The notes under the pieces were generated by a model. That model saw only the letters and a list, made by a program, of their open reading frames with translations, was not told the DNA's origin and searched no databases. A DNA stretch of 64,000 nt. It comes from Leptolyngbya sp. FACHB-321. GTDB lineage: Bacteria; Cyanobacteriota; Cyanobacteriia; Leptolyngbyales; Leptolyngbyaceae. The translations under genes were made by a program, and so were the position numbers. Below are positions 1-64,000 of this stretch, piece by piece. Each line of letters opens with the position of its first letter. Positions within the stretch are counted from its first letter, which is position 1. The stretch spans positions 1 to 64,000 of the forward strand of contig NZ_JACJPI010000046.1 in assembly GCF_014695975.1 (NCBI RefSeq), written 5' to 3'.

Positions 1-122
1 AGGGTGGGGACCATGAGGACGCCGAACCAGCCGACATATAGTCGGTTGTCGGTGCTGGTTACCCAGTTGCAAAACTGCTCCCACACGTTGACGCTCTCGC
101 GTCTCTGTAAGGTCGTAGTCAT
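1..122 (-). CDS. psbA: Photosystem II D1 protein, N-terminal 40 residues (partial)
   Basis: Only the first 40 codons are in the window; the gene continues past the left edge. The translation starts [17 protein letters not shown] and continues through the conserved stretch [17 protein letters not shown], which is the stromal N-terminus and start of the first membrane helix of D1, the reaction-centre subunit that binds P680, QB and the Mn cluster ligands. The segment is distinctive enough for a firm identification although the catalytic residues are not visible. The start is the ATG at 120-122; the sequence before it (TTATTACCACT) has no strong Shine-Dalgarno element. Cyanobacteria usually carry several psbA copies; which isoform this is cannot be decided from 40 residues. 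Confidence 0.95.
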
Positions 123-342
123 AGTGGTAATAAGTCCGTTAGGGTTTGGATGAGTGCTGAGGCACGGGGATAATATGTCTTTACTTTAGCCGACTTGTGA
201 AGGAATGTAAAGAGTCGTCAAGGATCATCTTACTACTGAGATCTGTTTGAGCTTGTAGGCAGACCGATTGATAGCCCTTGGAATTCTTACGTTTGAACCC
301 CCACCGAGGATAATATCTATGTAAGGTTGGAATGCGAGGTCT
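123..342 (-). promoter_or_regulatory. psbA upstream region (promoter and 5' UTR expected)
   Basis: This 220-base spacer separates divergent psbA and the small membrane-protein gene at 343. On the minus strand it contains a TTTACA hexamer followed 17 bases later by TAAAGT, and further downstream a TATTAT hexamer; any of these could be sigma-70-like promoter parts. I cannot decide the transcription start by eye. No small photosystem gene was found in the spacer on either strand. Confidence 0.35.
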
Positions 343-600
343 ATGAAAGAGCGATTACTTCAGTGGCTTAATGTGGCGTTAATGTGGGATTTGTTTCTAG
401 TGTTGTTTAGTTTTGTATGGCTTGCGATCGCAGTCGCTGGTCGTGCCGCAAAGGTGCCGCTTGGGCTTGATCTCTGGTATAAGCTTTGGGAGCCTGTTTT
501 TACTCCAGCACTGGGTATTTTGATGGCGGGCGCGCTTCTAAGTGGTGCAATTAGTTGGGTTGCTAAGCGCTGGGGCGATCGCTCGACTAGCAGCCTTTAA
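343..600 (+). CDS. Small two-helix membrane protein, function unknown
   Basis: The 85-residue product is strongly hydrophobic, with one likely helix at about residues 8-32 (VALMWDLFLVLFSFVWLAI) and a second at about 52-72 (FTPALGILMAGALLSGAI), and a short basic tail. The ATG start follows a GAGG-like stretch (gcgaggtct). It contains HIP1 octamers like its neighbours, so it looks native. I recognise no named family; it resembles conserved small cyanobacterial membrane proteins. It stands alone, divergent from psbA and convergent with the epimerase gene. Confidence 0.6.
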   Translation: MKERLLQWLNVALMWDLFLVLFSFVWLAIAVAGRAAKVPLGLDLWYKLWEPVFTPALGILMAGALLSGAISWVAKRWGDRSTSSL

Positions 601-737
601 ACCGCACACAGTATGTACGTCTCGGACTCAAGCGTCAGCAGGCTGGATGATAAGTTTGTGTTTTAAATGCCTTCCAACTTTTAAGAATGGGCTGGTGGAT
701 TAAGCACTATCACTTCAGACTACGCAACGACGCCTGT

Positions 738-1658
738 TTACTCCAAAATTTCTGTCACTGCCTGCGTTACCGTTGAGTACTGATACTGAAAACCAGTTGC
801 CTGAGTACGTTTTGGCAGTACTTGTTGACCTTCTAATACAACCCTTGCACCATCGCCTAGTAGTGCTTCAAGGGCAAAGCCAGGCACAGGAAGCCAGGAG
901 GGGCGCTTTAGCAACAAACCTAAGGTGTTAGCAAATTCAGCCATACGAACTGGGTTTGGAGCCGTTGCGTTGTAAATGCCTGAGATATTGGTATTGGTCA
1001 AGGCTTGCAGGATAAGACTTACCAAGTCTTCGCGGTGAATCCAGGAGAACCACTGCTTACCCGTGCCAATCGGTCCTCCAGCAAAGAGCTTGAAAGAAGG
1101 AATCATCTTAGCGAGCGCTCCACCATCACCTAGCACAATACCGATGCGTAGAATGACTAGCCTCACGCCAGCTTGCTCTACCGTCTGCGCTGCAAGTTCC
1201 CACTCCTGGCAAACTTGAGCCAGAAAATCGCCACCAGGAGCACTGGTTTCATCAAAAGTAGCAGTTTCACTAGTGCCGTAGTAGCCGATCGCAGATGCAT
1301 TCACTAGAACAGAGGGTTCAGGAGTCGTCTGGGCAATCGCCGCAACCAATGTTTGCGTTCCCAGTTTGCGACTATTAAGAATCATCTGCTTGCGCTCCGG
1401 TGTCCAACGGCTTTCGGCGATCGGTTCGCCCGCTAGGTTCACTACCCCATTACACCCTGAAAGTGACTGTTGCCAGTCACCGAGCTTCGTTGGGGTATAA
1501 CCAACTGTCTCGACTTTGGGAAATGCAGCAGCTGGAAACATCTGCAAAGCTCGTTCAGGGTTGCGGACCAGCGCCACCACTGTATGTCCATCTGCGTGTA
1601 AACGCTCAATTAAGCGACTGCCAACAAAGCCTGTTGCACCCGTAACAGCAACTTTCAT
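738..1658 (-). CDS. NAD(P)-dependent epimerase, TIGR01777/SDR39U1 type (ThyD-like)
   Basis: The 306-residue protein opens with the Rossmann signature TGATGFVGSRL (residues 6-16), has VVNLAGEPIAE near residue 95, and the SDR active-site pattern ASAIGYYGT (Ser then YxxxT; in this subfamily the usual YxxxK is altered). A C-terminal DUF1731-like segment follows (GDGARVVLEGQQVLPKR). Length matches the TIGR01777 family (about 300). Cyanobacterial members are known as ThyD, a thylakoid-associated protein reported in Anabaena to influence cell division and light acclimation; that link is from family knowledge. The start ATG at 1656-1658 begins directly with the Rossmann strand (MKVAVTGATG), as expected. 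Monocistronic. Confidence 0.85.
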   Translation of the reverse strand: MKVAVTGATGFVGSRLIERLHADGHTVVALVRNPERALQMFPAAAFPKVETVGYTPTKLGDWQQSLSGCNGVVNLAGEPIAESRWTPERKQMILNSRKLGTQTLVAAIAQTTPEPSVLVNASAIGYYGTSETATFDETSAPGGDFLAQVCQEWELAAQTVEQAGVRLVILRIGIVLGDGGALAKMIPSFKLFAGGPIGTGKQWFSWIHREDLVSLILQALTNTNISGIYNATAPNPVRMAEFANTLGLLLKRPSWLPVPGFALEALLGDGARVVLEGQQVLPKRTQATGFQYQYSTVTQAVTEILE

Positions 1659-1844
1659 GCAAAACCTCTGTGTGCGATCGTAATGGCAGTGAGAGAAGAA
1701 CTAGTAGCTCTTTGAAATCTCGGCATCAAGCCTGAGCAAGTAGCGTAAAGACTGCGGTTTCAGTATATCGTCCTGCAACCTTTTGAAAGCCGTCGTGAGG
1801 CAGAATCGCAGTCAACTCGCGATCACACAGCAATTTCTACTACA

Positions 1845-2579
1845 GTGAAAGCATACAGACTCTTTCATGCATTTGCTCTGATGACTGCGCCGCTCTGGTT
1901 CTCTACTGTGCCACCGCTCTGGCTACAAATTGCGATTACTGGGGCATGGATTGGCTTGCTTGGCTTACTAGCAGAATGGCTGCACCGCTACACTGATACA
2001 GGCTCAGAAGTGGTTCGAAAGGTGGTGCATATTGGCACTGGTAACGTCATTTTGCTGGCGTGGTGGCTTCATGTACCCGCCTGGTTAGGCATTGGCGCAT
2101 CAGTTGTGTTTAGCGCGATCGCCTTTCTTTCCTATCGCTTGCCCATCCTGCCCAGTATTAATGGCATTGGGCGCAAGAGTCTTGGCACCTTTTTTTATGC
2201 AGTGAGCATTGGCATTTTAGTTGCCTGGTTTTGGTCAATTCAGCAGCCACAATATGCTGCTTTGGGCGTGCTGGTGATGACGTGGGGTGATGGGTTGGCA
2301 GCCTTAGTTGGTCAGCGCTTTGGTACCCATTCCTATAAGCTTTGGGATATGCAGAAAACTTGGGAAGGATCACTAACGATGGCGATCGTAAGTGCTCTTG
2401 TTAGTTTTTTAATTTTGCTGGCTGTGCAAGGCGCAATCTGGCAAACCTGGTTGATCTCACTCGTTGTTGCGATCGTGGCGACTGGGCTGGAAGCCTTCTC
2501 AAAATTTGGGCTTGATAATTTGACAGTGCCGCTGGGTAGTGCCACGCTCTGTTTTGTCCTATGCCAACTGCTGCTGTAA
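1845..2579 (+). CDS. Phytol kinase-like CTP-dependent prenol kinase (VTE5 type)
   Basis: A polytopic membrane protein of 244 residues with about 6-7 helices. Diagnostic segments are EVVRKVVHIGTGN near residue 55, GIGRKSLGTFFYA near 108, WGDGLAALVGQRFG near 147 and KTWEGSLTM near 168, which match the phosphatidate cytidylyltransferase / SEC59 / VTE5 superfamily. Cyanobacterial and plant members phosphorylate phytol released from chlorophyll, feeding phytyl diphosphate back to tocopherol, phylloquinone or chlorophyll synthesis. The start is uncertain: GTG at 1845 has no clear ribosome site, and an in-frame ATG at 1881 is an alternative that removes only 12 residues. Confidence 0.82.
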   Translation: MKAYRLFHAFALMTAPLWFSTVPPLWLQIAITGAWIGLLGLLAEWLHRYTDTGSEVVRKVVHIGTGNVILLAWWLHVPAWLGIGASVVFSAIAFLSYRLPILPSINGIGRKSLGTFFYAVSIGILVAWFWSIQQPQYAALGVLVMTWGDGLAALVGQRFGTHSYKLWDMQKTWEGSLTMAIVSALVSFLILLAVQGAIWQTWLISLVVAIVATGLEAFSKFGLDNLTVPLGSATLCFVLCQLLL

Positions 2580-2598
2580 TAGCAGACCGTTGTTTTAG

Positions 2599-2622
2599 AA
2601 GTTCTTTGAGAAGCTAGAACTT
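2599..2622. terminator. Hairpin after the phytol kinase gene
   Basis: A perfect 7-bp stem AAGTTCT/AGAACTT with a 10-base loop starts about 20 bases after the phytol kinase stop codon and precedes a convergent gene. It has no following T-run of length, so a termination role is an inference. Confidence 0.3.
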
Positions 2623-2654
2623 TGTATGCTATGACGATCACGAATCTGCTTGCG

Positions 2655-2996
2655 TTAGCCCTGCCATGTGCCTATAAAAATACTTCTTACTGCGGCGGCA
2701 ATGCGGTTCAAGTCTTCATCTAACAAGGGTGGCCAGGCAACTCCTGATTGCAGACCGTGTTCAAACTGCTGACGACTCTCGCTTGCCAAAAGATAGAGCG
2801 AGCCAACCAGTTCTCGCTCAAATACATCCGCCTCTCGCAGTGCTTCAAAAACGACTTTGAGCGCTAATAAGAGCGATGTAATTTGACCAGGGATCGGCGG
2901 TTGCCCTTGCTGCAAGCGCACAATCAAGGCATCGGGATTCTGCTCGGTTGCCATCCCTTGATTAACCAGCAAACTTCGAGCCGTTTGGTAATCCAC
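2655..2996 (-). CDS. Conserved cyanobacterial protein, 113 residues, unknown function
   Basis: A soluble, largely helical protein. It has a short N-terminal region (residues 1-40, YQTARSLLVNQG), a leucine-rich middle helix (ITSLLLALKVVFEALREAD) and the C-terminal stretch WPPLLDEDLNRIAAAVRSIF. The pattern looks like a family that I recall being conserved across cyanobacteria and sometimes given a dethiobiotin synthetase label; no ATP-binding P-loop is present, so that label would not be credible here. Downstream of aroF on the same strand with a spacer of about 100 bases in the opposite order, so co-transcription with aroF is possible but not shown. Confidence 0.65.
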   Translation of the reverse strand: MDYQTARSLLVNQGMATEQNPDALIVRLQQGQPPIPGQITSLLLALKVVFEALREADVFERELVGSLYLLASESRQQFEHGLQSGVAWPPLLDEDLNRIAAAVRSIFIGTWQG

Positions 2997-3097
2997 AAAA
3001 ATTAAACGAAGGGCTTGATTAATTGGTTGTAGTCCAGGCTAGACAGAAATAAGTTAGCCTGGGTGCCACGTCTGGTTACCAGGTCAGTTAGTTGAGG

Positions 3098-4159
3098 CTA
3101 AACACCAACGACAGCAGGTTCAGCCAGCCACCGTCCGGTCGCTTTACCAATGACCGAAAGCTCCTGCATCAGACGATCGAAGCGTTCGGGCGTGAGCGAT
3201 TGCGGACCGTCAGACAAGGCTTTTTTGGGGTTTGGATGCACTTCAATCATCAGAGAATCCGTACCCGCTGCGATCGCTGCCATTGCCATCGATGGGACAT
3301 ATTCCGATCGCCCGGTACCATGGCTGGGATCAATCATGATAGGCAAGTGGGTCAGCGATCGCAGTACTGGAATCACAGATAAATCCAAAGTGTTTCGTGC
3401 ATATTGGTTATCAAAAGTGCGAATGCCACGCTCACAAAAAATGACATTCGGGTTTCCAGCAGCGAGAATATATTCGGCTGCCATCAACCATTCTTCGATC
3501 GTTGCCGACATCCCCCGCTTCAATAGCACTGGCTTATCTTGAGCGCCAACCTTTTTCAGCAACGAAAAGTTGTGCATATTACGGGCACCAATCTGAATCA
3601 TGTCAGCGACTTCGCCTACAAGCTCTAAATCGGCTGCATCCATTAATTCTGTGATAATGCCCAGACCGGTTGCTTCCCGTGCTTTTGCCAGCAACCCAAG
3701 TGCACTTTCGCCATGTCCTTGAAACGCATAGGGCGATGTACGGGGCTTATAGGCACCACCACGAAGGAACTGTGCGCCTGCTGCTTTGACCCGTTGCGCT
3801 GTCTCGACGATCATCTCCTCATTCTCTACGGAGCAAGGACCTGCCACCACTACAAGAGGGTGCCCTTCACCAAAGACAATATTTCCATTGGGAGTCGGGA
3901 CAATAACTTCGCTAGATTCACCATGACGATACTCTCGGCTGGTGCGCTTGTATGGCTTCTCAACCCGTAGCACCTGCTCAATCCAGGGGCTTGACTCCTG
4001 AATCTGAAGGGGATCCATCTCAACCGTATCGCCCACCAAACCGATGACAACTTTATGCTTCCCAACGATCTTTTCTGGATTCAAGCTCCAGCTAGAGAAC
4101 TCGTCAGTGAGGCGAGTAATTTCGGCTTCTGGAGCGCCAATCTTCATAACCACAATCAT
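3098..4159 (-). CDS. aroF: 3-deoxy-7-phosphoheptulonate (DAHP) synthase, type I-beta
   Basis: Catalyses condensation of phosphoenolpyruvate and erythrose 4-phosphate, the first step of the shikimate pathway. Residues 1-70 form the ferredoxin-like regulatory domain typical of the I-beta class (MIVVMKIGAPEAEI start). The barrel begins near residue 95 with VVVAGPCS (residues 103-110), then RGGAYKPRTSPY (133-144), which holds the phosphate-binding Lys and Arg, and later IGARNMHNF and the metal-binding DPSHGTGR motif. Length of 353 is normal for the class. The ATG start directly precedes the regulatory domain. Feedback control by an aromatic amino acid through the N-terminal domain is expected from the family. 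Confidence 0.95.
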   Translation of the reverse strand: MIVVMKIGAPEAEITRLTDEFSSWSLNPEKIVGKHKVVIGLVGDTVEMDPLQIQESSPWIEQVLRVEKPYKRTSREYRHGESSEVIVPTPNGNIVFGEGHPLVVVAGPCSVENEEMIVETAQRVKAAGAQFLRGGAYKPRTSPYAFQGHGESALGLLAKAREATGLGIITELMDAADLELVGEVADMIQIGARNMHNFSLLKKVGAQDKPVLLKRGMSATIEEWLMAAEYILAAGNPNVIFCERGIRTFDNQYARNTLDLSVIPVLRSLTHLPIMIDPSHGTGRSEYVPSMAMAAIAAGTDSLMIEVHPNPKKALSDGPQSLTPERFDRLMQELSVIGKATGRWLAEPAVVGV

Positions 4160-4566
4160 TGGTTTACGTTCCTGCTGGTAAGTGAATAGATGGGTTGCGT
4201 GACAAAAAACTGGGTAAGCGCTGCAAGAGAGCCTGGGGCAATGTATACAACGTACATTAGAGCAGACTAAGCGAGCTGCTTTAGGAAAATCACTTTAATG
4301 CTAATCATGGCTCAAATCGTCGACGTGATGCCACCTAAAAACTGGCAGGAAATCAACACAGAAGACATGAGCAGACTAACAAATTTTTATCTGTATGTCG
4401 TAAATGATACTTTTCTTAAGGTTAAAGCTACCTCTCACAGCGATCTCCGCATTAGTCATTAATAAAAATGACTGGATTGAGCGCTACTTTAGATTCAATT
4501 AACTTCTAGCAGTGTCAGCCAAATGACTGAAGGCAAATAGAGGCTAAGGATAATGGGGATAATGGC
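4160..4566. other. 407-base spacer between aroF and the PAM68 gene
   Basis: This spacer holds the aroF upstream region on its left and the 3' side of the PAM68 gene on its right. I see no ORF with a recognisable protein, no tRNA and no clear hairpin. It is AT-richer than the flanking genes, especially around 4376-4500. The aroF promoter should lie between 4160 and about 4300. Confidence 0.4.
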
Positions 4567-5088
4567 TCAATCTTCTTTAGCGGCTTTAGCCGTACGCCAA
4601 GAGTCTCGAAGTCGTCCAAAATTGAGCTTAAAATCATTCCATCCAATCAAGTTGCCAACCCGTTCTTCGTCCCAAGAGGCAGAAAGAGGACCGTAGCTCA
4701 AACCCAACACACCTAGACCAAAAAAGCCAAGGCTGACCAGCAAAACTGCAGCGGTCGGCGGATGGAACACATCGTTGGCGATCGCGAGATAGCTTACAAC
4801 GAACGTTAGCAGTGCTAAGACACTTGGTACACCACAATATAATGCCGCTCGACTGACCATACGACGGCTTACAATCTCGGGAATGCTTGATGGCGTAGAT
4901 GCACGACTGGAGCGCCCTTTCATTGACTTCGGCGTGCTTTGGGGAGTCTTGCTCTGCGTAACAGCAGGAGTGACAGGCGGCTTCGATGGTTTTTGACGCA
5001 CTGGTTCAAAAGGCAACCGATTCGCCGAGTCTACTTCCTTGCTAGTAGAAGTAGCCTTGACCTGATTTTTCTTTTTCTTCGCTGCCAT
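4567..5088 (-). CDS. PAM68-family photosystem II assembly protein
   Basis: The 173-residue protein has a basic, Pro/Ser-rich N-terminal half (residues 1-75, beginning AAKKKKN), then two membrane helices (about 84-103 and 112-131), then the signature YGPLSASWDEERVGNLIGWNDFKLNF. This is the layout of PAM68 (formerly DUF3464), which in plants and cyanobacteria helps early photosystem II assembly, D1 maturation and CP47 insertion. It lies 29 bases downstream of rpsO on the same strand, an arrangement I recall as common in cyanobacteria, and the two are probably co-transcribed. The ATG at 5086-5088 follows a GGGATTG-like stretch, a weak ribosome site. Confidence 0.9.
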   Translation of the reverse strand: MAAKKKKNQVKATSTSKEVDSANRLPFEPVRQKPSKPPVTPAVTQSKTPQSTPKSMKGRSSRASTPSSIPEIVSRRMVSRAALYCGVPSVLALLTFVVSYLAIANDVFHPPTAAVLLVSLGFFGLGVLGLSYGPLSASWDEERVGNLIGWNDFKLNFGRLRDSWRTAKAAKED

Positions 5089-5117
5089 AAAGCAATCCCT
5101 GATTGAGCTGCGAATAG

Positions 5118-5387
5118 TTAACCACGAACGCCTAGCCGTGTAATCAGTGCCCGGTAACGAGCATTGTCTTGCTTCTGAATGTAGGACAGAAGACGCTTTC
5201 TCAGACCGATCATCCGTAATAAACCTTTGCGAGAAGCGTGGTCTTTTTTGTTGGTCTTGAGGTGTAAGCTGAGGCGGTTGATGCGCTCGGTAAGCATAGC
5301 AACCTGGACATCCGCAGAGCCAGTATCGGTTTCATGAACCTGATAGTCGGAGATGAGTTCTTGTTTGCGCTGTTGCAGCAGAGGCAT
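5118..5387 (-). CDS. rpsO: 30S ribosomal protein S15
   Basis: The 89-residue protein has the complete S15 pattern: QELISDYQVHETDTGSADVQVA, then INRLSLHLKTNKKDHASRKGL, then RLLSYIQKQD and RYRALITRLGVR. S15 binds the central domain of 16S rRNA and is needed for platform assembly. The length is standard. The start ATG at 5385-5387 gives the usual MPLLQQRKQELI N-terminus of cyanobacterial S15. It heads a likely two-gene unit with the PAM68 gene. In many bacteria S15 represses its own translation through a 5' UTR structure; I did not identify one here. Confidence 0.97.
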   Translation of the reverse strand: MPLLQQRKQELISDYQVHETDTGSADVQVAMLTERINRLSLHLKTNKKDHASRKGLLRMIGLRKRLLSYIQKQDNARYRALITRLGVRG

Positions 5388-5541
5388 AGCTCGTGTCTTT
5401 TCCTGGTTGATATAGGGTCGCAGTTTATGATCTTACCATAGCCTTTTCATTGAGGCAGCAAGTTTTTGCAGAGGCAGCATGAACTAACGTGTAGTGTAAA
5501 AGGAAAAAATAACCTTGTTTCTTGATTAGTAGACGAACAGT

Positions 5542-6222
5542 ATGAGCAGAATTGGCTTTTGGTTGGTGTGGATTGGGTTTGTGACGTATGCCTTTTTTCT
5601 GGCTCCGCCCGATCGCCCCGATACCTTCGATCTCATTAAGCACCTTGTAACTGGGCAGATTGCAGGCATCAATCCACTGATTGTGGCGCTGTTTAATCTG
5701 ATGGGCGTCCTACCAATGCTTTATAGTTGCCTGCTGTTAATTGATGGCAGAATGCAAAAAATTCCGGCATGGCTGTTTGCAACGGCATCGTTTGCTGTCG
5801 GCGCGTTCGCGATCGTACCTTACCTGGCATTACGAGAGCCAAACGGAACCTTTAGCGGTAAGAAAACGTGGTGGCTCAAAGTTTTGGATTCGCGGTGGCT
5901 AGGGCTGGCGTTAGCGATCACTACGCTCGGCTTGCTGTTCTACGGCATTAGTCAAGGCGATTGGACAGACTTTGGGGAACAGTGGCGATCGAGCCGCTTT
6001 ATTCATGTGATGAGCCTGGATTTTTGTTTACTTTCCGTGCTGTTTCCAGCGCTGTTGCGCGATGATATGACGCGACGTGGACTTACAGACGATCGCCTGT
6101 TTTGGGCAGTGGCATTGCTGCCTTTACTGGGCGCGATCGTCTATCTAGTTTTACGTCCACCGTTGCAGGAGCAACCCGAAAACGCAGTATTACCTCAGCC
6201 CAACTACCGCACATTGCCATAA
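5542..6222 (+). CDS. Conserved multi-pass membrane protein, unknown function
   Basis: The 226-residue product has about six hydrophobic segments (roughly residues 4-20, 42-65, 75-93, 115-133, 150-170, 183-202). The loop after helix three contains REPNGTFSGKKTWWLKVLDSRW, and the segment FIHVMSLDFCLLSVLFPALLRDD is the kind of motif seen in conserved cyanobacterial and plastid-related membrane proteins. I cannot name the family with confidence. It diverges from rpsO across about 150 bases. The ATG is preceded by a weak site. HIP1 octamers are frequent, so it is native. Confidence 0.7.
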   Translation: MSRIGFWLVWIGFVTYAFFLAPPDRPDTFDLIKHLVTGQIAGINPLIVALFNLMGVLPMLYSCLLLIDGRMQKIPAWLFATASFAVGAFAIVPYLALREPNGTFSGKKTWWLKVLDSRWLGLALAITTLGLLFYGISQGDWTDFGEQWRSSRFIHVMSLDFCLLSVLFPALLRDDMTRRGLTDDRLFWAVALLPLLGAIVYLVLRPPLQEQPENAVLPQPNYRTLP

Positions 6223-6467
6223 ATCATCTTTTAAGGGGGTGAACGTAGCAATGTTTGTATGGCTGAAAGGCAAGATAAACGGTTGACGCTTCAGTAAGGG
6301 ATTGGTGACCAAGCACGAGCAATCACTTCAAGTTACGTTGCCAGGTAGAGTGTAGACGCATAGGACCGCCTAAAGAGTGGCTCACAATGCAAAGGCGGTA
6401 ACGCTGCTACCCCCTGAAGCGTATTTGACACAAGAGTCGATCGCTAGCTTGATTTAGTTTGTGTCCC
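6223..6467. other. Spacer with a long-range complementary pair
   Basis: The 245-base spacer lies between two converging genes. It contains AGGGGGT at about 6234-6240 and ACCCCCT at about 6411-6417, which could close a large structured loop, and a run of short G-rich and C-rich pieces between them. It could hide a small RNA, but no known family (6S, tmRNA, RNase P RNA) was recognised. Confidence 0.2.
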
Positions 6468-7010
6468 TTAAAGTCGATCAACGATGCTCAGTAAGGTTTC
6501 GATGCTGGCGTTTTGATCCAGGAATGAGAAGACGTGCTTGTAGCGTAGTTGCCCGACCTTATTCAACACAAATTGAGCTGGAAGCGGTGCGCCAAGAGCC
6601 TGCCCAGTCTGATAATCACGAAAACTTTTACAGCTTGAGTCGCTTAAAAGAGGCATTTTCAAACCCAAATCTTTGACAACCGTTTTGCTTTGCTTTGGGT
6701 CAGTGCTTGCAATCAGCAACAGTTCAACATCACGATCGAGAAAGGCTTCGTACTGCTCATTCAGCGCCTTAATGTGCGGAAAGCAAAGCGGGCAGTACTG
6801 CTTTTCGGTAAAAATGCGCGTAAACGCCAGCACCACGGGTCGCCGTCGTCGAAAATCCGTCAGTTTAATCAATCGCCCGTTGGTAACATCCGGCAGCTCA
6901 AAATTGGGCGTAATCATGCCTTTTGCCAGCGTATTGGTAGCAGGAATCGGCAAAAAGTTATTGAAAAAACGCTGATTTAGCAGCCCGCTAAAATCCGTAG
7001 AAGTCAGCAT
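6468..7010 (-). CDS. Peroxiredoxin-like (AhpC/TSA fold) protein with CPxC motif
   Basis: The 180-residue product has the thioredoxin-like peroxiredoxin core: GMITPNFELPDVTNGRLIKLTDF, RPVVLAFTRIFT, then QYCPLCFPHI with cysteines at 73 and 76 of the chosen start, and the C-terminal FVLNKVGQLRYKHVF. The CPLC arrangement is closer to PrxQ-like or redoxin proteins of unknown acceptor than to typical 2-Cys enzymes. An upstream in-frame start at 7043 exists, but ATG at 7008-7010 fits better because the extra 11 residues (MKCCIKSYHRF) look unlike a family N-terminus. It lies downstream of the 2-Cys peroxiredoxin on the same strand, separated by a hairpin. Confidence 0.75.
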   Translation of the reverse strand: MLTSTDFSGLLNQRFFNNFLPIPATNTLAKGMITPNFELPDVTNGRLIKLTDFRRRRPVVLAFTRIFTEKQYCPLCFPHIKALNEQYEAFLDRDVELLLIASTDPKQSKTVVKDLGLKMPLLSDSSCKSFRDYQTGQALGAPLPAQFVLNKVGQLRYKHVFSFLDQNASIETLLSIVDRL

Positions 7011-7060
7011 GAAACGGTGATAAGACTTGATACAACATTTCAACTAATTATAAAAGGCAA

Positions 7061-7107
7061 AGTCCATAGCCGCCTGTCTACTAGGAAACAAGCATCGGCT
7101 ACGGACT
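7061..7107. terminator. Imperfect hairpin between the two peroxiredoxin genes
   Basis: AGTCCATAGCCG (7061-7072) pairs with CGGCTACGGACT (7096-7107) with a single A/C mismatch. It lies just downstream of the 2-Cys peroxiredoxin stop codon on the minus strand and is followed there by a TTTGCCTTTTAT tail. It probably terminates or processes the 2-Cys peroxiredoxin transcript. Confidence 0.5.
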
Positions 7108-7133
7108 CACCAACAAACACTAAACTTTAACAG

Positions 7134-7730
7134 CTACACCGCTGCAAAGTATTCTTTTGACTTCTTCGGGTCAGGGCTCATTGTTGCTTCACCAGGCTTC
7201 CAGCCAGCGGGGCAAACTTCATCAGGATGAGATTGCACATACTGAATTGCTTGTAGAGTCCGCAAGGTTTCATCAACGCTACGACCAAATGCCAGATTGT
7301 TGATGGTGGAGTGTTGAATCACACCATCTTTATCAATCAGAAACAGACCACGTAGAGCAACGCCATCCTCGGTTAAGACGTTATAGGCAGTGCTGATTTC
7401 TTTTTTAAGATCAGATACTAACGGGTAATTTAGATCGCCAACACCACCACTTTTGCGATCGGCTTGAATCCAGGCAAGATGGGAAAACTCACTGTCAACT
7501 GAAACACCCAGCACTTCAGCACCAATCTGCTTGAATTCATCAAAGCGATCGCTGAACGCTGTAATTTCAGTAGGGCAAACAAAGGTGAAGTCGAGCGGAT
7601 AGAAGAAGAGTACAACGTACTTGCCACGGTAGTCAGACAGCTTAATCGTCTTAAACTCTTGGTCTACCACAGCTGTCGCCGTAAAATCGGGAGCGGATTG
7701 CCCGACGCGCAAGCATGCTTCATAAGTCAT
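7134..7730 (-). CDS. Typical 2-Cys peroxiredoxin
   Basis: A 198-residue thiol peroxidase that reduces hydrogen peroxide and alkyl hydroperoxides, normally recycled by thioredoxin or NTRC in cyanobacteria. The peroxidatic Cys52 sits in [12 protein letters not shown] and the resolving Cys173 in [10 protein letters not shown]. The loop GGVGDL (residues 95-100) and the C-terminal YF (194-195) correspond to the GGLG and YF motifs that make 2-Cys enzymes sensitive to overoxidation. Length and termini match the plant/cyanobacterial BAS1 type. The ATG at 7728-7730 follows GGAGACTGTATATCTC, giving a Shine-Dalgarno GGAG about 11 bases upstream. Confidence 0.95.
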
Positions 7731-8265
7731 GAGATATACAGTCTCCTTACATTTAGGTTTATTGGGTGCGTCTTGATCTTTTCAGCGCCTTTGGCTCGCA
7801 GAAAAATTTGTAAAGTTAGCCCAGCACTGATTCGGTACGCACAACAACCGATAACTTAAGAACTGTTAAGACTATATCATAGTCATAACGATTTTGACTA
7901 AGACATTACTGCAAGCAAAGGAATAGTGGTTGACCTTACCTCTGTATTCCACGGCACGTAGTTCATCGATAGTTTAAGCGTTTGTATAAATCAGTTTACA
8001 GACCCTCAAACTGGTTCCTGTTTAGGGTAGAGCTAAGGATGAACTCGCTAAATATCCTGCTTATAAGCCATGAGGTGAGCTGTAAGAGCTACCTATTTGG
8101 AGAGATGCTTAAGCAAAAGAAAACTGCGACCGTAATGCAACCTGTCCGCAGCTCTAAATTTAAAGCAAGATAAGAGCGTTTAAAGAATGGGAACACTGAG
8201 AAAGAGGATGTAGCGTATCAGACCACTTAAGCTCGTACAAAGTTAGCACTCTGAGGGATAGGCTC
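7731..8265. other. 535-base spacer, divergent promoters expected
   Basis: This gap lies between the minus-strand 2-Cys peroxiredoxin and the plus-strand Hpt gene, so both promoters should be here. I see no convincing gene; short ORFs inside (for example one at 7982-8173) have no family features. The right end carries the ribosome site of the Hpt gene (CTGAGGGA at 8251-8258). A perfect inverted repeat is reported separately. Confidence 0.4.
7870..7884. promoter_or_regulatory. Inverted repeat upstream of the 2-Cys peroxiredoxin gene
   Basis: GACTAT-ATC-ATAGTC is a perfect 6+6 palindrome about 140 bases upstream of the peroxiredoxin start codon, in an AT-rich stretch that also contains promoter-like hexamers. 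It is a candidate operator for a dimeric regulator. It does not match the PerR/Fur consensus well. Confidence 0.3.
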
Positions 8266-9255
8266 GTGCAGGCGACGAAACAGCAGCAAATCTTGGGTTA
8301 CTTCATTGAGGAAGCAAAAGAGCACCTCGACACGATCGAGCAGGGCTTGTTAGATCTACAAGCCACAATGGGCGACACCGAACGGCTTAATGAACTGTTT
8401 CGTGCCGCTCATTCCGTCAAAGGCGGTGCTGCCATGTTGGGCTTTAACAGCATTCATAAAGTAGGGCATCACTTAGAAGATTGCTTCAAGCTACTGACTG
8501 ACGACCCTGTGGCGATTGACCAACACTTGGAGAACCTGTTTTTGCAAGGGTTTGACATTCTTAAAGAGCTGGTCGAAGGTCTGCAATCGCCCTATGGGTT
8601 ACGAGAAGAAGATGCCGCTCAGACAGTGCAGGCAGCGGAACCAACATTTTTAGAATTACAAACTTATCTCAATCGTCTGGTACAAGCAAGCAAGGCAGCG
8701 TCCAAACCAGCAGCAGCACCTGCGGCTGCAAACCCAGAGCTAGCGAATCGGCTCAACGGTGCCCTGAAAATGATGCTGCAACTGTTCAAGCAAGGGGATA
8801 CGCCAGCCAATCGTCAGCAACTTGCAACGCTATGTAGTCGGATGGTGCAGCTACATAACGCACCTGAGTGGCGCAAACTGTTGCAAGCAGTGCATGGTGC
8901 TATTGTCGGTCGTAATGCCTATGCAACGCTGGCTCCATTGGTCATCAAGGAACTTAAATTAGCTGGTGATCTGCTGATCAGCGGCAAAGCGAATGGAATT
9001 GCTCCTAGCAGCGCATTGCAGCAGCTTCTTCCGACTGTAACCTCTACACCAACCGCAAAAGCAGTACCACAGCCCGCACCCCAACCTGCCCCAGTCGCTG
9101 CGCCACAACCAATGGTACGCGAGGCGATTGTCACCAAAACTCAGCAAATTACCATTCCTGCTGAACCAAGAGCCGCTGCTAAAGCGCTTTTAGAAGCGTT
9201 TAATAAGGCGCAATTGATTGAGTTGGCAGAGTTTTTAATGAAAGCGCTTCAATGA
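8266..9255 (+). CDS. Hpt-domain (histidine phosphotransfer) protein
   Basis: The N-terminal 110 residues form an Hpt domain: FIEEAKEHLDTIEQGLLDL, then LFRAAHSVKGGAAMLGF with the phosphoacceptor His49, as in CheA and phosphorelay proteins. The rest (to residue 329) is helical with an Ala/Pro-rich linker (PAPQPAPVAAPQ) and a short C-terminal helix region (RAAAKALLEAFNKAQLIELAEFLMKAL). There is no kinase or receiver domain, so it must receive phosphate from another protein; no partner is adjacent. The start is GTG at 8266, preceded by TGAGGGA at a good distance. Confidence 0.85.
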   Translation: MQATKQQQILGYFIEEAKEHLDTIEQGLLDLQATMGDTERLNELFRAAHSVKGGAAMLGFNSIHKVGHHLEDCFKLLTDDPVAIDQHLENLFLQGFDILKELVEGLQSPYGLREEDAAQTVQAAEPTFLELQTYLNRLVQASKAASKPAAAPAAANPELANRLNGALKMMLQLFKQGDTPANRQQLATLCSRMVQLHNAPEWRKLLQAVHGAIVGRNAYATLAPLVIKELKLAGDLLISGKANGIAPSSALQQLLPTVTSTPTAKAVPQPAPQPAPVAAPQPMVREAIVTKTQQITIPAEPRAAAKALLEAFNKAQLIELAEFLMKALQ

Positions 9256-9320
9256 GCAGCAGTCATAACAAGTGACAGCCAGCAGCCAGTAAATAGTAGA
9301 AGCTTTAACAGGATAGTTCG

Positions 9321-9345
9321 CCTCCAGAAGGTCAACTCCTGGAGG
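9321..9345. terminator. Hairpin between converging genes
   Basis: CCTCCAG (9321-9327) pairs with CTGGAGG (9339-9345), loop 11 bases, about 65 bases after the Hpt gene stop and before the converging deacetylase gene. There is no strong T-run on either side, so a bidirectional terminator is plausible but unproven. Confidence 0.35.
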
Positions 9346-9382
9346 TCAAAAGGCAAGAGGCTAAGATATGCTAACGCTTACT

Positions 9383-11179
9383 TTAGCGAGCAGACACTAA
9401 TGCACAGTTTGTATTTAGTTCACTAGTAGGTGGTACTAGCGCAACAACATGTGGTACAGGGCGAGGCGTGTAGCCTACTAATGAAGCGCCCTTGTAAGCA
9501 AGGGATGTACTGGCACCGGAATCAAGCATGACAGCATGACGAAAGCCTGCTTTGGCTAGCGCTGCTCCTAAATCGACTGAACCGATCGGCTCAGTAGACA
9601 CTCCAATTTGAGGTTGACCCGCCTGGTTAATGCCCCAAAACGCGCGATGGCGTAGTTCGTTCACGCTATACAGACGACCAAAGCGCTCAAGTGGCTGTGC
9701 TTGACTATTCTCGACTAGCCAGCCTGCTGCTACAAACGCATCCGTAACATTGGGCAGTTCGGCTTGAATGCTTTCGAGCGTATTGTGTTTTTTGTGGTCG
9801 AACGGCACAAACTTGACTGCCGTCGGACTTATTAGCACCAGAGGACGCTGATCGAGAAATGGAATTTCGCCCCGCTTACCAGGAATGAAGGTGCCTTCTG
9901 ACTGGCTAAAGACCGGACCCAGCATCGCATTGGAGTCTAGAAACTCTAGAGAGAAGAAGCCTCCATCAACAGCCGCGATCGCTTCTGTGCCTTCTAAAAT
10001 TTCTGGCACTTGAGCACGTGTGCGAGCATGAATTGTAATGGGTTTGCCACCTGAAACGAAGATAAATGGCGTGTTGTCGATCGTTGCATCAGTACGGGTA
10101 ACCGGTGCTGTAAAGTCGAACGACTGGCTCCAAGAAGGCAGTTTGGCCCCGCCCCAGGCAACATCTAACATCTCTAGCAACCGCGATTGCCCAACACGCC
10201 CGATCGTTAGCAAATTGTCTGATTTCCCTGCGAGACGCTCATCGTTGTCATCCATAGTTAGTGCGGCTGCATAACCCGCTTCTTTTACGGCTTCAACCGC
10301 TTGAGCATCAAACTTGCCTTCGGGATAAGTGAAATAACGCACGGGCACGCCCAACTCTGTTTCCAGAATGCGCTTCGATTCTTGGGTTTCAAGCTGAAGC
10401 TGCTCTTTGGTGAGACCTGACATCACCTTGTGAGTAACACTGTGAGAAGAAATTGTGACCAGCGGGTCTTTTGCCATTTCCCGCAGTTGCTCCCATGTCA
10501 AGCTCGATCGCCCGATTTTTTTGCCAACTTTAGTTGTGTAAATTGCAAAGACAGCCGGATAGTTATATTTCTTCAGCAGCGGATAAACGTGCTCGTAATG
10601 TCCGCTGTAGCCATCATCAAACGTCAGCAGAATTGGTTTTTCGGGCAGGGGAAGCCCCGTCCGCAGATGTGTGACCAACTGATCCATTGTGATCGGTGTC
10701 ACGCCCTTCTGTTTAATCTCCTGGAAGCGCTGCTCCAATTCTTCAGGAGTAACATCAAAAAAGACCTGTTTTTCTGGAAGGATATCGTGATACATCACCA
10801 CAGGCACCTTGGCTAGACGTGCGCGTTGATGAATATCTGGGAATGCGGGTGCACTTAGATAGGCAAGCATCTGCGGTGCTATGCTGCCAAACAGTGTTTC
10901 GATACCGATCGCAGGCTGCTCAATCATTGCTGCTGTTTGAGTGACATCACTGACAAATCGAGTTAACCCAATTGCCTGGGTAGCCTGTGTGGGCTGGCAA
11001 CTCATCGGCAATAGCCCTGACGGTTCCTCAGTAGAAGGGGCGGTATCCGGTTCGTATGACCAGGCTGGGCTAAGGAACCCTACAGAGAGCGGTACGATCA
11101 CTGCCAAACTGCCTACCCAAAACCCTTTAAAGCGATCGCGGGGCTTGCACGTTGCTACCGACTGGTCAAATTTTCGCAT
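9383..11179 (-). CDS. Polysaccharide deacetylase fused to phosphodiester glycosidase (NAGPA) domain
   Basis: A 598-residue exported protein. A membrane/signal segment lies near residues 18-40 (FWVGSLAVIVPLSVGFLSPAWS). The deacetylase (NodB) domain follows, with VPVVMYHDI, LLTFDDGYSGHYEHVYPLL (catalytic Asp pair) and ISSHSVTHKVM (the metal-binding His pair). A second domain from about residue 355 has FIFVSGGKPITIHARTRAQVPEI, AAVDGGFFSLEF and HAVMLDSGASTSLAYKG, matching the phosphodiester glycosidase / NAGPA family. Together they suggest trimming of cell-wall or exopolysaccharide sugars in the periplasm. An upstream start at 11251 exists, but ATG at 11177-11179 (MRKFDQS) places the basic residues directly before the signal helix. 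Monocistronic. Confidence 0.85.
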   Translation of the reverse strand: MRKFDQSVATCKPRDRFKGFWVGSLAVIVPLSVGFLSPAWSYEPDTAPSTEEPSGLLPMSCQPTQATQAIGLTRFVSDVTQTAAMIEQPAIGIETLFGSIAPQMLAYLSAPAFPDIHQRARLAKVPVVMYHDILPEKQVFFDVTPEELEQRFQEIKQKGVTPITMDQLVTHLRTGLPLPEKPILLTFDDGYSGHYEHVYPLLKKYNYPAVFAIYTTKVGKKIGRSSLTWEQLREMAKDPLVTISSHSVTHKVMSGLTKEQLQLETQESKRILETELGVPVRYFTYPEGKFDAQAVEAVKEAGYAAALTMDDNDERLAGKSDNLLTIGRVGQSRLLEMLDVAWGGAKLPSWSQSFDFTAPVTRTDATIDNTPFIFVSGGKPITIHARTRAQVPEILEGTEAIAAVDGGFFSLEFLDSNAMLGPVFSQSEGTFIPGKRGEIPFLDQRPLVLISPTAVKFVPFDHKKHNTLESIQAELPNVTDAFVAAGWLVENSQAQPLERFGRLYSVNELRHRAFWGINQAGQPQIGVSTEPIGSVDLGAALAKAGFRHAVMLDSGASTSLAYKGASLVGYTPRPVPHVVALVPPTSELNTNCALVSAR

Positions 11180-11701
11180 CGCTAACTTTTGTCTGTTCTG
11201 CACGACATACCCCACACACATAGATTTCAAACCATTAACAAGATCCAGCACTTAGCAATCGTTTTTCAATCTGACATTGCTTCCATCCGGCATGGCTGCA
11301 TAAAAATATGCACAGTTCTCTGGCATTACTTAAGTGTCCTAATGTTTGTACCCTTCTACTGCGGTAGAAGAGCCTCTAGAAGCCTGTCCCACTATTCTGT
11401 GCAAAAAGCCTACAGGTTAGTCTCACGTCCGTATTTAGAGTGAGCTACGCTCTCAATCTCGCGTTCACGCGCTAGAGCAGTACAGCCATTACTTTTAACA
11501 GTCATTACTTTTAGCAGTGGACAACGTGTTGAACTAGGGATCTTAAAATGCCCTTGCTATATCTATCCTATTTCTGCGCGTTTGTCAGGCTTTTCAACTA
11601 TTGTTGCGAGCAGAAATAATCAAGTAGGAGGACTTCATTTTCTCTGCTCTTGCTCTCAAGGGCGAAGTGTCTCCTGGTGATGGTTAGGATGGAATGTTTG
11701 A
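11180..11701. other. 522-base spacer, no gene recognised
   Basis: This gap separates the deacetylase gene from the IS remnant. The stretch nearest 11180 should hold the deacetylase promoter. Short ORFs (for example 11189-11443 on the plus strand) show no family features or ribosome site. Base composition becomes AT-rich near 11500-11650. Confidence 0.4.
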
Positions 11702-12294
11702 ATTAGGACTTACGCAAAAGCTACTGTAAGAGACAGCTTCTTGAATTGCTGACAGCGGTCATCATCGAGTAAGCCATGTTTAAGTTGAGCCATCGTCTGC
11801 CTGGCTAGGTTAGCAAGAGCGTGGAGCCAGACCCAAACAACGACGGCACAGCCAAGATGACTGTGCTGAATCCGTGCTTTACGGCAGTGACACGCCTCTC
11901 AACCCGTCATCGGTTTACCTTCGCGGTGCTATAGCTCAAGCTCCCCACGAAAGCCACACGCCTGTGGTATTGCCTCAGTCGGTTATTGAGCCCAAGCGTT
12001 CGTGACAACGACAGCCGTAAAGCGGGTAGACACCATAACCTAGCAACCCCGCCCTTTATAGTCTTTGGGAAAGCCTTTGATGTTCACAACTTTGCCCTGC
12101 TCCAGTTCGGTCGCACTTCAAGTCAGGATAGCGTCTTGTTGGTAGGGCGGTTGTCCCCAGAATCATCGACTTGGCGATTAGCTTCCGGGGGCAGTAGTAG
12201 ACTTTCTGCGTTATGGCGTCTCTCATCCCTTGACTCTAGCGATCTTTCGTTAGCTTGGAGTTCCCCTCTCTCTTCGCCCTGCATAAGTCCTATA
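11702..12294. mobile_element. Internally deleted IS4/IS701-like element with both ends
   Basis: The left end ATTAGGACTTACGCA (11702-11716) is matched at 12280-12294 by TGCATAAGTCCTATA, its inverted copy at 12 of 15 positions. The roughly 590 bases between hold only the C-terminal half of a transposase reading frame on the minus strand, broken by stops and frameshifts. Full-length elements of this kind are about 1.2-1.5 kb, so more than half is missing. No clear target duplication was identified. The element is dead on its own but still has recognisable ends. Confidence 0.75.
11710..12245 (-). pseudogene. Transposase remnant (IS4/IS701-superfamily DDE type), C-terminal half
   Basis: Reading the minus strand, three frames give consecutive pieces of one protein: DAITQKVYYCPRK, then NRQVDDSGDNRP, then ELEQGKVVNIKGFPKD, VVVTNAWAQ, EAIPQACGFRG, HREGKPMTG, EACHCRKARIQHSH and LKHGLLDD, ending with a stop at 11710-11712. 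The order and spacing match cyanobacterial transposases that read ...VKIKGFPKDH...VVTNDL...HREGKQxTG...CQCRKARIQRNH. There are at least four internal stop codons and two frameshifts in this half, and the N-terminal half with the first catalytic Asp is absent. The family name is from memory of such sequences, so IS4 versus IS701 is not settled. Confidence 0.8.
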
Positions 12295-12479
12295 AGTATG
12301 ATTGAGCAGTAATACGCTGTTAGCCGTGCAAAAATCCGGCTAGTATGGATAAGCTGATTTCATATGAAGCGCTCAACAGTCACTTTTAGACCGAGCCGAT
12401 TGCCGCATCAAAGCCTCTACTGTGAGGTGACGCTGACGGAGACAAACACCTTACGTGATGTAGAGATACAGAGCGATCG

Positions 12480-12914
12480 TTGCTTAGGGAGAAGCGTTTG
12501 CAGAGCGAATTTCCTCTTTTGCTGCCCTCAGTAATATTGCCAGACACACCGATCCAGCAAGTTGCTCCGGCGGCTCTGGCATATTTAGGAGACGCTGTTT
12601 ACGAACTTTATATCCGCCGTGCTTACCTGATGCCGCCCAAACGGCTCCAGGCTTACCACAATCAGGTTGTCGCTCAAGTGCGGGCAGAACGTCAGGCTGA
12701 CCATCTACGCTCGCTCCTACCCTTGCTTACAGAACCGGAGCTAGAAATCCTGAAACGGGGGCGCAATGCGGCAACTGGACATCCTAAGCGGGTTGAACTT
12801 AACGTCTATCAACAGGCGACCAGCTTGGAAACCTTGATTGGCTATCTTTACCTGACTGACCTACAACGGCTAGCGCACTTACTGGCGCAATTAGAACTTG
12901 AGCCGTCTGCCTAG
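12480..12914 (+). CDS. mrnC: Mini-ribonuclease III
   Basis: The 144-residue protein is an RNase III catalytic domain without a double-stranded RNA-binding domain: APAALAYLGDAVYELYIRRAYL carries the family signature (conserved Glu/Asp), followed by KRLQAYHNQVVAQVRAERQA, LKRGRNAA and a closing YQQATSLETLIGYLYL. In Bacillus and cyanobacteria Mini-III matures 23S rRNA ends. The start is unsettled: TTG at 12480 and TTG at 12495 are both possible; an in-frame stop lies just upstream (12456-12458), so the protein cannot begin much earlier. It is followed 76 bases later by an rRNA methyltransferase gene, consistent with shared ribosome-maturation roles. Confidence 0.9.
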   Translation: MLREKRLQSEFPLLLPSVILPDTPIQQVAPAALAYLGDAVYELYIRRAYLMPPKRLQAYHNQVVAQVRAERQADHLRSLLPLLTEPELEILKRGRNAATGHPKRVELNVYQQATSLETLIGYLYLTDLQRLAHLLAQLELEPSA

Positions 12915-12990
12915 CTGCTAGCAAGCTTTAACTTTAATCAGGCGACTCCAACCCTTAGGATCGCTCATTCGCTACCCCCCCTGCAACATT

Positions 12991-14391
12991 ATGGCTGCCA
13001 AAGAACATCATTCCGATCCCCAACCACGAGCCTTACCGACCCGCGCTGCTAAAGCCCGTATTAAACCAGCAGCGAAGGGACATCCTCAGCCTGTCAAAGC
13101 TGGTAAACCGCGGTTAGCGCGAGCAGCCAACGTCGATTTCAATGCTGACAAACCGAGACCGAACCGGGAAGCAAAAACTGATTTCAAATTTGATCGACCA
13201 CGACGCGATGCAGATCGATCGACATCAGATCGACCACGACGTGACGTAGAGGCTGGCTCTAGAGCAGATAGACCCCGACCATTGCGGTCAGCCGACAGTG
13301 ACTTTAAAGCAGGTAAACCGCGACGCCATGAAGGTGCTGACTTTAAAGCCGAGAGACGATCAGACCGACCACGACCAGACTCAGAAGGAAGGAGGAGCGG
13401 TCGATCGGACCGACCACAACCATCGCGAGAAGGAAACAGGGAACTGCCAGGACGACGATCGGGAGGACAGTCACGTTCACCGCGCCATGAATCGTCCCGC
13501 TATGACCAGTCTGCGTCCCGCTCTCAGCGATCGCTGCCACCTGTTGAAGCAAAGCCATCTGGGACAGATTACGCTCCCGAGAACGCTGTGCCAACATCGT
13601 TTGAAGAAGCCGATTTGATCTACGGTCGTCACCCTGTTCTGGCAGCACTTGAAGGGCAGCGATCGCTCAACCGCATCTGGATTACAGCCAAGCTCCGCTA
13701 CGATCATCGTTTTCACGATTTGCTTGGTCAGGCAAAAGCCAACGGCACTGTCATTGATGAAGTAGAACCGCAGCGGCTTGACCAGCTTACCTTTCGAGCC
13801 AACCATCAAGGCGTGGTAGCTCAAGTTGCGCCTCATGCGTACATGGAATTGCCAGACCTAATTGAGCAAGCAAAAGCAGCATCTGAGCAGCCTGTGCTAA
13901 TTGTGGCAGACAGTATTACTGATCCCCATAATTTGGGTGCCATCATCCGTACAGCTGAAGCACTAGGTGCACAAGGTTTAGTGATCCCACAGCGACGTGC
14001 GGTTGGAGTTACCTCTACGGTTGTCAAAGTTGCTGCTGGAGCGCTAGAAACCTTCTCAGTGGCACGAGTTGTCAATCTAGGTCGCGCTTTAGAAGAACTG
14101 AAAACCGCAGGCTTCTGGATTTACGGCACAGCTAGCGGCGGTAGTCAGGCGCTGCATACCGTCAAGTTCTCTGGACCAGTGGTGCTGGTAGTGGGCGCAG
14201 AGGGCGAGGGGTTAAGTATGTTAACTCAGCGTGCGTGCGATAGTCTTGTCTCCATTCCGTTAGGTGGAAATACGCCCAGTTTGAATGCTTCGGTTGCTAC
14301 CGGCATGGCACTCTATGAAATCTTTCGCCAGCGCTGGTCGAATATGCTGCATATAGATACAGTAGAAAAAGAAATGCGGTTGAAAAAATAA
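12991..14391 (+). CDS. rlmB: 23S rRNA 2'-O-methyltransferase, TrmH/RlmB type, with long basic N-terminal extension
   Basis: The C-terminal 250 residues are a SpoU/TrmH enzyme: substrate-binding domain from about 208 ([15 protein letters not shown]), then the SAM-binding trefoil-knot motifs [19 protein letters not shown] (about 308), [10 protein letters not shown] (about 400) and [17 protein letters not shown] (about 420). This fits RlmB, which methylates G2251 of 23S rRNA. Residues 1-200 are an unusual low-complexity region, rich in Arg, Asp, Ser and Pro, with repeated pieces such as [13 protein letters not shown] and DFKAGKPRR. That region is probably disordered and RNA-binding. It follows the Mini-III gene on the same strand, so the two probably form an rRNA-processing unit. 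E. coli RlmB is about 243 residues, so this protein is nearly double. Confidence 0.9.
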
Positions 14392-14407
14392 GCTGCAAAC
14401 GATACGT

Positions 14408-14435
14408 CAACCTGTAGAGTTTCAGCTACAGGTTG
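14408..14435 (+). terminator. Strong hairpin after the rlmB gene
   Basis: CAACCTGTAG (14408-14417) and CTACAGGTTG (14426-14435) form a perfect 10-bp stem with an 8-base loop, starting 17 bases after the rlmB stop codon. There is no T-run directly after it, so it may act as a terminator or an RNA-stabilising 3' structure. Confidence 0.55.
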
Positions 14436-14492
14436 CTCAAATGGCGCTCTCGGACACTTTTGTAAACTAACAGTAGATGAACAGAGACTTGA

Positions 14493-14777
14493 ATGAATGA
14501 GCTTTTGACTAATCTGTTAAATTTGTTCGGGCTGGCCTGGTGGGTTGAAGTGATTACAGAGACACCTAACTGCACCTACTACTTTGGTCCTTTCCTAAGT
14601 GCAAAGGCTGCTACCGCCGCCAAAAGTGGCTACGTAGAAGATCTGGAGCAGGAAGGTGCCCAGGGTATTAAAGTTACGCTTAAGCGCTTTAAACCAACGA
14701 TGCTAACGGTGGCTGATGATTTGGGGGAGAAGCCTAGCCAGGGAACCCCACGCCCATTGCGTGGTCAATTCCAATAG
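14493..14777 (+). CDS. DUF1816 domain protein
   Basis: A 94-residue cyanobacterial protein. The core AWWVEVITETPNCTYYFGPFLSAKAATAAKSGYVEDLEQEGAQGI is the DUF1816 signature, a small alpha/beta domain confined largely to cyanobacteria. The tyrosine-rich FGPF stretch and the final helical KVTLKRFKP piece are also typical. I recall members being related in sequence to the CpcD-like linker domain of phycobilisomes, but a function has not been shown here. The start ATG at 14493 has a GAACAGAGACTTGA upstream, a weak ribosome site. Confidence 0.85.
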   Translation: MNELLTNLLNLFGLAWWVEVITETPNCTYYFGPFLSAKAATAAKSGYVEDLEQEGAQGIKVTLKRFKPTMLTVADDLGEKPSQGTPRPLRGQFQ

Positions 14778-14850
14778 GTTCTCTGGCATTGTTAGTTTCT
14801 TGGTGCTTAGTGAGTGGCTGCACTTGAGGCAACGGCGTCTTCTGCAATAG

Positions 14851-16698
14851 CTAGACGTTGGCGATCGCCTCTGCCAGCAGCCATCCTCCCGACGTATTTA
14901 TACTCCCCAGCACTTTCACTTGCTGTTTCGGCATTGTAGCTAGAAACTGTTGATTGACGTGGTGGTCTAAGGTGACAAGCTTTAACGCCTGACCTTGAAG
15001 CGCGATCGGTGCTGTTACCAGCAGTATGTAAGTTTGTTCATCATTTTTTTGGAAGGTGCCGTAAACTTCGAGTGACGCAGAAACTCTGGCAGATACTGAT
15101 GACAGTGGCTGTGGACTGCTTGCAGCATTGCCTACGGTTCGCCTTGAGCAGTAACCATCCGCAGGATAAGCCTCTGGGTGATCAAGATAGTAGCGCTGCC
15201 AGTAGTGCCAGTCGGGGTCACTAGTAGGCAAGTTCAGTAGAGGAATGACAGCAGCGGGCGCGCTCGTGTCACTCAACAGCGCCTCTTGCAGCAAGCGGAC
15301 GTTCAACTCACGGGGCTGACAGTCCTGTTTAGCACAAAGCGCTGCCGCCATACCGACCGCCTGCCCAATCCCCAACACAAGTGGCTGTAAGCGCGTTGCA
15401 CCATTTGCCATGTGGGAAACAGAAAGATTTTTTTCGCAAGCTAGTAAGCCATCCGTGCGGATGGGCACTAGTGATCGATAGGGGATCGTAAAGGGGGTTC
15501 CTGTCCAGCGACCGCCCCAGCGCATTGACTTCGGCTTCAGCGCAATGTCGCCGCTAGGATAATGGTGGTCGTTTGGATAATTACCAACGGCGATCGCATC
15601 ACAGACATTCTCTGCTTGCACACAGCCCTGTGCTGAAACTGTGATAGGCAGTGGCGCAACACACCCCCTATTGAGAGGCAGAATATCCTGTTCGCGTAGG
15701 GTGGTTAAACCTTGTATGCGCCGACTTTCCCGGTAATACGGATGCAGCGCATATGCTCCACCACCAAGGCTTGCAGTTCTTTCCCCAACAGGAAAAATAT
15801 CTGTTGCTAACCCGTAACGACGACCGAGCTGCATCTGGATAAAGCGGGCAAAGCTTTGTGTATGCCATAGCGCTTCACATAAGAACTCCCGACGCTGTTC
15901 GGTGGAAAGCAGGCGATCGACCCCTTCGCCATAATCATTTCCCTTAATGGGCCAATTGATCATGAAGCGGTTTCCGGGCAAGCGTCCGTAGTTAAGAAAG
16001 CGATCGCCACCATAGTTATCCCACGCACCCGCAAAGCGATCGGGATTATCCATAGGCGGAGGCAGAATCTCCGGAGCTGTCTCGCCCTCACCATAGTCCT
16101 GCATTACAACGATCCATGTTGGAGCCTGTACCGGATACTGTTGCGTCAACAGGTTAGGCTGCAGCGGAGCACTAGGTTCGTTAAACTCTGCTTGTAGCTC
16201 CCATCCCCAGCGATAAGGCACCTCACCAAGAGCCAGCAAATCTCCCAATTCAGTGCCATCGATCGTCAGCTTGGCGCGAACTGTGTAGTCCTGAAAAGCA
16301 ACTCCAGAAACACGGTTCTCCTGTACAAAGACAGCTTCTGGCGTTTGCCCTGCGATCCACTGAAGGTTGGGTAACGCAGCCACCCAATCGGCAAAAATTT
16401 GAGCACCCACGCGGGGATCGTAAGTAAAGAAGCTAACCCAGCCATGGTTTAAACCCTCTGGTTGTCGTCGCGTTAGTTCTTGCAGAAAAGCGCCCCAGAT
16501 ACCCGTTTGTAAAGCTATTAACTCATTGCCATCGGGGGCTGCCACGCCTGCACTCGTTAGCATTCCGCCCAGCCAGGAAAACTCGCTAACTAGAATTGTT
16601 TTTGCGCCCCGTCGTGCGGCTTGAATCGCTGCTGCTGTACCGCCCGTGCCGCCACCTACGACTAAAACATCGGCTGTTAGTTCTTGCATTTCAAGCAC
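14851..16698 (-). CDS. FAD-dependent oxidoreductase (FAD_oxidored type)
   Basis: The 615-residue protein starts with an ADP-binding Rossmann fold, ADVLVVGGGTGGTAAAIQAARRG (residues 9-31), followed by LVSEFSWLGGMLTSAG and ELIALQTGIWGAFLQEL. The central part contains AKLTIDGTELGDLLALG, which is typical of the FAD_oxidored family that includes cyanobacterial and bacterial secreted or cytosolic flavoproteins of unknown substrate. A conserved ERTASLGGGAYALHPYY stretch and GIGQAVGMAAALCA (a second dinucleotide-associated loop) follow. The substrate is unknown. Two in-frame ATGs (16698 and 16689) are equally likely. The protein is long for the family only because of its C-terminal beta-rich region (about 520-615). 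Confidence 0.8.
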   Translation of the reverse strand: MLEMQELTADVLVVGGGTGGTAAAIQAARRGAKTILVSEFSWLGGMLTSAGVAAPDGNELIALQTGIWGAFLQELTRRQPEGLNHGWVSFFTYDPRVGAQIFADWVAALPNLQWIAGQTPEAVFVQENRVSGVAFQDYTVRAKLTIDGTELGDLLALGEVPYRWGWELQAEFNEPSAPLQPNLLTQQYPVQAPTWIVVMQDYGEGETAPEILPPPMDNPDRFAGAWDNYGGDRFLNYGRLPGNRFMINWPIKGNDYGEGVDRLLSTEQRREFLCEALWHTQSFARFIQMQLGRRYGLATDIFPVGERTASLGGGAYALHPYYRESRRIQGLTTLREQDILPLNRGCVAPLPITVSAQGCVQAENVCDAIAVGNYPNDHHYPSGDIALKPKSMRWGGRWTGTPFTIPYRSLVPIRTDGLLACEKNLSVSHMANGATRLQPLVLGIGQAVGMAAALCAKQDCQPRELNVRLLQEALLSDTSAPAAVIPLLNLPTSDPDWHYWQRYYLDHPEAYPADGYCSRRTVGNAASSPQPLSSVSARVSASLEVYGTFQKNDEQTYILLVTAPIALQGQALKLVTLDHHVNQQFLATMPKQQVKVLGSINTSGGWLLAEAIANV

Positions 16699-16740
16699 TT
16701 TAAAGAAAGACCTGTACCAAAACCGCTTCCGTGCGCCGGA

Positions 16741-17066
16741 GTATTTCTAGTTTTCGCCAGAGACGTTGAAGTTTCAGGGTTTTCGGCTAGCCGGACTGCC
16801 TACGAAGCCATCCTTCCGAATGAGCAGGGTTGGCGTCGGAGTGAAGAACTTAAGCTCTACCTCGGCATAAATGCTAACTAGTTGCGCTACTTCACGGCTC
16901 AGGGTGAAGTAGTGCCAACCCTTCCCGAAGCGAGCGCTCAGGCAAAAGCAGAAGCAGACCAGGCAAAGCAGGAGCTAGAACACGAGCGTTTACTAAGTCC
17001 CAAGCTCAGCAAAAGGCAGAACAGTTAGCAGAGCGCCTAGAAGCGCTAGGAATTGAGCTGGACTAG
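16741..17066 (+). pseudogene. Uma2-family endonuclease remnant (C-terminal part)
   Basis: The plus strand reads ILPNEQGWRRSEELKLYLG, then a TAG stop at 16879-16881, then in the same frame LRYFTAQGEVVPTLPEAS, AQAKAEADQAKQELEHERLL, then after a frameshift SQAQQKAEQLAERLEALGIELD and a stop at 17064-17066. The pattern (WSEEL.LYLG, W.RY....G..VPT.EE, then a Gln/Glu-rich coiled coil ending in LRALGI.PD) is the usual C-terminus of Uma2 (DUF820) proteins, which are abundant in cyanobacterial genomes. The N-terminal nuclease part is missing. So this is a broken copy; a stop, a frameshift and truncation are all visible. Confidence 0.7.
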
Positions 17067-17080
17067 TGCCTCAGGTGAAT

Positions 17081-17665
17081 TCATTCGTTAGGCTCTGCTG
17101 ATTCTGCTGCCGCACTTTTGATTGTTGCTGCTGGGAGCGCTGCATTGGTTGCCCCTTCCAAATGATTGCCATAGTGCTCTGCGCCAACACTCTTAACCTG
17201 CTTCATCAGGCTTGCCATTTCCAAAGCGCTCATGGCATAGTTCCAGCCCAAATTGCTTTTAATGCCAGCTCGCTCTAGCGCCTGTTGCATAGTATCGGTC
17301 GTCAGCACACCAAAAATGACTGGCACACCAGTTTGAAAGCCAATGGCAGCAATGCCTTTAGACACTTCTGCTGCCACGTAATCGAAATGGGGTGTTTGCC
17401 CTTTGATGATGGCACCTAAACAGACGATCGCATCGTAGCGGTTTGTTAATGCTAGTTGACGAGCGACTAGAGGCACTTCAAAGCTACCAGGTACCCAGGC
17501 ATAGTCAACCTGAGTACCGTTGGGATCGATGTCGATGCCATGCCGCTTGAGGCAATCCTGACAGCCCTCTAGAAGCTTGCTCGTGACCAAATCGTTAAAC
17601 CGACCAATGACGATCGCAAACCGCATTCGATCGGTTTGAGTGAACGTTCCTTCAAAAACTGCCAT
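17081..17665 (-). CDS. ribH: 6,7-dimethyl-8-ribityllumazine synthase
   Basis: Joins 5-amino-6-ribitylaminouracil and dihydroxybutanone phosphate in riboflavin synthesis. Motifs are [12 protein letters not shown] (residues 16-27), [10 protein letters not shown] (57-66), [17 protein letters not shown] (81-97, with the catalytic His) and [17 protein letters not shown] (118-134). The core is of usual length; the extra C-terminal tail of about 30 residues after the [10 protein letters not shown] helix ([20 protein letters not shown]) is Ala/Glu rich and variable between cyanobacteria. It is downstream of psbZ on the same strand with about 130 bases between, and this gene order is one I recall as common in cyanobacteria. 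Confidence 0.96.
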
Positions 17666-17798
17666 GCTGCTTAACTTAAATGTTAGAAACCCGTCCTATC
17701 AGCTTAAAGCTTACAAAGCTGTTGCTTCTAGCCGATAGGCGTATGCTGATCTTAAGCGAGTGTTTTTATGGTGAGGATCGTTAACACGCTAGAAACAA

Positions 17799-17987
17799 TT
17801 AGACAACGAGGTAGTTTAGTCCTCCGACCAGCAGCACCAGCGCTGTCCACAAGGCAGAACCAAGTAGAATGAGACGCTTGGATTGATCCCAGTTTTGCGG
17901 CGTTGCCAGAGCGACAGGCGTGCCCACAACCAAGATGAACGACAAAATCACTAAAGCAGCCAGGGAAATCTGAAAGACGATGGTCAT
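17799..17987 (-). CDS. psbZ: Photosystem II protein PsbZ (Ycf9)
   Basis: A 62-residue two-helix membrane protein: helix 1 at residues 4-26 ([24 protein letters not shown]), a short loop with [12 protein letters not shown], and helix 2 at residues 39-60 ([24 protein letters not shown]). Length, loop and termini match PsbZ, a peripheral subunit of photosystem II near CP43. The ATG at 17985-17987 follows GGAG with a spacing of about 11 bases on the minus strand. It precedes ribH on the same strand. Confidence 0.96.
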
Positions 17988-18204
17988 AATTTCCGCTTCT
18001 CCGATACGGGGATAGAGTTAGACAACGTAAGGTTATGAATGCAGGCGATCGCACTTACTCCCTTGATTAGTAAGCTATCAGAAAACGGTACACAGAAGAT
18101 GAAGGCTAAAAGCTAAAGGCGAGAGGCTCAAGGCTAAGTTTTTATACTTCATGCTTTAGCCGCTCCATCTGACTTCTCCCTTACAGCTCAAGCCCATCCC
18201 CTTT

Positions 18205-21200
18205 ATGGATCTCATTCTTTGCCACACGACTGCTGACTTCGACACGCTCGGTGCTGCCGTTGGGTTATCACGCTTGCTGCCAGGGTCGCGGATTGTGCTG
18301 GCAGGTGGGGCACACGCTGCTGTACGCGCTTTTCTGGCGCTGCATCGCGATGAGTATGCACTGATCGAGCGGCGATCGGTGAACCCAGACCAGATTCGGA
18401 CGATCGCGGTAGTCGATACCCAGGTGCGCGATCGGCTAGGAGCAGTAGCAGAGTGGCTAGCGTTACCCGACATTACGATCGCTGTATACGACCATCATCT
18501 TGGTATGGAGTCTGATATTGCCGCCACACAGCGTCATGTGGAAGCGGTTGGCGCAACGACAACGCTAATGGTGGAACAACTTCAGGCACAACAGCTTACA
18601 CCGACTGCTGCTGAAGCCACTGTGATGGCATTAGGTATTCATGTTGATACTGGATCGCTAACCTTCGACCAGACCACACCACGCGATGCGAGAGCATTGG
18701 CATGGCTCATGGAACAGGGAGCCAGTTTGCGTGCGATCGCCCACTATGCCGAACCTGGTCTCGCCCCTGCCTTACAGCCATTGCTCACAACAGCACTCCA
18801 TGATTTGCAAACAGAAACCGTTAGGGGCAGTACGATCGGCTGGGTCATCTTAACGCTGGACAGTTTCGTGCCGGGATTATCTAGTCTGGCATCTCATCTG
18901 ATGCAACTAACGGATGTAGATGCATTGCTGCTAGCGGCTCACTACTCTAAAAAGGCTGCTGATCACTCCCTTACAAATGAGTCTTCAGATAAGCAACGGT
19001 CAGAAGAGCAACAGGCAGATGATCAACAGGCAGGTGATCAACGGTTAGAGGCGTATAACGAGCGTGCCTTGACGGTGATTGGGCGATCGCGCATTGATGG
19101 GACTGATTTGAATGCTCTCTTTCAGCCGATCGGAGGTGGCGGGCATCCCCGTGCGGCATCGGTCAATCTGCATCGAGTGAATCCAGAGGCAACGCTAGCG
19201 CAACTGGTGACTCAGCTTAAAGCGCAGGTTCCGCAGCCACTTACTGCTAGAGCGCTCATGTCGTCGCCTGTCCGCACCATTCGTCCCGAAACGTCGATCG
19301 CAGAGGCACAGCGGCTGTTGTTACGTTATGGTCACTCTGGCTTGTCCGTTGTTAATGAGGCAGGTCAGCTTCTTGGCATCATTTCAAGGCGCGACCTGGA
19401 TCTTGCCTTGCATCATGGGTTTAGCCATGCTCCTGTCAAAGGCTACATGACTACTAACCTAAAAACCATCACGCCAGATACATCATTGCCCACGATCGAA
19501 GCGCTAATGGTGACCTATAACATTGGTCGTCTACCTGTCCTGGATCAGGGGAACCTCGTCGGCATCGTCACGCGCACCGATGTGTTGCGTCAGTTGCATC
19601 GGCAGGATGGAGAGCGAGGGAAATGGAGGGAGGAGGGAGACAAAGAGAGGGAAAAACGCAGTGATGGGGAGCGGTTGCCAAGTAAACTGCGATCAACGAT
19701 CGACAAGCCAAAATCACTTCTTGCTGCGTTGCGCCACTGCCTTAAACCTGAACTTTGGCAAGTTTTGTCTGCTGCTGCTGAAGAGGCTGAACAGCAAGGA
19801 TGGCATCTCTACCTGGTAGGGGGAGCCGTGCGAGATTTGCTGCTAGCGATCGCAAAGGGCACGGCACTGCAAGGAGGTTTGCTGCTAGAAGACATAGATT
19901 TAGTCGTTGATGGTTTTCATCGTGCGGCAGTAGTAGGAGCAGGTGTCGCATTGGCAAAATCACTCCAGACCCATTACCCAACCGCTCGTTTAGAGATTCA
20001 CGGCAAATTTCAGACGGCTGCTTTGCTCTGGCATCGTGACCCGGTGCTTAAATCTCTTTGGGTCGATTTTGCTACCGCACGCACCGAGTTTTACCCCTAT
20101 CCTGCCGCAAACCCAGAGGTAGAATCCAGTTCTATTCAGCAGGATCTCTATCGTCGCGATTTCACCATTAACGCGATGGCAATCCGTCTGACAGAACCCT
20201 ACGCTGGAGAAATATTGGATTTTTTTGGCGGCTTGCTTGATCTACAAGCCAAACAGATTCGCGTCCTGCATGCTAACAGTTTTATTGAAGACCCCACTCG
20301 CATCTACCGTGCTGTGCGGTTTGCGACGCGTCTGGGGTTTCAGCTTGATGCTCAAACGGAAAGCTATATTCGCTATGCGATCGCCAGCGGCATTTATAGC
20401 CAAACTCAAGTCCAAAGCCAAGATCAACAAAAGCACCATCAGTCATCTCAAGTACCCATTGCTACGCCTGCCCTGCAAACTCGCCTTAGAGCAGAACTCA
20501 AGTACATTTTTCAATCACCCTATTGGGAACCTGCCCTACAAACGCTAGCGGACTTAGGAGCACTTCAGTGCCTTCATCCGACGCTAGCGATGGATGCCAA
20601 CGTTTGGCGACAGCTAAGGTGGGTTGATCGTGGGCTGAAGTGGCTCAAAAGGCAGAAGGCAGAAGGTAACGTTGTTGACTCTACAGGCGAAGCAGGAGCG
20701 GATGACGTTAAAAGAAGGCAGAAGGCAGAAGCAACCTCCCTTCGGCTTGAGCTTAGGTCGAAAGCAAAATTCCATTCTTCAGCCTTCTGCCCTCCTCTCT
20801 CATCCTTCCCCCCTTCCTGGATCGCCTTACTCGAAGTCCTTCTCGCTCACCTTGCGCCAGAGCATCGCAGTGCTGTTGCTACTAACCTCCAGCTACCGAT
20901 CGATAGTACGGAGCGTTTGCAGCAATTAGAAACGGCTCAATTGACATTAACGGCAGCATTGCCTGCCTGTCAGCGTCCCAGCGAAATTGTGCAATTGCTC
21001 AAGCCCTATGATTTGTGGTTGTTAGTGTTGATTGCCGTGCGTAGTGAGCGATCGACACCAGCACCAAGCAAGGCAGGTTCACCCCGTCGCAAAATTTGCC
21101 AGTATCTCACCCACTGGCTTGCCGTCAAACCGCCCCTGGATGGCAACGATCTCAAAGCCCTGGGCTATAAACCGGGTCCGCAGTTTAAAGCCATTCTAGA

Positions 21201-21288
21201 AGCATTAATTGCTGCCACGCTGGATGGGGTGCTTTCTAACCGTGCAGAGGCAGAAGCGTTTGTAGCGGAGCGGTTTGGTGAAGGATGA
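18205..21288 (+). CDS. DHH phosphoesterase - CBS pair - tRNA/poly(A) nucleotidyltransferase fusion
   Basis: A 1027-residue protein with three parts. Residues 1-330 are a DHH-type phosphoesterase: HTTADFDTLGAAVGL, VVDTQ, YDHHLGM (about 96) and the DHHA1 motif GGGGHPRAA (about 310). Residues 345-465 hold two CBS repeats (ARALMSSPVRTI..., KGYMTTNLKTI...), which often bind adenosine nucleotides. From about 505 comes the class II nucleotidyltransferase: LYLVGGAVRDLLL (about 536), DIDLVVDG with two Asp, RRDFTINAMAI and EDPTRIYRAVRFATRLGF. The architecture is known in cyanobacteria and Aquifex and generally acts as an A-adding or CCA-adding enzyme. Short low-complexity inserts after residues 470 and 812 carry repeat sequences described separately. 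ATG start at 18205. Confidence 0.9.
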   Translation: MDLILCHTTADFDTLGAAVGLSRLLPGSRIVLAGGAHAAVRAFLALHRDEYALIERRSVNPDQIRTIAVVDTQVRDRLGAVAEWLALPDITIAVYDHHLGMESDIAATQRHVEAVGATTTLMVEQLQAQQLTPTAAEATVMALGIHVDTGSLTFDQTTPRDARALAWLMEQGASLRAIAHYAEPGLAPALQPLLTTALHDLQTETVRGSTIGWVILTLDSFVPGLSSLASHLMQLTDVDALLLAAHYSKKAADHSLTNESSDKQRSEEQQADDQQAGDQRLEAYNERALTVIGRSRIDGTDLNALFQPIGGGGHPRAASVNLHRVNPEATLAQLVTQLKAQVPQPLTARALMSSPVRTIRPETSIAEAQRLLLRYGHSGLSVVNEAGQLLGIISRRDLDLALHHGFSHAPVKGYMTTNLKTITPDTSLPTIEALMVTYNIGRLPVLDQGNLVGIVTRTDVLRQLHRQDGERGKWREEGDKEREKRSDGERLPSKLRSTIDKPKSLLAALRHCLKPELWQVLSAAAEEAEQQGWHLYLVGGAVRDLLLAIAKGTALQGGLLLEDIDLVVDGFHRAAVVGAGVALAKSLQTHYPTARLEIHGKFQTAALLWHRDPVLKSLWVDFATARTEFYPYPAANPEVESSSIQQDLYRRDFTINAMAIRLTEPYAGEILDFFGGLLDLQAKQIRVLHANSFIEDPTRIYRAVRFATRLGFQLDAQTESYIRYAIASGIYSQTQVQSQDQQKHHQSSQVPIATPALQTRLRAELKYIFQSPYWEPALQTLADLGALQCLHPTLAMDANVWRQLRWVDRGLKWLKRQKAEGNVVDSTGEAGADDVKRRQKAEATSLRLELRSKAKFHSSAFCPPLSSFPPSWIALLEVLLAHLAPEHRSAVATNLQLPIDSTERLQQLETAQLTLTAALPACQRPSEIVQLLKPYDLWLLVLIAVRSERSTPAPSKAGSPRRKICQYLTHWLAVKPPLDGNDLKALGYKPGPQFKAILEALIAATLDGVLSNRAEAEAFVAERFGEG
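19605..19690 (+). repeat. Purine-rich repeat arm inside the nucleotidyltransferase fusion gene
   Basis: GGATGGAGAGCGAGGGAAATGG followed by further G/A-rich sequence to about 19690 encodes a charged linker (DGERGKWREEGDKEREKRSDGERL). It looks like the purine half of the dispersed repeat described elsewhere, in frame within the linker between the CBS and nucleotidyltransferase parts. Confidence 0.55.
20649..20818 (+). repeat. Dispersed purine-arm/pyrimidine-arm repeat copy inside a gene
   Basis: AAGGCAGAAGGCAGAAGG begins the copy and AGAAGGCAGAAGGCAGAAG is repeated near 20715; the opposite end reads CATTCTTCAGCCTTCTGCCC. The copy is in frame and encodes a low-complexity insert (KRQKAEGN, then KAEATSLRLEL) between the nucleotidyltransferase core and its C-terminal domain. 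The two halves can pair with each other. Confidence 0.65.
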
Positions 21289-21360
21289 GGGTAAGGAATG
21301 AAGAATAAGTTTGAGTTTTGAGTTTTCTCCTGCCTTCTGCCCTCTGCCTTCTGCCTCCTG
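21281..21360 (+). repeat. Dispersed purine-arm/pyrimidine-arm repeat copy
   Basis: GGATGAGGGTAAGGAATGAAG forms the purine arm, TTTGAGTTTTGAGTTTTC the AT-rich centre and CTCCTGCCTTCTGCCCTCTGCC the pyrimidine arm. It sits at the 3' end of the nucleotidyltransferase gene, whose stop codon lies inside it, and before the kinase gene. Confidence 0.7.
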
Positions 21361-21393
21361 TTTGCTAGCTTCAGGTCAGTAGGAAGGGTTAGC

Positions 21394-22935
21394 ATGGTCA
21401 CGATCGTTGAGGTAGTGATGCCCATGAATTTAACTGCGGGTACACCGCTGCAAGACGGCAAATACGTACTCAATAATCTCCTCGGTCAGAGTGCGTGGGG
21501 TATCACTTTCAAAGCGACTCAGACTCGTTTGAACCAGGCTGTGGTGCTAAAAACATTGCGATCGCAGCCAGAGATGGATATAGCTCCTTTAAGACAGCCG
21601 TTTTTAGAAGAAGTGCGGCGGTTTACGCAGTGCCAGCATCCTGGGTTAGTGAGAGTGCTGGATAGCTTTACCGAAGCCGGATTACCGTTCGCAGTCATGG
21701 ATTACGTTGCCGGTCAGACATTAGCAGAGCTAGTGCGATCGCAAAAGCCATTACCAGAGGCGCAGGCTGTGCAATATATCCGTCAGGCTAGCTCGGCACT
21801 CAGCGTCATCCATCGTCACGGCTTGCTCCATCGAGATGTCAAGCCAGAAAATCTGGTGCGTCCTACAGGTGCCGCATTTGTGGTGTTGGTGGGCTTTAGC
21901 ATCACGCCTGGGGCTGTCCCAGTTGAGATCAATCGCGCAGACTCTCAATTGGCAAACCCTTATGCAGCGATCGAGCTACAGCAAGCTAAGGCATTAACTG
22001 CGGCGGCAGACATTTATGCCTTAGCGGCAACGCTCTACTTTTTAGTGACGCAGCATGAGCCGATCGCTGCCTCACACCGTCAGCAGACGCCCTTAGTGAC
22101 ACCGCGCCAACTGCAACCACAGCTTAGCACTGCGATCGAACACGCCATTCTTAGTGGTATGGCTGTAAACGTGCAAGAGCGTCCGCAGACGATCGCTGAC
22201 TGGTTGGCGCTCCTACCAGATAGCAACCGGCTACCAGCTGCACAAGGAGTCAATGGTGCTGGGAAACTTCCGGCGGCAATCAACCTGCCTCATACTGCCA
22301 ACGGTTCCGGTCGCACCACGGCTCCTCCGGCTCCACCAGCACTCGCCAATCCAACTCATGCCACTGCGCCTGTGCCTCCAGTACCAATGTCTACACCTAG
22401 CTTTGTGCCTGCACCCAAGAGTCGTTTGCCGAAAGCGCTAGGGGTAACAGCCGCGATCGCGATCGCGGGAGGATTCGGTCTGGGGTTAGTCCTACGCTTT
22501 AGCGCCATCAATGGCATTGGTCCAACGCTCTTTCAGACTACGCAAGACTTTCCGCCCGTACAAAATTGGCCGCTCCAGGCAACGCCTGAAGACTTGCTCA
22601 CCGCTCCAGTTTTGCCGGAATCCGTGCCGTTTCGCGATCAGGAACCCGGCGATCGTCCTCCAGTTATCAGAGTCGCACCCGACCCAGCGCCAGTGCCAGT
22701 GATACCTACGCCCTCACCAACGGCAACGATCGAGGCAACGCCAGCGCCTGTTCCCACTCCAGTTGAACCAGACATACAGCCCTCGCCGCCGCCTAGTCCA
22801 GCACCAGCCACTGACTCAACGCCACGCCCCCTTCCTGCAGGAGAAGACGCACCAGACCCATCAGGCATACCATTAGAACGGGAGCGGTTACCGCTGAGGC
22901 AACCAAATCTAGATATAAACCAAAAGCCCAACTAA
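21394..22935 (+). CDS. Serine/threonine kinase-like protein with degenerate catalytic motifs, one membrane helix
   Basis: Residues 15-270 have the Hanks kinase fold. The P-loop reads LGQSAWGITFKA, with Ser where the middle Gly is usual. The Lys of strand 3 is present (VVLKTL). The catalytic loop LLHRDVKPENL (about 145) is intact. The magnesium-binding DFG is replaced by GFS (VLVGFSIT, about 167), and the APE-like site reads AAIE. The later conserved segment AADIYALAATLYFLVT is retained. After a Pro-rich linker a single membrane helix (about 346-369) is followed by an Ala/Pro-rich extracellular tail of 140 residues. Loss of DFG suggests a pseudokinase or an unusual metal-binding mode. GGAAGGG just before ATG 21394 supports that start; ATGs at 21418 and 21424 are alternatives. 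Confidence 0.85.
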   Translation: MVTIVEVVMPMNLTAGTPLQDGKYVLNNLLGQSAWGITFKATQTRLNQAVVLKTLRSQPEMDIAPLRQPFLEEVRRFTQCQHPGLVRVLDSFTEAGLPFAVMDYVAGQTLAELVRSQKPLPEAQAVQYIRQASSALSVIHRHGLLHRDVKPENLVRPTGAAFVVLVGFSITPGAVPVEINRADSQLANPYAAIELQQAKALTAAADIYALAATLYFLVTQHEPIAASHRQQTPLVTPRQLQPQLSTAIEHAILSGMAVNVQERPQTIADWLALLPDSNRLPAAQGVNGAGKLPAAINLPHTANGSGRTTAPPAPPALANPTHATAPVPPVPMSTPSFVPAPKSRLPKALGVTAAIAIAGGFGLGLVLRFSAINGIGPTLFQTTQDFPPVQNWPLQATPEDLLTAPVLPESVPFRDQEPGDRPPVIRVAPDPAPVPVIPTPSPTATIEATPAPVPTPVEPDIQPSPPPSPAPATDSTPRPLPAGEDAPDPSGIPLERERLPLRQPNLDINQKPN

Positions 22936-23063
22936 CGTAAAGGCTGACTTGTTGCTTGCAGAACCTGTTTATGGTTTGTTCTCTTACGTTCAAGCTAGCA
23001 GTCTGTGAGGCAAGCAAGCTATAATTCCGGTTAAATGCAGCAGTTTCATGGCGGAGAGTTCTC

Positions 23064-23387
23064 ATGAGTAGTCCCTTCGATGCTTTCTATGTTGGTAGAG
23101 CGATCGCTGAAGCTGTTTATGAGCAGGTAGAGCGTGCTCTAACAAATTCCCTAAGCGATCTGGGTAGATTTGATGCCGAGCAGCGGGAGCGTTTGCGTCA
23201 GTTTACAGAAGATGTACTAGCTCGTGCTCAACGGGATGCAGAGGCAGCAAAGCGGAGCCGCACTACGACGGCGATCGTGCCTATTGGTCAACCAACTGAC
23301 CTGCAAGCAACAATTGACGAACTACGGGCAGAGGTCGCACAACTACGCTCCGAGCTGAAGCGCTATCGCAGTAGCAGTCAGGTTTAA
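23064..23387 (+). CDS. DUF6825-type thylakoid-associated protein
   Basis: A 107-residue helical protein. FYVGRAIAEAVYEQVERALTNSLSDLGRFDAEQRERLRQFTEDVLARA is the pattern I recall for the cyanobacterial DUF6825 family: a short N-terminal VGRA helix, then a longer helix with a D/E-Q-R-E-R-L-R-Q-F motif. The C-terminal half is a charged coiled coil (TIDELRAEVAQLRSELKRY). Function is unknown; some relatives are described as thylakoid-associated. The ATG at 23064 follows GGAGAGTTCTC. It is upstream of the ABC1 gene on the same strand. Confidence 0.75.
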   Translation: MSSPFDAFYVGRAIAEAVYEQVERALTNSLSDLGRFDAEQRERLRQFTEDVLARAQRDAEAAKRSRTTTAIVPIGQPTDLQATIDELRAEVAQLRSELKRYRSSSQV

Positions 23388-23483
23388 TCAGGCAAATTTT
23401 CTGCCGCTGATTTTACACTCATTAACTTTTTTCAATCAATCCGTTACGTTCAGCTACATTAAAACAAAGCTTTAGGAATTCGA

Positions 23484-25490
23484 GTGTCTGTTTCTTCCCA
23501 CGACTCCGACCCGTCAACGAAACCTGCGGAGCCTGTAACGGGTGCTAACCTGCACCTAGATCATACGGACTCTCCTGCTGGCTACCGAGTGCCAGTGTAC
23601 CTATCTGACCAGCATGATGGTCAGGATTTTCCGGTTGCAGGTGTCGATCATACGACACTAGACGAAGCCGATTTTGTAGAGCCATCGTTAGACGAAGCCG
23701 CTTCTGGGCATACTGTAACGGCAGAAGAAGCAGTAGCAGCGCGCTACGTGCAGTCTGCTAGAAAGTCTGCACGTGGAGCTACGCGGGGCGATCGTCGTGT
23801 CAAGTCTAAACCCTATGGTGACAAAGCTTACCGTTGGAATCACGAAAATTACTCTCGCCTGCGCCGTACTTACGACATTCAATCCTTTGTTTGGCTACTG
23901 GTTTTTTCGCAATGGCTTTACAAGAAGCCTTGGAGCTACCCCGGTGGCATGACCGAGGAGAAGCAGAAACTACGCCGCCGCAGTCAGGCAGTTTGGATTC
24001 GGGACACCTTACTTGATTTGGGTCCAACCTTTATTAAAGTCGGTCAACTGTTTTCCACTCGCGCTGATCTATTCCCTACTGAGTACGTTGAGGAACTCTC
24101 TAAACTACAGGACAGAGTGCCTGCGTTTAGCTACGAGCAAGCCAAAGCGATTATTGAGCAAGATTTTGGCAAGCCGATTCAGACGCTGTTTCGGAGCTTT
24201 GACCCCATTCCCTTAGCAGCGGCAAGTTTGGGGCAGGTACATCGGGCACAGCTTCACTCTGGCGAAGAAGTCGTGGTCAAAGTGCAGCGACCCGGTCTGC
24301 TGAAGCTTTTTAAGATTGACCTGGCGATTTTGAAAGGCATTACTCGCTACTTTCAAAACCATCCTGAATGGGGCAGAGGGCGCGATTGGCTTGGTATTTA
24401 CGACGAATGCTGCAAGATTCTCTATGAAGAGGTAGACTACCTCAACGAAGGGCGCAATGCTGACACCTTTCGGCGCAATTTTCGCCAGGAAAACTGGGTC
24501 TATGTGCCCCGTGTCTACTGGCGCTATGCCTCACCTAGGGTACTGACGCTAGAGTATCTTCCGGGCATTAAAATTAGTCACTATGAAGCGTTGGAAGCGG
24601 CAGGGCTCGATCGCAAAGCGCTTGCTCAAATGGGTGCAAAAGCTTATCTGCATCAGTTGCTAAACGACGGCTTTTTCCATGCGGATCCGCATCCCGGCAA
24701 CATTGCAGTTAGTGCGGATGGGTCGCTCATTTTCTACGACTTTGGCATGATGGGGCAAGTCTCCATTCTGACCCGTGAGAAGCTGCTAGAAGTCTTCTTT
24801 GGCGTTGCTCAGAAAGACGGCGATCGTGTGGTTGCGTCATTAGTTGAACTCGGCGCACTCGCTCAGTCAGACGATATGGGACCTGTACGGCGATCAGTAC
24901 AGTTCATGCTAGACAACTTCATGGACAAGCCGTTTGAGAATCAGTCGGTCAGTGCCATCAGTGACGATTTGTACGAAATTGCTTACGGTCAACCGTTTCG
25001 CTTTCCGGCAACCTTCACCTTTGTGATGCGAGCGTTTTCGACCCTGGAAGGTGTAGGAAAAGGGTTAGACCCAGACTTTAACTTTATGGAGGTTGCAAGA
25101 CCTTTTGCAATGCAAATTATGGCAAACGGAAATCCTTCATCAGATGCAAACAGCATTCTAAGCGAGTTTGGTCGGCAGGCGGCACAAGTTAGCAGTACCG
25201 CCTTGGGGCTACCGCGCCGGATTGAAGATACCCTGGATAAGCTGGAGCGCGGTGACGTGCGGGTGCGAGTGCGATCGATCGAGACTGATCGTATTCTCCG
25301 CCGACTTAGTGGCGTTAATATGGGTACCAATTACACGCTGCTGGTATGCGCTTTTACCCTTTCAGCAACAATTCTGCTAGCAACGGGCTATGGTTGGTGG
25401 GCACTAATCCCTGCATCGGCTGCGATCGCGGCTGCGATCGCGTTTATTCGGCTCATGATGCGCCTCGATCGCTCTGAACGAATTTCTTAA
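23484..25490 (+). CDS. ABC1/UbiB-family atypical kinase
   Basis: A 668-residue membrane-associated atypical kinase. After an acidic N-terminal extension of about 110 residues comes LGPTFIKVGQLFSTRADLFP, the ABC1 KxGQ motif, then AAASLGQVHRAQL (the Ala-rich loop that replaces a Gly-rich P-loop), VVVKVQRPGL (Lys near residue 265), NDGFFHADPHPGNI (about 399) and IFYDFGMMGQ (about 417). Two C-terminal hydrophobic segments (about 617-660) could anchor it in thylakoids. Relatives act in prenylquinone metabolism and photosystem protection. GTG start at 23484 with only a modest GGAATTCGA upstream. It is followed 62 bases later by a PP2C phosphatase gene. Confidence 0.93.
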   Translation: MSVSSHDSDPSTKPAEPVTGANLHLDHTDSPAGYRVPVYLSDQHDGQDFPVAGVDHTTLDEADFVEPSLDEAASGHTVTAEEAVAARYVQSARKSARGATRGDRRVKSKPYGDKAYRWNHENYSRLRRTYDIQSFVWLLVFSQWLYKKPWSYPGGMTEEKQKLRRRSQAVWIRDTLLDLGPTFIKVGQLFSTRADLFPTEYVEELSKLQDRVPAFSYEQAKAIIEQDFGKPIQTLFRSFDPIPLAAASLGQVHRAQLHSGEEVVVKVQRPGLLKLFKIDLAILKGITRYFQNHPEWGRGRDWLGIYDECCKILYEEVDYLNEGRNADTFRRNFRQENWVYVPRVYWRYASPRVLTLEYLPGIKISHYEALEAAGLDRKALAQMGAKAYLHQLLNDGFFHADPHPGNIAVSADGSLIFYDFGMMGQVSILTREKLLEVFFGVAQKDGDRVVASLVELGALAQSDDMGPVRRSVQFMLDNFMDKPFENQSVSAISDDLYEIAYGQPFRFPATFTFVMRAFSTLEGVGKGLDPDFNFMEVARPFAMQIMANGNPSSDANSILSEFGRQAAQVSSTALGLPRRIEDTLDKLERGDVRVRVRSIETDRILRRLSGVNMGTNYTLLVCAFTLSATILLATGYGWWALIPASAAIAAAIAFIRLMMRLDRSERIS

Positions 25491-25552
25491 GCATCGGTTT
25501 AACTTCACAAACTGAAGCCTGTAATGGTCATTGACGACAGCACAGTCCCTTT

Positions 25553-26305
25553 ATGAAACGCCTTTTCACAGGTCTAACAGATGTGGGGCTTCTGCGCTCT
25601 GTGAATCAGGATGCTTATTGCATTGATGCAGATGGGCGCTTTTTTATCGTTGCAGATGGTATGGGTGGACACGCTGGTGGTCAAGAAGCAAGCCATCTGG
25701 CAACCCAAGCCATTCAAGCCTATTTTCTCGCTCATTGGCAATCTAGTGAGAGTTCACGATCGCTGCTTGAAGGAGCCTTCCTCAGTGCCAATCAGGCAAT
25801 TTTAAAAGACCAGCGCAGCCATCCCGAACGGTCTGATATGGGTACGACTGCGGTTGCAGTTATCTTTCGGGATGCACAGCCCTGGTGTGCTCACACTGGA
25901 GATTCACGTCTCTACCGCCTCCGTGGTGCGAAGCTGGAGCAACTGACTGAAGATCACACGTGGGTGGCACGGGCATTAAAAGTGGGTGAAATTACAGCCG
26001 ATCAGGCAAGAGTTCACCCTTGGCGACACGTCTTAGCGCAGTGCTTAGGGCGTGAAGACCTTCAGCAAATTGATGTTCAGCCATTGTCACTACAGGGAGG
26101 CGATCGGCTGTTGCTGTGTAGCGATGGTCTCACTGAAGAAGTGTCTGATCAACTGATTGCCTCGCATCTTAAGTCGATTCGTGCTTGCGATCGAGCAGCT
26201 ACGGCTCTGATTGACGCTGCTAAAAAACACGGTGGAAGAGACAACATCACAGTTGTAATTGTGGCGATCAGTAGTTCAAATCAACAAGACAGCGAAACTG
26301 CATAG
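25553..26305 (+). CDS. PP2C-type serine/threonine phosphatase (Stp1-like)
   Basis: The 250-residue enzyme has the full PP2C motif set: DVGLLRSVNQDAY, FFIVADGMGGHAGGQEAS (metal-binding Asp and Gly), DMGTTAVAVIF, HTGDSRLYRLRG, TEDHTWVARALKVG, LLLCSDGLTEEV and GGRDNITVVIVAI. It removes phosphate from Ser/Thr using Mn/Mg and typically reverses Hanks-type kinases. It may share a transcript with the ABC1 gene. The degenerate kinase gene lies 3 kb upstream, so a pairing is possible but speculative. ATG start at 25553 preceded by CAGTCCCTTT, without an obvious ribosome site. Confidence 0.93.
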   Translation: MKRLFTGLTDVGLLRSVNQDAYCIDADGRFFIVADGMGGHAGGQEASHLATQAIQAYFLAHWQSSESSRSLLEGAFLSANQAILKDQRSHPERSDMGTTAVAVIFRDAQPWCAHTGDSRLYRLRGAKLEQLTEDHTWVARALKVGEITADQARVHPWRHVLAQCLGREDLQQIDVQPLSLQGGDRLLLCSDGLTEEVSDQLIASHLKSIRACDRAATALIDAAKKHGGRDNITVVIVAISSSNQQDSETA

Positions 26306-26553
26306 CAGATTTATGCCTGTGGGGCTATGTGCTCTACAGCTACAACCTTTATCGTGCATATAAAGTTATCTAAATTTTTAAGAATCCACTTTGACTTGCG
26401 ATAGTTGCTATAAGCCATGATTGCGATCGGTCAACTGCTGGATAGGGGCATAGTAAGGCTGTAGCTCAACAGTATGTGCTGTATGCTCAACCGTTATTGG
26501 TACGAGCAATTTTTTCGCTGGAAACTCGATCTTGAGAATAGTGAGGCTGGATC

Positions 26554-28185
26554 TTGGGAGTAGTGAAGCTAGAACCGATCGCACCTGAATTATCCCCAGA
26601 GCAACAAGTCCATCGGTTAATATCGGTAGCTGCGTTGCCCATCGTAGAATTTCCATCCCCGATCGCGGCAAAAAAGGCGATTCGCACTAGTCTCACGGCT
26701 TCGACTCTCGATGGAGTGTTTGCGGCTATTTTCTTAAATGTTACTGGCGGTGTGCTGCTTAGTAACTTTTTGGTCGAGTTAGATGCCAGTCCTACAGAAG
26801 TAGGGTTGCTGTCGTCAATACCGATGTTGGCAAACCTGATTCAACCGCTGGGAGCGTTTCTGGGCAATCGCACCACTAGTCGTCATCGTTACTGCCTTTG
26901 GGTGTATGTCCCTTCGCGCTTGATCTGGCTACTTCTGGCAGCTGGTATTGCGTTTTCTAGCTGGCATGGTGTTGTGGATGCGCAGCAATTAGTTTGGTGG
27001 ACGCTGGCGACCGTCTGCATGACGCACTTTATTGGTGCTTTGGGTGGAGCCTCCTGGTTGAGTTGGTTGGCATCGCTCGTACCACGTCGTCTGCGGGGAC
27101 GTTATTTTGGCATTCGCAATTGTACTGCCAGCCTAACAAACCTCCTGTCCGTACCGCTTTTAGGTTTTGCCGTCTCTACCTTTCCAGGTGGTTCAGTACG
27201 AGGCTTTGGGGTTGTTTTGCTCTTGGGCATAGTAGCAGGCATCATCAGCTTGGGCTTTCAGTTTTTCATGGTGGATGTCAATCCACAACGGCAGCGGGAA
27301 GGGATCTGGGGAGCAGAGGAGAAGAAGCGAGCCAAGGTGGGGAGCACGGAAGCAGAGGAGGAACAGGGAGAAACTGAGGATGCAGAGAGCATTACTCAAG
27401 CATTAGTCCCTGCCCCACTCCCTACTGACCACTCGCCACTACTCTTCTTAAAAGACAAAAATTTCCTCTTCTTCCTGCTGTATTTCAGCGCCTGGATGTT
27501 TGCGGTAAATTTGAGTGCGCCATTTTTCAATCTATATATGCTAGATAACCTGGCGATCGATGTCAGTTGGGTTACGGTTTACAACAGTTTGCAAGCCGGA
27601 GCCATGATGGTGATGTTAGTCCTATGGGGCAGGCTTGCTGATCGCGTGGGCAATCGTCCGATTCTGCTTGCAGTCGGTATTTTAGTTGCCATCACACCGT
27701 TGTTATGGCTGGGAACGGGTACAAACTCGCTTTCGCTCTGGCTCTGGCTACCACTGCTGCATATTGTGGCGGGTGCAACATGGGCAGCGATCGACTTGTG
27801 CAGTAACAATCTTCAGCTTGGTGTGGCTCCAGTCCAGCAGCAGGCAACGTACTTTGCGATCGCGGCAGCTATAGCGGGGATTAGCGGTGCTGCGGGTACA
27901 ACCGTTGGCGGTTTTCTAGCAGAATTTGCAAACTATGGTGGTATTCCAGGTCTGTTTGCGCTCTCAGCGATCGTGCGCTTGGTGGCACTCTTACCGCTCA
28001 TACTGGTACATGAGCAACGGGGGCAATCGCTAAAGCAGATGATGCAAGTATTGTTTCCTTCCAGATCGAACCCAGCACTAGAAGCAACGGAAGCAGCAGC
28101 GCTAGAAGAACCAGTATTAGAGCCAGTGGCTGTTGAAGTGCCAGCGCTAGCAAGGTCAGCCCAATTGCATGATGCGACACACTGA
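26554..28185 (+). CDS. MFS transporter, cyanobacterial type with charged central linker
   Basis: A membrane transporter of about 540 residues with 12 predicted helices in two bundles. After an N-terminal cytoplasmic part come helices around 55-75, 85-110 and onward; the conserved [23 protein letters not shown] loop and a second bundle that starts with [22 protein letters not shown]. In the centre (residues about 246-292) a Glu/Lys/Gln-rich linker ([24 protein letters not shown]) is encoded by a repeat copy. The substrate is unknown. The start is unsettled: TTG at 26554 and GTG at 26563 are possible; no ATG is available. Confidence 0.8.
27294..27450 (+). repeat. Dispersed purine/pyrimidine repeat copy within the MFS gene
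   Basis: The purine arm GGGGAGCAGAGGAGAAGAAG and the opposite arm CCCTGCCCCACTCCCTACTG flank a short centre. The copy is in frame and makes the acidic/basic linker between the two helix bundles, where length variation is tolerated. Its layout matches copies at 21281, 36757 and elsewhere. Confidence 0.6.
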
Positions 28186-28214
28186 ACGGCTGCAAGATCC
28201 GCCACAATGGAAGC

Positions 28215-29201
28215 ATGAACCAGGTTGACTATCTCCGCATTAGCCTTATCGATCGCTGCAACTTTCGCTGCCAGTACTGTATGCCAGAGGGCACAGACCT
28301 GACCTATGCTTTGCAACAGAATCTACTAACGCAAGAGGAGTTGTTGACCTTACTCCATGAAGTGTTTATCCCGGTTGGGTTTACCCGCTTTCGGCTAACT
28401 GGCGGCGAACCGCTGCTTCGTCCTGGCGTAGTGGAAATTGTGCAAGCGATCGCTCAGTTCCCTGAAACGCAAGACCTGTCTATGACGACGAATGCGTTTT
28501 TACTCGCTGGTATGGCGCGAGAGCTTTATAACGCAGGCTTACGGCGCATCAACATTAGTCTGGATTCACTGCAACCAGATGTATTTGACGCCATTATTGG
28601 TCATCACGGTCGTTCGCGTTGGCAGCAAGTATGGGATGGCATTCAGGCGGCGTATCAAGTCGGTTTCAATCCCCTGAAGCTTAACGTAGTCGTGATCCCC
28701 GGTGTCAATGATCAGGAAGTCTTAGACTTGGCAGCCTTGAGCATTGAGCGCGAATGGCACGTCCGCTTCATCGAATTTATGCCAATCGGCAACGATTACC
28801 TGTTTAGCGATCGCGGCTGGGTCAGTTCCGAAGAACTGCGGCAACGCATTCGCGACCGCTGGGGGCTAACCGATGGACAAGTACGCGGTAACGGTCCCGC
28901 TGATGTGTTCAGAATTCCTGGTGCGAAAGGCACGCTCGGCTTCATTAGCCAGATGTCAGAATGCTTCTGCGATCGCTGTAACCGGATGCGTCTCTCTGCT
29001 GATGGTTGGTTGCGTCCTTGCTTACTCAATGAAACGGGACAGCTTGATTTGAGAACAGCACTACGATCAGGCGTTCCCCTCGCCCAGCTCCGCCAACAGG
29101 TACGCGACTTGCTGCTGCTCAAACCAGAAATTAACTACAAAGAGCGTGATTCTGGCACAACAGGCACTTACAACCGTACCATGTCCCAGATTGGCGGGTA
29201 A
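28215..29201 (+). CDS. moaA: GTP 3',8-cyclase
   Basis: A radical-SAM enzyme that starts molybdenum cofactor synthesis from GTP. The cluster motif is [12 protein letters not shown] (residues 14-25), followed by [15 protein letters not shown]. The second 4Fe-4S site is formed by [22 protein letters not shown] (about 254-275). The protein ends NRTMSQIGG, keeping the C-terminal double glycine required for activity. Length (328) is typical. The ATG at 28215 lies 29 bases after the transporter stop codon, so the two may be co-transcribed. No other mo-cofactor genes are adjacent. Confidence 0.97.
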
Positions 29202-29240
29202 GTGAATGTGTGACGGCGCGGAAAAGTTTTCATCGTTTTC

Positions 29241-30023
29241 TTATACGTGCGAGGGTTCTGCTTTTGGTTCTTCTAATAGCCAGCGCCAGATCTCAGGCAA
29301 TCGTCGTTGCCACGAGGTTTCGTAGTGTGTTTCACCCTCTGCCAACAGAAAGTGAACTTCATGATCACTATAACCAAGCTGTTTGAGATGCTTGTAAAAG
29401 TCTCGTGTGACGGGCACATAGTCGAGCCAAGCCCCATAAAACGAATGTTGTTCCTGGCTACCCACGTAGAGATAAATTTTTGACCAAAGCTCAGTGTGCT
29501 GATCCCACAGCTTAAACATTTGATCGCCACCCCACATTAGCGCTGGAGAGAGTCCACTAATGCGCCCTACTGTGTTGGCGTACTTTTTGCCGATGTAAAG
29601 CGACAATAGTCCACCCATGCTAGAACCCATGACGCTCGTCCATTGTGGCTGTGGCAGCGTCCGATAGGTGCGATCGATGTACGGTTTAAGCTGGCTAACC
29701 AAAAATTGAGCGCACAGATCGCCCCGACCACCCGCCCAAGGCGAGTACTCAATCATGCGATCGCGCGTGCTGTCGATGCCCACAATAATCCAGGGGCGTA
29801 AGGTGCCTGCGCTAACCAGTGCCTCCATCGTCGTATTCGCGCACCAGGTATCAAAAGCGGCTGATTCAGGATGGGAAAAAACATTCTGCCCGTCCAGCAT
29901 ATATAGTACAGGAGAGGACTGGTTAGGCTGCTGCGTATAAGCTTCTGGTATGAAAATACGCAGCGTGCGTGTCATCCGCTCCACGTCAGAATAGAAGTCG
30001 CGGATGATAGTAATATTGCCCAT
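29241..30023 (-). CDS. Esterase of the alpha/beta-hydrolase fold (Fes/esterase D-like)
   Basis: The 260-residue protein resembles the esterase family (PF00756): RTLRIFIPEAYTQQPNQSSPVLYMLDGQNVF, then IIVGIDSTRDRMIEYSPW, the nucleophile elbow VMGSSMGGLLSLYIG, and a late His in EGETHYETSWQRRLPEIWRWL. These are typical of putative esterases of the EntFes/feruloyl-esterase group; the natural substrate is unknown. No signal peptide is seen, so it is probably cytoplasmic. The ATG at 30021-30023 precedes MGNITIIRDFYS. Monocistronic, convergent with moaA. Confidence 0.85.
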   Translation of the reverse strand: MGNITIIRDFYSDVERMTRTLRIFIPEAYTQQPNQSSPVLYMLDGQNVFSHPESAAFDTWCANTTMEALVSAGTLRPWIIVGIDSTRDRMIEYSPWAGGRGDLCAQFLVSQLKPYIDRTYRTLPQPQWTSVMGSSMGGLLSLYIGKKYANTVGRISGLSPALMWGGDQMFKLWDQHTELWSKIYLYVGSQEQHSFYGAWLDYVPVTRDFYKHLKQLGYSDHEVHFLLAEGETHYETSWQRRLPEIWRWLLEEPKAEPSHV

Positions 30024-30532
30024 AGTGCAGTGAAGAAGGGATAAACGACGTGCGATCGTGGTTGAGCAAGGCTTAGCTTGAAAAGCGTAAGTAGCCTTTC
30101 TATGTCAAGCGCGGATGCTTAAGTTGTTGTGATTCGGTCATTAATGATGCGATCGTTTTTGGATACAGTAACAACCAGCGAAATCCCCTACTAACTGCTC
30201 TAAAAAATAACAGTCTTAAACACAATTCGGCTTCCAGCAGTTGATAAGACAATGCTTCAAGTTTCCACTTGATGTTAAGGATTAGCTTAAGCCACAAGTC
30301 AACATCACTATGCTTTGTGCTAAGCCAATAAATGCTTGTGTCTAACTTCACATTGTTAAAACACCGGTTGAGCTAGCTCTTACAGCTAAAACGTCAGTGT
30401 CAACAGGTCGCTACGTTCCGTACATATCCTGAGACAAATTACTCCTACCCTAATAAAATCCTGGGATTTACCGTAGGGAGCAATTCTGCTAATGAAGTTA
30501 AATCAGGACATCTTCACTTGAGGATTGCTGTT
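30024..30532. other. 509-base spacer without a convincing gene
   Basis: A minus-strand ORF at 30100-30351 (83 residues, GTG start, Leu-rich) has no family features I know and no clear ribosome site, so I did not call it. The right end holds the leader of the next gene; GAGG at 30520-30523 sits 9 bases before its ATG. AT-rich stretches near 30200-30360 may contain promoters. Confidence 0.35.
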
Positions 30533-30841
30533 ATGTCTCTCGAATTGACTGTTGAAGATTTGCTCGTTCTCGAAAAGCATCGTCTAGACCGTCTCCGCTC
30601 TTGCTTTGCAGAAACACTGGCAGAATGTTTTCTGCACCTTAGTCAAAACAATACGCTAACGATCCATTGCGCAGAAGCCTGGATGGTTGACCAGCTTTTG
30701 AGTGAAATCGATCGGCTACGTAGCGCAGTGTGGGTCATTACGGGTGCTCAGCGGCTGTCCGTTTGTTTTGCTCAAGAAGAAGTTTACCGAACCTCAACTC
30801 GTCAAGCACACAAAAGATCTAAGCGGCTTCAGAGCGCTTAA
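30533..30841 (+). CDS. Small protein of 102 residues, unknown
   Basis: The product starts MSLELTVEDLLVLEKHRLDRLRSCFAETLAECFLHLSQNN and has the look of a small helical-beta domain with a short basic tail (QAHKRSKRLQSA). It has three Cys. I recognise no family. An upstream TTG at 30518 is in frame, but ATG at 30533 with GAGG nine bases before it is the better start. It is an isolated gene between a converging esterase and another small gene. Confidence 0.6.
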   Translation: MSLELTVEDLLVLEKHRLDRLRSCFAETLAECFLHLSQNNTLTIHCAEAWMVDQLLSEIDRLRSAVWVITGAQRLSVCFAQEEVYRTSTRQAHKRSKRLQSA

Positions 30842-31223
30842 ATAGCTGCCAGTATAGGATGCCAAGGCTTGAGTCAGCATTAACATACTGTTACTGACCA
30901 CACTCTCTGGCAAAGGATGAGGGATGAAGAGAAACCCTTGCTCAAAGGAAGTTTCAAGGTTAATGTTTGTCCTAACGTTCTCTTCGTCTGCTAGACATAT
31001 CTCTACTAAGAAACAAGCTGTAGCGATCAACGCAGCACTGATCGCGAAAGACAACGGCTGGCAGCGGCATAGCTTCTGAGCTATCTATGTATTTTCACCT
31101 GATCGGATGAATCTTTTGGGTGGAGCAAACCACGTCATTCATGAGCGAAGCTATCTCTATAAAGATTACATGAAGTGATGCTTGCAACATGAGCACCACT
31201 GCATGAGAAGGAGATTGCTATCT
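30842..31223. other. 382-base spacer with part of a dispersed repeat
   Basis: The stretch 30899-30950 (GGCAAAGGATGAGGGATGAAG then AACCCTTG) looks like the purine arm of the dispersed repeat, without an obvious matching pyrimidine arm. No gene is recognised. AAGGAG at about 31207-31212 is the ribosome site of the next gene. Confidence 0.35.
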
Positions 31224-31427
31224 ATGACCCCATCAAATGGCTCCAACCGACTCACCATTGCGCAGGTGATCGATCGCATTATGCGTTCTGGCAGAATTAC
31301 CCGCTTAGATAAGGACTTTTTCTTTCACGCCATGCTTGCTGAAGTGCCACTTACTCAAGCAGAGCAGAATCAGGTCAGAAACGTCTTTGATCGCTTGAGT
31401 ATGGGGCTTCTGCGCGTTGTTGAGTAA
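31224..31427 (+). CDS. Small conserved protein, 67 residues
   Basis: MTPSNGSNRLTIAQVIDRIMRSGRITRLDKDFFFHAMLAEVPLTQAEQNQVRNVFDRLSMGLLRVVE. I recall small cyanobacterial proteins of this form (a helix, then R-IT-R, then L-x-E-x-x-V/N-R-V-F-D-x-L-x-x-G-x-L-R-V-V). A longer reading frame begins at 31182 with TTG, but the ATG at 31224 with AAGGAG about 11 bases upstream is clearly better. Function unknown; the gene is convergent with the large kinase and ends 9 bases before it. Confidence 0.7.
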   Translation: MTPSNGSNRLTIAQVIDRIMRSGRITRLDKDFFFHAMLAEVPLTQAEQNQVRNVFDRLSMGLLRVVE

Positions 31428-31435
31428 CTCGCGGT

Positions 31436-34400
31436 TTAGCTGACTTGTGGACTGAGTTGCACCATGCTGGGTATGAAAGAGCAAGTAGGCACGGGTAGCT
31501 GAATGGAGAAGTGCGTCCAACCATTACGGCTCTCAACTAAGATAACGCCTTCCAGCTGGGCAATCAGACACTGTACCAGTGCTAGCCCCAGACCAGTCCC
31601 GCCTTGCTTCCAGGGATCAGCATTGGGCACGCGGTAAAACTTTTCAAAGATATGTGGCAGTTCTGAGGCAGGGATCTCAGCTTGATTAGCAACCGTAAAG
31701 ACGATGTAGGGCAAAACTTCATACGTATTAGCATCGGATGCTGGGTCATACTCAACCATTAACGTTACTGCCCTTCCAGGAGACGTATATTTACAGGCGT
31801 TGTTGAGCAACTCAGCGATTACCCTTTGTAGCGTTGCCTTGTCGGTTGTTATGGTTGGAAAAATGGTTGGTAGTTGTACGGTCAGTGTCTGCTGTCGATC
31901 GTCTGTACGCGAATAAAACGGCTCAACGATCGTCGCAAGGCACTCTTGTAGATCAACCTGTTCCAGAGCCACAGGGTATGCTGCTGCCTCCAGTCGTTGC
32001 AAGTCGAGCAAATCATTAATGAGTTCGATTTCGCGTAGGCATTCTGCTTGCAGAATATCAAGGTAACGAGCCTGCCGCTCCGGTGCCGTAACGGTTTTCA
32101 GCATGTGAATTGCCATCTTCATGTTAGACATGGGTGTCCGCAATTCGTGGGAAACCGTGCTGAGAAAGTCATCTTTGAGTTGGTTGAGTTCTTCTAGCGC
32201 CGCAACTTGCGCCTGGGCAGCCTGATAGAGACGCGCTTGCCGAATCGCGATCGCACACTGGTTTGCGACTTGCTGCACCAGCCGGATCTCCTGGCTTGTA
32301 AAGATGTCGTCAGCGGGTCGGAAAAGCCACAAATCGCCAATGACGCCTTGATCGTCTACCATGGGACACGTCAGGATGGAATTTCTTTTGCCTAAGAGCC
32401 GTGGTTCACAGGACTGGATACGACAAAATTGAAAGCATTGCTCCCGTAATAACCAATCGTAGACCTCAGCCAGACTGTCCATCTTGACGGTAAGCCCATT
32501 GGCGGTCGGGAGGTCTGACAGGATATGTTCGTAGCAAACGGTAGACGTGCGTTGCTCAAGGTCGTAGAGTGCGGCATCACAACCCATAATCTTCAACCCC
32601 GATGCCAGTTCTTGCACGGCAGTTTGCAAAATGCGGTCTTCGTCTAGACTGTCGCGTACTGAGTCCGTAATGCGCTTTAAGGTCGCTTCAAACCGTAACG
32701 CCTGTTGAAGTTGAGCGGTGCGATCGTGGACTTGAGCTTCCAGTGCTGTGTTAAGCTGCTGCACCTGACAATAGAGTTCTGCCTGCTGAATAGCAATTGA
32801 AACCTGGGTTGCCAGTTGCTCTAGTAGCTCCATTTCAAACGTTTCCCAGTGTCGTTCAGTTGCACACTGATGTACTACCAGCACGCCCCAAATAGTCTTT
32901 CCATGCAAAATCGGCACGGCTAAAGCGGCTTTCACCTGCCATACTTCCAGAAACTGCCGAAACACATTATTAGAGTCAAGGTCTTGCACATTAGCAAGCA
33001 CCAAATTTTTACCCTGCTCGTACTCCTGTTGCCGTTGCTGCACCCAGTTTTCCTGCACGTTCAGCCCTATCATTGGCTGCCAACACGTATCAACAGATTC
33101 AGCCGTGACTCGTCTACCGTTTCTTGGCTCCACCACAAAAAGGACAACTCGATCGGCTTTTAAGAATTGCCGCACCTCAGATACAGTTGTGTTCAACGTT
33201 TCCTTTAAATCCAACGAGTTGCGAATGCGTTGAGCGATCGTACCCACCAATCGTTCGCGTTCAGCTTGCTGGCGCAGTGCTTCTTCAAAACGTTTGCGAT
33301 CAGTAATGTCCATCGAAATGCCCAGCGTTCTTACAGGCATACCCGCTTCGTCGTGAAAGGTATGGCTTCGCTCCGCAATCCAGCGAATACTGCCATCTGG
33401 ATGAACAATCCGAAATTCTTTGCTGTAGTTCGCTGCCTGTTGGCTCTGCAAAAGAATGTGCATCCTAACAGCTTCGCGATCGTCAGGATGGACACAGTCA
33501 AGAAACGCTGCCTCTGTAGCGTCGGAAGTATCTGGCACCACACCAAACAAGTGTTTGCAGCTATCTGACCAATTATTTATGCCTGTCTTCTGTTCGTAGT
33601 CCCATGTTCCCATCTGCGTTGTTTCAAGCGTCAGCTTAAAGCGTTCCTGGCTCTCTAATAGTGCCGCTTCTGCCTGTTTTCGCTCCGTAATATCTTTTGT
33701 AAAACAGTGAAAACCAATCAGCCGATCGTGCCAGTCATGTGCCGCCACCATGACCTTTTCGCTGTAAAAGGTCGAGCCATCCTTACGTAAGCCCATGACC
33801 TCCACTTCAGCTTTGCCTTCAATCATCATCTGCTGATACGCTGCCACCACGCTATGAATACAATCGGGATGCACTGTTTGCTGCCAAACCATCCCAATCA
33901 TTTCTTCTTGTTGATAGCCAAGGGCAGTGGCATACGCCCGGTTTAAGGCAACGTATTGTCCGTCGATATTGACGCGAGCAATACCCTCGACTGCATTACC
34001 AAGCGCGGTGCTCATCTCTAATAGTTCTGCCTGTGCATGCTTGCGATCGGTAACATCCAGAAAAAATAAGGACATCCCATCGGCAGAAGGAAACAGCCGG
34101 ACATCAAACCAGGCATTAAGGGACGGGTGAAACTCCTCAAACGTGACTGGCACCTGCTCTGCCATCGCACGGTGATACTCCTGATCTAAGACAGAGCCGA
34201 CAAGATCGGGAAAGACATCCCAAAGGCTTTGTCCCAGCAGATCTTCTGGCGATCGCCGACAAAGTTGTGCTGCCTGCTGATTCACATAGGTCAGTCGCCA
34301 CTGTTTATCTAACGACATAAAAGCATCCGTGATGCTTTCGAGAATATTGACCGTTTGCCGATTGGCAACAAGCAAGGCTTCTTCGGCACGTTTGCGTTCG

Positions 34401-35047
34401 GTAATATCGTGGCAGTTGATAACGACACCACGAATCGCTGGCACATCTAACAAGCTCGTTGCCACTGCTTCAAAAAAGCACCATGCGCCATTGCGGTCTC
34501 GTACACGGTACTCGATCACAGGCTGACTAACGTTGGGGTTCTTGATTGCCTGCTCAAGCACAGTGATGATGAGCGGCACATCGTCTGGATGTACAAACTC
34601 TGTAGTGCTGTAGCCAACGACATCCTGCATGGTATAGCCCAGGACTTTTGCGGCAGAAGGGCTGCAATACCGAAAAATTCCCTTCCGATCCAGCACCACA
34701 ATGATGTCAGTGGCGTTCTCAATCAGCGATCGAAACCGTTGCTCACTCTCCTGCAACGCTTTTTCAGCGCGTCTACGCTCAACAATTTCCTGCCGCAACC
34801 GACTGTTTGTGTCGAGCAAATCAGCCGTCCGCTCGAGAATCAGCTCTTCAAGCGACTTAAGATAGTGGGTGTGATTGGCACTCACTGCCACACCACGAGT
34901 CGAATCACTCAGCAACGAATGACAAAGCATCTTCAGCTCAGTCTGCTGGCGCTCGGCTTCTGCTGTTAATAAGATGTGTTGTAGTTGCTCAAACGCTGCT
35001 TCGCTCTGGCAACAATCGCGCAAGCTTTCAAGATATTCAGGTTTCAT
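31436..35047 (-). CDS. Multi-PAS/GAF sensor histidine kinase
   Basis: A 1203-residue soluble sensor. It has a coiled-coil start, four PAS/PAC units (beginning near residues 100, 225, 345 and 475; each ends in an ITERK or DITDRK type linker), a GAF domain at about 615-755 (LKADRVVLFVVEPRNGRRVTA), a second GAF near 790-935, and then the kinase core: H-box FLSTVSHELRTPMSNMKM (His near 965), N-box LLNNACKYTSPG (about 1082), G-box GTGLGLALVQCLI (about 1154). There is no membrane segment and no receiver domain. No cysteine motif for bilin binding was noted in the GAF domains, so the input signal is unknown. The ATG at 35045-35047 is the first in frame. No response regulator is adjacent. Confidence 0.93.
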   Translation of the reverse strand: MKPEYLESLRDCCQSEAAFEQLQHILLTAEAERQQTELKMLCHSLLSDSTRGVAVSANHTHYLKSLEELILERTADLLDTNSRLRQEIVERRRAEKALQESEQRFRSLIENATDIIVVLDRKGIFRYCSPSAAKVLGYTMQDVVGYSTTEFVHPDDVPLIITVLEQAIKNPNVSQPVIEYRVRDRNGAWCFFEAVATSLLDVPAIRGVVINCHDITERKRAEEALLVANRQTVNILESITDAFMSLDKQWRLTYVNQQAAQLCRRSPEDLLGQSLWDVFPDLVGSVLDQEYHRAMAEQVPVTFEEFHPSLNAWFDVRLFPSADGMSLFFLDVTDRKHAQAELLEMSTALGNAVEGIARVNIDGQYVALNRAYATALGYQQEEMIGMVWQQTVHPDCIHSVVAAYQQMMIEGKAEVEVMGLRKDGSTFYSEKVMVAAHDWHDRLIGFHCFTKDITERKQAEAALLESQERFKLTLETTQMGTWDYEQKTGINNWSDSCKHLFGVVPDTSDATEAAFLDCVHPDDREAVRMHILLQSQQAANYSKEFRIVHPDGSIRWIAERSHTFHDEAGMPVRTLGISMDITDRKRFEEALRQQAERERLVGTIAQRIRNSLDLKETLNTTVSEVRQFLKADRVVLFVVEPRNGRRVTAESVDTCWQPMIGLNVQENWVQQRQQEYEQGKNLVLANVQDLDSNNVFRQFLEVWQVKAALAVPILHGKTIWGVLVVHQCATERHWETFEMELLEQLATQVSIAIQQAELYCQVQQLNTALEAQVHDRTAQLQQALRFEATLKRITDSVRDSLDEDRILQTAVQELASGLKIMGCDAALYDLEQRTSTVCYEHILSDLPTANGLTVKMDSLAEVYDWLLREQCFQFCRIQSCEPRLLGKRNSILTCPMVDDQGVIGDLWLFRPADDIFTSQEIRLVQQVANQCAIAIRQARLYQAAQAQVAALEELNQLKDDFLSTVSHELRTPMSNMKMAIHMLKTVTAPERQARYLDILQAECLREIELINDLLDLQRLEAAAYPVALEQVDLQECLATIVEPFYSRTDDRQQTLTVQLPTIFPTITTDKATLQRVIAELLNNACKYTSPGRAVTLMVEYDPASDANTYEVLPYIVFTVANQAEIPASELPHIFEKFYRVPNADPWKQGGTGLGLALVQCLIAQLEGVILVESRNGWTHFSIQLPVPTCSFIPSMVQLSPQVS

Positions 35048-35421
35048 TGCAGCGGCTAAAGGCGTAGAACGACTATGAGCACTTGATCTTCAGCATAAGG
35101 TCTTTAAAGATAATGAGAACCGCCCCATCGTCATGGCTGCATGATCGCACTCAGTCATACTGCTTAGGAAGCCGCTTTGCTGCTGACAAACTATGTTTCA
35201 ACCACTAAACGGTATGAAGCTGACTTTAATTAGAAGGGGATATGAAGTAAAGAGATGGAAAACACCCAACACTCACTATAGGGAGTATGCCCAAGCTTTT
35301 CTCAGTACTAACACGAATTATCTTTGACTTTACTGAGAGTATTACTTAGTCACTACCGTAAAACCACGGGTCGTTCAAGTAACCTGTAAATACTAAACCG
35401 GTTTACAACTCAGACAGTGAA
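35048..35421. other. 374-base spacer, no gene recognised
   Basis: This gap holds the histidine kinase promoter (its left end) and the 3' side of the small membrane-protein gene. It is AT-rich around 35215-35340. No ORF with recognisable features, no tRNA. Confidence 0.4.
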
Positions 35422-35892
35422 CTACAGCCATTGGCGGATGGTCTGACCCAGGGTTCCCAGGTAGTTCATTTCAGGGAGTACAAGTGGATCTGTAGTAAAG
35501 ACGTAATAAATATTGCCTTCGTCGCTTACTTCAAACGTGGCAGAAAATTCTTTTGCCCAATCATCTAAATGCTGACGTGCGATCGCAGGTTCTAAGCGAG
35601 CGTTTGCCGCAAAATTGAGCACAGATACTCTACCGTGGCTGGCATGAAGAAGCTGAAAGAAGCGCTCACGCAGTGCCTGCCGCTCTAACTTAGAACTAGC
35701 ATGCAATAACCAACCGCCCAGAGATGCAGGAGCAAGCCCAAAGGAGATAAGGGCGATCACCAAAGCTGCCAAAAGACCGCCAGTAGCGTGACTAAGCAAA
35801 ATCGCAGTTACTAGCGCGATCGAGGTAGTACCGCCACCATAAAGAAACAGCGCACCCACTACCTTGCTTACCTTGCTCCAAATTCGACTCAT
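35422..35892 (-). CDS. Small membrane-anchored protein, unknown function
   Basis: A 156-residue product with two hydrophobic segments near the N-terminus (about 8-28, VVGALFLYGGGTTSIALVTAIL, and 33-60, GLLAALVIALISFGLAPASLGGWLLHA), then a soluble C-terminal domain of about 95 residues: RQALRERFFQLLHASHGRVSVLNFAANARLEPAIARQHLDDWAKEF looks like a winged-helix-type fold, then a short beta end (GNIYYVFTT). I know a few cyanobacterial proteins with this layout but no assigned function. TTG at 35907 is in frame; ATG at 35890-35892 is preferred. Confidence 0.65.
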   Translation of the reverse strand: MSRIWSKVSKVVGALFLYGGGTTSIALVTAILLSHATGGLLAALVIALISFGLAPASLGGWLLHASSKLERQALRERFFQLLHASHGRVSVLNFAANARLEPAIARQHLDDWAKEFSATFEVSDEGNIYYVFTTDPLVLPEMNYLGTLGQTIRQWL

Positions 35893-36278
35893 AGCATCAG
35901 CCCGCAACTATATTTTCCATTCTCGCTTCTAAGCTGCCGTGCCTACATCAGCACTACGGTACGGGTTGCCGCACTGCCCTAAGGACGAATGGGTGAAAGT
36001 GCACAATCATGCCGTTGTCACTCTTACCGTTGATTTTTTTCCTGATCAAACAGCAATGGACTCAAACGCGGTACATCAAGAAGCAATACGATGTGTTGCG
36101 AATCGCTGCATTATGTTCAAGCTATTTCTAAAGGTGGGCAAATTAAAAGGGCAAGAATAATTTGCGATCGTGCTGCATCAACTAGCCTCTAGGAAGCGGT
36201 CGATCGCAGAAACAATTATGACTAGCAAGGTGCATCTGATGCACGCTCATATTGATATACACTCCAGCACGGCTCACT
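35893..36278. other. 386-base spacer, no gene recognised
   Basis: The gap is between divergent genes. An ORF at 35939-36160 (GTG start, 73 residues) has no ribosome site and no recognisable features, so it is not called. Nothing repeated or strongly structured was seen. Confidence 0.35.
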
Positions 36279-36752
36279 ATGCACACCCTTAATCACAAAC
36301 TGGAAAAAAGTATTTTGGAAGCGGATGGACGCTATCTTGGCGCTCAGGAGCTTTCTCAGTTGGAGCATTATGCTCGAAGCTATGCCGTGCGTCTGCAAAC
36401 CTATCAGCAGCTACGCGACAACAGCGACAAGTTCATTCTCCAAGCGCTTCGCAAGCTAGCACAGAGCTATCCAGAACTGATTCAACAGCACGGGCAGCGC
36501 TGCAAATATGACATGACTGAGGTGTTACGCTATGTAGCGCTATCCATCTTACGGGATGACGAAATCTTCTTTAAAGAACAAATAATGTCCTGGTTAGATA
36601 CAATCTTGCTGGCACACAAACGCACAGCCCACTGCGTCCTCGCTTACCGTTACTTACAAGAAGCGATCGCCACAGCCCTTTCTAACGATGCTTTAGCGAT
36701 GACCCGTCCTTACTTTGATCTGATTACGCAGTCATTAGAAGCGCACGTTTGA
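36279..36752 (+). CDS. Phycobiliprotein-like protein (phycobilisome protein family)
   Basis: A 157-residue all-helical protein. The end (RPYFDLITQSLEAH) and the middle are in the layout of phycobilisome subunits. The segment CKYDMTEVLRYVAL starting at Cys75 lines up without gaps with the allophycocyanin attachment site CLRDLDYYLRLIT: the bilin-linking Cys and the Asp three residues later (Asp78) are kept, while the usual Arg is Tyr. It lacks the full pigment-contact pattern and is not one of the main subunits. Such orphan relatives occur in cyanobacteria and have been linked to bilin binding or phycobilisome turnover, but this one is unassigned. ATG at 36279 is used rather than the TTG at 36252. 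Confidence 0.75.
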   Translation: MHTLNHKLEKSILEADGRYLGAQELSQLEHYARSYAVRLQTYQQLRDNSDKFILQALRKLAQSYPELIQQHGQRCKYDMTEVLRYVALSILRDDEIFFKEQIMSWLDTILLAHKRTAHCVLAYRYLQEAIATALSNDALAMTRPYFDLITQSLEAHV

Positions 36753-36756
36753 GCAT

Positions 36757-36840
36757 AGAAGTAGGAGTAAGAGGAGAGGAGCTGAGAAGCGTTACTCAAA
36801 ACTTAGAACTCAAAACTCTTCTCCCTCATCCCTTTCTTTT
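36757..36840 (+). repeat. Dispersed purine-arm/pyrimidine-arm repeat copy
   Basis: GTAGGAGTAAGAGGAGAGGAG is the purine arm, ACTCAAAACTTAGAACTCAAA the centre, and CTTCTCCCTCATCCCTTTC the pyrimidine arm. It sits in the spacer between the phycobiliprotein-like gene and the hydrolase gene, and extends to the hydrolase stop codon. Confidence 0.7.
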
Positions 36841-37652
36841 CAGTGCGATCGCGATAGCTCTTGACTATGTTTCACCAAAAAATCTTGGGCTTCCATAATT
36901 TCATACAGGTTCACCCCTGCCTCTAGCAAACAAGCATGACCACTATGGGGCAATACAACAGTTTGGGCATTGGGAAAAAACCTAGCTAAATGCTCAACCT
37001 CTGCTAATGAGGGCAAGAGGCGATCAGCAGCACTAGCTAGCAGCAAAATTGGCTGCTGAAGCTGCTGGAACTGCTCATCATCAACATCAAAGTCGCTCAA
37101 CAGTGAGAGCCGCCAGATCGAGGTACGCTGGGGCACAGAGAGCACTGCATCATAAAACGCCTGTCGATCGCCCTCTGTCACTCGTCCCAAATACGCCAAA
37201 AAGGGCATCAACGTGATCGAGGACAGCCGATAGACAAATTCTGGAACCCAGCGTGTGACTTGTGCTCCCCACATCACCAGAGGTTTACGGCGAAACGAAG
37301 AGGCAGGGTTAACCAGAATGATACGGTCAAAAAGCTGTGGCGCATGCAGCGCGACTTTCATTGCCAAGCAACCCCCAAACGACTCACCGCACAAGTAAAC
37401 TGGGCGATCGGGCGACTGCTGCAATTCTGCCTCAATCAGCGCAACCACGTTTTCAGTTAAAACCTGCCAGTTGGTCAAATCATCCGGTGGAATCGCGAGG
37501 CAACGCACATCAAACGCTGATTCCAGTCCAGCTGTTTGCGCTCGCAGAAGGCGACCAGTGCCATCCATGCCAGGCAAAAAGACAAACAATGGATAATCTG
37601 GTTGCAACCGCTGTGGCGTGAGAAAGCAGGGATGGCTTTGAACGTTTGGCAT
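36840..37652 (-). CDS. Alpha/beta hydrolase (phytyl ester synthase-like N-terminal type)
   Basis: A 270-residue soluble hydrolase. LFVFLPGMDGTGRLLRAQTAGLE is the oxyanion-hole region seen in cyanobacterial and plant ELT/PES hydrolases, LCGESFGGCLAMKVAL carries the nucleophile Ser, and LASAADRLLPSLAEVE and VVLPHSGHACLLEAG carry the likely Asp and His. In plant PES enzymes this domain is fused to an acyltransferase; here an acyltransferase gene lies directly upstream on the same strand. The pair probably acts on acyl lipids or phytyl esters, but the substrate is inferred. The ATG is at 37650-37652. Confidence 0.85.
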   Translation of the reverse strand: MPNVQSHPCFLTPQRLQPDYPLFVFLPGMDGTGRLLRAQTAGLESAFDVRCLAIPPDDLTNWQVLTENVVALIEAELQQSPDRPVYLCGESFGGCLAMKVALHAPQLFDRIILVNPASSFRRKPLVMWGAQVTRWVPEFVYRLSSITLMPFLAYLGRVTEGDRQAFYDAVLSVPQRTSIWRLSLLSDFDVDDEQFQQLQQPILLLASAADRLLPSLAEVEHLARFFPNAQTVVLPHSGHACLLEAGVNLYEIMEAQDFLVKHSQELSRSH

Positions 37653-37735
37653 GGTGAAAGGGGGAGAGGGTTGAAGAGTAAGGGGAGAGAGTACCTTTAA
37701 ATTCAGAATTCCTTTTGCTCTTGCCTTCTGAGTTT
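37653..37735 (-). repeat. Dispersed purine/pyrimidine repeat between the two lipid genes
   Basis: GTGAAAGGGGGAGAGGGTTG and AAGAGTAAGGGGAGAGAG form the purine arm, the centre is AT-rich (CCTTTAAATTCAGAATTCC), and the other arm is TTTTGCTCTTGCCTTCTGAG. It occupies almost the whole gap between the acyltransferase and hydrolase genes. Confidence 0.6.
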
Positions 37736-37741
37736 AGGGTC

Positions 37742-38464
37742 CTAGTAGCTTCCCTGGCGCAACAAGTCATCAATTTCGTTGCGACACTGCTGGGTTAGTT
37801 CAGTCACAAGGGCTTTCGCTTGTTTGCCCTGATAGTGCTGGCGCTGCGCTGGGCTGATCCACTGAGGGCGACCCACCAAAAGATTAACTCGTTGGTAAAT
37901 AACCATTGGGTGCCAACCCTCCTGCGAAAAAAGTGGCTCTGAGGGGTCAAAAAAACTCAGCAGCCTCAGGGGAACCGCCGCATTTGTGGCTTCAGCATCG
38001 GACACGATCGCTACAGGCAGCACCACCAAATCTTGTACCGGAGCACGTAGCGCCAAGTGAGCAAAACCACGCTGAAACACGCCTACTTGCTTGGGTAGCG
38101 TCTGCTTTACCATCGGTTCAGCACCTTCTGGGAAAAGCCCCACCACTTGCTGGCTCTGTAAAAGCTGTACTGCCTGATTAAAGAAAGTTTGCTGTCGGTG
38201 CTCCGGCAGATCTAGTGGAAAGCAGCCCATTTTTTCAACAATGTCTCGCATCACAGGCACCTGACCCATGTAGTGATGACAAGCAAAGCGGATCGGGCGA
38301 TTCAAGGCAGCCATCAAGAGTGGAGCATCGAGAAAGCTGCGATGGTTGCTGACAAGGAGTACGGGTCCAGCTTGAGGAATACGGTCTTGATGCTGCGTAT
38401 AGAGGCGTATTCCTAACGCTGCAAGCAGAAGACGCGAAAGCTGAAGTGGTTGAGCTGAAGGCAT
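37742..38464 (-). CDS. 1-acyl-glycerol-phosphate acyltransferase-like protein (PlsC fold)
   Basis: A 240-residue protein with a PlsC-type domain. VLLVSNHRSFLDAPLLMAAL provides the NHxxxxD catalytic motif. GLFPEGAEPMV replaces the usual FPEGTRS block II, and PRWI-like loops and VLPVAIVSDAEA follow. Relatives in cyanobacteria and plants include the acyltransferase half of phytyl ester synthase-like proteins, some of which make triacylglycerol, phytyl esters or acyl plastoquinol. It is followed by the hydrolase gene on the same strand, 89 bases downstream. A longer frame begins with TTG at 38476; the ATG at 38462-38464 (MPSAQPLQ) is preferred. Confidence 0.85.
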   Translation of the reverse strand: MPSAQPLQLSRLLLAALGIRLYTQHQDRIPQAGPVLLVSNHRSFLDAPLLMAALNRPIRFACHHYMGQVPVMRDIVEKMGCFPLDLPEHRQQTFFNQAVQLLQSQQVVGLFPEGAEPMVKQTLPKQVGVFQRGFAHLALRAPVQDLVVLPVAIVSDAEATNAAVPLRLLSFFDPSEPLFSQEGWHPMVIYQRVNLLVGRPQWISPAQRQHYQGKQAKALVTELTQQCRNEIDDLLRQGSY

Positions 38465-39337
38465 GGGGCAAGCCAAAAAAATCAGGAAGCAAGGCTAAGA
38501 GGGGAATGCGTTACATTGCTTTACATAGCCTAACAGCAATTGTAAGGACGATCGCGGCATTGCAGTATCGCAGGCTAACCAAGCGAGGCAACCGATTCAT
38601 TTTACGCTGCTGACCCATGCTTTACCGCTGCCAGAAGAGGTAGGCAAGAAAATCTGTTTTTATAACCGTTTCCACTTGAGTCAGCCAAACTTATCTGATC
38701 GCTTGCTTCTCCCCCTTATCTATGTTTCAGTAACCCATCTAAATTTACTGTCAGGCTTATCAGTCGTTCAGAGGCGATCCTAAGCTCTTTCTAGGCAAAA
38801 ATTACGTACGTCTAAAACTCTGGTGCTTGCATCTGGCTACAATGCGAACGCAAAGTTTAGGCGGTACACACGCTGCTAAATACATTACGTATTGCGATGA
38901 CGAGTTTCAAACATGCTTTACCACCATTCTTGCTACCCTTAGCCATTCAGTAGGACACGATATTGCTCTAGCACCGCTCTGTTACTGGCTATTACCTCAA
39001 TGTCAGGTGACACCTTTTCAATTTCATATTGGTATGAGTTCAGCTAGTCTGATGATTAACTTAAGATTTTCTTAGCTGTGAAACTGCTGTTTCTAGCTAG
39101 AATTAACAGATTAAGTCATCCTTTTCGATTGGGCGAAGAGCAAATAGTTTAGGAAGAGCACACAATTTAGGTGATTAGCTGCTGCATCAACCTTGATTTT
39201 TAGTGCTAGTTGGTCTGTGCTAGTAATCGAGCGAAATGCTAGAAGTAGTGTTCTCAACCACTAGCTATATCACGTTGAACCTTAAGCTAGAAGTCTCTTC
39301 TATTTTTCCGTAGTATTTGTTTTTTCGTTCAAATCGT
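38465..39337. other. 873-base spacer without a recognised gene
   Basis: This is the longest gap in the window. It includes the acyltransferase promoter at its left and the metG leader at its right. ORFs on the plus strand, such as 38827-39075, show no ribosome site or known family. Much of it is AT-rich (38640-39330). No tRNA, hairpin or repeat copy was identified; decayed genes or small RNAs could be here. Confidence 0.35.
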
Positions 39338-40945
39338 ATGAATTCTCAGTCGATAGCTAGTAATCCATTTACCATTACAACGCCACTCTATTATGTAAAT
39401 GGATTGCCTCACGTTGGCAGTGCCTACCCAACAATCGCTGCTGATGCGATTGCTCGTTTTCGGCGCTTGCAGGGTAAGTCTGTGCTGATGATTACAGGCA
39501 CAGATGAGCACGGGCAGAACATACAGCGGACGGCTGAAAGCCGAGGGTTGCAGCCGCAAGAACACTGTGATCAGATCGCTGCAAGCTTTAAAGCCCTCTG
39601 GCAGCAGTACAACATTCAGTACGATCGCTTTATTCGCACGACTGATCCCCGCCATGAGGCAATCGTTAATGAGTTTTTTCAGCGTGTCTGGGATCACGGT
39701 GACATCTATTTAGGGCGGCAGCAAGGCTGGTATTGCCTTTCCTGCGAAGAGTTCAAAGAAGAGCGAGATTTGCTAGATGATCATCGCTGCTCGATTCATA
39801 CCAATCGTGTAGCTGAGTGGCGCAACGAAGAAAACTACTTTTTTCGATTGTCAAAGTATCAAGGTCAGCTAGAGGCTTTGTATGCCAAGCAGCCTGACTT
39901 TATTCAACCAGAGGCACGTCGTAACGAAGTCCTTAGCTTTGTGAGTCAAGGCTTGCAAGACTTTTCAATCTCTCGCGTTAATCTCGATTGGGGCATTCGA
40001 GTACCGAACGATCCCAAACACACGATTTACGTTTGGTTTGATGCGCTCTTGGGCTATGTAACGGCTCTACTAAAACCCGATGAGGAGCCAACCTTGGAGA
40101 ATGCCCTCAAGCGCTGGTACCCGATCGACACCCATTTGATTGGTAAGGATATCCTGCGGTTTCATGCAGTTTATTGGCCCGCTATGCTGCTATCGGCTGA
40201 GTTGCCGCTGCCAGGACGCATTTTTGGGCATGGACATTTAACCAAAGACGGACAAAAAATGGGCAAAACGCTGGGTAATGTGCTTGATCCAGTTGCCTTA
40301 GTCGAACGCTACGGGTCAGATGCCGTTCGCTATTATTTTCTTAAAGAGATTGAATTTGGGCGTGACGGTGATTTTAACGAAACGCGCTTTATCAACACGT
40401 TGAATGCAGATCTAGCAAACGATTTGGGCAATCTGCTTAATCGCACGCTGAGAATGGCTTATAAGTACTGCGGTGCAATCGTTCCAGAGCTGTTACCTGA
40501 CGCAATTCAAGCAGAGAATACGTTGATGGCGATCGGTATTGGTTTGGGCGATCGTGTCACGCAGGCATACGACGCTCTTGCCTTTAGCGAAGCCTGTGAG
40601 GCAATTCTAAGCCTGGTGAAAGCTGGCAACAAGTACATTGATGACCAAGCACCGTGGTCACTTCACAAGCAAGGTCAACAACAGGCAGTTGAACAAATTT
40701 TGTACACTGTATTAGAGTCAGTCAGACTTGCGGCATACCTCTTAGCGCCGATCACGCCACAGCTTAGTACAGCGGTCTACCAGCAGTTGGGCTTTTCAGT
40801 TAACTTCAATGAACACACGTTAATTCATATTGCCGCTCCGTTTGCAACTCATGCCGGTTGGGGAACACTTCCTCCAAAGCAGGCTCTGGGTGAACCTCAA
40901 CCTGTATTTCAACGCTTAGAAGTTTTAGAAGCCGTTTCGTCCTAA
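39338..40945 (+). CDS. metG: Methionyl-tRNA synthetase
   Basis: Charges tRNA-Met. Residues 10-40 hold ITTPLYYVNGLPHVGSAY, the HIGH-like signature (HVGS), and TGTDEHGQN follows. The zinc-region type motif CLSCEEFKEERDLLDDHRC appears near 128. The KMSKS-like signature reads GQKMGKTLGN (about 306), a variant found in cyanobacterial and chloroplast forms. The C-terminal anticodon-binding helices end before residue 535, without the EMAP-like domain. An in-frame TTG at 39317 would add seven residues; the ATG at 39338 is better. Confidence 0.96.
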   Translation: MNSQSIASNPFTITTPLYYVNGLPHVGSAYPTIAADAIARFRRLQGKSVLMITGTDEHGQNIQRTAESRGLQPQEHCDQIAASFKALWQQYNIQYDRFIRTTDPRHEAIVNEFFQRVWDHGDIYLGRQQGWYCLSCEEFKEERDLLDDHRCSIHTNRVAEWRNEENYFFRLSKYQGQLEALYAKQPDFIQPEARRNEVLSFVSQGLQDFSISRVNLDWGIRVPNDPKHTIYVWFDALLGYVTALLKPDEEPTLENALKRWYPIDTHLIGKDILRFHAVYWPAMLLSAELPLPGRIFGHGHLTKDGQKMGKTLGNVLDPVALVERYGSDAVRYYFLKEIEFGRDGDFNETRFINTLNADLANDLGNLLNRTLRMAYKYCGAIVPELLPDAIQAENTLMAIGIGLGDRVTQAYDALAFSEACEAILSLVKAGNKYIDDQAPWSLHKQGQQQAVEQILYTVLESVRLAAYLLAPITPQLSTAVYQQLGFSVNFNEHTLIHIAAPFATHAGWGTLPPKQALGEPQPVFQRLEVLEAVSS

Positions 40946-41015
40946 GCAGACCGAAGGAGACTCAACGGTTGCTCATTGATTAAAAATCCCCTCATAAAAT
41001 CAAGGTTTAGTACTA

Positions 41016-41621
41016 ATGTTAAGTAACAGTTTTGAGAATGAATCCGTTTTTACTCAGGAACAAGTTCTTGAGAACCGTGGTCGAGTCGCTATTTTTATCG
41101 ACGGTTCCAACTTGTTTTATGCGGCTTTGCAACTGGGGATCGAAATTGACTACACCAAGCTTCTCTGCCGATTAACGGCTGGTTCGCGGCTGTTGCGTTC
41201 GTTTTTCTATACGGGTGTTGATCGCACAAACGAAAAGCAACAAGGGTTTTTGCTGTGGATGCGGCGTAATGGCTATCGGGTGATTTCTAAAGATTTGGTT
41301 CAATTGCCTGATGGCTCTAAAAAAGCAAATCTAGATGTTGAAATTGCAGTTGATATGATGTCGCTGGTTGGCTCTTACGATACTGCTGTTCTAGTCAGTG
41401 GTGATGGCGATCTTGCCTACGCGGTCAATGCAGTAAGCTATCGCGGGGTGCGCGTGGAAGTAGTAAGCCTGCGATCGATGACCAGCGACAGTTTGATCAA
41501 TGTTGCCGATCGCTACATTGATTTGGACAACATTAAAGAAGACATTCAAAAAACGCCGCGCAGCTACACCTATCGTCCTCTCTCCAGCATTGGGTTGATG
41601 GAAAACGTGGAAGACGAATAA
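41016..41621 (+). CDS. labA: NYN-domain protein of the LabA family
   Basis: A 201-residue PIN-like (NYN) protein: VAIFIDGSNLFYAALQLGIEIDYTKLL, then FYTGVDRTNEKQQGFLLWMRRNGYRVISKDL, KANLDVEIAVDMMSLVGSYDTAVLVSGDGDLAYAVNAVSYRGVRVEVV. The acidic residues of the nuclease-like site (FIDGSN, DVEIAVDM, SGDGDLAY) are present. In Synechococcus LabA affects negative feedback in the circadian output pathway; others act on RNA. The ATG is 70 bases downstream of metG; the two may share a transcript. An lptC gene follows. Confidence 0.85.
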   Translation: MLSNSFENESVFTQEQVLENRGRVAIFIDGSNLFYAALQLGIEIDYTKLLCRLTAGSRLLRSFFYTGVDRTNEKQQGFLLWMRRNGYRVISKDLVQLPDGSKKANLDVEIAVDMMSLVGSYDTAVLVSGDGDLAYAVNAVSYRGVRVEVVSLRSMTSDSLINVADRYIDLDNIKEDIQKTPRSYTYRPLSSIGLMENVEDE

Positions 41622-41810
41622 ACAGACTGTTGCAGGTTACTAGAAGAACCCTGTCGCTCTAGGCTGAACTTTTGAGCCGCACTTGGAGTCTTGAGCATTA
41701 GACAATAGACGCTTAACTGTAGACTGGATCAGCTAACTTTAGACAGACAGTTGGCTAGGTTCCTCTATAGTTGAGTCGTCTGCTGTCTAGTTTCTAACCC
41801 TGCCGCTGCT

Positions 41811-43004
41811 ATGATTCCCATGCCCATTCTGTCTCTTCTTCAGCGCGATCGTACTAGCCAAAGCAACCAGAGGCAGAGGGGTATCCGTTCCCCACTACTG
41901 TATGCGTTGCTGCTGACTATACTCTGTACAACGACTGCCTGTGGCAATCGCAATCGCACTGCCGACAAAATTGCTCAAGATACCCAGCAGGCACAAGATT
42001 TTGATAACAGCCTCACCTTTAATGCCGTAACGCTCGAAGAGTTCGACAAGAAGGGGCGACTGTGGTGGAAGGTGAAGGCAGCGCAGGCAAGCTATAGCAA
42101 AGACAAAAAGGTTGCCCGCCTCCAGCAGCCAGCAGGTGAATTTTTTCAGGATGGCGTGTCTGTTTTGCAGGTTAAAGGGCAACAGGGTGAAGTCCAGCAA
42201 AACGGTCAGACAATCTTTTTACGTGGAAAGATTACGGCTACTGATACTCGCGATGGCTTAGTAATGAAGGGCGATGAGCTGGAATGGCAACCGCGTAAGG
42301 AGTTGGTGATTGTTCGCAACAACTTAACCGGAACTCATCGCCAAATGAAAATCGCTGCCAAAGAGGGGCGTTTGTTTACTCGCACACAACGGCTGGAATT
42401 GCAGGGTCAAGTGACGGCACAGGCAATCAACCCAGATTTAACCTTCCAGTCTGAGCGTGCGATCTGGCAGATCAAGCAGCAAACTTTAACGAGCGATCGC
42501 CCTTTGCAGATCGATCGCTTTAATAAAACAGTACTGACCGATCGGGCAACTGCAAATACGGGCGTGGCAGACCTTAAGGCAAAAACAGTCACGCTTAAAC
42601 AGAATGCTCGGTTGACACTTACTAACCCACCAACTCAACTTGCTAGCAATAGTCTAGTTTGGGATTTACAAAGACAGACGGTAGCATCTGACCAATTACT
42701 GACGATCAATAACAGTCAACAGCAAGTTGCCCTCAGCGGTAATGAGGGTCGTATTGATCTCAAAGCGAAAATGCTTTATCTCGAAGGCGATGTGCGTGGC
42801 ATTGGTACAAAGAATCAAGCCCAACTCAACTCCGATCGCTTGAACTGGAATATGGTCACGCAGAAGTTCGAGGCAGACGGTAATTTTCGCTATCGCCAGG
42901 GGCAGCCACCGTTAAACCTGGCAGGACCGAGAGCAACTGGCACACTCCGCGACCAAAATATCCTAGTGGGTGGCGGCAGAGTTGTCACAGAATTTACTCC
43001 TTGA
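41811..43004 (+). CDS. lptC: LptC-type lipopolysaccharide export protein, lipoprotein
   Basis: A 397-residue envelope protein. After the N-terminal hydrophobic helix LLYALLLTILCTTTAC the lipobox TTAC places the lipid-modified Cys before GNRNR. The remaining 340 residues are a repeated beta-jellyroll (LptC/OstA-like): VTLEEFDKKGRLWWKVKAAQASYSKDKKVARL, EVQQNGQTIFLRGKITATD, RLELQGQVTAQ, KMLYLEGDVRG. Cyanobacterial LptC proteins are longer than the 190-residue enterobacterial form and bridge LPS from the inner membrane. The start ATG at 41811 has another Met in frame (residue 4); 41811 is used. Confidence 0.85.
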   Translation: MIPMPILSLLQRDRTSQSNQRQRGIRSPLLYALLLTILCTTTACGNRNRTADKIAQDTQQAQDFDNSLTFNAVTLEEFDKKGRLWWKVKAAQASYSKDKKVARLQQPAGEFFQDGVSVLQVKGQQGEVQQNGQTIFLRGKITATDTRDGLVMKGDELEWQPRKELVIVRNNLTGTHRQMKIAAKEGRLFTRTQRLELQGQVTAQAINPDLTFQSERAIWQIKQQTLTSDRPLQIDRFNKTVLTDRATANTGVADLKAKTVTLKQNARLTLTNPPTQLASNSLVWDLQRQTVASDQLLTINNSQQQVALSGNEGRIDLKAKMLYLEGDVRGIGTKNQAQLNSDRLNWNMVTQKFEADGNFRYRQGQPPLNLAGPRATGTLRDQNILVGGGRVVTEFTP

Positions 43005-43121
43005 AGGACAACAAGGAAGCGGAGCGTGAAAAGAGAGAATCGTACAGTAAGGCTAAACCAAAGTCCAATGCTGGCAGCGGTTCTGATAGCCGCTATCTCT
43101 GCGATCGCAGCAAGTTAACAG

Positions 43122-43153
43122 GCTCACTTCTTTAAGTGGTGAAAGCTTTTTTG
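43122..43153 (+). terminator. Possible terminator after lptC
   Basis: CACTT-CTTT-AAGTG forms a short stem about 130 bases after the lptC stop codon and is followed by GTGAAAGCTTTTTT. The stem is short, so this is a weak call. Confidence 0.25.
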
Positions 43154-43162
43154 AGATTAATG

Positions 43163-43564
43163 TTAAATAAACAACCCAGGATCAACATGAAAAAATGCGC
43201 CTAGCGCCCTTGCTTGAAAGGTGCTGATTTCGCGATCGCCATTCATAATTGCTGCCAGTGCGTCTTCAGAGCCAAGTAAATTGACTAAATCTGGTGGCTT
43301 AAGCTGACGTTGATCCATTAAAAACAGCAGCCTCGAACGAGGCGTTGAGGCATCACCAGGCAAGTAATGGTCTTGCTCAAACTTTTCAATGAGTGTGATC
43401 AGCAGCGCAAAAAGCTCATTTTCTTCTGGGCTACGGTTTGGGCGATGCATTAATACTTCTACGATCGCCAGAGCCTGTTCGTTTTCTGCCTCAGTCCGAA
43501 TCAGCCTTGGCTGATATTGAGCTAAAAGCTCACCGTATTTCTTTGAATCAAAAGTAGGAGCCAT
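43163..43564 (-). CDS. HigA-like antitoxin
   Basis: A 133-residue protein with an N-terminal helical domain (YGELLAQYQPRLIRTEAENEQALAIVEVLMHRP) and a C-terminal helix-turn-helix (RSRLLFLMDQRQLKPPDLVNLLGSEDALAAIMNGDREISTFQARALGAFFHVDP), the arrangement of HigA-type antitoxins. It is overlapped by 17 bases at its start by the upstream HigB-like gene, so the two are translationally coupled. The start is ATG at 43562-43564; a longer frame begins at 43591. It normally neutralises the toxin and represses the operon. Confidence 0.85.
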   Translation of the reverse strand: MAPTFDSKKYGELLAQYQPRLIRTEAENEQALAIVEVLMHRPNRSPEENELFALLITLIEKFEQDHYLPGDASTPRSRLLFLMDQRQLKPPDLVNLLGSEDALAAIMNGDREISTFQARALGAFFHVDPGLFI

Positions 43565-43844
43565 TCTGTTGCTGCTCCTTGTACTCTGCATGAGTCAGAA
43601 GGTGCTTGAGGTAGATTAATTGCCCTTCGTAATTAATGCTCACAATTAAACGATACTGCTTTCCCTTAAGGCTAAACACTGTAAAGTGATTAATCACTTC
43701 AGCCTGCGGAAAAACTGACTGAATCCCACTTAAATTAGACCAATTCGCCCTGCTTGCAACCTTGAGCCAATCATCCAAAACACCACAATTATCAGAATGC
43801 TTTTTACCAAAGTCACGAAATTGCTTGTAACGGATGACGTGCAT
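43548..43844 (-). CDS. HigB-like toxin (mRNA interferase family)
   Basis: A 98-residue basic protein: MHVIRYKQFRDFGKKHSDNCGVLDDWLKVASRANWSNLSGIQSVFPQAEVINHFTVFSLKGKQYRLIVSINYEGQLIYLKHLLTHAEYKE. The pattern (W...V..A.W.n...ik..fp.A......vF.i.GN.yRLi..i.y....vfik.i.tHaeY) is the HigB_toxin family. It is the first gene of a toxin-first operon, as usual for HigBA. ATG at 43842-43844 has GGACAATT upstream, a weak site. HigB toxins cut mRNA on the ribosome. Confidence 0.9.
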   Translation of the reverse strand: MHVIRYKQFRDFGKKHSDNCGVLDDWLKVASRANWSNLSGIQSVFPQAEVINHFTVFSLKGKQYRLIVSINYEGQLIYLKHLLTHAEYKEQQQNGSYF

Positions 43845-43851
43845 TTTAAGG

Positions 43852-43910
43852 ACAATTACACTTCCTAAGTGACTTTCATTGTAATTACATCAATCTCCGC
43901 GTCCGGTCAA
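43852..43910 (-). promoter_or_regulatory. Candidate higBA promoter and operator
   Basis: Between 8 and 66 bases upstream of the toxin ATG lie CACTT-CCT-AAGTG (43859-43871, perfect 5+5 arms), the palindrome TGTAATTACA (43880-43889) and a similar half ACAATTACAC, and a TTGACC hexamer (43905-43910, minus strand). HigA-type antitoxins bind palindromes at their own promoter, so these are operator candidates. The -10/-35 spacing is not ideal. Confidence 0.4.
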
Positions 43911-44132
43911 TTTGTGCGATCGCCTTTACCCTAAGCGTTAAACGAGTGCTTAAGGCAAGCCTCAGAATAGAAGCTTAGTAAATGCTGGAGAGATGAGTGG
44001 GACAGCGGAGGGAGGTCGATCGTTAAAGTTTGCCTTGAAGCGCATCAAAACAATTGTTTACGACGCTCTTGCTGCCTTCTAAAGCATCTTCGTGAGGCAA
44101 TTACACCCATAGTTACTAACAGCAAGGAGCAG

Positions 44133-46829
44133 CTAAACGGTTGACAGCTCACTGTTAATCGCAACTGGCTTTTTGTTAAACGTTAGGGCATTGTCAACCA
44201 AATCGATCAGGATAGTATCGCCTTCAGTGAAGGTGTTTTCCAAGATTTTGGTCGCGATCGGGTTTTGCAGTTGGCGTTGAATTGCCCGTTTCAGCGGACG
44301 AGCACCGTAGGTTGGGTCATAGCCTGCTGCTGCAATGAAGTTCTGAGCAGGAGTAGTAAGTTCCAGGGTGAGTTTCTGATCTGCCAGTAAAGACTGAATG
44401 CGGTTGAGTTGCAGACGTACGATCTGGCTCAGTTCGGTGCGGGTAAGGGTGTGGAAGATGATGGTGTCATCCACACGGTTGAGGAACTCAGGGCGGAAGT
44501 GCGATCGCAACGCATCGACCACTCGCTGCTGCATTTCTTCATAGCGGTCATCATCGCCCGACAAATCAAGAATATGATCACTGCCAATATTGCTGGTCAT
44601 CACAATGACCGTGTTGCAGAAGTCGGTAGTACGTCCCTGCCCATCGGTAATGCGTCCGTCATCCAGCACTTGCAGCAAGATATTGAACACATCAGGATGT
44701 GCCTTCTCGACTTCATCTAGCAGCACGACCGCATAGGGCTTACGACGGACAGATTCAGTCAACTGTCCACCTTCTTCGTACCCGATATAGCCCGGTGGTG
44801 CACCAATGACACGCATAACAGAGCTTTTGTCCATATATTCCGACATATCGAGCCGGATCATGGCATCGTCTGCGTCAAAGAGCGACTGTGCCAGCGCACG
44901 AGCCAGTTCAGTTTTGCCCACACCCGTTGGTCCCATAAACAGAAAGGAACCGATCGGTCGTCCCGGATCTTTCATCCCCGCACGGGCGCGACGAATGGCA
45001 GCAGAAACAGCTTCAACCGCTTCGATTTGACCGACCACACGCTGATGCAGGTGGCTCTCTAGCTGGAGTAGCTTTTGGCGTTCGGTTTCTAGGAGGCGAT
45101 TGACCGGAATGCCCGTCCAGTTAGCAACAATTTCGGCAATGTCAGACTCGGTGACTTGCTCGCGCAGAAGCGCTCCGCCATCAGACTGAATGACTCGCAG
45201 TTCTGCCTCGTACGCACCCCGTTCATCGCGAATGCGTGGCAGCACAGCATGATAGAGTTCGCCTGCTTTTTTAAGTTTGGCGTTGCGTTCGTACTCTTCG
45301 CTTGCCTTAGCAAGGTCTGCTTCTCGTTTAAGCTGCTGAATTTGCAGTTCGATTTGCTCTTCCTCTTCCTTCTTGGCATTGATGCCATCCAGCAAGCGTT
45401 TTTCGTTTCGCCAGTGAGAGTTAAGCTGCTCTTGCTTTTCGAGCAACTGCGTCATTTCTTGCTCAATCCGGTCTAACCGATCTTGCGCCGATCGTCCCGC
45501 ACCAAATACATTACCGGGGCTTTGCTTCTCAGTTTCTAACGACAGCTTTTCCATCTCAAGCTGCATGATGCGGCGATCGTACATTTCCAGCTCGGCTGGC
45601 TTAGAGGTGATCTCCATCTTCAGGTTGGCAGCGGCTTCGTCAATCAGATCGATCGCCTTGTCGGGTAGGAAGCGATCGGCGATGTAGCGAGACGAAAGCG
45701 TAGCAGCGGCAACCAGAGCCGAATCGGTAATTTTAACGCCATGATGCACTTCGTAGCGTTCTTTGAGACCACGCAGGATCGAAATCGCGTCTTCTACGCT
45801 GGGCTGATCGACAAAGACTTGCTGAAAGCGACGTTCCAGTGCTGCATCTTTCTCAATGTATTTGCGGTATTCATCGATCGTCGTCGCACCAATACAGCGC
45901 AGTTCGCCACGTGCCAGCAGGGGTTTCAGCAAATTGCCCGCATCCATTGCGCCCTGAGTGGCTCCAGCCCCAACGACCTGATGGATTTCATCAATAAACA
46001 GCACAATCTGTCCGTCAGAGTGGATGACTTCTTTGAGAATTGATCGCAACCGATCTTCAAAGTCACCACGATACTTTGCCCCTGCCAGCAGCGATCCCAT
46101 ATCCAGAGAGATCAGCCGCCGATTTTTCAGGGATTCTGGCACGTCACCATTGACGATGCGCTGTGCCAAGGCTTCGACGATCGCCGTTTTACCAACCCCT
46201 GGTTCACCAATCAAGACCGGATTATTCTTTGTACGGCGAGAGAGCACTCGCACCACCCTGCGGATTTCTTCATCGCGACCAATGACTGGGTCAGTTTTGC
46301 CTGCTCTCGCCTTTTCGGTAAGATCTTGCCCGTATTTTTCGAGCGCGGCATAGCGATTTTCGGGGTTTTGATCGGTTACTTTCTGGCTGCCACGCACATC
46401 ACGAATGACCGTTTCTAGCTGTTTGGCATCGACATTGAAACCACGCAGTAACCGCAGACCCAACCGTGAATCGGTCGCGAACCCCAGCAGCAGGTGTTCA
46501 ACCGAAATAAACTCGTCTTTCCAGCCTTCGCGTGCTTCCTCAGCACGATCGAGCATGATATCCAGGTTGCGTCCCAGGTAAAGTTGCTCATTACTAGGCA
46601 CTTTAGGCTGTCGCCGGACAAAATCTTCAATCTGCTGCCATAAGCGCGTAGTATCAACGCCTGCTTTTGTAAAAACCTTCGTCGCCAGACCGTCTTTTTG
46701 TTCTAGCAGAGTAATGATCAGGTGTTCTACTTCCAGTTGCTGTTGTTTGTAGCGGCGAACAACATCCTGCGCCTGTACGATCGCTTCCCATGCTTTGTCT
46801 GTGAACTTATTCGGGTCAGTGGGCTGCAT
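44133..46829 (-). CDS. clpB: ATP-dependent disaggregase ClpB
   Basis: An 898-residue AAA+ hexamer subunit that resolves aggregates with DnaK. The N-terminal Clp repeats (about 1-150) contain [24 protein letters not shown]1 has IGEPGVGKT (Walker A, about 205-213) and LFIDEIHQ. The coiled-coil middle domain spans roughly 400-540 ([13 protein letters not shown] through [15 protein letters not shown]). NBD2 has GPTGVGKT (about 627) and [12 protein letters not shown]. Cyanobacteria usually have one or two ClpB; which paralog this is cannot be read directly. [21 protein letters not shown] is the pore-loop region. The ATG is at 46827-46829. A TATACT-like -10 element lies upstream on the minus strand. 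Confidence 0.97.
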
Positions 46830-46942
46830 TGTGAGTCTTAAATTTACAAGTATAAATACAGTGACGCTAGCGCTTTTAGTATAACGAGATTAACGATCGG
46901 CTATCAGTTAACGACCAGTAGAAACGTTAGACAGCACGTTCG

Positions 46943-48589
46943 TTAAAACGAATACACCAGACGTAGGAACCATTGAAAGATAGTACCGCGATCGCGATTG
47001 TCAGGATTGCTCACTACGGTTAGAGCTGGTGTAACACTGATGTTGTCGTTAAGCAAGAAGCTGTAGAACACTTCAATATTGGTCTGTGTCGCATCGCCCA
47101 GGTCTTTTTCGACAAACGGTTGCCCGATCGCAATGCCAGCTGTAGAGCCAGGGATGAACAACTGCCGTGCGACAAAGCCGATCGACCAGCTTTTAGGATT
47201 CAGGTCTAAGTCTTGATTCAACAGTGGATTGAAGCCCTCATAGCTGCCAATCGCAAACCGACCGAAGACAGCGAACTGGCGATTGAAAGCCCATTCGGCA
47301 TTGATGCCGCCTGCAAAAATATCCACATTATTCACGGTTGCCTTCGTTAGCTGAAACCGAGCAATGATGTTTTTGCTAAAGTCATACTCGACTTCCAGGC
47401 TACCCTGGTTGCGATCGCCAAACAAACCACCATCAGTAATGTCAGCGTTGGGACGTGATGCATCCGCTGCCACATACAGCGCCCGCACAATCAGCGGTAG
47501 GTTCGCTGGTTTCCAGGTCAGTACGGCTCCGGCACCACCTACGCGATCGATCTGATTTTGCACAATCAGCGGATTGTTGAGAAAAAAACTGGAGGAAAAC
47601 GTTTCGGTAGAGTCGTTTGCAAAGCGGTTGTAGTCAATGAAATCTCGTGGCGACAGTCGCGCCCCAACCGTGAGGTTAAAACCGGGTGCAGGCTGAAAGG
47701 AGTAGGACAAGTTGCTGAGGCGCACCGCACTTGCAACCCCAACGTAATCTAAGCCACCACCGCCTGCCAGCAAGCCCAGTGTTCCTAACAGGTTTTGTTC
47801 ACGCTCTTGGGCACGTCCGATCGCATCGTTACCGTTGTTGCCAGCTTCCAGTTGCGTTGAGAGCGCACCATTGGGTGCAAAGCTTGTGATGAGGTTAAGG
47901 CGAGTGCGCGACAGCACGGTACCGCGAGCATTAGAGCCATCCGTAAACACTAAAACTGATTGCCCCGATAGTTTAGTGGTAGTGGAAAACTGATTCTGCT
48001 CCAGAATAGTAACTTGCTGGTCAAGCTGATTAGCACGCTCACGCAAATCGGTCGCGATCACTCCATAGGATGCCTGAAGCTGCTGTACGGTAGCAAGATC
48101 TTCCCGCAACTGGGCAACATTGCCACGACCGACGACATATTGCTGCGAAATAACATCCAGCACACGCGCCAATCCTGCCGCAAATTCGTTGCGTGTCAGT
48201 GCTTGATTGCCCCGAAACGTGCCGTTTGGATAGCCGATCGCCACATCATACCGTTCAGCAAGCGACTGTAAAGCCTGATACGCCCAATCAGTCGGACGCA
48301 CGTCGCTCAACGCAGCCACCGATTGCACCTGCGCCATTGCATCATTAGCTGGTTCTATACAGTCAGATTCAAGGCGATCCGGCTGTACCTGTAGCGATTC
48401 TGGCTGTACCTGTGGTGGTATAAAAGGACAATCTAACGAGGGGCGCTCATCAAGCGGCACGACCTCTGAAAGCTCCGCAGGTTCTACTACAGAGTCATGA
48501 TTAGGAATAGGGGTTGTCCACCCAGGCAAAGTCTGGCAGAGCACTCCCAGACTACCCAACCCTCTAGCCAACCAGTTTTTTTTACTCAC
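46943..48589 (-). CDS. SLH-domain outer-membrane porin (som/iron-uptake type)
   Basis: A 548-residue exported porin. An N-terminal signal-like stretch (residues 4-25, WLARGLGSLGVLCQTLPGW) is followed by a long acidic region, an SLH domain (DVRPTDWAYQALQSLAERYDVAIGYPNGTFRGNQALTRNEFAAGLARVLDVI), a coiled coil (LREDLATVQQLQASYGVIATDLRERANQLDQQVTILEQ) and an OprB-like beta barrel ending in the aromatic pattern FLRLVYSF. Cyanobacterial porins of this type form the main outer-membrane channels. The start is GTG at 48587-48589, with a strong Shine-Dalgarno AGGAG six bases upstream that overlaps the Yfr1 complement. A longer frame to 48634 has no ribosome site. Confidence 0.93.
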   Translation of the reverse strand: MSKKNWLARGLGSLGVLCQTLPGWTTPIPNHDSVVEPAELSEVVPLDERPSLDCPFIPPQVQPESLQVQPDRLESDCIEPANDAMAQVQSVAALSDVRPTDWAYQALQSLAERYDVAIGYPNGTFRGNQALTRNEFAAGLARVLDVISQQYVVGRGNVAQLREDLATVQQLQASYGVIATDLRERANQLDQQVTILEQNQFSTTTKLSGQSVLVFTDGSNARGTVLSRTRLNLITSFAPNGALSTQLEAGNNGNDAIGRAQEREQNLLGTLGLLAGGGGLDYVGVASAVRLSNLSYSFQPAPGFNLTVGARLSPRDFIDYNRFANDSTETFSSSFFLNNPLIVQNQIDRVGGAGAVLTWKPANLPLIVRALYVAADASRPNADITDGGLFGDRNQGSLEVEYDFSKNIIARFQLTKATVNNVDIFAGGINAEWAFNRQFAVFGRFAIGSYEGFNPLLNQDLDLNPKSWSIGFVARQLFIPGSTAGIAIGQPFVEKDLGDATQTNIEVFYSFLLNDNISVTPALTVVSNPDNRDRGTIFQWFLRLVYSF

Positions 48590-48594
48590 ACCAC

Positions 48595-48605
48595 ACTCCT
48601 CACAC
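48595..48605 (-). promoter_or_regulatory. Ribosome binding site with Yfr1 complement
   Basis: On the minus strand the porin mRNA reads GUGUGAGGAGU directly before the start codon (six bases after the SD to GTG at 48589). This is the exact 11-nt complement of ACUCCUCACAC, the single-stranded conserved core of the cyanobacterial sRNA Yfr1, which is known to repress porin (som) translation in Prochlorococcus. Pairing here would cover the Shine-Dalgarno element. Confidence 0.8.
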
Positions 48606-48679
48606 GGTTCGCTGGGTCTGCCTAATAAAGACAACCCAAGTTAGACCTATCAGGAGTTTACACGGTCGATCGGTCATTA

Positions 48680-48882
48680 GGGTGAGGGGAGCGAGGGGGA
48701 TCAAAAGGAGACGCAAGGGAAGGAGAGGGGAAAGTAAGGGGAGGGAAGGGGGAGCAAGGGAAGGGGAAGCAGAAGAAGGGAAAACAAGGGTGGAAAGGCG
48801 TTTTGCATTTGAGTAAGCCAGTCAAACCGAGCCTTGGAGCAAACTGTTTCTCTGCCCCCCCACTCTCTATTCCCCATTCCCC
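48680..48882. repeat. G/A-rich tract and pyrimidine tail upstream of the porin gene
   Basis: From about 48680 to 48790 the plus strand is nearly all G and A (for example GGGAAGGAGAGGGGAAAG and GGGGAGGGAAGGGGGAG), and from about 48855 a C/T-rich piece (CCCCCCCACTCTCTATTCCC) follows, up to the glyoxalase stop codon. It is the longest copy of the dispersed purine/pyrimidine repeat. It lies roughly 90-290 bases before the porin start codon. Confidence 0.7.
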
Positions 48883-49314
48883 TTAAACACCCGCCGTTTG
48901 GGCCTGCTGTTCCGCTTTGCCTGATCCCTGGCTGCCTAGTTGAATCAGCTCTACTTTGTAGCCGTTAGGATCTTCGACAAAGGCGATGACGGTCGAGCCA
49001 TGTTTCATCGGTCCTGGTTCGCGGGTAACTTTGCCGCCTCGATCGCGGATTTCAGCACAGGTTGCGTAAATATCATCAACGCCGATCGCGATATGACCAT
49101 AGGCGTCACCCAGGTTGTAAGCCTCGGTGCCCCAGTTGTATGTGAGTTCCAAAACGGTGTGATCGGCTTCTTCGCCATAGCCCACAAACGCCAGAGTAAA
49201 TTCGCCGCCTGGATAATCCTTCCGGCGCAGCAGCTTCATCCCCAGAAGATCGCAATAAAACTGAAGAGATTCATCCAGGTTGCCAACGCGCAGCATGGTG
49301 TGGAGTAGTCGCAT
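48883..49314 (-). CDS. gloA: Lactoylglutathione lyase (glyoxalase I)
   Basis: A 143-residue metal-dependent enzyme that isomerises the methylglyoxal-glutathione hemithioacetal. The first half begins [47 protein letters not shown], the second has [24 protein letters not shown] and [12 protein letters not shown]. The two metal-binding His and two Glu are at H5, HTVLEL (E), GHIAI (H) and KVELIQ (E). The tail of 15 residues ([16 protein letters not shown]) is variable. ATG at 49312-49314 is chosen; an upstream ATG in frame at 49357-49359 gives an unlikely leader. GntR regulator upstream on the same strand. Confidence 0.95.
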
Positions 49315-49398
49315 TGCTAATGCCTCATGTGGTTTGCTGCTTCTATAGTAAGCATTCAACCGTTGATGAAGCTTCAGTCTAAGCAGTCACATTGCAAG

Positions 49399-50382
49399 TT
49401 ACTCCAAACCAAGCTCTCGCTTGAGCAGTTCGATCGACTTCGAGACGATGAAATTCTCACAGCAAATGAGCTGCGGTGGACGGATCAGGTCTTCTCGAGC
49501 GGCAGAAATGGCAGTCTTTACAGCAGCACAGCTTGCCTGATCGCTAATGATAGTCTGAGCACTCCGGACGATCGCTCCCAACTTGTAGCCATCGCCAACT
49601 TGAGCCGTCATGACCAACAGTTCATCGCCCCGTAGACTGTGAATAATGACTTCCGCAACGCCAACCGTGCCAGAGCTAAGGCTGACAACCCCGATGCAGG
49701 TGCCTTTAGCTAAACGCTTAATCAGCTTAATTTCGGAGTCAAAGTCATAAATATCAACTGGAATCACGCGCACCGACTTGGGAGCCGCGATCGCTTCTGC
49801 CTCAGCAATGAAATAACGACTGGTGACAACTGTGCCAGAGCGAGTTTGATCCAATATTTGCTCTAACTCTTCGATCGGTACAAGCTGCACAGGGATGTTC
49901 AGCGCCCGCTCTAGCTCACGTACAATCACTTCTCCGGCACCAATATCGTGAGTCGGAGCCGTCACCAAGACCTGAGCGCTACAGCGCAAGCGCCAGTCAA
50001 TTTCTGCCAAAAAAAGCTCACGCGCCTGATTGAGCGAACAGCCAAGCTTCAGCAAATCATCTAGGCTGTTTTGAACAACTTTGTATGCCTCTGGATGCTG
50101 ATCAAGAATGGGCGATCGCACTTTTGCAACGTCTTCATGGGTCTGTTCTCGCACATAAATGCCAGACCCTGCTTGTGCATCAACAACACCTGCATCTTCT
50201 AGCTGGCGATAGACTTTGCTAATCGTATTGCGATGTAAACCCGTTTGCATTGCCAACTGACGTGTACTAGGCAAACGGTGTCCCGGTGGATATTGGCGCG
50301 ACGCGATCGCAAACAGAATTTGGTTATAAAGCTGTGTCGATGCCGGAATGTCGCTCTCCGTCTGAATATGAAATTGAACCAT
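49399..50382 (-). CDS. GntR-family transcriptional regulator
   Basis: A 327-residue regulator. The winged-helix N-terminal domain (residues 5-75) reads TQLYNQILFAIASRQYPPGHRLPSTRQLAMQTGLHRNTISKVYRQLEDAGVVDAQAGSGIYV, the GntR signature. A 200-residue C-terminal effector domain follows (LAEIDWRLRCSAQVLVTAPTHDIGAGEVIVRELERALNIPVQLVP), which is longer than in the FadR or HutC subfamilies. One well-studied cyanobacterial member, Sll1961, affects photosystem ratio; whether this is its ortholog is not shown. ATG at 50380-50382 follows GGAGGCTCTTGT with a strong GGAGG. Confidence 0.88.
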   Translation of the reverse strand: MVQFHIQTESDIPASTQLYNQILFAIASRQYPPGHRLPSTRQLAMQTGLHRNTISKVYRQLEDAGVVDAQAGSGIYVREQTHEDVAKVRSPILDQHPEAYKVVQNSLDDLLKLGCSLNQARELFLAEIDWRLRCSAQVLVTAPTHDIGAGEVIVRELERALNIPVQLVPIEELEQILDQTRSGTVVTSRYFIAEAEAIAAPKSVRVIPVDIYDFDSEIKLIKRLAKGTCIGVVSLSSGTVGVAEVIIHSLRGDELLVMTAQVGDGYKLGAIVRSAQTIISDQASCAAVKTAISAAREDLIRPPQLICCENFIVSKSIELLKRELGLE

Positions 50383-50939
50383 ACAAGAGCCTCCACGCGC
50401 TCTAAAGGAAGCGTTTAACGATGCGACTAGTCGTAGGGATCACACATCTTTAGTTAAGTTACATTTTAGATGCTGCACTCCCTGATGCAGCACTGGTGGT
50501 TTACACCCTTCGTAAACCTAGCGGCTTCAAGGCTAACAAGACTTCACCCAGACAGGTGCAATGTCACGCCAGTAGCAAAGGGCTTGGCAACACAGCAAGC
50601 ACTGTCGGTTCGCATAGCAGTTTGCTCTCATAAGCGACCGACCACGAGGAAAAATCAAACTGGTACAAGATGCCATGTGAAAAAAGAGTAATGTTTTTTT
50701 TGCTACCACCAACATCATTACGGCAGTAGTTGCGCTGGTCAGGACGCTGTGGCAACTTCTGAGAGGACAATGAACTAACGCAATCACGTGACCAGCTAGA
50801 GCAACCTGTCACCCTGTTTATGTAGGAAGAGGCTCAATGTCTCATGACGGTTGTTTCATAACGGTTGTCAAAACGACTGCTAATTACTGAATCTGAACCG
50901 CCCTTTACTAGACAAACACTTACCAGGCAAACACTGATC
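50383..50939. other. 557-base spacer with a hairpin
   Basis: The gap separates divergent genes. TGCTGCA (50471-50477) and TGCAGCA (50486-50492) form a perfect 7-bp stem about 90 bases upstream of the GntR gene, a candidate operator or leader structure. Short ORFs on both strands (50470-50691, 50533-50812) show no family features. No gene is called. Confidence 0.4.
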
Positions 50940-51686
50940 ATGACTAGCCACATTCAGGCTACTGCTGTGCAAATCCCCAATGATGGCTTGCAAATAGATG
51001 CCCATCTTGCCCAACCAATAGGTAGTGGCACCTACCCTGGTATCGTCGTCATTCAGGAAATCTGGGGTGTCAATAGCCACATTCGCAGTGTCACGGAGCG
51101 TCTTGCTCAAGAAGGCTATGTCGCGATCGCGCCTGCTATTTTTCAGCGCAGTGCCCCTGGCTTTGAGGGCAATTACGATGCTGATAGTACAACTCTGGGT
51201 CGCCAGTACAAAGAGGCAACCAAAGCCGATGAACTGTTAAGTGATGTGCAAGCGACGATCGCCTATCTCCAAACCTTACCGGCAGTGAAAGGAAACGCGA
51301 TCGGCGCGATCGGTTTCTGTTTTGGTGGTCACGTTGTCTACCTAGCAGCGACCCTGCCAGCTATCAAAGCGACTGCATCCTTTTACGGTGCTGGTATTGC
51401 AACCATGACCCCTGGTGGTGGTAAGCCCACCCTCACCCGCACCCCAGAGATTAAAGGCACACTCTACGCTTTTTTTGGTACGACTGATCCGCTGATTCCA
51501 GTAGAGCAAATCGAGCAGGTCGAAGACGCTCTTAAGGCACATCAAATCGACCATCGCTTTTTTCGCTATCCGTCTGGGCACGGTTTTTTCTGCGATCAAC
51601 GCCCTGACTATAACCCTGAAGCCGCTGCTGATGCCTGGGAGAAGGTGAAGGAATTGTTTGGACGAGTTTTGAAGGCAGAGGAATAA
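50940..51686 (+). CDS. Dienelactone hydrolase family protein
   Basis: A 248-residue alpha/beta hydrolase: ATAVQIPNDGLQIDAHLAQPIGSGTYPGIVVIQEIWGVNSHIRSVTERLAQEGYVAIAP, then AIGAIGFCFGGHVVYLAA where the nucleophile is Cys in GFCFGG, then FFGTTDPLIPVEQIE (Asp) and FFRYPSGHGFFCDQRP (His). This is the Cys-His-Asp triad of dienelactone hydrolase. Natural substrates in cyanobacteria are not known. The reading frame begins upstream at 50865, but ATG at 50940 (TCATGACTAGC) starts the family core. Confidence 0.9.
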   Translation: MTSHIQATAVQIPNDGLQIDAHLAQPIGSGTYPGIVVIQEIWGVNSHIRSVTERLAQEGYVAIAPAIFQRSAPGFEGNYDADSTTLGRQYKEATKADELLSDVQATIAYLQTLPAVKGNAIGAIGFCFGGHVVYLAATLPAIKATASFYGAGIATMTPGGGKPTLTRTPEIKGTLYAFFGTTDPLIPVEQIEQVEDALKAHQIDHRFFRYPSGHGFFCDQRPDYNPEAAADAWEKVKELFGRVLKAEE

Positions 51687-51831
51687 AGGGTAAAGGACAG
51701 GGGAGGCTAAGGATGCAGGGGAGGTAGGGGAAGCAAAACCCAGCTTAAAGCTCAAAATCCCTCTTTCCTTGCATCACCTCTTCTCTTGCATCGCCTCTCC
51801 CTCTAATCCCGCTGCTCTCTTTCCGCCCCCG
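51684..51831 (+). repeat. Dispersed purine/pyrimidine repeat between dienelactone hydrolase and S1 genes
   Basis: The purine arm GGGGAGGCTAAGGATGCAGGG plus GGAGGTAGGGGAAGC and the pyrimidine arm CCCTCTTTCCTTGCATCACC, CTCTTCTCTTGCATCGCC and CTCTCCCTCTAATCCC flank the centre AGCTTAAAGCTCAAAATC. The arms can base-pair imperfectly over tens of bases. The S1 start codon is 43 bases to the right. Confidence 0.65.
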
Positions 51832-51873
51832 CAACGGACTATAGTAAGAAAGCCGACTACGATCGCTTGTCTC

Positions 51874-52773
51874 ATGGAAGCTAAATCCGCTCGTTCAGCC
51901 AGTGAGTCCTTTTCAATGGAGGACTTTGAAAAAGCGCTGGAGCAACATAACTATCAATTTCAGCAAGGGCAGATGATTTCGGGTAAAGCTGTCAATTACG
52001 AAATTGATGGCATTTATGTCGATATTGGCGCGAAGTCCCTTGCCTTTTTGCCTGCCAATGAAGCTAGCCTGCGGGGTGTTACAGACCCGTCGGCGATCGT
52101 GCCCCTCCACGAAGAGCGTGAGTTTCTCATCATCCGCGAACAAGATGGCGATGGACAGGTCACGCTTTCGCTGAAGCAGTTGGAGATCAAGCAAGCCTGG
52201 GATCGGTTGGCAGAAACTCAAGCTAGCAATCAGAGTTATCAGGTAAGAGTCACAGGCGTTAATAAAGGTGGCGTTACAGTTGATATTCAGGGGTTACGGG
52301 GCTTCATTCCACGATCGCACCTGGTTGAACGCGAAGATTTGGAAGCGCTCAAAGGCACCACACTCAGCGCGAGCATTCTAGAAATTGACCAGGCTCGCGA
52401 TAAGTTAGTGCTGTCAAACCGTCTTGCCACCCGCTCTGCCAGTTTCAGTCAGCTCGAAATTGGGCAACTGGTCGATGGCAAAGTTGCCAGTATTAAACCC
52501 TTTGGTGTGTTTGTTGAATTTGGCGGTACCACGGGACTACTCCACATCAACCAGATCAGCAAAAACTACGTCCAAGCCCTAACAGGTTTATTTCAGGTTG
52601 GGCAACCGATTAAAGCCATGATTGCAGGTCTTGACGAGGGCAAAGGCAGAATTTCCCTTTCCACGAAAGTGCTCGAAAACTTCCCTGGGGAAATGCTGGA
52701 AAAACCAGCTGATGTCATGGCAGAAGCAGAATCGCGTCAAGAACGGGCGAGAAAAGCGATTCTAGGAGAGTAA
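51874..52773 (+). CDS. S1-domain RNA-binding protein (ribosomal protein S1-like)
   Basis: A 299-residue protein with three S1 (OB-fold) repeats: QMISGKAVNYEIDGIYVDIGAKSLAFLPANEA (about 31-62), YQVRVTGVNKGGVTVDIQGLRGFIPRSHL (about 120-148) and IGQLVDGKVASIKPFGVFVEFGGTTGLLHINQIS (about 194-228). Cyanobacterial S1 proteins have about three repeats, against six in E. coli. The short acidic N-terminal helix region (MEAKSARSASESFSMEDFEKALEQH) starts at the ATG 51874. A longer frame from 51769 would run through the pyrimidine-rich repeat and is rejected. It is followed two bases later by tab2, so they are coexpressed. Confidence 0.88.
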   Translation: MEAKSARSASESFSMEDFEKALEQHNYQFQQGQMISGKAVNYEIDGIYVDIGAKSLAFLPANEASLRGVTDPSAIVPLHEEREFLIIREQDGDGQVTLSLKQLEIKQAWDRLAETQASNQSYQVRVTGVNKGGVTVDIQGLRGFIPRSHLVEREDLEALKGTTLSASILEIDQARDKLVLSNRLATRSASFSQLEIGQLVDGKVASIKPFGVFVEFGGTTGLLHINQISKNYVQALTGLFQVGQPIKAMIAGLDEGKGRISLSTKVLENFPGEMLEKPADVMAEAESRQERARKAILGE

Positions 52774-52775
52774 GG

Positions 52776-53639
52776 GTGATTACTGTCTGGGAACTTGACT
52801 TCTACTCGCGCCCAATCTTGGATGAAAACAAAAAAAAGGTTTGGGAAGTACTGGTTTGTGAAAGCCCGTTGGCTGTCGATCGCCAACCAGAATCTCTTTT
52901 TCGCTACGCCGAATTTTGTTCTAGTGCTGAAGTTAACTCGGTGCGTTTAAAGAGTGTGATTGAGGCGGCGATCGCCCAGGCTCCGCAGCCTCCTGATAAA
53001 ATTCGCTTCTTTCGGCAGGCAATGAACAACATGATTGCCAAAGCCTGCAAAGAATTGGGCATCCCAGCCCAACTGAGCCAGCGAACATTTGTGCTAAACC
53101 AATGGCTTCGGCAGCGTCATCTAGAAGTTTATCCAGCCCTACCAGGCTTTCAACCGGGTGCTAATCCATCTGTGAGTTTTGCCAAAACCCCGCCGCAACC
53201 CCTACCCGATGCATTGCTGGGCGAAAAATGGCAGTTTGTCACCCTGTCAGCCAGTGACGTGGCAGAAATGAACGAGTGGACGATCGACTTTGGTGAAGCG
53301 TTTCCCCTAGCTCTTGCAGGGCTTGCGCCAGAAGCTCAAATTCCGGGGCTGCTAATCTTTTCGACACGTGCAACTCCCTTAGCTGGCTGGATGTCAGGTC
53401 TAGAGGTCGCCAGCGTTAGGTTTGACAGTGACTATCCCACGCGCTTGTTGCTAGAGACTGGGCTGAACGATCGCTGGACGCTTGCCAGCCTAGCGAATCA
53501 GCAGGTGAAAACAGAAGCACAGAACTTTGAAGCAGCGAAACAGCAGGCTAATGGTGTTCACTTCCTTGCGGTGCAAGCTGATCCCGAGACAGAAGCCTTT
53601 GCTGGATTTTGGCTATTACAGACGGTCAACTTAGCGTAA
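52776..53639 (+). CDS. Tab2/Atab2-family RNA-binding protein
   Basis: A 287-residue protein of the former DUF1092 family. ITVWELDFYSRPILDENKKKVWEVLVCES is the family N-terminus, then KIRFFRQAMNNMIAKACKELGIPAQLSQRTFVLNQWLRQRHLEVYPALPGFQPG, then WQFVTLSASDVAEMNEW, and it ends with VHFLAVQADPETEAFAGFWLLQTV. In Chlamydomonas Tab2 and in Arabidopsis ATAB2 promote translation of photosystem I (psaB) and also photosystem II mRNAs; cyanobacterial roles are less clear. GTG start at 52776, preceded by the S1 gene's terminal GAGTAAGG. Likely operon partner of the S1 gene. Confidence 0.93.
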   Translation: MITVWELDFYSRPILDENKKKVWEVLVCESPLAVDRQPESLFRYAEFCSSAEVNSVRLKSVIEAAIAQAPQPPDKIRFFRQAMNNMIAKACKELGIPAQLSQRTFVLNQWLRQRHLEVYPALPGFQPGANPSVSFAKTPPQPLPDALLGEKWQFVTLSASDVAEMNEWTIDFGEAFPLALAGLAPEAQIPGLLIFSTRATPLAGWMSGLEVASVRFDSDYPTRLLLETGLNDRWTLASLANQQVKTEAQNFEAAKQQANGVHFLAVQADPETEAFAGFWLLQTVNLA

Positions 53640-53888
53640 AGTGATCCTTAGCAGTCGTTGAGCAAGCAGCCTTTAGCGATCAGCGATGAAGGCAGGATCA
53701 ACAACTAGCGGCTGTAATCTGCTTTTTCCTAAGAGTTGGCTAGACCCCCAAACCATACGCTTTTTCACACAAGCTCCTAGCTCAGTTAAACAGCCATTGC
53801 GTCCCTAGTGGGTGTTCTACTCTAAAAACTAACGGCTAACCTGCTGACGGTTGAAAGCTCATTACTCACCCTCTGTTCGCTCATACTT

Positions 53889-55217
53889 ATGATGGGTTCC
53901 GACGACTTGCAACACGAGACCTTAGCAGAGCAACTGCTGGAATTGACTGCCAAGTCAGGCGCAGAAGCGGCAGAAGTCCTACAATCACGATCGCTGGCAT
54001 ATCCGGTCTTTTTTGAGGCAAATCGCCTGAAGCAGCTAGAAAGCGCCCAGGCAGAAGGAACAGCCTTGCGGCTGTGGCGAAACGGTTGCCCTGGTTTAGC
54101 CGTTGCTTACGGTTCCGTTGAGCCACAAGCTTTAGTTGATCGCGCGATCGCCCTGAGCCAGCTTAATGAACCAGAAACGATCGAACTGGCGGGTGCTGCT
54201 AAAAACCAATACCCTGACCTGGGCGAAACGGTGCCTGTAGAGCAATTAGTCACTTGGGGAAGAGAGGCGATCGCGCTCATCCGTGAGGCAAATCCAGACC
54301 TGATCTGCACTGCTGAATGGGAATGTGAAGCTGAAACAACTCGTTTGCTTAACTCCAACGGCTTAGACTGCGGCTACACTGATACAACTCTGAGCTGCTA
54401 CCTTTCCGCGGAGTGGATACGTGGCGACGATTTTTTGTGCGTCTCAGATGGGCAAACCCAACGGGGCAGCCTTGACCCTACTGCACTAGTGCACCAAATT
54501 ATGCAGCGGTTGGAGTGGGCAAGAGACAACACACAACCCCTGACTGGGCGCGTCCCCATTCTTTTCACATCCAAAGCCGCCGATATGCTGTGGGGCACGG
54601 TACAGTCGGCACTCAGCGGCAAACAGGTGCTTGAAGGCGCATCACCCTGGAGCGATCGCCTTAATGAACTCGTTACCTCTGAAGGCTTAACGCTTTCGCA
54701 ACAGCCCCATATTGGTCCCTTTAGCTGTCCCTTTGATGATGAAGGCACCCCAACTCGTGCCATTACCTTCATTGATCATGGTGTGCTGCAACTCTTCTAT
54801 GCCGACTTTACGACTGGGCGGGCGATCGGTAGCGGGACTACAGGCAACGGCTTTCGTCCTGGCTTGGGTAGCTACCCCACTCCTGGAGTGTTCAACATCA
54901 TGATTCAACCCGTCGGCAGTGTCGCTACTGGCAAGTCTCTCCCGGATTTAATCGCTACCCTTGATGATGGGCTAGTCATCGACCAGATGCTTGGTGGCGG
55001 TGCCGGAATTTCGGGCGAATTTTCCATCAACGTTGACCTGGGCTACCGTGTTAAAAACGGTGAAGTGATCGGGCGCGTGAAAGATACGATGGTATCCGGC
55101 AATGTTTACACTGCCCTACAGCAACTGCTGGCGCTGGGTGGTGATGCCGATTGGAACGGTTCTTGCTATACCCCGTCCCTAATCGTTGACGGGCTATCAG
55201 TCACTGCACGGAGCTAG
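53889..55217 (+). CDS. TldE/PmbA-family metallopeptidase-like protein
   Basis: A 442-residue protein of the TldD/PmbA family: ELTAKSGAEAAEVLQSRSLAYPVFFEANRLKQLESAQAEGTALRLW, then PILFTSKAADMLWGTVQSALSGKQVLEG, then the domain-end motif GNGFRPGLGSYPTPGVFNIMI and MLGGGAGISGEFSINVDLGYRVKNGEVIGRVKDTMVSGNVY. In the PmbA/TldE half of the pair the metal-binding HExxxH of TldD is absent, as here. The protein acts with TldD in proteolysis of small peptide substrates, such as the antitoxin CcdA or modified peptides. The partner is not in the window. Two consecutive ATGs begin the frame; the first is used. Confidence 0.9.
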   Translation: MMGSDDLQHETLAEQLLELTAKSGAEAAEVLQSRSLAYPVFFEANRLKQLESAQAEGTALRLWRNGCPGLAVAYGSVEPQALVDRAIALSQLNEPETIELAGAAKNQYPDLGETVPVEQLVTWGREAIALIREANPDLICTAEWECEAETTRLLNSNGLDCGYTDTTLSCYLSAEWIRGDDFLCVSDGQTQRGSLDPTALVHQIMQRLEWARDNTQPLTGRVPILFTSKAADMLWGTVQSALSGKQVLEGASPWSDRLNELVTSEGLTLSQQPHIGPFSCPFDDEGTPTRAITFIDHGVLQLFYADFTTGRAIGSGTTGNGFRPGLGSYPTPGVFNIMIQPVGSVATGKSLPDLIATLDDGLVIDQMLGGGAGISGEFSINVDLGYRVKNGEVIGRVKDTMVSGNVYTALQQLLALGGDADWNGSCYTPSLIVDGLSVTARS

Positions 55218-55325
55218 GTTTTAGACTTTAGACTAGGTACATCAAACCAGGTCTATGGATCACGGGCTGAGCAACCGCCAACTGTTCAGTGAACGAGCAT
55301 CCAGTAGAAAAAGAAGGGAGCGGTT

Positions 55326-57125
55326 ATGAGCGTTGCAGCCTTTAGAGACAGTCGACGTGGACATTATTGGTTGTTAGCAGGTTTGGCGATCGTGTTAGCG
55401 ATCACCCTTTCTGCTTGCCAGGCACAAAACCTGAAAAGTCAGGCAGCTCGTATCCCGCAGCTTGTTATTAGCACCACAACCGATCCCAAGACGTTTAACT
55501 ACGCCCTCAACAATTCATCACCCAATATTTTCTCCTTCACATTTGACGGGTTGGTTGACGAGCACGGCATCACAGCAGAGATTGTTCCAGCGTTGGCAGA
55601 ATCCTGGCAAATCTCAGAGGATAAGAAGCGCATTACGTTTACCCTACGCGACGGGCTGAAGTGGTCAGACGGTGCGCCTTTGACGGCAGATGACGTGCTG
55701 TTCACCTACAAAGATGTGTATCTGAATGAAGCTATTCCCACTGATGTACGAGATGCGTTTCGCATTGGCGACAAAAAGCAGCTACCAACGGTGAAAAAGC
55801 TGGACGATCGCCGCGTAGAGTTCCTTCTACCAGAGCCATCTTCACCCTTTTTGCGGGCAATGGGTGCCAAGATTTTGCCTGCCCATCGCCTTCGCCAAAG
55901 CGTGTTTACCAAAGGCTCTGATGGTAATCCCCGGTTTCTGACGACCTGGGGCACTGACACCAACCCAGCCGAAATCGTCACTAATGGACCGTACACGATC
56001 GAGAGCTACGCCAATAGTCAGCGGATTATTTATCGTCGCAATCCGTACTACTGGCGTAAAGGTGCCCAAGGCGAGACTTTGCCATACATTGAGCGCATCA
56101 TCTGGCAAGTCGTCGAAAACAGTGATAGCCGGATGTTGCGGTTTCGCTCTGGCGACCTGGACATGGCTGGGCTGCGCCCCGAAGATTTCTCCCTACTCAA
56201 GCGTGAAGAGCAACGTGGTAAATTTGCGATTCTTAACGGTGGACCAACCTCTGGGACGACCTTTATTGCTTTCAATCTGAATCGCGCCACAAACACTAAC
56301 GGCAAACCCTTTGTTGACCCGATCAAATCGCGCTGGTTTAACACCAAAGCCTTTCGTCAGGCAGTCGCTTATGCGCTCGATCGCCAGAGCATCATCAACA
56401 ATCTGTTTCGTGGCATTGGAGAACTTCAGAATTCGCCGATTTCGGTGCAGAGTCCCTACTTTCTGTCGCCGCAGCAAGGCTTAAAAGTCTATGAGCACGA
56501 TCCTGCTAAAGCAAAGTCGCTACTGCTAGGCGCTGGGTTTAAGTACAACGCCAAGCAACAACTGCTAGATGAAGCAGGCAACCGCATTCGATTCACAATG
56601 ATTTTGCCTGCGGGTAGCCGTACCGCACAGCAGTTTGCCGCTCAAATGCAGCAAGACTTGCAGAGTATCGGCATTCAGCTAGACCTGAATCCGGTTGACT
56701 TCAATGTGCTGGTGGAGAGTATCAGCAACCGTAACTGGGAATGCTACTTCCTCAGCTATACAGGTGGTGTGGAACCACATGACGGTGCGAACTACTGGAC
56801 TAGCGCTGGCACCTCCCATGACTTTAACCAGGGTCCTAATGTTGGCGCACCACCAATCAAAAACTGGGTTATTTCCGATTGGGAGGAAGAGATCGATCGC
56901 CTCTTTGTTGCCGGAGCCAGAGAATATGACGAAACCAAGCGCAAACAAATCTACGCTGACTTTCAACGCATTATTCAAGAGCAGGTGCCTGTCATTCATC
57001 TGGTGACACCCACTGCGCTCTCAGCCATCCGCGACCGTGTTCAAGGCGTGCAGTTTTCTGGTTTGGATACCCGTGGCTCTCTCTGGAATCTCTACGAACT
57101 AAAAGTTGTAGATGAGCAATCTTAA
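55326..57125 (+). CDS. ABC transporter solute-binding lipoprotein (peptide/nickel type)
   Basis: A 599-residue lipoprotein. The signal peptide ends in LSAC (MSVAAFRDS...AITLSACQAQN), so Cys near residue 31 is the lipid site. Then IPQLVISTTTDPKTFNYALNNSSPNIFSFTFDGLVDEHG, the SBP_bac_5 start, followed by ITFTLRDGLKWSDGAPLTADDVLFTYKDVYL and GPYTIESYANSQRIIYRRNPYYW; these are typical of oligopeptide-type solute-binding proteins. The ligand is not known. No permease or ATPase genes are next to it, so it probably feeds a transporter coded elsewhere. AAGGGAGCGGTT lies just before ATG 55326, a clear ribosome site. Confidence 0.93.
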   Translation: MSVAAFRDSRRGHYWLLAGLAIVLAITLSACQAQNLKSQAARIPQLVISTTTDPKTFNYALNNSSPNIFSFTFDGLVDEHGITAEIVPALAESWQISEDKKRITFTLRDGLKWSDGAPLTADDVLFTYKDVYLNEAIPTDVRDAFRIGDKKQLPTVKKLDDRRVEFLLPEPSSPFLRAMGAKILPAHRLRQSVFTKGSDGNPRFLTTWGTDTNPAEIVTNGPYTIESYANSQRIIYRRNPYYWRKGAQGETLPYIERIIWQVVENSDSRMLRFRSGDLDMAGLRPEDFSLLKREEQRGKFAILNGGPTSGTTFIAFNLNRATNTNGKPFVDPIKSRWFNTKAFRQAVAYALDRQSIINNLFRGIGELQNSPISVQSPYFLSPQQGLKVYEHDPAKAKSLLLGAGFKYNAKQQLLDEAGNRIRFTMILPAGSRTAQQFAAQMQQDLQSIGIQLDLNPVDFNVLVESISNRNWECYFLSYTGGVEPHDGANYWTSAGTSHDFNQGPNVGAPPIKNWVISDWEEEIDRLFVAGAREYDETKRKQIYADFQRIIQEQVPVIHLVTPTALSAIRDRVQGVQFSGLDTRGSLWNLYELKVVDEQS

Positions 57126-57246
57126 ACCCTGGTCTCTGATGAGAAAAAGGGCATGCTAGATCTTGTCTTGAGCTTAGATCCCTGACTTCTGCCCTAGATG
57201 GGGCGAATGATCAAGGCACAGAAAGAAGTCGGGGATCTGTGTTTCT

Positions 57247-57852
57247 TTAAGGGCAAGCTGCATCGCTTTTCTGGTTAACAGCGCCTAAAAGAGTTCGGAC
57301 ACTGACGCAGCGCTTCACACTTGGAGCACCCCTGAGTGCCAATGTCACTGTAAACGGCTGGGTATCAGTGATCGTTGGGTTGGTGGTCGCTTGTATCGTG
57401 GAAGCCACTGCCCCATCGGGACTGAAAATGATGGAATTACTGGCAGTGTGACTCGTTCTAAGAGTGAGAATGCCTGACCGAACCTCACCTTGTCCGAGCG
57501 TTTCCCATTGCGTGACCTGAGCATCAGGAATACGCCCTAAGGTCTGCACGGCTGCACCACCCGTACCCGTTATAGCAGCAGCAGTTAATGGTAAAACTGC
57601 TACTCTCGGCGGATCTGAAGCAACATCAAAACGGGCTTCTCGATAGGTCTGCGTGCGTTTCGCCTCAGCTTGGGCAGTGCGTAAGGTTTGGAGAATCCGC
57701 TCATTCGCAGTGCCTAGCCGTTGACGGTTAATGAAGGTCAACCACCCCGGAGCCGCGATCGCAAACAAGACTCCAATCATAATGACCACAACCAGCGTTT
57801 CGATAAGGGTGAAACCGGCGGTTGATTGTCTCAGTAAACGGTGATTTTTCAT
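57247..57852 (-). CDS. GspH/FimT-like prepilin-type protein
   Basis: A 201-residue type IV pilin-like protein: STAGFTLIETLVVVIMIGVLFAIAAPGWLTFINRQRL, a class III prepilin peptide (cleavage before Phe, Glu at +5) followed by a hydrophobic helix. The C-terminal part is a beta domain (FIFSPDGA-type segment: SIIFSPDGAVASTIQATTNP), and the last residue region contains two Cys (KRCVSVRTLL..., AACP) that could form a disulfide. It is the last of three pseudopilin genes downstream of hpsA and could be equivalent to hpsD, but this is not established. ATG at 57850-57852. Confidence 0.85.
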   Translation of the reverse strand: MKNHRLLRQSTAGFTLIETLVVVIMIGVLFAIAAPGWLTFINRQRLGTANERILQTLRTAQAEAKRTQTYREARFDVASDPPRVAVLPLTAAAITGTGGAAVQTLGRIPDAQVTQWETLGQGEVRSGILTLRTSHTASNSIIFSPDGAVASTIQATTNPTITDTQPFTVTLALRGAPSVKRCVSVRTLLGAVNQKSDAACP

Positions 57853-57888
57853 ATTTCTTCTCTAAGCTAGAGCACTAAAAGGAGCAGC

Positions 57889-59004
57889 CTACTGAGGTGC
57901 CGGACTTTTCTCAAAACTGCCGCGACTCAGCACACGGGTTTGTAGATCGAAGACAACTTTGGCAGTGGATGGAACCCCAGCCCGACCAGCCGCATTGCCT
58001 CTGAGGAAAACGGCAGTCTCCTGGTTACGTCCGCCTGTGTTGTTTTGAATCCCGGCTGTAAAACCACCACCTCTTACACAGGCATAAAAGCTGGTAACAG
58101 TTGTACCGGATGGCGATCGGACAAAGGGTGGCAGGCTGCCAGCAACGACAGAATCACCAGGACAGGCAGTCGCAGTCGAGCCTGTAGTAGTAGGGCTATC
58201 CACAAAATCCACTAATACAGGCGGATTGACAGCTACACCAGCAATAGCACCTGCATAAGGGTTCGGTGACCCATCTGATAGGATTGTTGCAGTTTGCAAA
58301 TTATTACCTGTAGCCTCAAAGGGCCAGCCAAGAAATTTATTGTTTGTTGTGGTCGGGTCAACCCAGCCCCTGTTGGGCGCACCAGTCGCTGTAAATTGAG
58401 TCAGCGCATAGCGTTTAAGCCGTGCCTTACCAGACCACGTATTACCTACATTAGTTGTATCAAGGTAGTACACAACTAAGCTATAAGTTCTGCGAGACAG
58501 GCAGGGCACTCCATTGATGCCACCTGGAGGATCAGGGTTAGTTGCGAGGTTTAAACTAGCTGCATTGGCTGCACAGAGATTAATTAAGACCTGAGGCAGC
58601 GGATCGACTCGCCAGAACGCTAAGACAGGCGTTGTTCCAGCCGCAGTTCCTGTCGGTTGCGTGTTGATCGCTGTAGGCAGGAAGCTGGTGACCCCTGGAC
58701 AAGCATCCGCTGCAAAAGCGCCCGTTCCAGTTAAACAGCTACCATCATAAACAAAGACAGCTTGGCGCAGTTCGGCACTGATGTAGTCCATCGCCAACTG
58801 CATTTCGCGCTGAGTTTCAGCACGGCTCGATTCTCGCTGGTTCACTTTCAGCAGTTCGACCACACTGTAGAGCAATGTACTGGTTATGATGCCGCCGATT
58901 AACACCGAGATCAGTAGTTCCAGCAGGGTAAAGCCAGTGGTAGGATGCTTACGCTGGAACCGGAACGATCGCACTAATAGCCACGGGAAGGAGTGTTTAG
59001 CCAT
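57889..59004 (-). CDS. Hormogonium polysaccharide secretion pseudopilin, HpsC-like
   Basis: A 371-residue PilW-like pseudopilin. TTGFTLLELLISVLIGGIITSTLLYSVVELLKVNQRESSRAETQREMQLAMDYISAELRQAVFVYDG holds the prepilin cleavage site, helix and conserved N-terminal part of PilW. The rest is a Thr/Pro/Gly-rich extracellular domain ending in a VFDLQTRVLSRGSF motif. The position after hpsA and hpsB-like genes suggests HpsC, which works with the type IV pilus apparatus in exporting hormogonium polysaccharide in Nostoc punctiforme. ATG at 59002-59004. Confidence 0.82.
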   Translation of the reverse strand: MAKHSFPWLLVRSFRFQRKHPTTGFTLLELLISVLIGGIITSTLLYSVVELLKVNQRESSRAETQREMQLAMDYISAELRQAVFVYDGSCLTGTGAFAADACPGVTSFLPTAINTQPTGTAAGTTPVLAFWRVDPLPQVLINLCAANAASLNLATNPDPPGGINGVPCLSRRTYSLVVYYLDTTNVGNTWSGKARLKRYALTQFTATGAPNRGWVDPTTTNNKFLGWPFEATGNNLQTATILSDGSPNPYAGAIAGVAVNPPVLVDFVDSPTTTGSTATACPGDSVVAGSLPPFVRSPSGTTVTSFYACVRGGGFTAGIQNNTGGRNQETAVFLRGNAAGRAGVPSTAKVVFDLQTRVLSRGSFEKSPAPQ

Positions 59005-59084
59005 TCTAAGCCTGGTTGAGAGAAGGATAGTAGCGATTAGAATTTACGGGCATTGCTAGCGCCGTAGCATACGAGCGTTCTGGT

Positions 59085-59894
59085 TCAGCAACCATCGGGG
59101 GTCGAACAGACGGTGCTATAGTCTTGCAGAGAATTGCTGGTATCGTTGCGAACGATGGTGGAATACAAAATCGCTAGAGGTCGACGATTTTGGTCACCCA
59201 GTCCGCTCACAAAGCGGAGGGAGGCTTGTGCCGTTTGTAGACCGCCTAAATTTTGACGCAAAAGTGGATTGTCGGAGTAAACCCTTACGCCTAATCGGAA
59301 GCCAGATAATCCAGTCGGAGGGGGACCCGCTGTGCGAAAAGTCTGTACCAGAAATTGTGACTGGCACGCAGCAAGATTACTGGGATCAAGATCGGTGCTG
59401 ACTGGGAGCAAAGCAGTAGCCGCAACGGTGACACCTGTGTAAGTGTTACAGCCTACAGTAGAGGACTTCAGAACGCCAGCGGCAATGCTAGTCGGTGCAG
59501 GAACGTTACTAATACTGCCAACTACTTCAGGCAGATCAGCCGCTGTATAAACGCCGCGCTCAACTACTGCCCGCACTCGGTCGATCTCTGCTTGAGCCAC
59601 CTGCAAGGCTTGTTCTGCCTTCCGGCTCTGCACACGGGTTGCTGTGATGAAGAAGATCGGAGGGGTAATCGCAATCAGCGTGATGGAAACCACGACGATC
59701 GCCACCAAACACTCAATCAACGACAGACCCTGATCGCGTTTTGCAAGTTGTGCTGACGGAGCACGCTGCGGCAAACGAGTCAACAAAGAAAGGAGTAAGC
59801 GCTGCCGTCGCATCACTATGGTAGAAGAGGGGTTGGGCATTGCTGTCGTGGCTACCTGCACTGTAGGTTTACTGGATGCGGGATTGATGGACAT
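59085..59894 (-). CDS. Hormogonium polysaccharide secretion pseudopilin, HpsB-like
   Basis: A 269-residue prepilin-type protein. KRDQGLSLIECLVAIVVVSITLIAITPPIFFITATRVQSRKAEQALQVAQAEIDRVRAV carries the prepilin cleavage site (G/LSLIE) and a PilV-like helix. The remaining part is Thr/Val-rich, with cysteines near the end (STVCSTPDGC). The N-terminal leader is unusually long (about 57 residues) and basic. The start is ATG at 59892-59894, with GGAGA eight bases upstream, rather than the ATG at 59925-59927 that overlaps hpsA. It lies immediately downstream of hpsA and is translated from the same transcript. Confidence 0.83.
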   Translation of the reverse strand: MSINPASSKPTVQVATTAMPNPSSTIVMRRQRLLLSLLTRLPQRAPSAQLAKRDQGLSLIECLVAIVVVSITLIAITPPIFFITATRVQSRKAEQALQVAQAEIDRVRAVVERGVYTAADLPEVVGSISNVPAPTSIAAGVLKSSTVGCNTYTGVTVAATALLPVSTDLDPSNLAACQSQFLVQTFRTAGPPPTGLSGFRLGVRVYSDNPLLRQNLGGLQTAQASLRFVSGLGDQNRRPLAILYSTIVRNDTSNSLQDYSTVCSTPDGC

Positions 59895-59914
59895 AATCAG
59901 GTCTCCAGACAGAG

Positions 59915-62900
59915 TTAAGCAGGACATTTGATGTTTGCAGGAACCCCAGTGATGCCGGATGTACTCGCCGCAGTGCAGAGTCTCCTAATATAAGGATCGT
60001 TAGCAGGCAGTTCTGAATAGAACTCGTTGCGGTTTTTGCCAGCGGTAATAAAGCGAGCGGCTGCCGGACCGGCTGGTGCTAGCTGGAGTGCAGGATCGTA
60101 GCCCCAAATCCGATTGGGTGGTGAGTAATATCTGATGGCTTCACTGTTAGGAGAAGCTGTTAAGGGCGGTTCCCAAACATCCTGGTCAAAGGGTGCGGTC
60201 GCAGAGTTACTAAAGTTGAGCTGCAAGAACGAACCCGCAAACCAGAGGTTTCTTTGATCCCAGTTTTCTAGGAAGCGAGGGAAGTTGTGCAACCCACCAT
60301 AGGACTGTCCTGCCCTGGAAGGCACAATGCCACTTACGATGATAGAGTCTACCGTCGTACCTGCGGTGGTGGCTGGCATCAGCGACTTGTCTTCAGTAAA
60401 CTCATCGTAAGTTTCGCTGGCAATCGTTCCATAAGGAGTACCGTTCGCTTTCAAGGGTTTACCGTTGCGGTCAATGCGGATTGGCGCAGTGGCAGTAGCA
60501 GCAGCCGTTTTATCTTCTCGCTGCCAATTTGCCGCGCCGAGGTTCGTCTCCGGACGATTTTGGTTTAAGAACGATGTCCTATTGCTAGTACAGCCTGGAC
60601 CAAACAGCCCAAAACCAGGGTTTGCAGGGGCGTTTAGGTTATTATACTTATCGGCAGCGGCAGTGATCGTGCCACCAGAGCCTGCATTTGCAACGAACGC
60701 ATCTTCGATACTGCCATCGCAGAAGCTATCAGACAGGATGGAAACGGCATCAGCAAGAATTTCGGTTGGTCGCCAGCGATCGCCCCCTGTACCTACTCTG
60801 GCAAAGTTAGGGTTGCGAGTCGTACGACCATAAAACTGATCTTGCGTATAACGTCCATTATCGTCCCCAGGCACTAGGGTTTGAGTAAATTCCTCGATAG
60901 CCGTACCAGGGGTATCATCAGCGCCCGTCCGATGCAAGTTAAAATCGCCCTGAATATAAACCGGGCTATCGGTAAAGAAGGAAAGACCACGAGTGTTGTC
61001 TGTACTGGGAAGCGCAAAAGAATCATTGCGTTTAAGCTGCACGCCATTGCGAAGCCGGAAACCGTGAGGACGACGATCGGGATCAGCGATAAAGTCTACT
61101 TGCTTAGTGCTAATCGCAACGCCATTAGCATTGGGAGCGAGTGTTGGATCAGTTGGGCTAGTTAAAGTTGTGGCATTGGTCGTCACAGGTGCAAGACCAC
61201 CTGCTGGTCGAGCAATTGCATCTTCTCGCACCGCATCTTCTCGGAACGCATAGACAATACCACTAACAGGTAGCCAGGGTGTCCCAGCAGTCGTGTTAGA
61301 TAGACTCCGACTCCGCAGCATTCCTAGGTCAATATCCATTGTGCGGGTCGTCATCATTTCGCGACCGTTGAACACACCTCGATCAAGGAAGCCCACTGCT
61401 CTCAGCGCCCCTGTAGGATCAACAATCAGGTTAGGCGAGACATTTGCGCCAGCAACATTAGAACGAGTTTGCAGAATCGGTAAGGTCCAGCTTGCAACAT
61501 CAGCACGTGGTGTCATTAAGATCGCAGAGAAATCATCGGGTGTGGCACCAACGACCTGGTATTGATAGGTAGAGCTAGTCTTAGCCTGAATATACGGGTC
61601 GCTAGAGTACGGCTCATTAGTGGGCTGAAGGTTGTTCGGTATTGCAGCGGCATCACCGTCATAGTCGTGAGCGACTTTAGGGAAAAGGTAGAAGAGAGCA
61701 GGGTAACGGGGCGTGTTTTCGCAGAAAGCAAGCGCCAATCCAACGCGCTGCCTGCTTTGCGCTTGAGGATTATTACTGGCATTGATAGGAAACGTTTCTG
61801 GATCGCAGCCAGTAGAGAAAGTAACGTCAGTATTGCCAGCCGCTTGAGCTTGATAGGTGTTGCCGTTGGCAGCCCAATAACCACTGCTTGTAACAGGGGG
61901 TTGCGGAGACCCTGTTTTGAAGCCAAAGAGACGATCACGCTCAACCTGCTGCTTCCCATAGACAATGCGGGCAATGCCTGCCAATGTCAGCTTGTCAGAG
62001 TTGCTTAAACCATTGATATTCGGATCAGTTAACAGAGCCTGAATAAACGCTTCGGGCGGCAGCTGGCTGTATGCTGCAGGGGCTTGAGTAGCATAGGATG
62101 CTGGAAGGCTACCGTTCACGACTGTAAAGGGGAAGTAGTCACCTGTTGCAGGATCTTTAACTTCACCGTTATTTCGAAGACCATCAATTAAGTCAAAGAG
62201 ACGAGTGCCTAACATGCCTAAGCCAGGAGTACCACCACCGTCATTAGTGAAGGTGTAGTTTACCGACGTGTTAAGGTTATGCCCCAACATACCCAGGGTA
62301 CAAGTGGCGGTATGCAGGGTAGACTTGTCAGCCAAACTCAGGTCTGCGTAGGGAGTCGCGGGAGTTCCAGTTCCATCCAAACGGGCAAGCGTACGGCGCA
62401 GCTCAGAAAAGTTACCCCACATTGACGTAAGGGGATAGGGATGCACGATCGAGCCAGAGGCTTCCTGCCTGGGCGGGAAGGCACCGTCAATGATACCAGC
62501 AGTTGCCGGATCGTCATCGCCCGCAAAGGTTGCCAAATTGCGGAGCGCTTTGCCCAGAGGTTGGGTAGGGGCGATCGCTGCACTAAAAGCGCCCTCAGAT
62601 GCAAGCCAAGTCGGGGCGGCAAACTCCCAGCCATTTGTCCCATTTCCCGTCAAGAAGTCTGTGATTACCTGGGGATTGCCATTGACCGATTGCGACCGAA
62701 AAGTAATGCTGTTAGCAAGCGTAGCCGCTGTGCCAGGATGAGCCGTACTTGCCAAACACGCTACAGGAAGAGCAGCACCAACTGTACTGCCTACGTGGTA
62801 GATTGCCGTTGACTGCACCGCCGCAATGTTGTCCCGCAAGGTACGACGCTGGCGCTGCTCGTGACTGAGCGTTTCACTCGGTGGATACAGTGGATCTTTC

Positions 62901-64000
62901 GGGCCAGTACTAACCCAACCAAAGGCATTACCAAGCTCCAAGCGCTGCCCCACAATGACCCGCATTCCTTCATTAAAGGCACGGCGTTCCCAGTACCCAT
63001 CTAAACCAGCGTTTGCAGCAGTAGAGGGATTCGATGGATCAACGGTGCCGCTAACCAGGGCGGTAACATTACTTGTGATTAAATCGCCCATCCTGTTCGG
63101 CGATTGAACCGCAATTTGGTCGCTGTAACGAGGCTTGGGTCCCCAGCGGTCATCAGCTCGGTAGAGGTCATCGACATAAGGCTTTGCCTCTGCCTGGTTG
63201 TAGATACGCGGTGTACCTGTGTTTGGTAAGCCCTTCCAACCTGCCCTACGGTTAGTCCGGTTTGTTCGATCGCTACCACGCGCTTGACTTACATCGTCAG
63301 TCAGTAACCTCACTGGATCTAAAGCAACCGGAATAGCAGTGCCACTAGCCTGCGCTGATCCCCCGTCAGCATCATTTTCGAGGGTCGCAATTTGTGACGG
63401 TTGAGCAGGGTTAGTCGTTGCGGGCCAGATGTGAATGCTGGAGGACCCGGCATAATCGTTGTCACGAATACTCCCTGCAAACGCCAAGCCAACAAAGTCG
63501 GGCGGCTTCGACGTATCGTTATTGGAGTTAACAATGTCCGTGACTGTAATTTCTGAGTTAGATGCAGTACTCATTAAGCACGATGCTTGAGAACTCACCA
63601 GATAGGCATTAAAACCACTTTGCGGCTTGGTCATGAAGCTGCCTTCCGTATGCATGGCTCCATTCCAGTTAAAGGTAGGACCAGGGAAGATTTCCATGTC
63701 GTAGCGGAACCAGGCTCCCCACTTATTCCCCCGATCGAGCTTCCGGTCTTGCTGCATTTCCAGCGTTGTGAAGCTGCCATTAGTGTTAATGGTGTCTGGA
63801 ATAACGAGCGCATCGACCTGGAAGTTTTTGCGGAGCGTTGAAGAGGTGCTTAAATCCTGGAACCAACCCTGAGCCGCACTAGACGCTGCACTATCCTGAG
63901 CGATCGCGCAGTTGCCTCGCAGTTGATTGCTTAAAGGACCCTGCCGCACCTGTAAGTTATTTGCTTTATTGGTCTCCGATGTGTTGACTACACCAGAACC
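59915..64000 (-). CDS. hpsA: Hormogonium polysaccharide biosynthesis protein HpsA (partial)
   Basis: The last 1361 codons of a very long protein; the reading frame remains open to the right edge (the plus-strand tail GACTACACCAGAACC continues in frame), so the N-terminus is outside the window. The visible part is Asn/Thr/Ser/Gly-rich with few Cys and many pieces such as GAWFRYDMEIFPGPTFNWNGAMHTEGSFMTKP, GLLGPG-like loops, and FPRFLENWDQRNLWFAGSFLQLNF near the end. In Nostoc punctiforme HpsA is a large protein encoded at the head of the hps cluster, needed for secretion of hormogonium polysaccharide and for motility. The following hpsB, hpsC and FimT-like genes confirm the locus. The end TAA is at 59915-59917. 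Confidence 0.9.
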   Translation of the reverse strand, partial: GSGVVNTSETNKANNLQVRQGPLSNQLRGNCAIAQDSAASSAAQGWFQDLSTSSTLRKNFQVDALVIPDTINTNGSFTTLEMQQDRKLDRGNKWGAWFRYDMEIFPGPTFNWNGAMHTEGSFMTKPQSGFNAYLVSSQASCLMSTASNSEITVTDIVNSNNDTSKPPDFVGLAFAGSIRDNDYAGSSSIHIWPATTNPAQPSQIATLENDADGGSAQASGTAIPVALDPVRLLTDDVSQARGSDRTNRTNRRAGWKGLPNTGTPRIYNQAEAKPYVDDLYRADDRWGPKPRYSDQIAVQSPNRMGDLITSNVTALVSGTVDPSNPSTAANAGLDGYWERRAFNEGMRVIVGQRLELGNAFGWVSTGPKDPLYPPSETLSHEQRQRRTLRDNIAAVQSTAIYHVGSTVGAALPVACLASTAHPGTAATLANSITFRSQSVNGNPQVITDFLTGNGTNGWEFAAPTWLASEGAFSAAIAPTQPLGKALRNLATFAGDDDPATAGIIDGAFPPRQEASGSIVHPYPLTSMWGNFSELRRTLARLDGTGTPATPYADLSLADKSTLHTATCTLGMLGHNLNTSVNYTFTNDGGGTPGLGMLGTRLFDLIDGLRNNGEVKDPATGDYFPFTVVNGSLPASYATQAPAAYSQLPPEAFIQALLTDPNINGLSNSDKLTLAGIARIVYGKQQVERDRLFGFKTGSPQPPVTSSGYWAANGNTYQAQAAGNTDVTFSTGCDPETFPINASNNPQAQSRQRVGLALAFCENTPRYPALFYLFPKVAHDYDGDAAAIPNNLQPTNEPYSSDPYIQAKTSSTYQYQVVGATPDDFSAILMTPRADVASWTLPILQTRSNVAGANVSPNLIVDPTGALRAVGFLDRGVFNGREMMTTRTMDIDLGMLRSRSLSNTTAGTPWLPVSGIVYAFREDAVREDAIARPAGGLAPVTTNATTLTSPTDPTLAPNANGVAISTKQVDFIADPDRRPHGFRLRNGVQLKRNDSFALPSTDNTRGLSFFTDSPVYIQGDFNLHRTGADDTPGTAIEEFTQTLVPGDDNGRYTQDQFYGRTTRNPNFARVGTGGDRWRPTEILADAVSILSDSFCDGSIEDAFVANAGSGGTITAAADKYNNLNAPANPGFGLFGPGCTSNRTSFLNQNRPETNLGAANWQREDKTAAATATAPIRIDRNGKPLKANGTPYGTIASETYDEFTEDKSLMPATTAGTTVDSIIVSGIVPSRAGQSYGGLHNFPRFLENWDQRNLWFAGSFLQLNFSNSATAPFDQDVWEPPLTASPNSEAIRYYSPPNRIWGYDPALQLAPAGPAAARFITAGKNRNEFYSELPANDPYIRRLCTAASTSGITGVPANIKCPA

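Follow-up and report, generated by a model that had tools for sequence, protein, structure and literature searches.

The porin gene of Leptolyngbya sp. FACHB-321 studied here carries, over its Shine-Dalgarno element, a sequence complementary to the core of the small RNA Yfr1, and this raises the question of whether its start site is a point of sRNA control, as the initial annotation of the window (the whole 64,000-nucleotide stretch of DNA analysed) had proposed. Pfam searches identified PF04966 (E 2.2e-11) and PF00395 (E 7.7e-8) in the protein, both over the cut-off, and the domain order, SLH followed by the OprB barrel, is that of OprB-type cyanobacterial porins. A glyoxalase-family gene lies upstream and a ClpB-type ATPase gene downstream. 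The relevant features of the window are the following:

46943..48589, minus strand: porin gene, OprB family with an N-terminal SLH domain, 548 aa, GTG start (Pfam, open reading frame list and orthologs).
48587..48589, minus strand: GTG start codon of the porin (frame; start conserved in the genus).
48596..48599, minus strand: Shine-Dalgarno GGAG, part of the Yfr1 site and separated by 6 nt from the GTG.
48594..48605, minus strand: predicted Yfr1 binding site, complementary without mismatch over 12 nt to CACUCCUCACAC of Yfr1 (the core of 11 nt and one additional base).
48614..48637, minus strand: predicted 5′ UTR hairpin GGGTTGTC...GGCAGACCC, with the upstream block on one side of it and the Yfr1 site on the other.
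48646..48666, minus strand: ACCGTGTAAACTCCTGATAGG block, with almost no change across the genus (alignment).

Around the porin start the minus strand reads ...GAACC GTGTGAGGAGT GTGGT GTG AGT AAA... The location of GTGTGAGGAGT over the Shine-Dalgarno element and its complementarity to the Yfr1 core were confirmed at 48605-48595, and the match extends to 12 nt, with the G at 48594 as a twelfth pair opposite the C just 5′ of the core of the strain's own Yfr1. The annotated distance of six bases to the GTG holds for the GGAG (48599-48596); the last base of the 11-mer itself lies 5 nt before the start codon. Members of the genus share both the start codon and the frame, which supports the assignment of the start to the GTG at 48589.

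Yfr1 has been defined by the undecanucleotide ACUCCUCACAC, which lies in an unpaired stretch of 16-20 nt that links two hairpins, and its gene is located upstream of trxA in 27 of 31 genomes (PMC2190773). A search of the genome with Rfam family RF01116 revealed one clear Yfr1 gene (58.8 bits against a gathering score of 38), predicted to fold into two hairpins with an open linker of 19 nt. A thioredoxin open reading frame, trxA, is found directly 3′ of it at L167 18163, and guaB is not its upstream neighbour in this genome. The strain's Yfr1 therefore combines the undecanucleotide in an open linker, the Rfam score and the trxA location, and its presence removes the objection, foreseen in the annotation, that the genome might lack this sRNA. 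RF01116 matches above the gathering score were obtained in 38 of the 39 genomes searched, this one and its relatives. Two RNA loci outside the window are relevant to the analysis:

L008 1479-1543 (in L167, 17973-18037): Yfr1 gene (RF01116, fold).
L171 6980-7437 (contig C37, about 66980-67437): three tandem Cyano-1/Yfr2-type RNAs (RF01701).

Yfr2 RNAs are assigned to Rfam family Cyano-1, RF01701 (PMC8400943). Two of the three tandem RNAs match the complement of the Yfr1 core exactly, and the third adjoins them without the exact 11-mer. Yfr2-type RNAs are known Yfr1 binders and share with the porin site the GUGUGAGGAGU motif; they differ from it in being stand-alone sRNAs, the porin site being part of an mRNA leader. 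The tandem cluster is a possible sponge for Yfr1.

The exact complement ACTCCTCACAC occurs once in the window, against 0.02 occurrences expected from shuffles; the 6.7-Mb genome contains it 11 times and the reversed control sequence 6 times. The placement of these sites is not random. One of the 11 is the Yfr1 gene, two are Cyano-1/Yfr2-type RNAs, and five are start sites of envelope genes, namely the window porin, a second OprB porin (C72), murC, a TonB-dependent receptor and an exported DUF11 protein whose start codon is uncertain. The second porin, murC and the TonB receptor belong to classes targeted by Yfr1 in Nostoc. At the murC start the site is TGTGGTGTGTGAGGAGT (L007 1501-1515), and low-energy hybrids of murC with Yfr1, from -21 to -31 kcal/mol, were predicted in 30/30 family orthologs examined. 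The three remaining sites (L001, L005, L011) could be assigned to no gene or RNA; they are followed by no open reading frame of note and gave no Rfam match. A second Yfr1-like (Yfr10-type) RNA was considered for them and set aside.

The strength of the predicted pairing was compared with that of 940 genes from a 1.26-Mb sample of the genome. Of the 940, the window porin gave the lowest hybrid energy in predicted pairing with the Yfr1 linker, -27.6 kcal/mol against a mean of -9.5 kcal/mol and a best 1% at -20.4 kcal/mol, and its 12-bp duplex with Yfr1 (-21.1 kcal/mol) was stronger than that with the anti-Shine-Dalgarno (-13.7 kcal/mol). Opening the Yfr1 linker would have no cost, and opening the mRNA site would cost 2.3 kcal/mol for a transcript beginning near 48650 and 4-8.5 kcal/mol for one beginning further upstream; a longer leader could thus fold the site away (8.5 kcal/mol), which counts against pairing. 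Uninterrupted complements of at least 8 nt at the start were found in 8 of 12 porins and in 20 of 939 other genes (Fisher 9e-11), and complements of at least 11 nt in 4/12 and 1/939, respectively; porin starts were picked by hand and background starts by a simple rule, which makes these tests slightly uneven, with an effect far larger than the bias.

Some match to Yfr1 is expected at any Shine-Dalgarno, because the Yfr1 core resembles the anti-Shine-Dalgarno. The site might accordingly be a strong Shine-Dalgarno alone, where a Yfr1 match would arise as a by-product of ribosome binding, since the core contains CUCCU like the 16S anti-Shine-Dalgarno, together with chance in the GTGT flank. The overlap of the core with GGAG agrees with such an origin, as does the decay of the complement to GAGGAG-like sequences in many distant orthologs. 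However, among 704 genes bearing a Shine-Dalgarno only 2 reach 10 nt of Yfr1 complement and 1 reaches 11 nt, and none of 300 linker shuffles with CUCCUC held fixed separated porins from other genes as well, the porins exceeding the shuffles in 300/300. Shuffles were used in place of permuted-core controls, which were set aside because the porin has GTGTG on either side of GAGGA, so that shifted cores match too.

Further evidence on this point came from the orthologs. In the genus, the porin leader shows two conserved blocks, ACCGTGTAAACTCCTGATAGG and GTGTGAGGA, amid diverged flanks, with GTGTGAGGA kept in 6/7 members. Conserved complementarity at the ribosome site had been named in advance as support for sRNA control, and its loss beside a retained Shine-Dalgarno as counter-evidence; the orthologs provided some of each. 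One genus member, G003, carries TGGTGTGAGGAAC, in which GGAG is lost and the Yfr1 match (TGGTGTGAGGA) kept, and this retention of GTGTGAGGA without GGAG argues against a Shine-Dalgarno alone. Another, G004, carries GTGCGAGGAGTG, which keeps GAGGAGTG and the Shine-Dalgarno and loses one pair. In many genomes outside the genus only 8-11 nt of complement are left at the window porin, and some genomes have none; the match measures 12-13 nt in the genus-level group g6 and only 5-7 nt in the family genera g15, g10 and g3. Because of these three genera and the pair broken in G004, the predicted Yfr1 control of the window porin is not family-wide. The ortholog set excludes L211 (G039), with no match in the stretch examined, and L128 is truncated.

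The conservation of another porin, on contig C71, is more telling than that of the window porin. Of the 28 genomes in which its ortholog could be scored, 25 keep a complement of at least 9 nt, either as GGTGTGAGG(A) immediately ahead of the ATG or as a comparable match of that length, and in almost all of them a canonical GGAG is missing. The strain's own C71 and C80 porins likewise have a Yfr1 complement without GGAG. Such porins speak against an origin of the match in ribosome binding, and we consider it improbable that the site is a Shine-Dalgarno and nothing else.

Two observations concern porin upstream regions. Porin start sites upstream of the ATG at 1177 in L022 and in the orthologs L258-L286 share a conserved GGTGTGAGGA and have no GGAG, and the Yfr1 complement seems to be kept there in place of a standard Shine-Dalgarno. 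In L034, at about 2840-2910, intergenic ACTCCTCACCCCTC-type repeats that resemble the Yfr1 core lie upstream of the ortholog of the porin.

The second conserved block of the leader, ACCGTGTAAACTCCTGATAGG, is from its position probably a -10 region with the transcription start, and a sigma-70 consensus scan gave no promoter. CTGATAGGGTTTAATTTGAG-like versions of the block occur in other genera. The genus members largely share the arms of the predicted hairpin downstream of it, GTCTTT and CAGACC, and differ in the sequence between them. The ACTCCT of the block, if transcribed, could pair with the Shine-Dalgarno. An alternative is a control in cis, independent of Yfr1, where this conserved sequence about 55 nt upstream would hide the AGGAGT. 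Such a pairing does appear when a leader that begins 5′ of the block is folded to minimum energy, and the near invariance of the block in the genus would fit it. On the contrary, the resemblance of the block to a -10 element followed by a transcription start would leave ACTCCT untranscribed (a reading from position, the consensus scan having returned no promoter), the fold is no better than those of shuffles (z -1.33), and in G003 AGGAGT is changed to AGGAAC with ACTCCT unchanged. Control by such a cis pairing thus appears quite improbable.

Altogether, the site, the Yfr1 gene, the Yfr2-type genes, the porin-wide enrichment and the conservation were directly observed, and the sequence evidence supports the proposed reading of the porin start as a Yfr1 control point: we assign a probability of roughly 0.85 to the porin mRNA being a Yfr1 target subject to translational repression, with relief by Yfr2 possible. 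The single-stranded Yfr1 linker would pair with 12 nt over the Shine-Dalgarno of the mRNA and block ribosome binding, holding down porin synthesis, and the Yfr2-type RNAs, with two copies of the motif, could act as titrators of Yfr1 and thereby relieve the repression of the porin. For the pairing itself, the repression and the relief by Yfr2 we infer from Prochlorococcus and Nostoc. Compensatory mutations in Nostoc mapped sites of this ribosome-blocking kind (PMC6974561), and the titration of Yfr1 by Yfr2 has its basis in both organisms (PMC6778093, PMC6974561). Binding of Yfr1 might instead activate or stabilise the porin mRNA, as the Nostoc target amiC2 is activated (PMC6974561); however, the amiC2 site lies far upstream of the start, and sites over the ribosome-binding region were repressed (PMC6974561), which makes activation here highly improbable.

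Yfr1 control of porins (OprB-like ones included), murC and TonB receptors is already published for Prochlorococcus and Nostoc. In Prochlorococcus MED4 two porin mRNAs (PMM1119, PMM1121) likewise base-pair with the Yfr1 core in their start regions, and porin repression by Yfr1 was seen in a reporter assay (PMC6778093); that strain belongs to another lineage and has only two porins, whereas here most of the 12 porins have sites. The annotation had named Prochlorococcus porins as the known targets, which is correct and incomplete: porins and murC have also been validated in Nostoc (PMC6974561), so that an example from a filamentous strain is not in itself new. The regulon of Nostoc sp. PCC 7120 (alr4550, alr0834, murC, the TonB-dependent all2158 and others) comprises the same target classes, OprB-like porin, murC and TonB receptor, whose sites lie a short way before the start (PMC6974561). 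The two target lists are not identical, and the present predicted target is a GTG-start porin in a Leptolyngbya-type genome. No paper on such Yfr1 targets in the Leptolyngbya lineage was found in the open-licence literature.

The porin-wide extent and the porins poor in Shine-Dalgarno sequences are the parts possibly worth a specialist's attention. It is conceivable, and we propose it only tentatively, that nearly the whole porin set of the family uses the Yfr1 complement as a start-site element, in some cases replacing the standard Shine-Dalgarno, and that a constant sRNA with Yfr2 decoys sets total porin output together with murC and the TonB receptors. The predicted sites would extend the outer-membrane and cell-wall regulon of Yfr1 to a Leptolyngbya-type lineage, and porin starts that keep the Yfr1 complement without a canonical Shine-Dalgarno would make sRNA control separable from ribosome binding by sequence.
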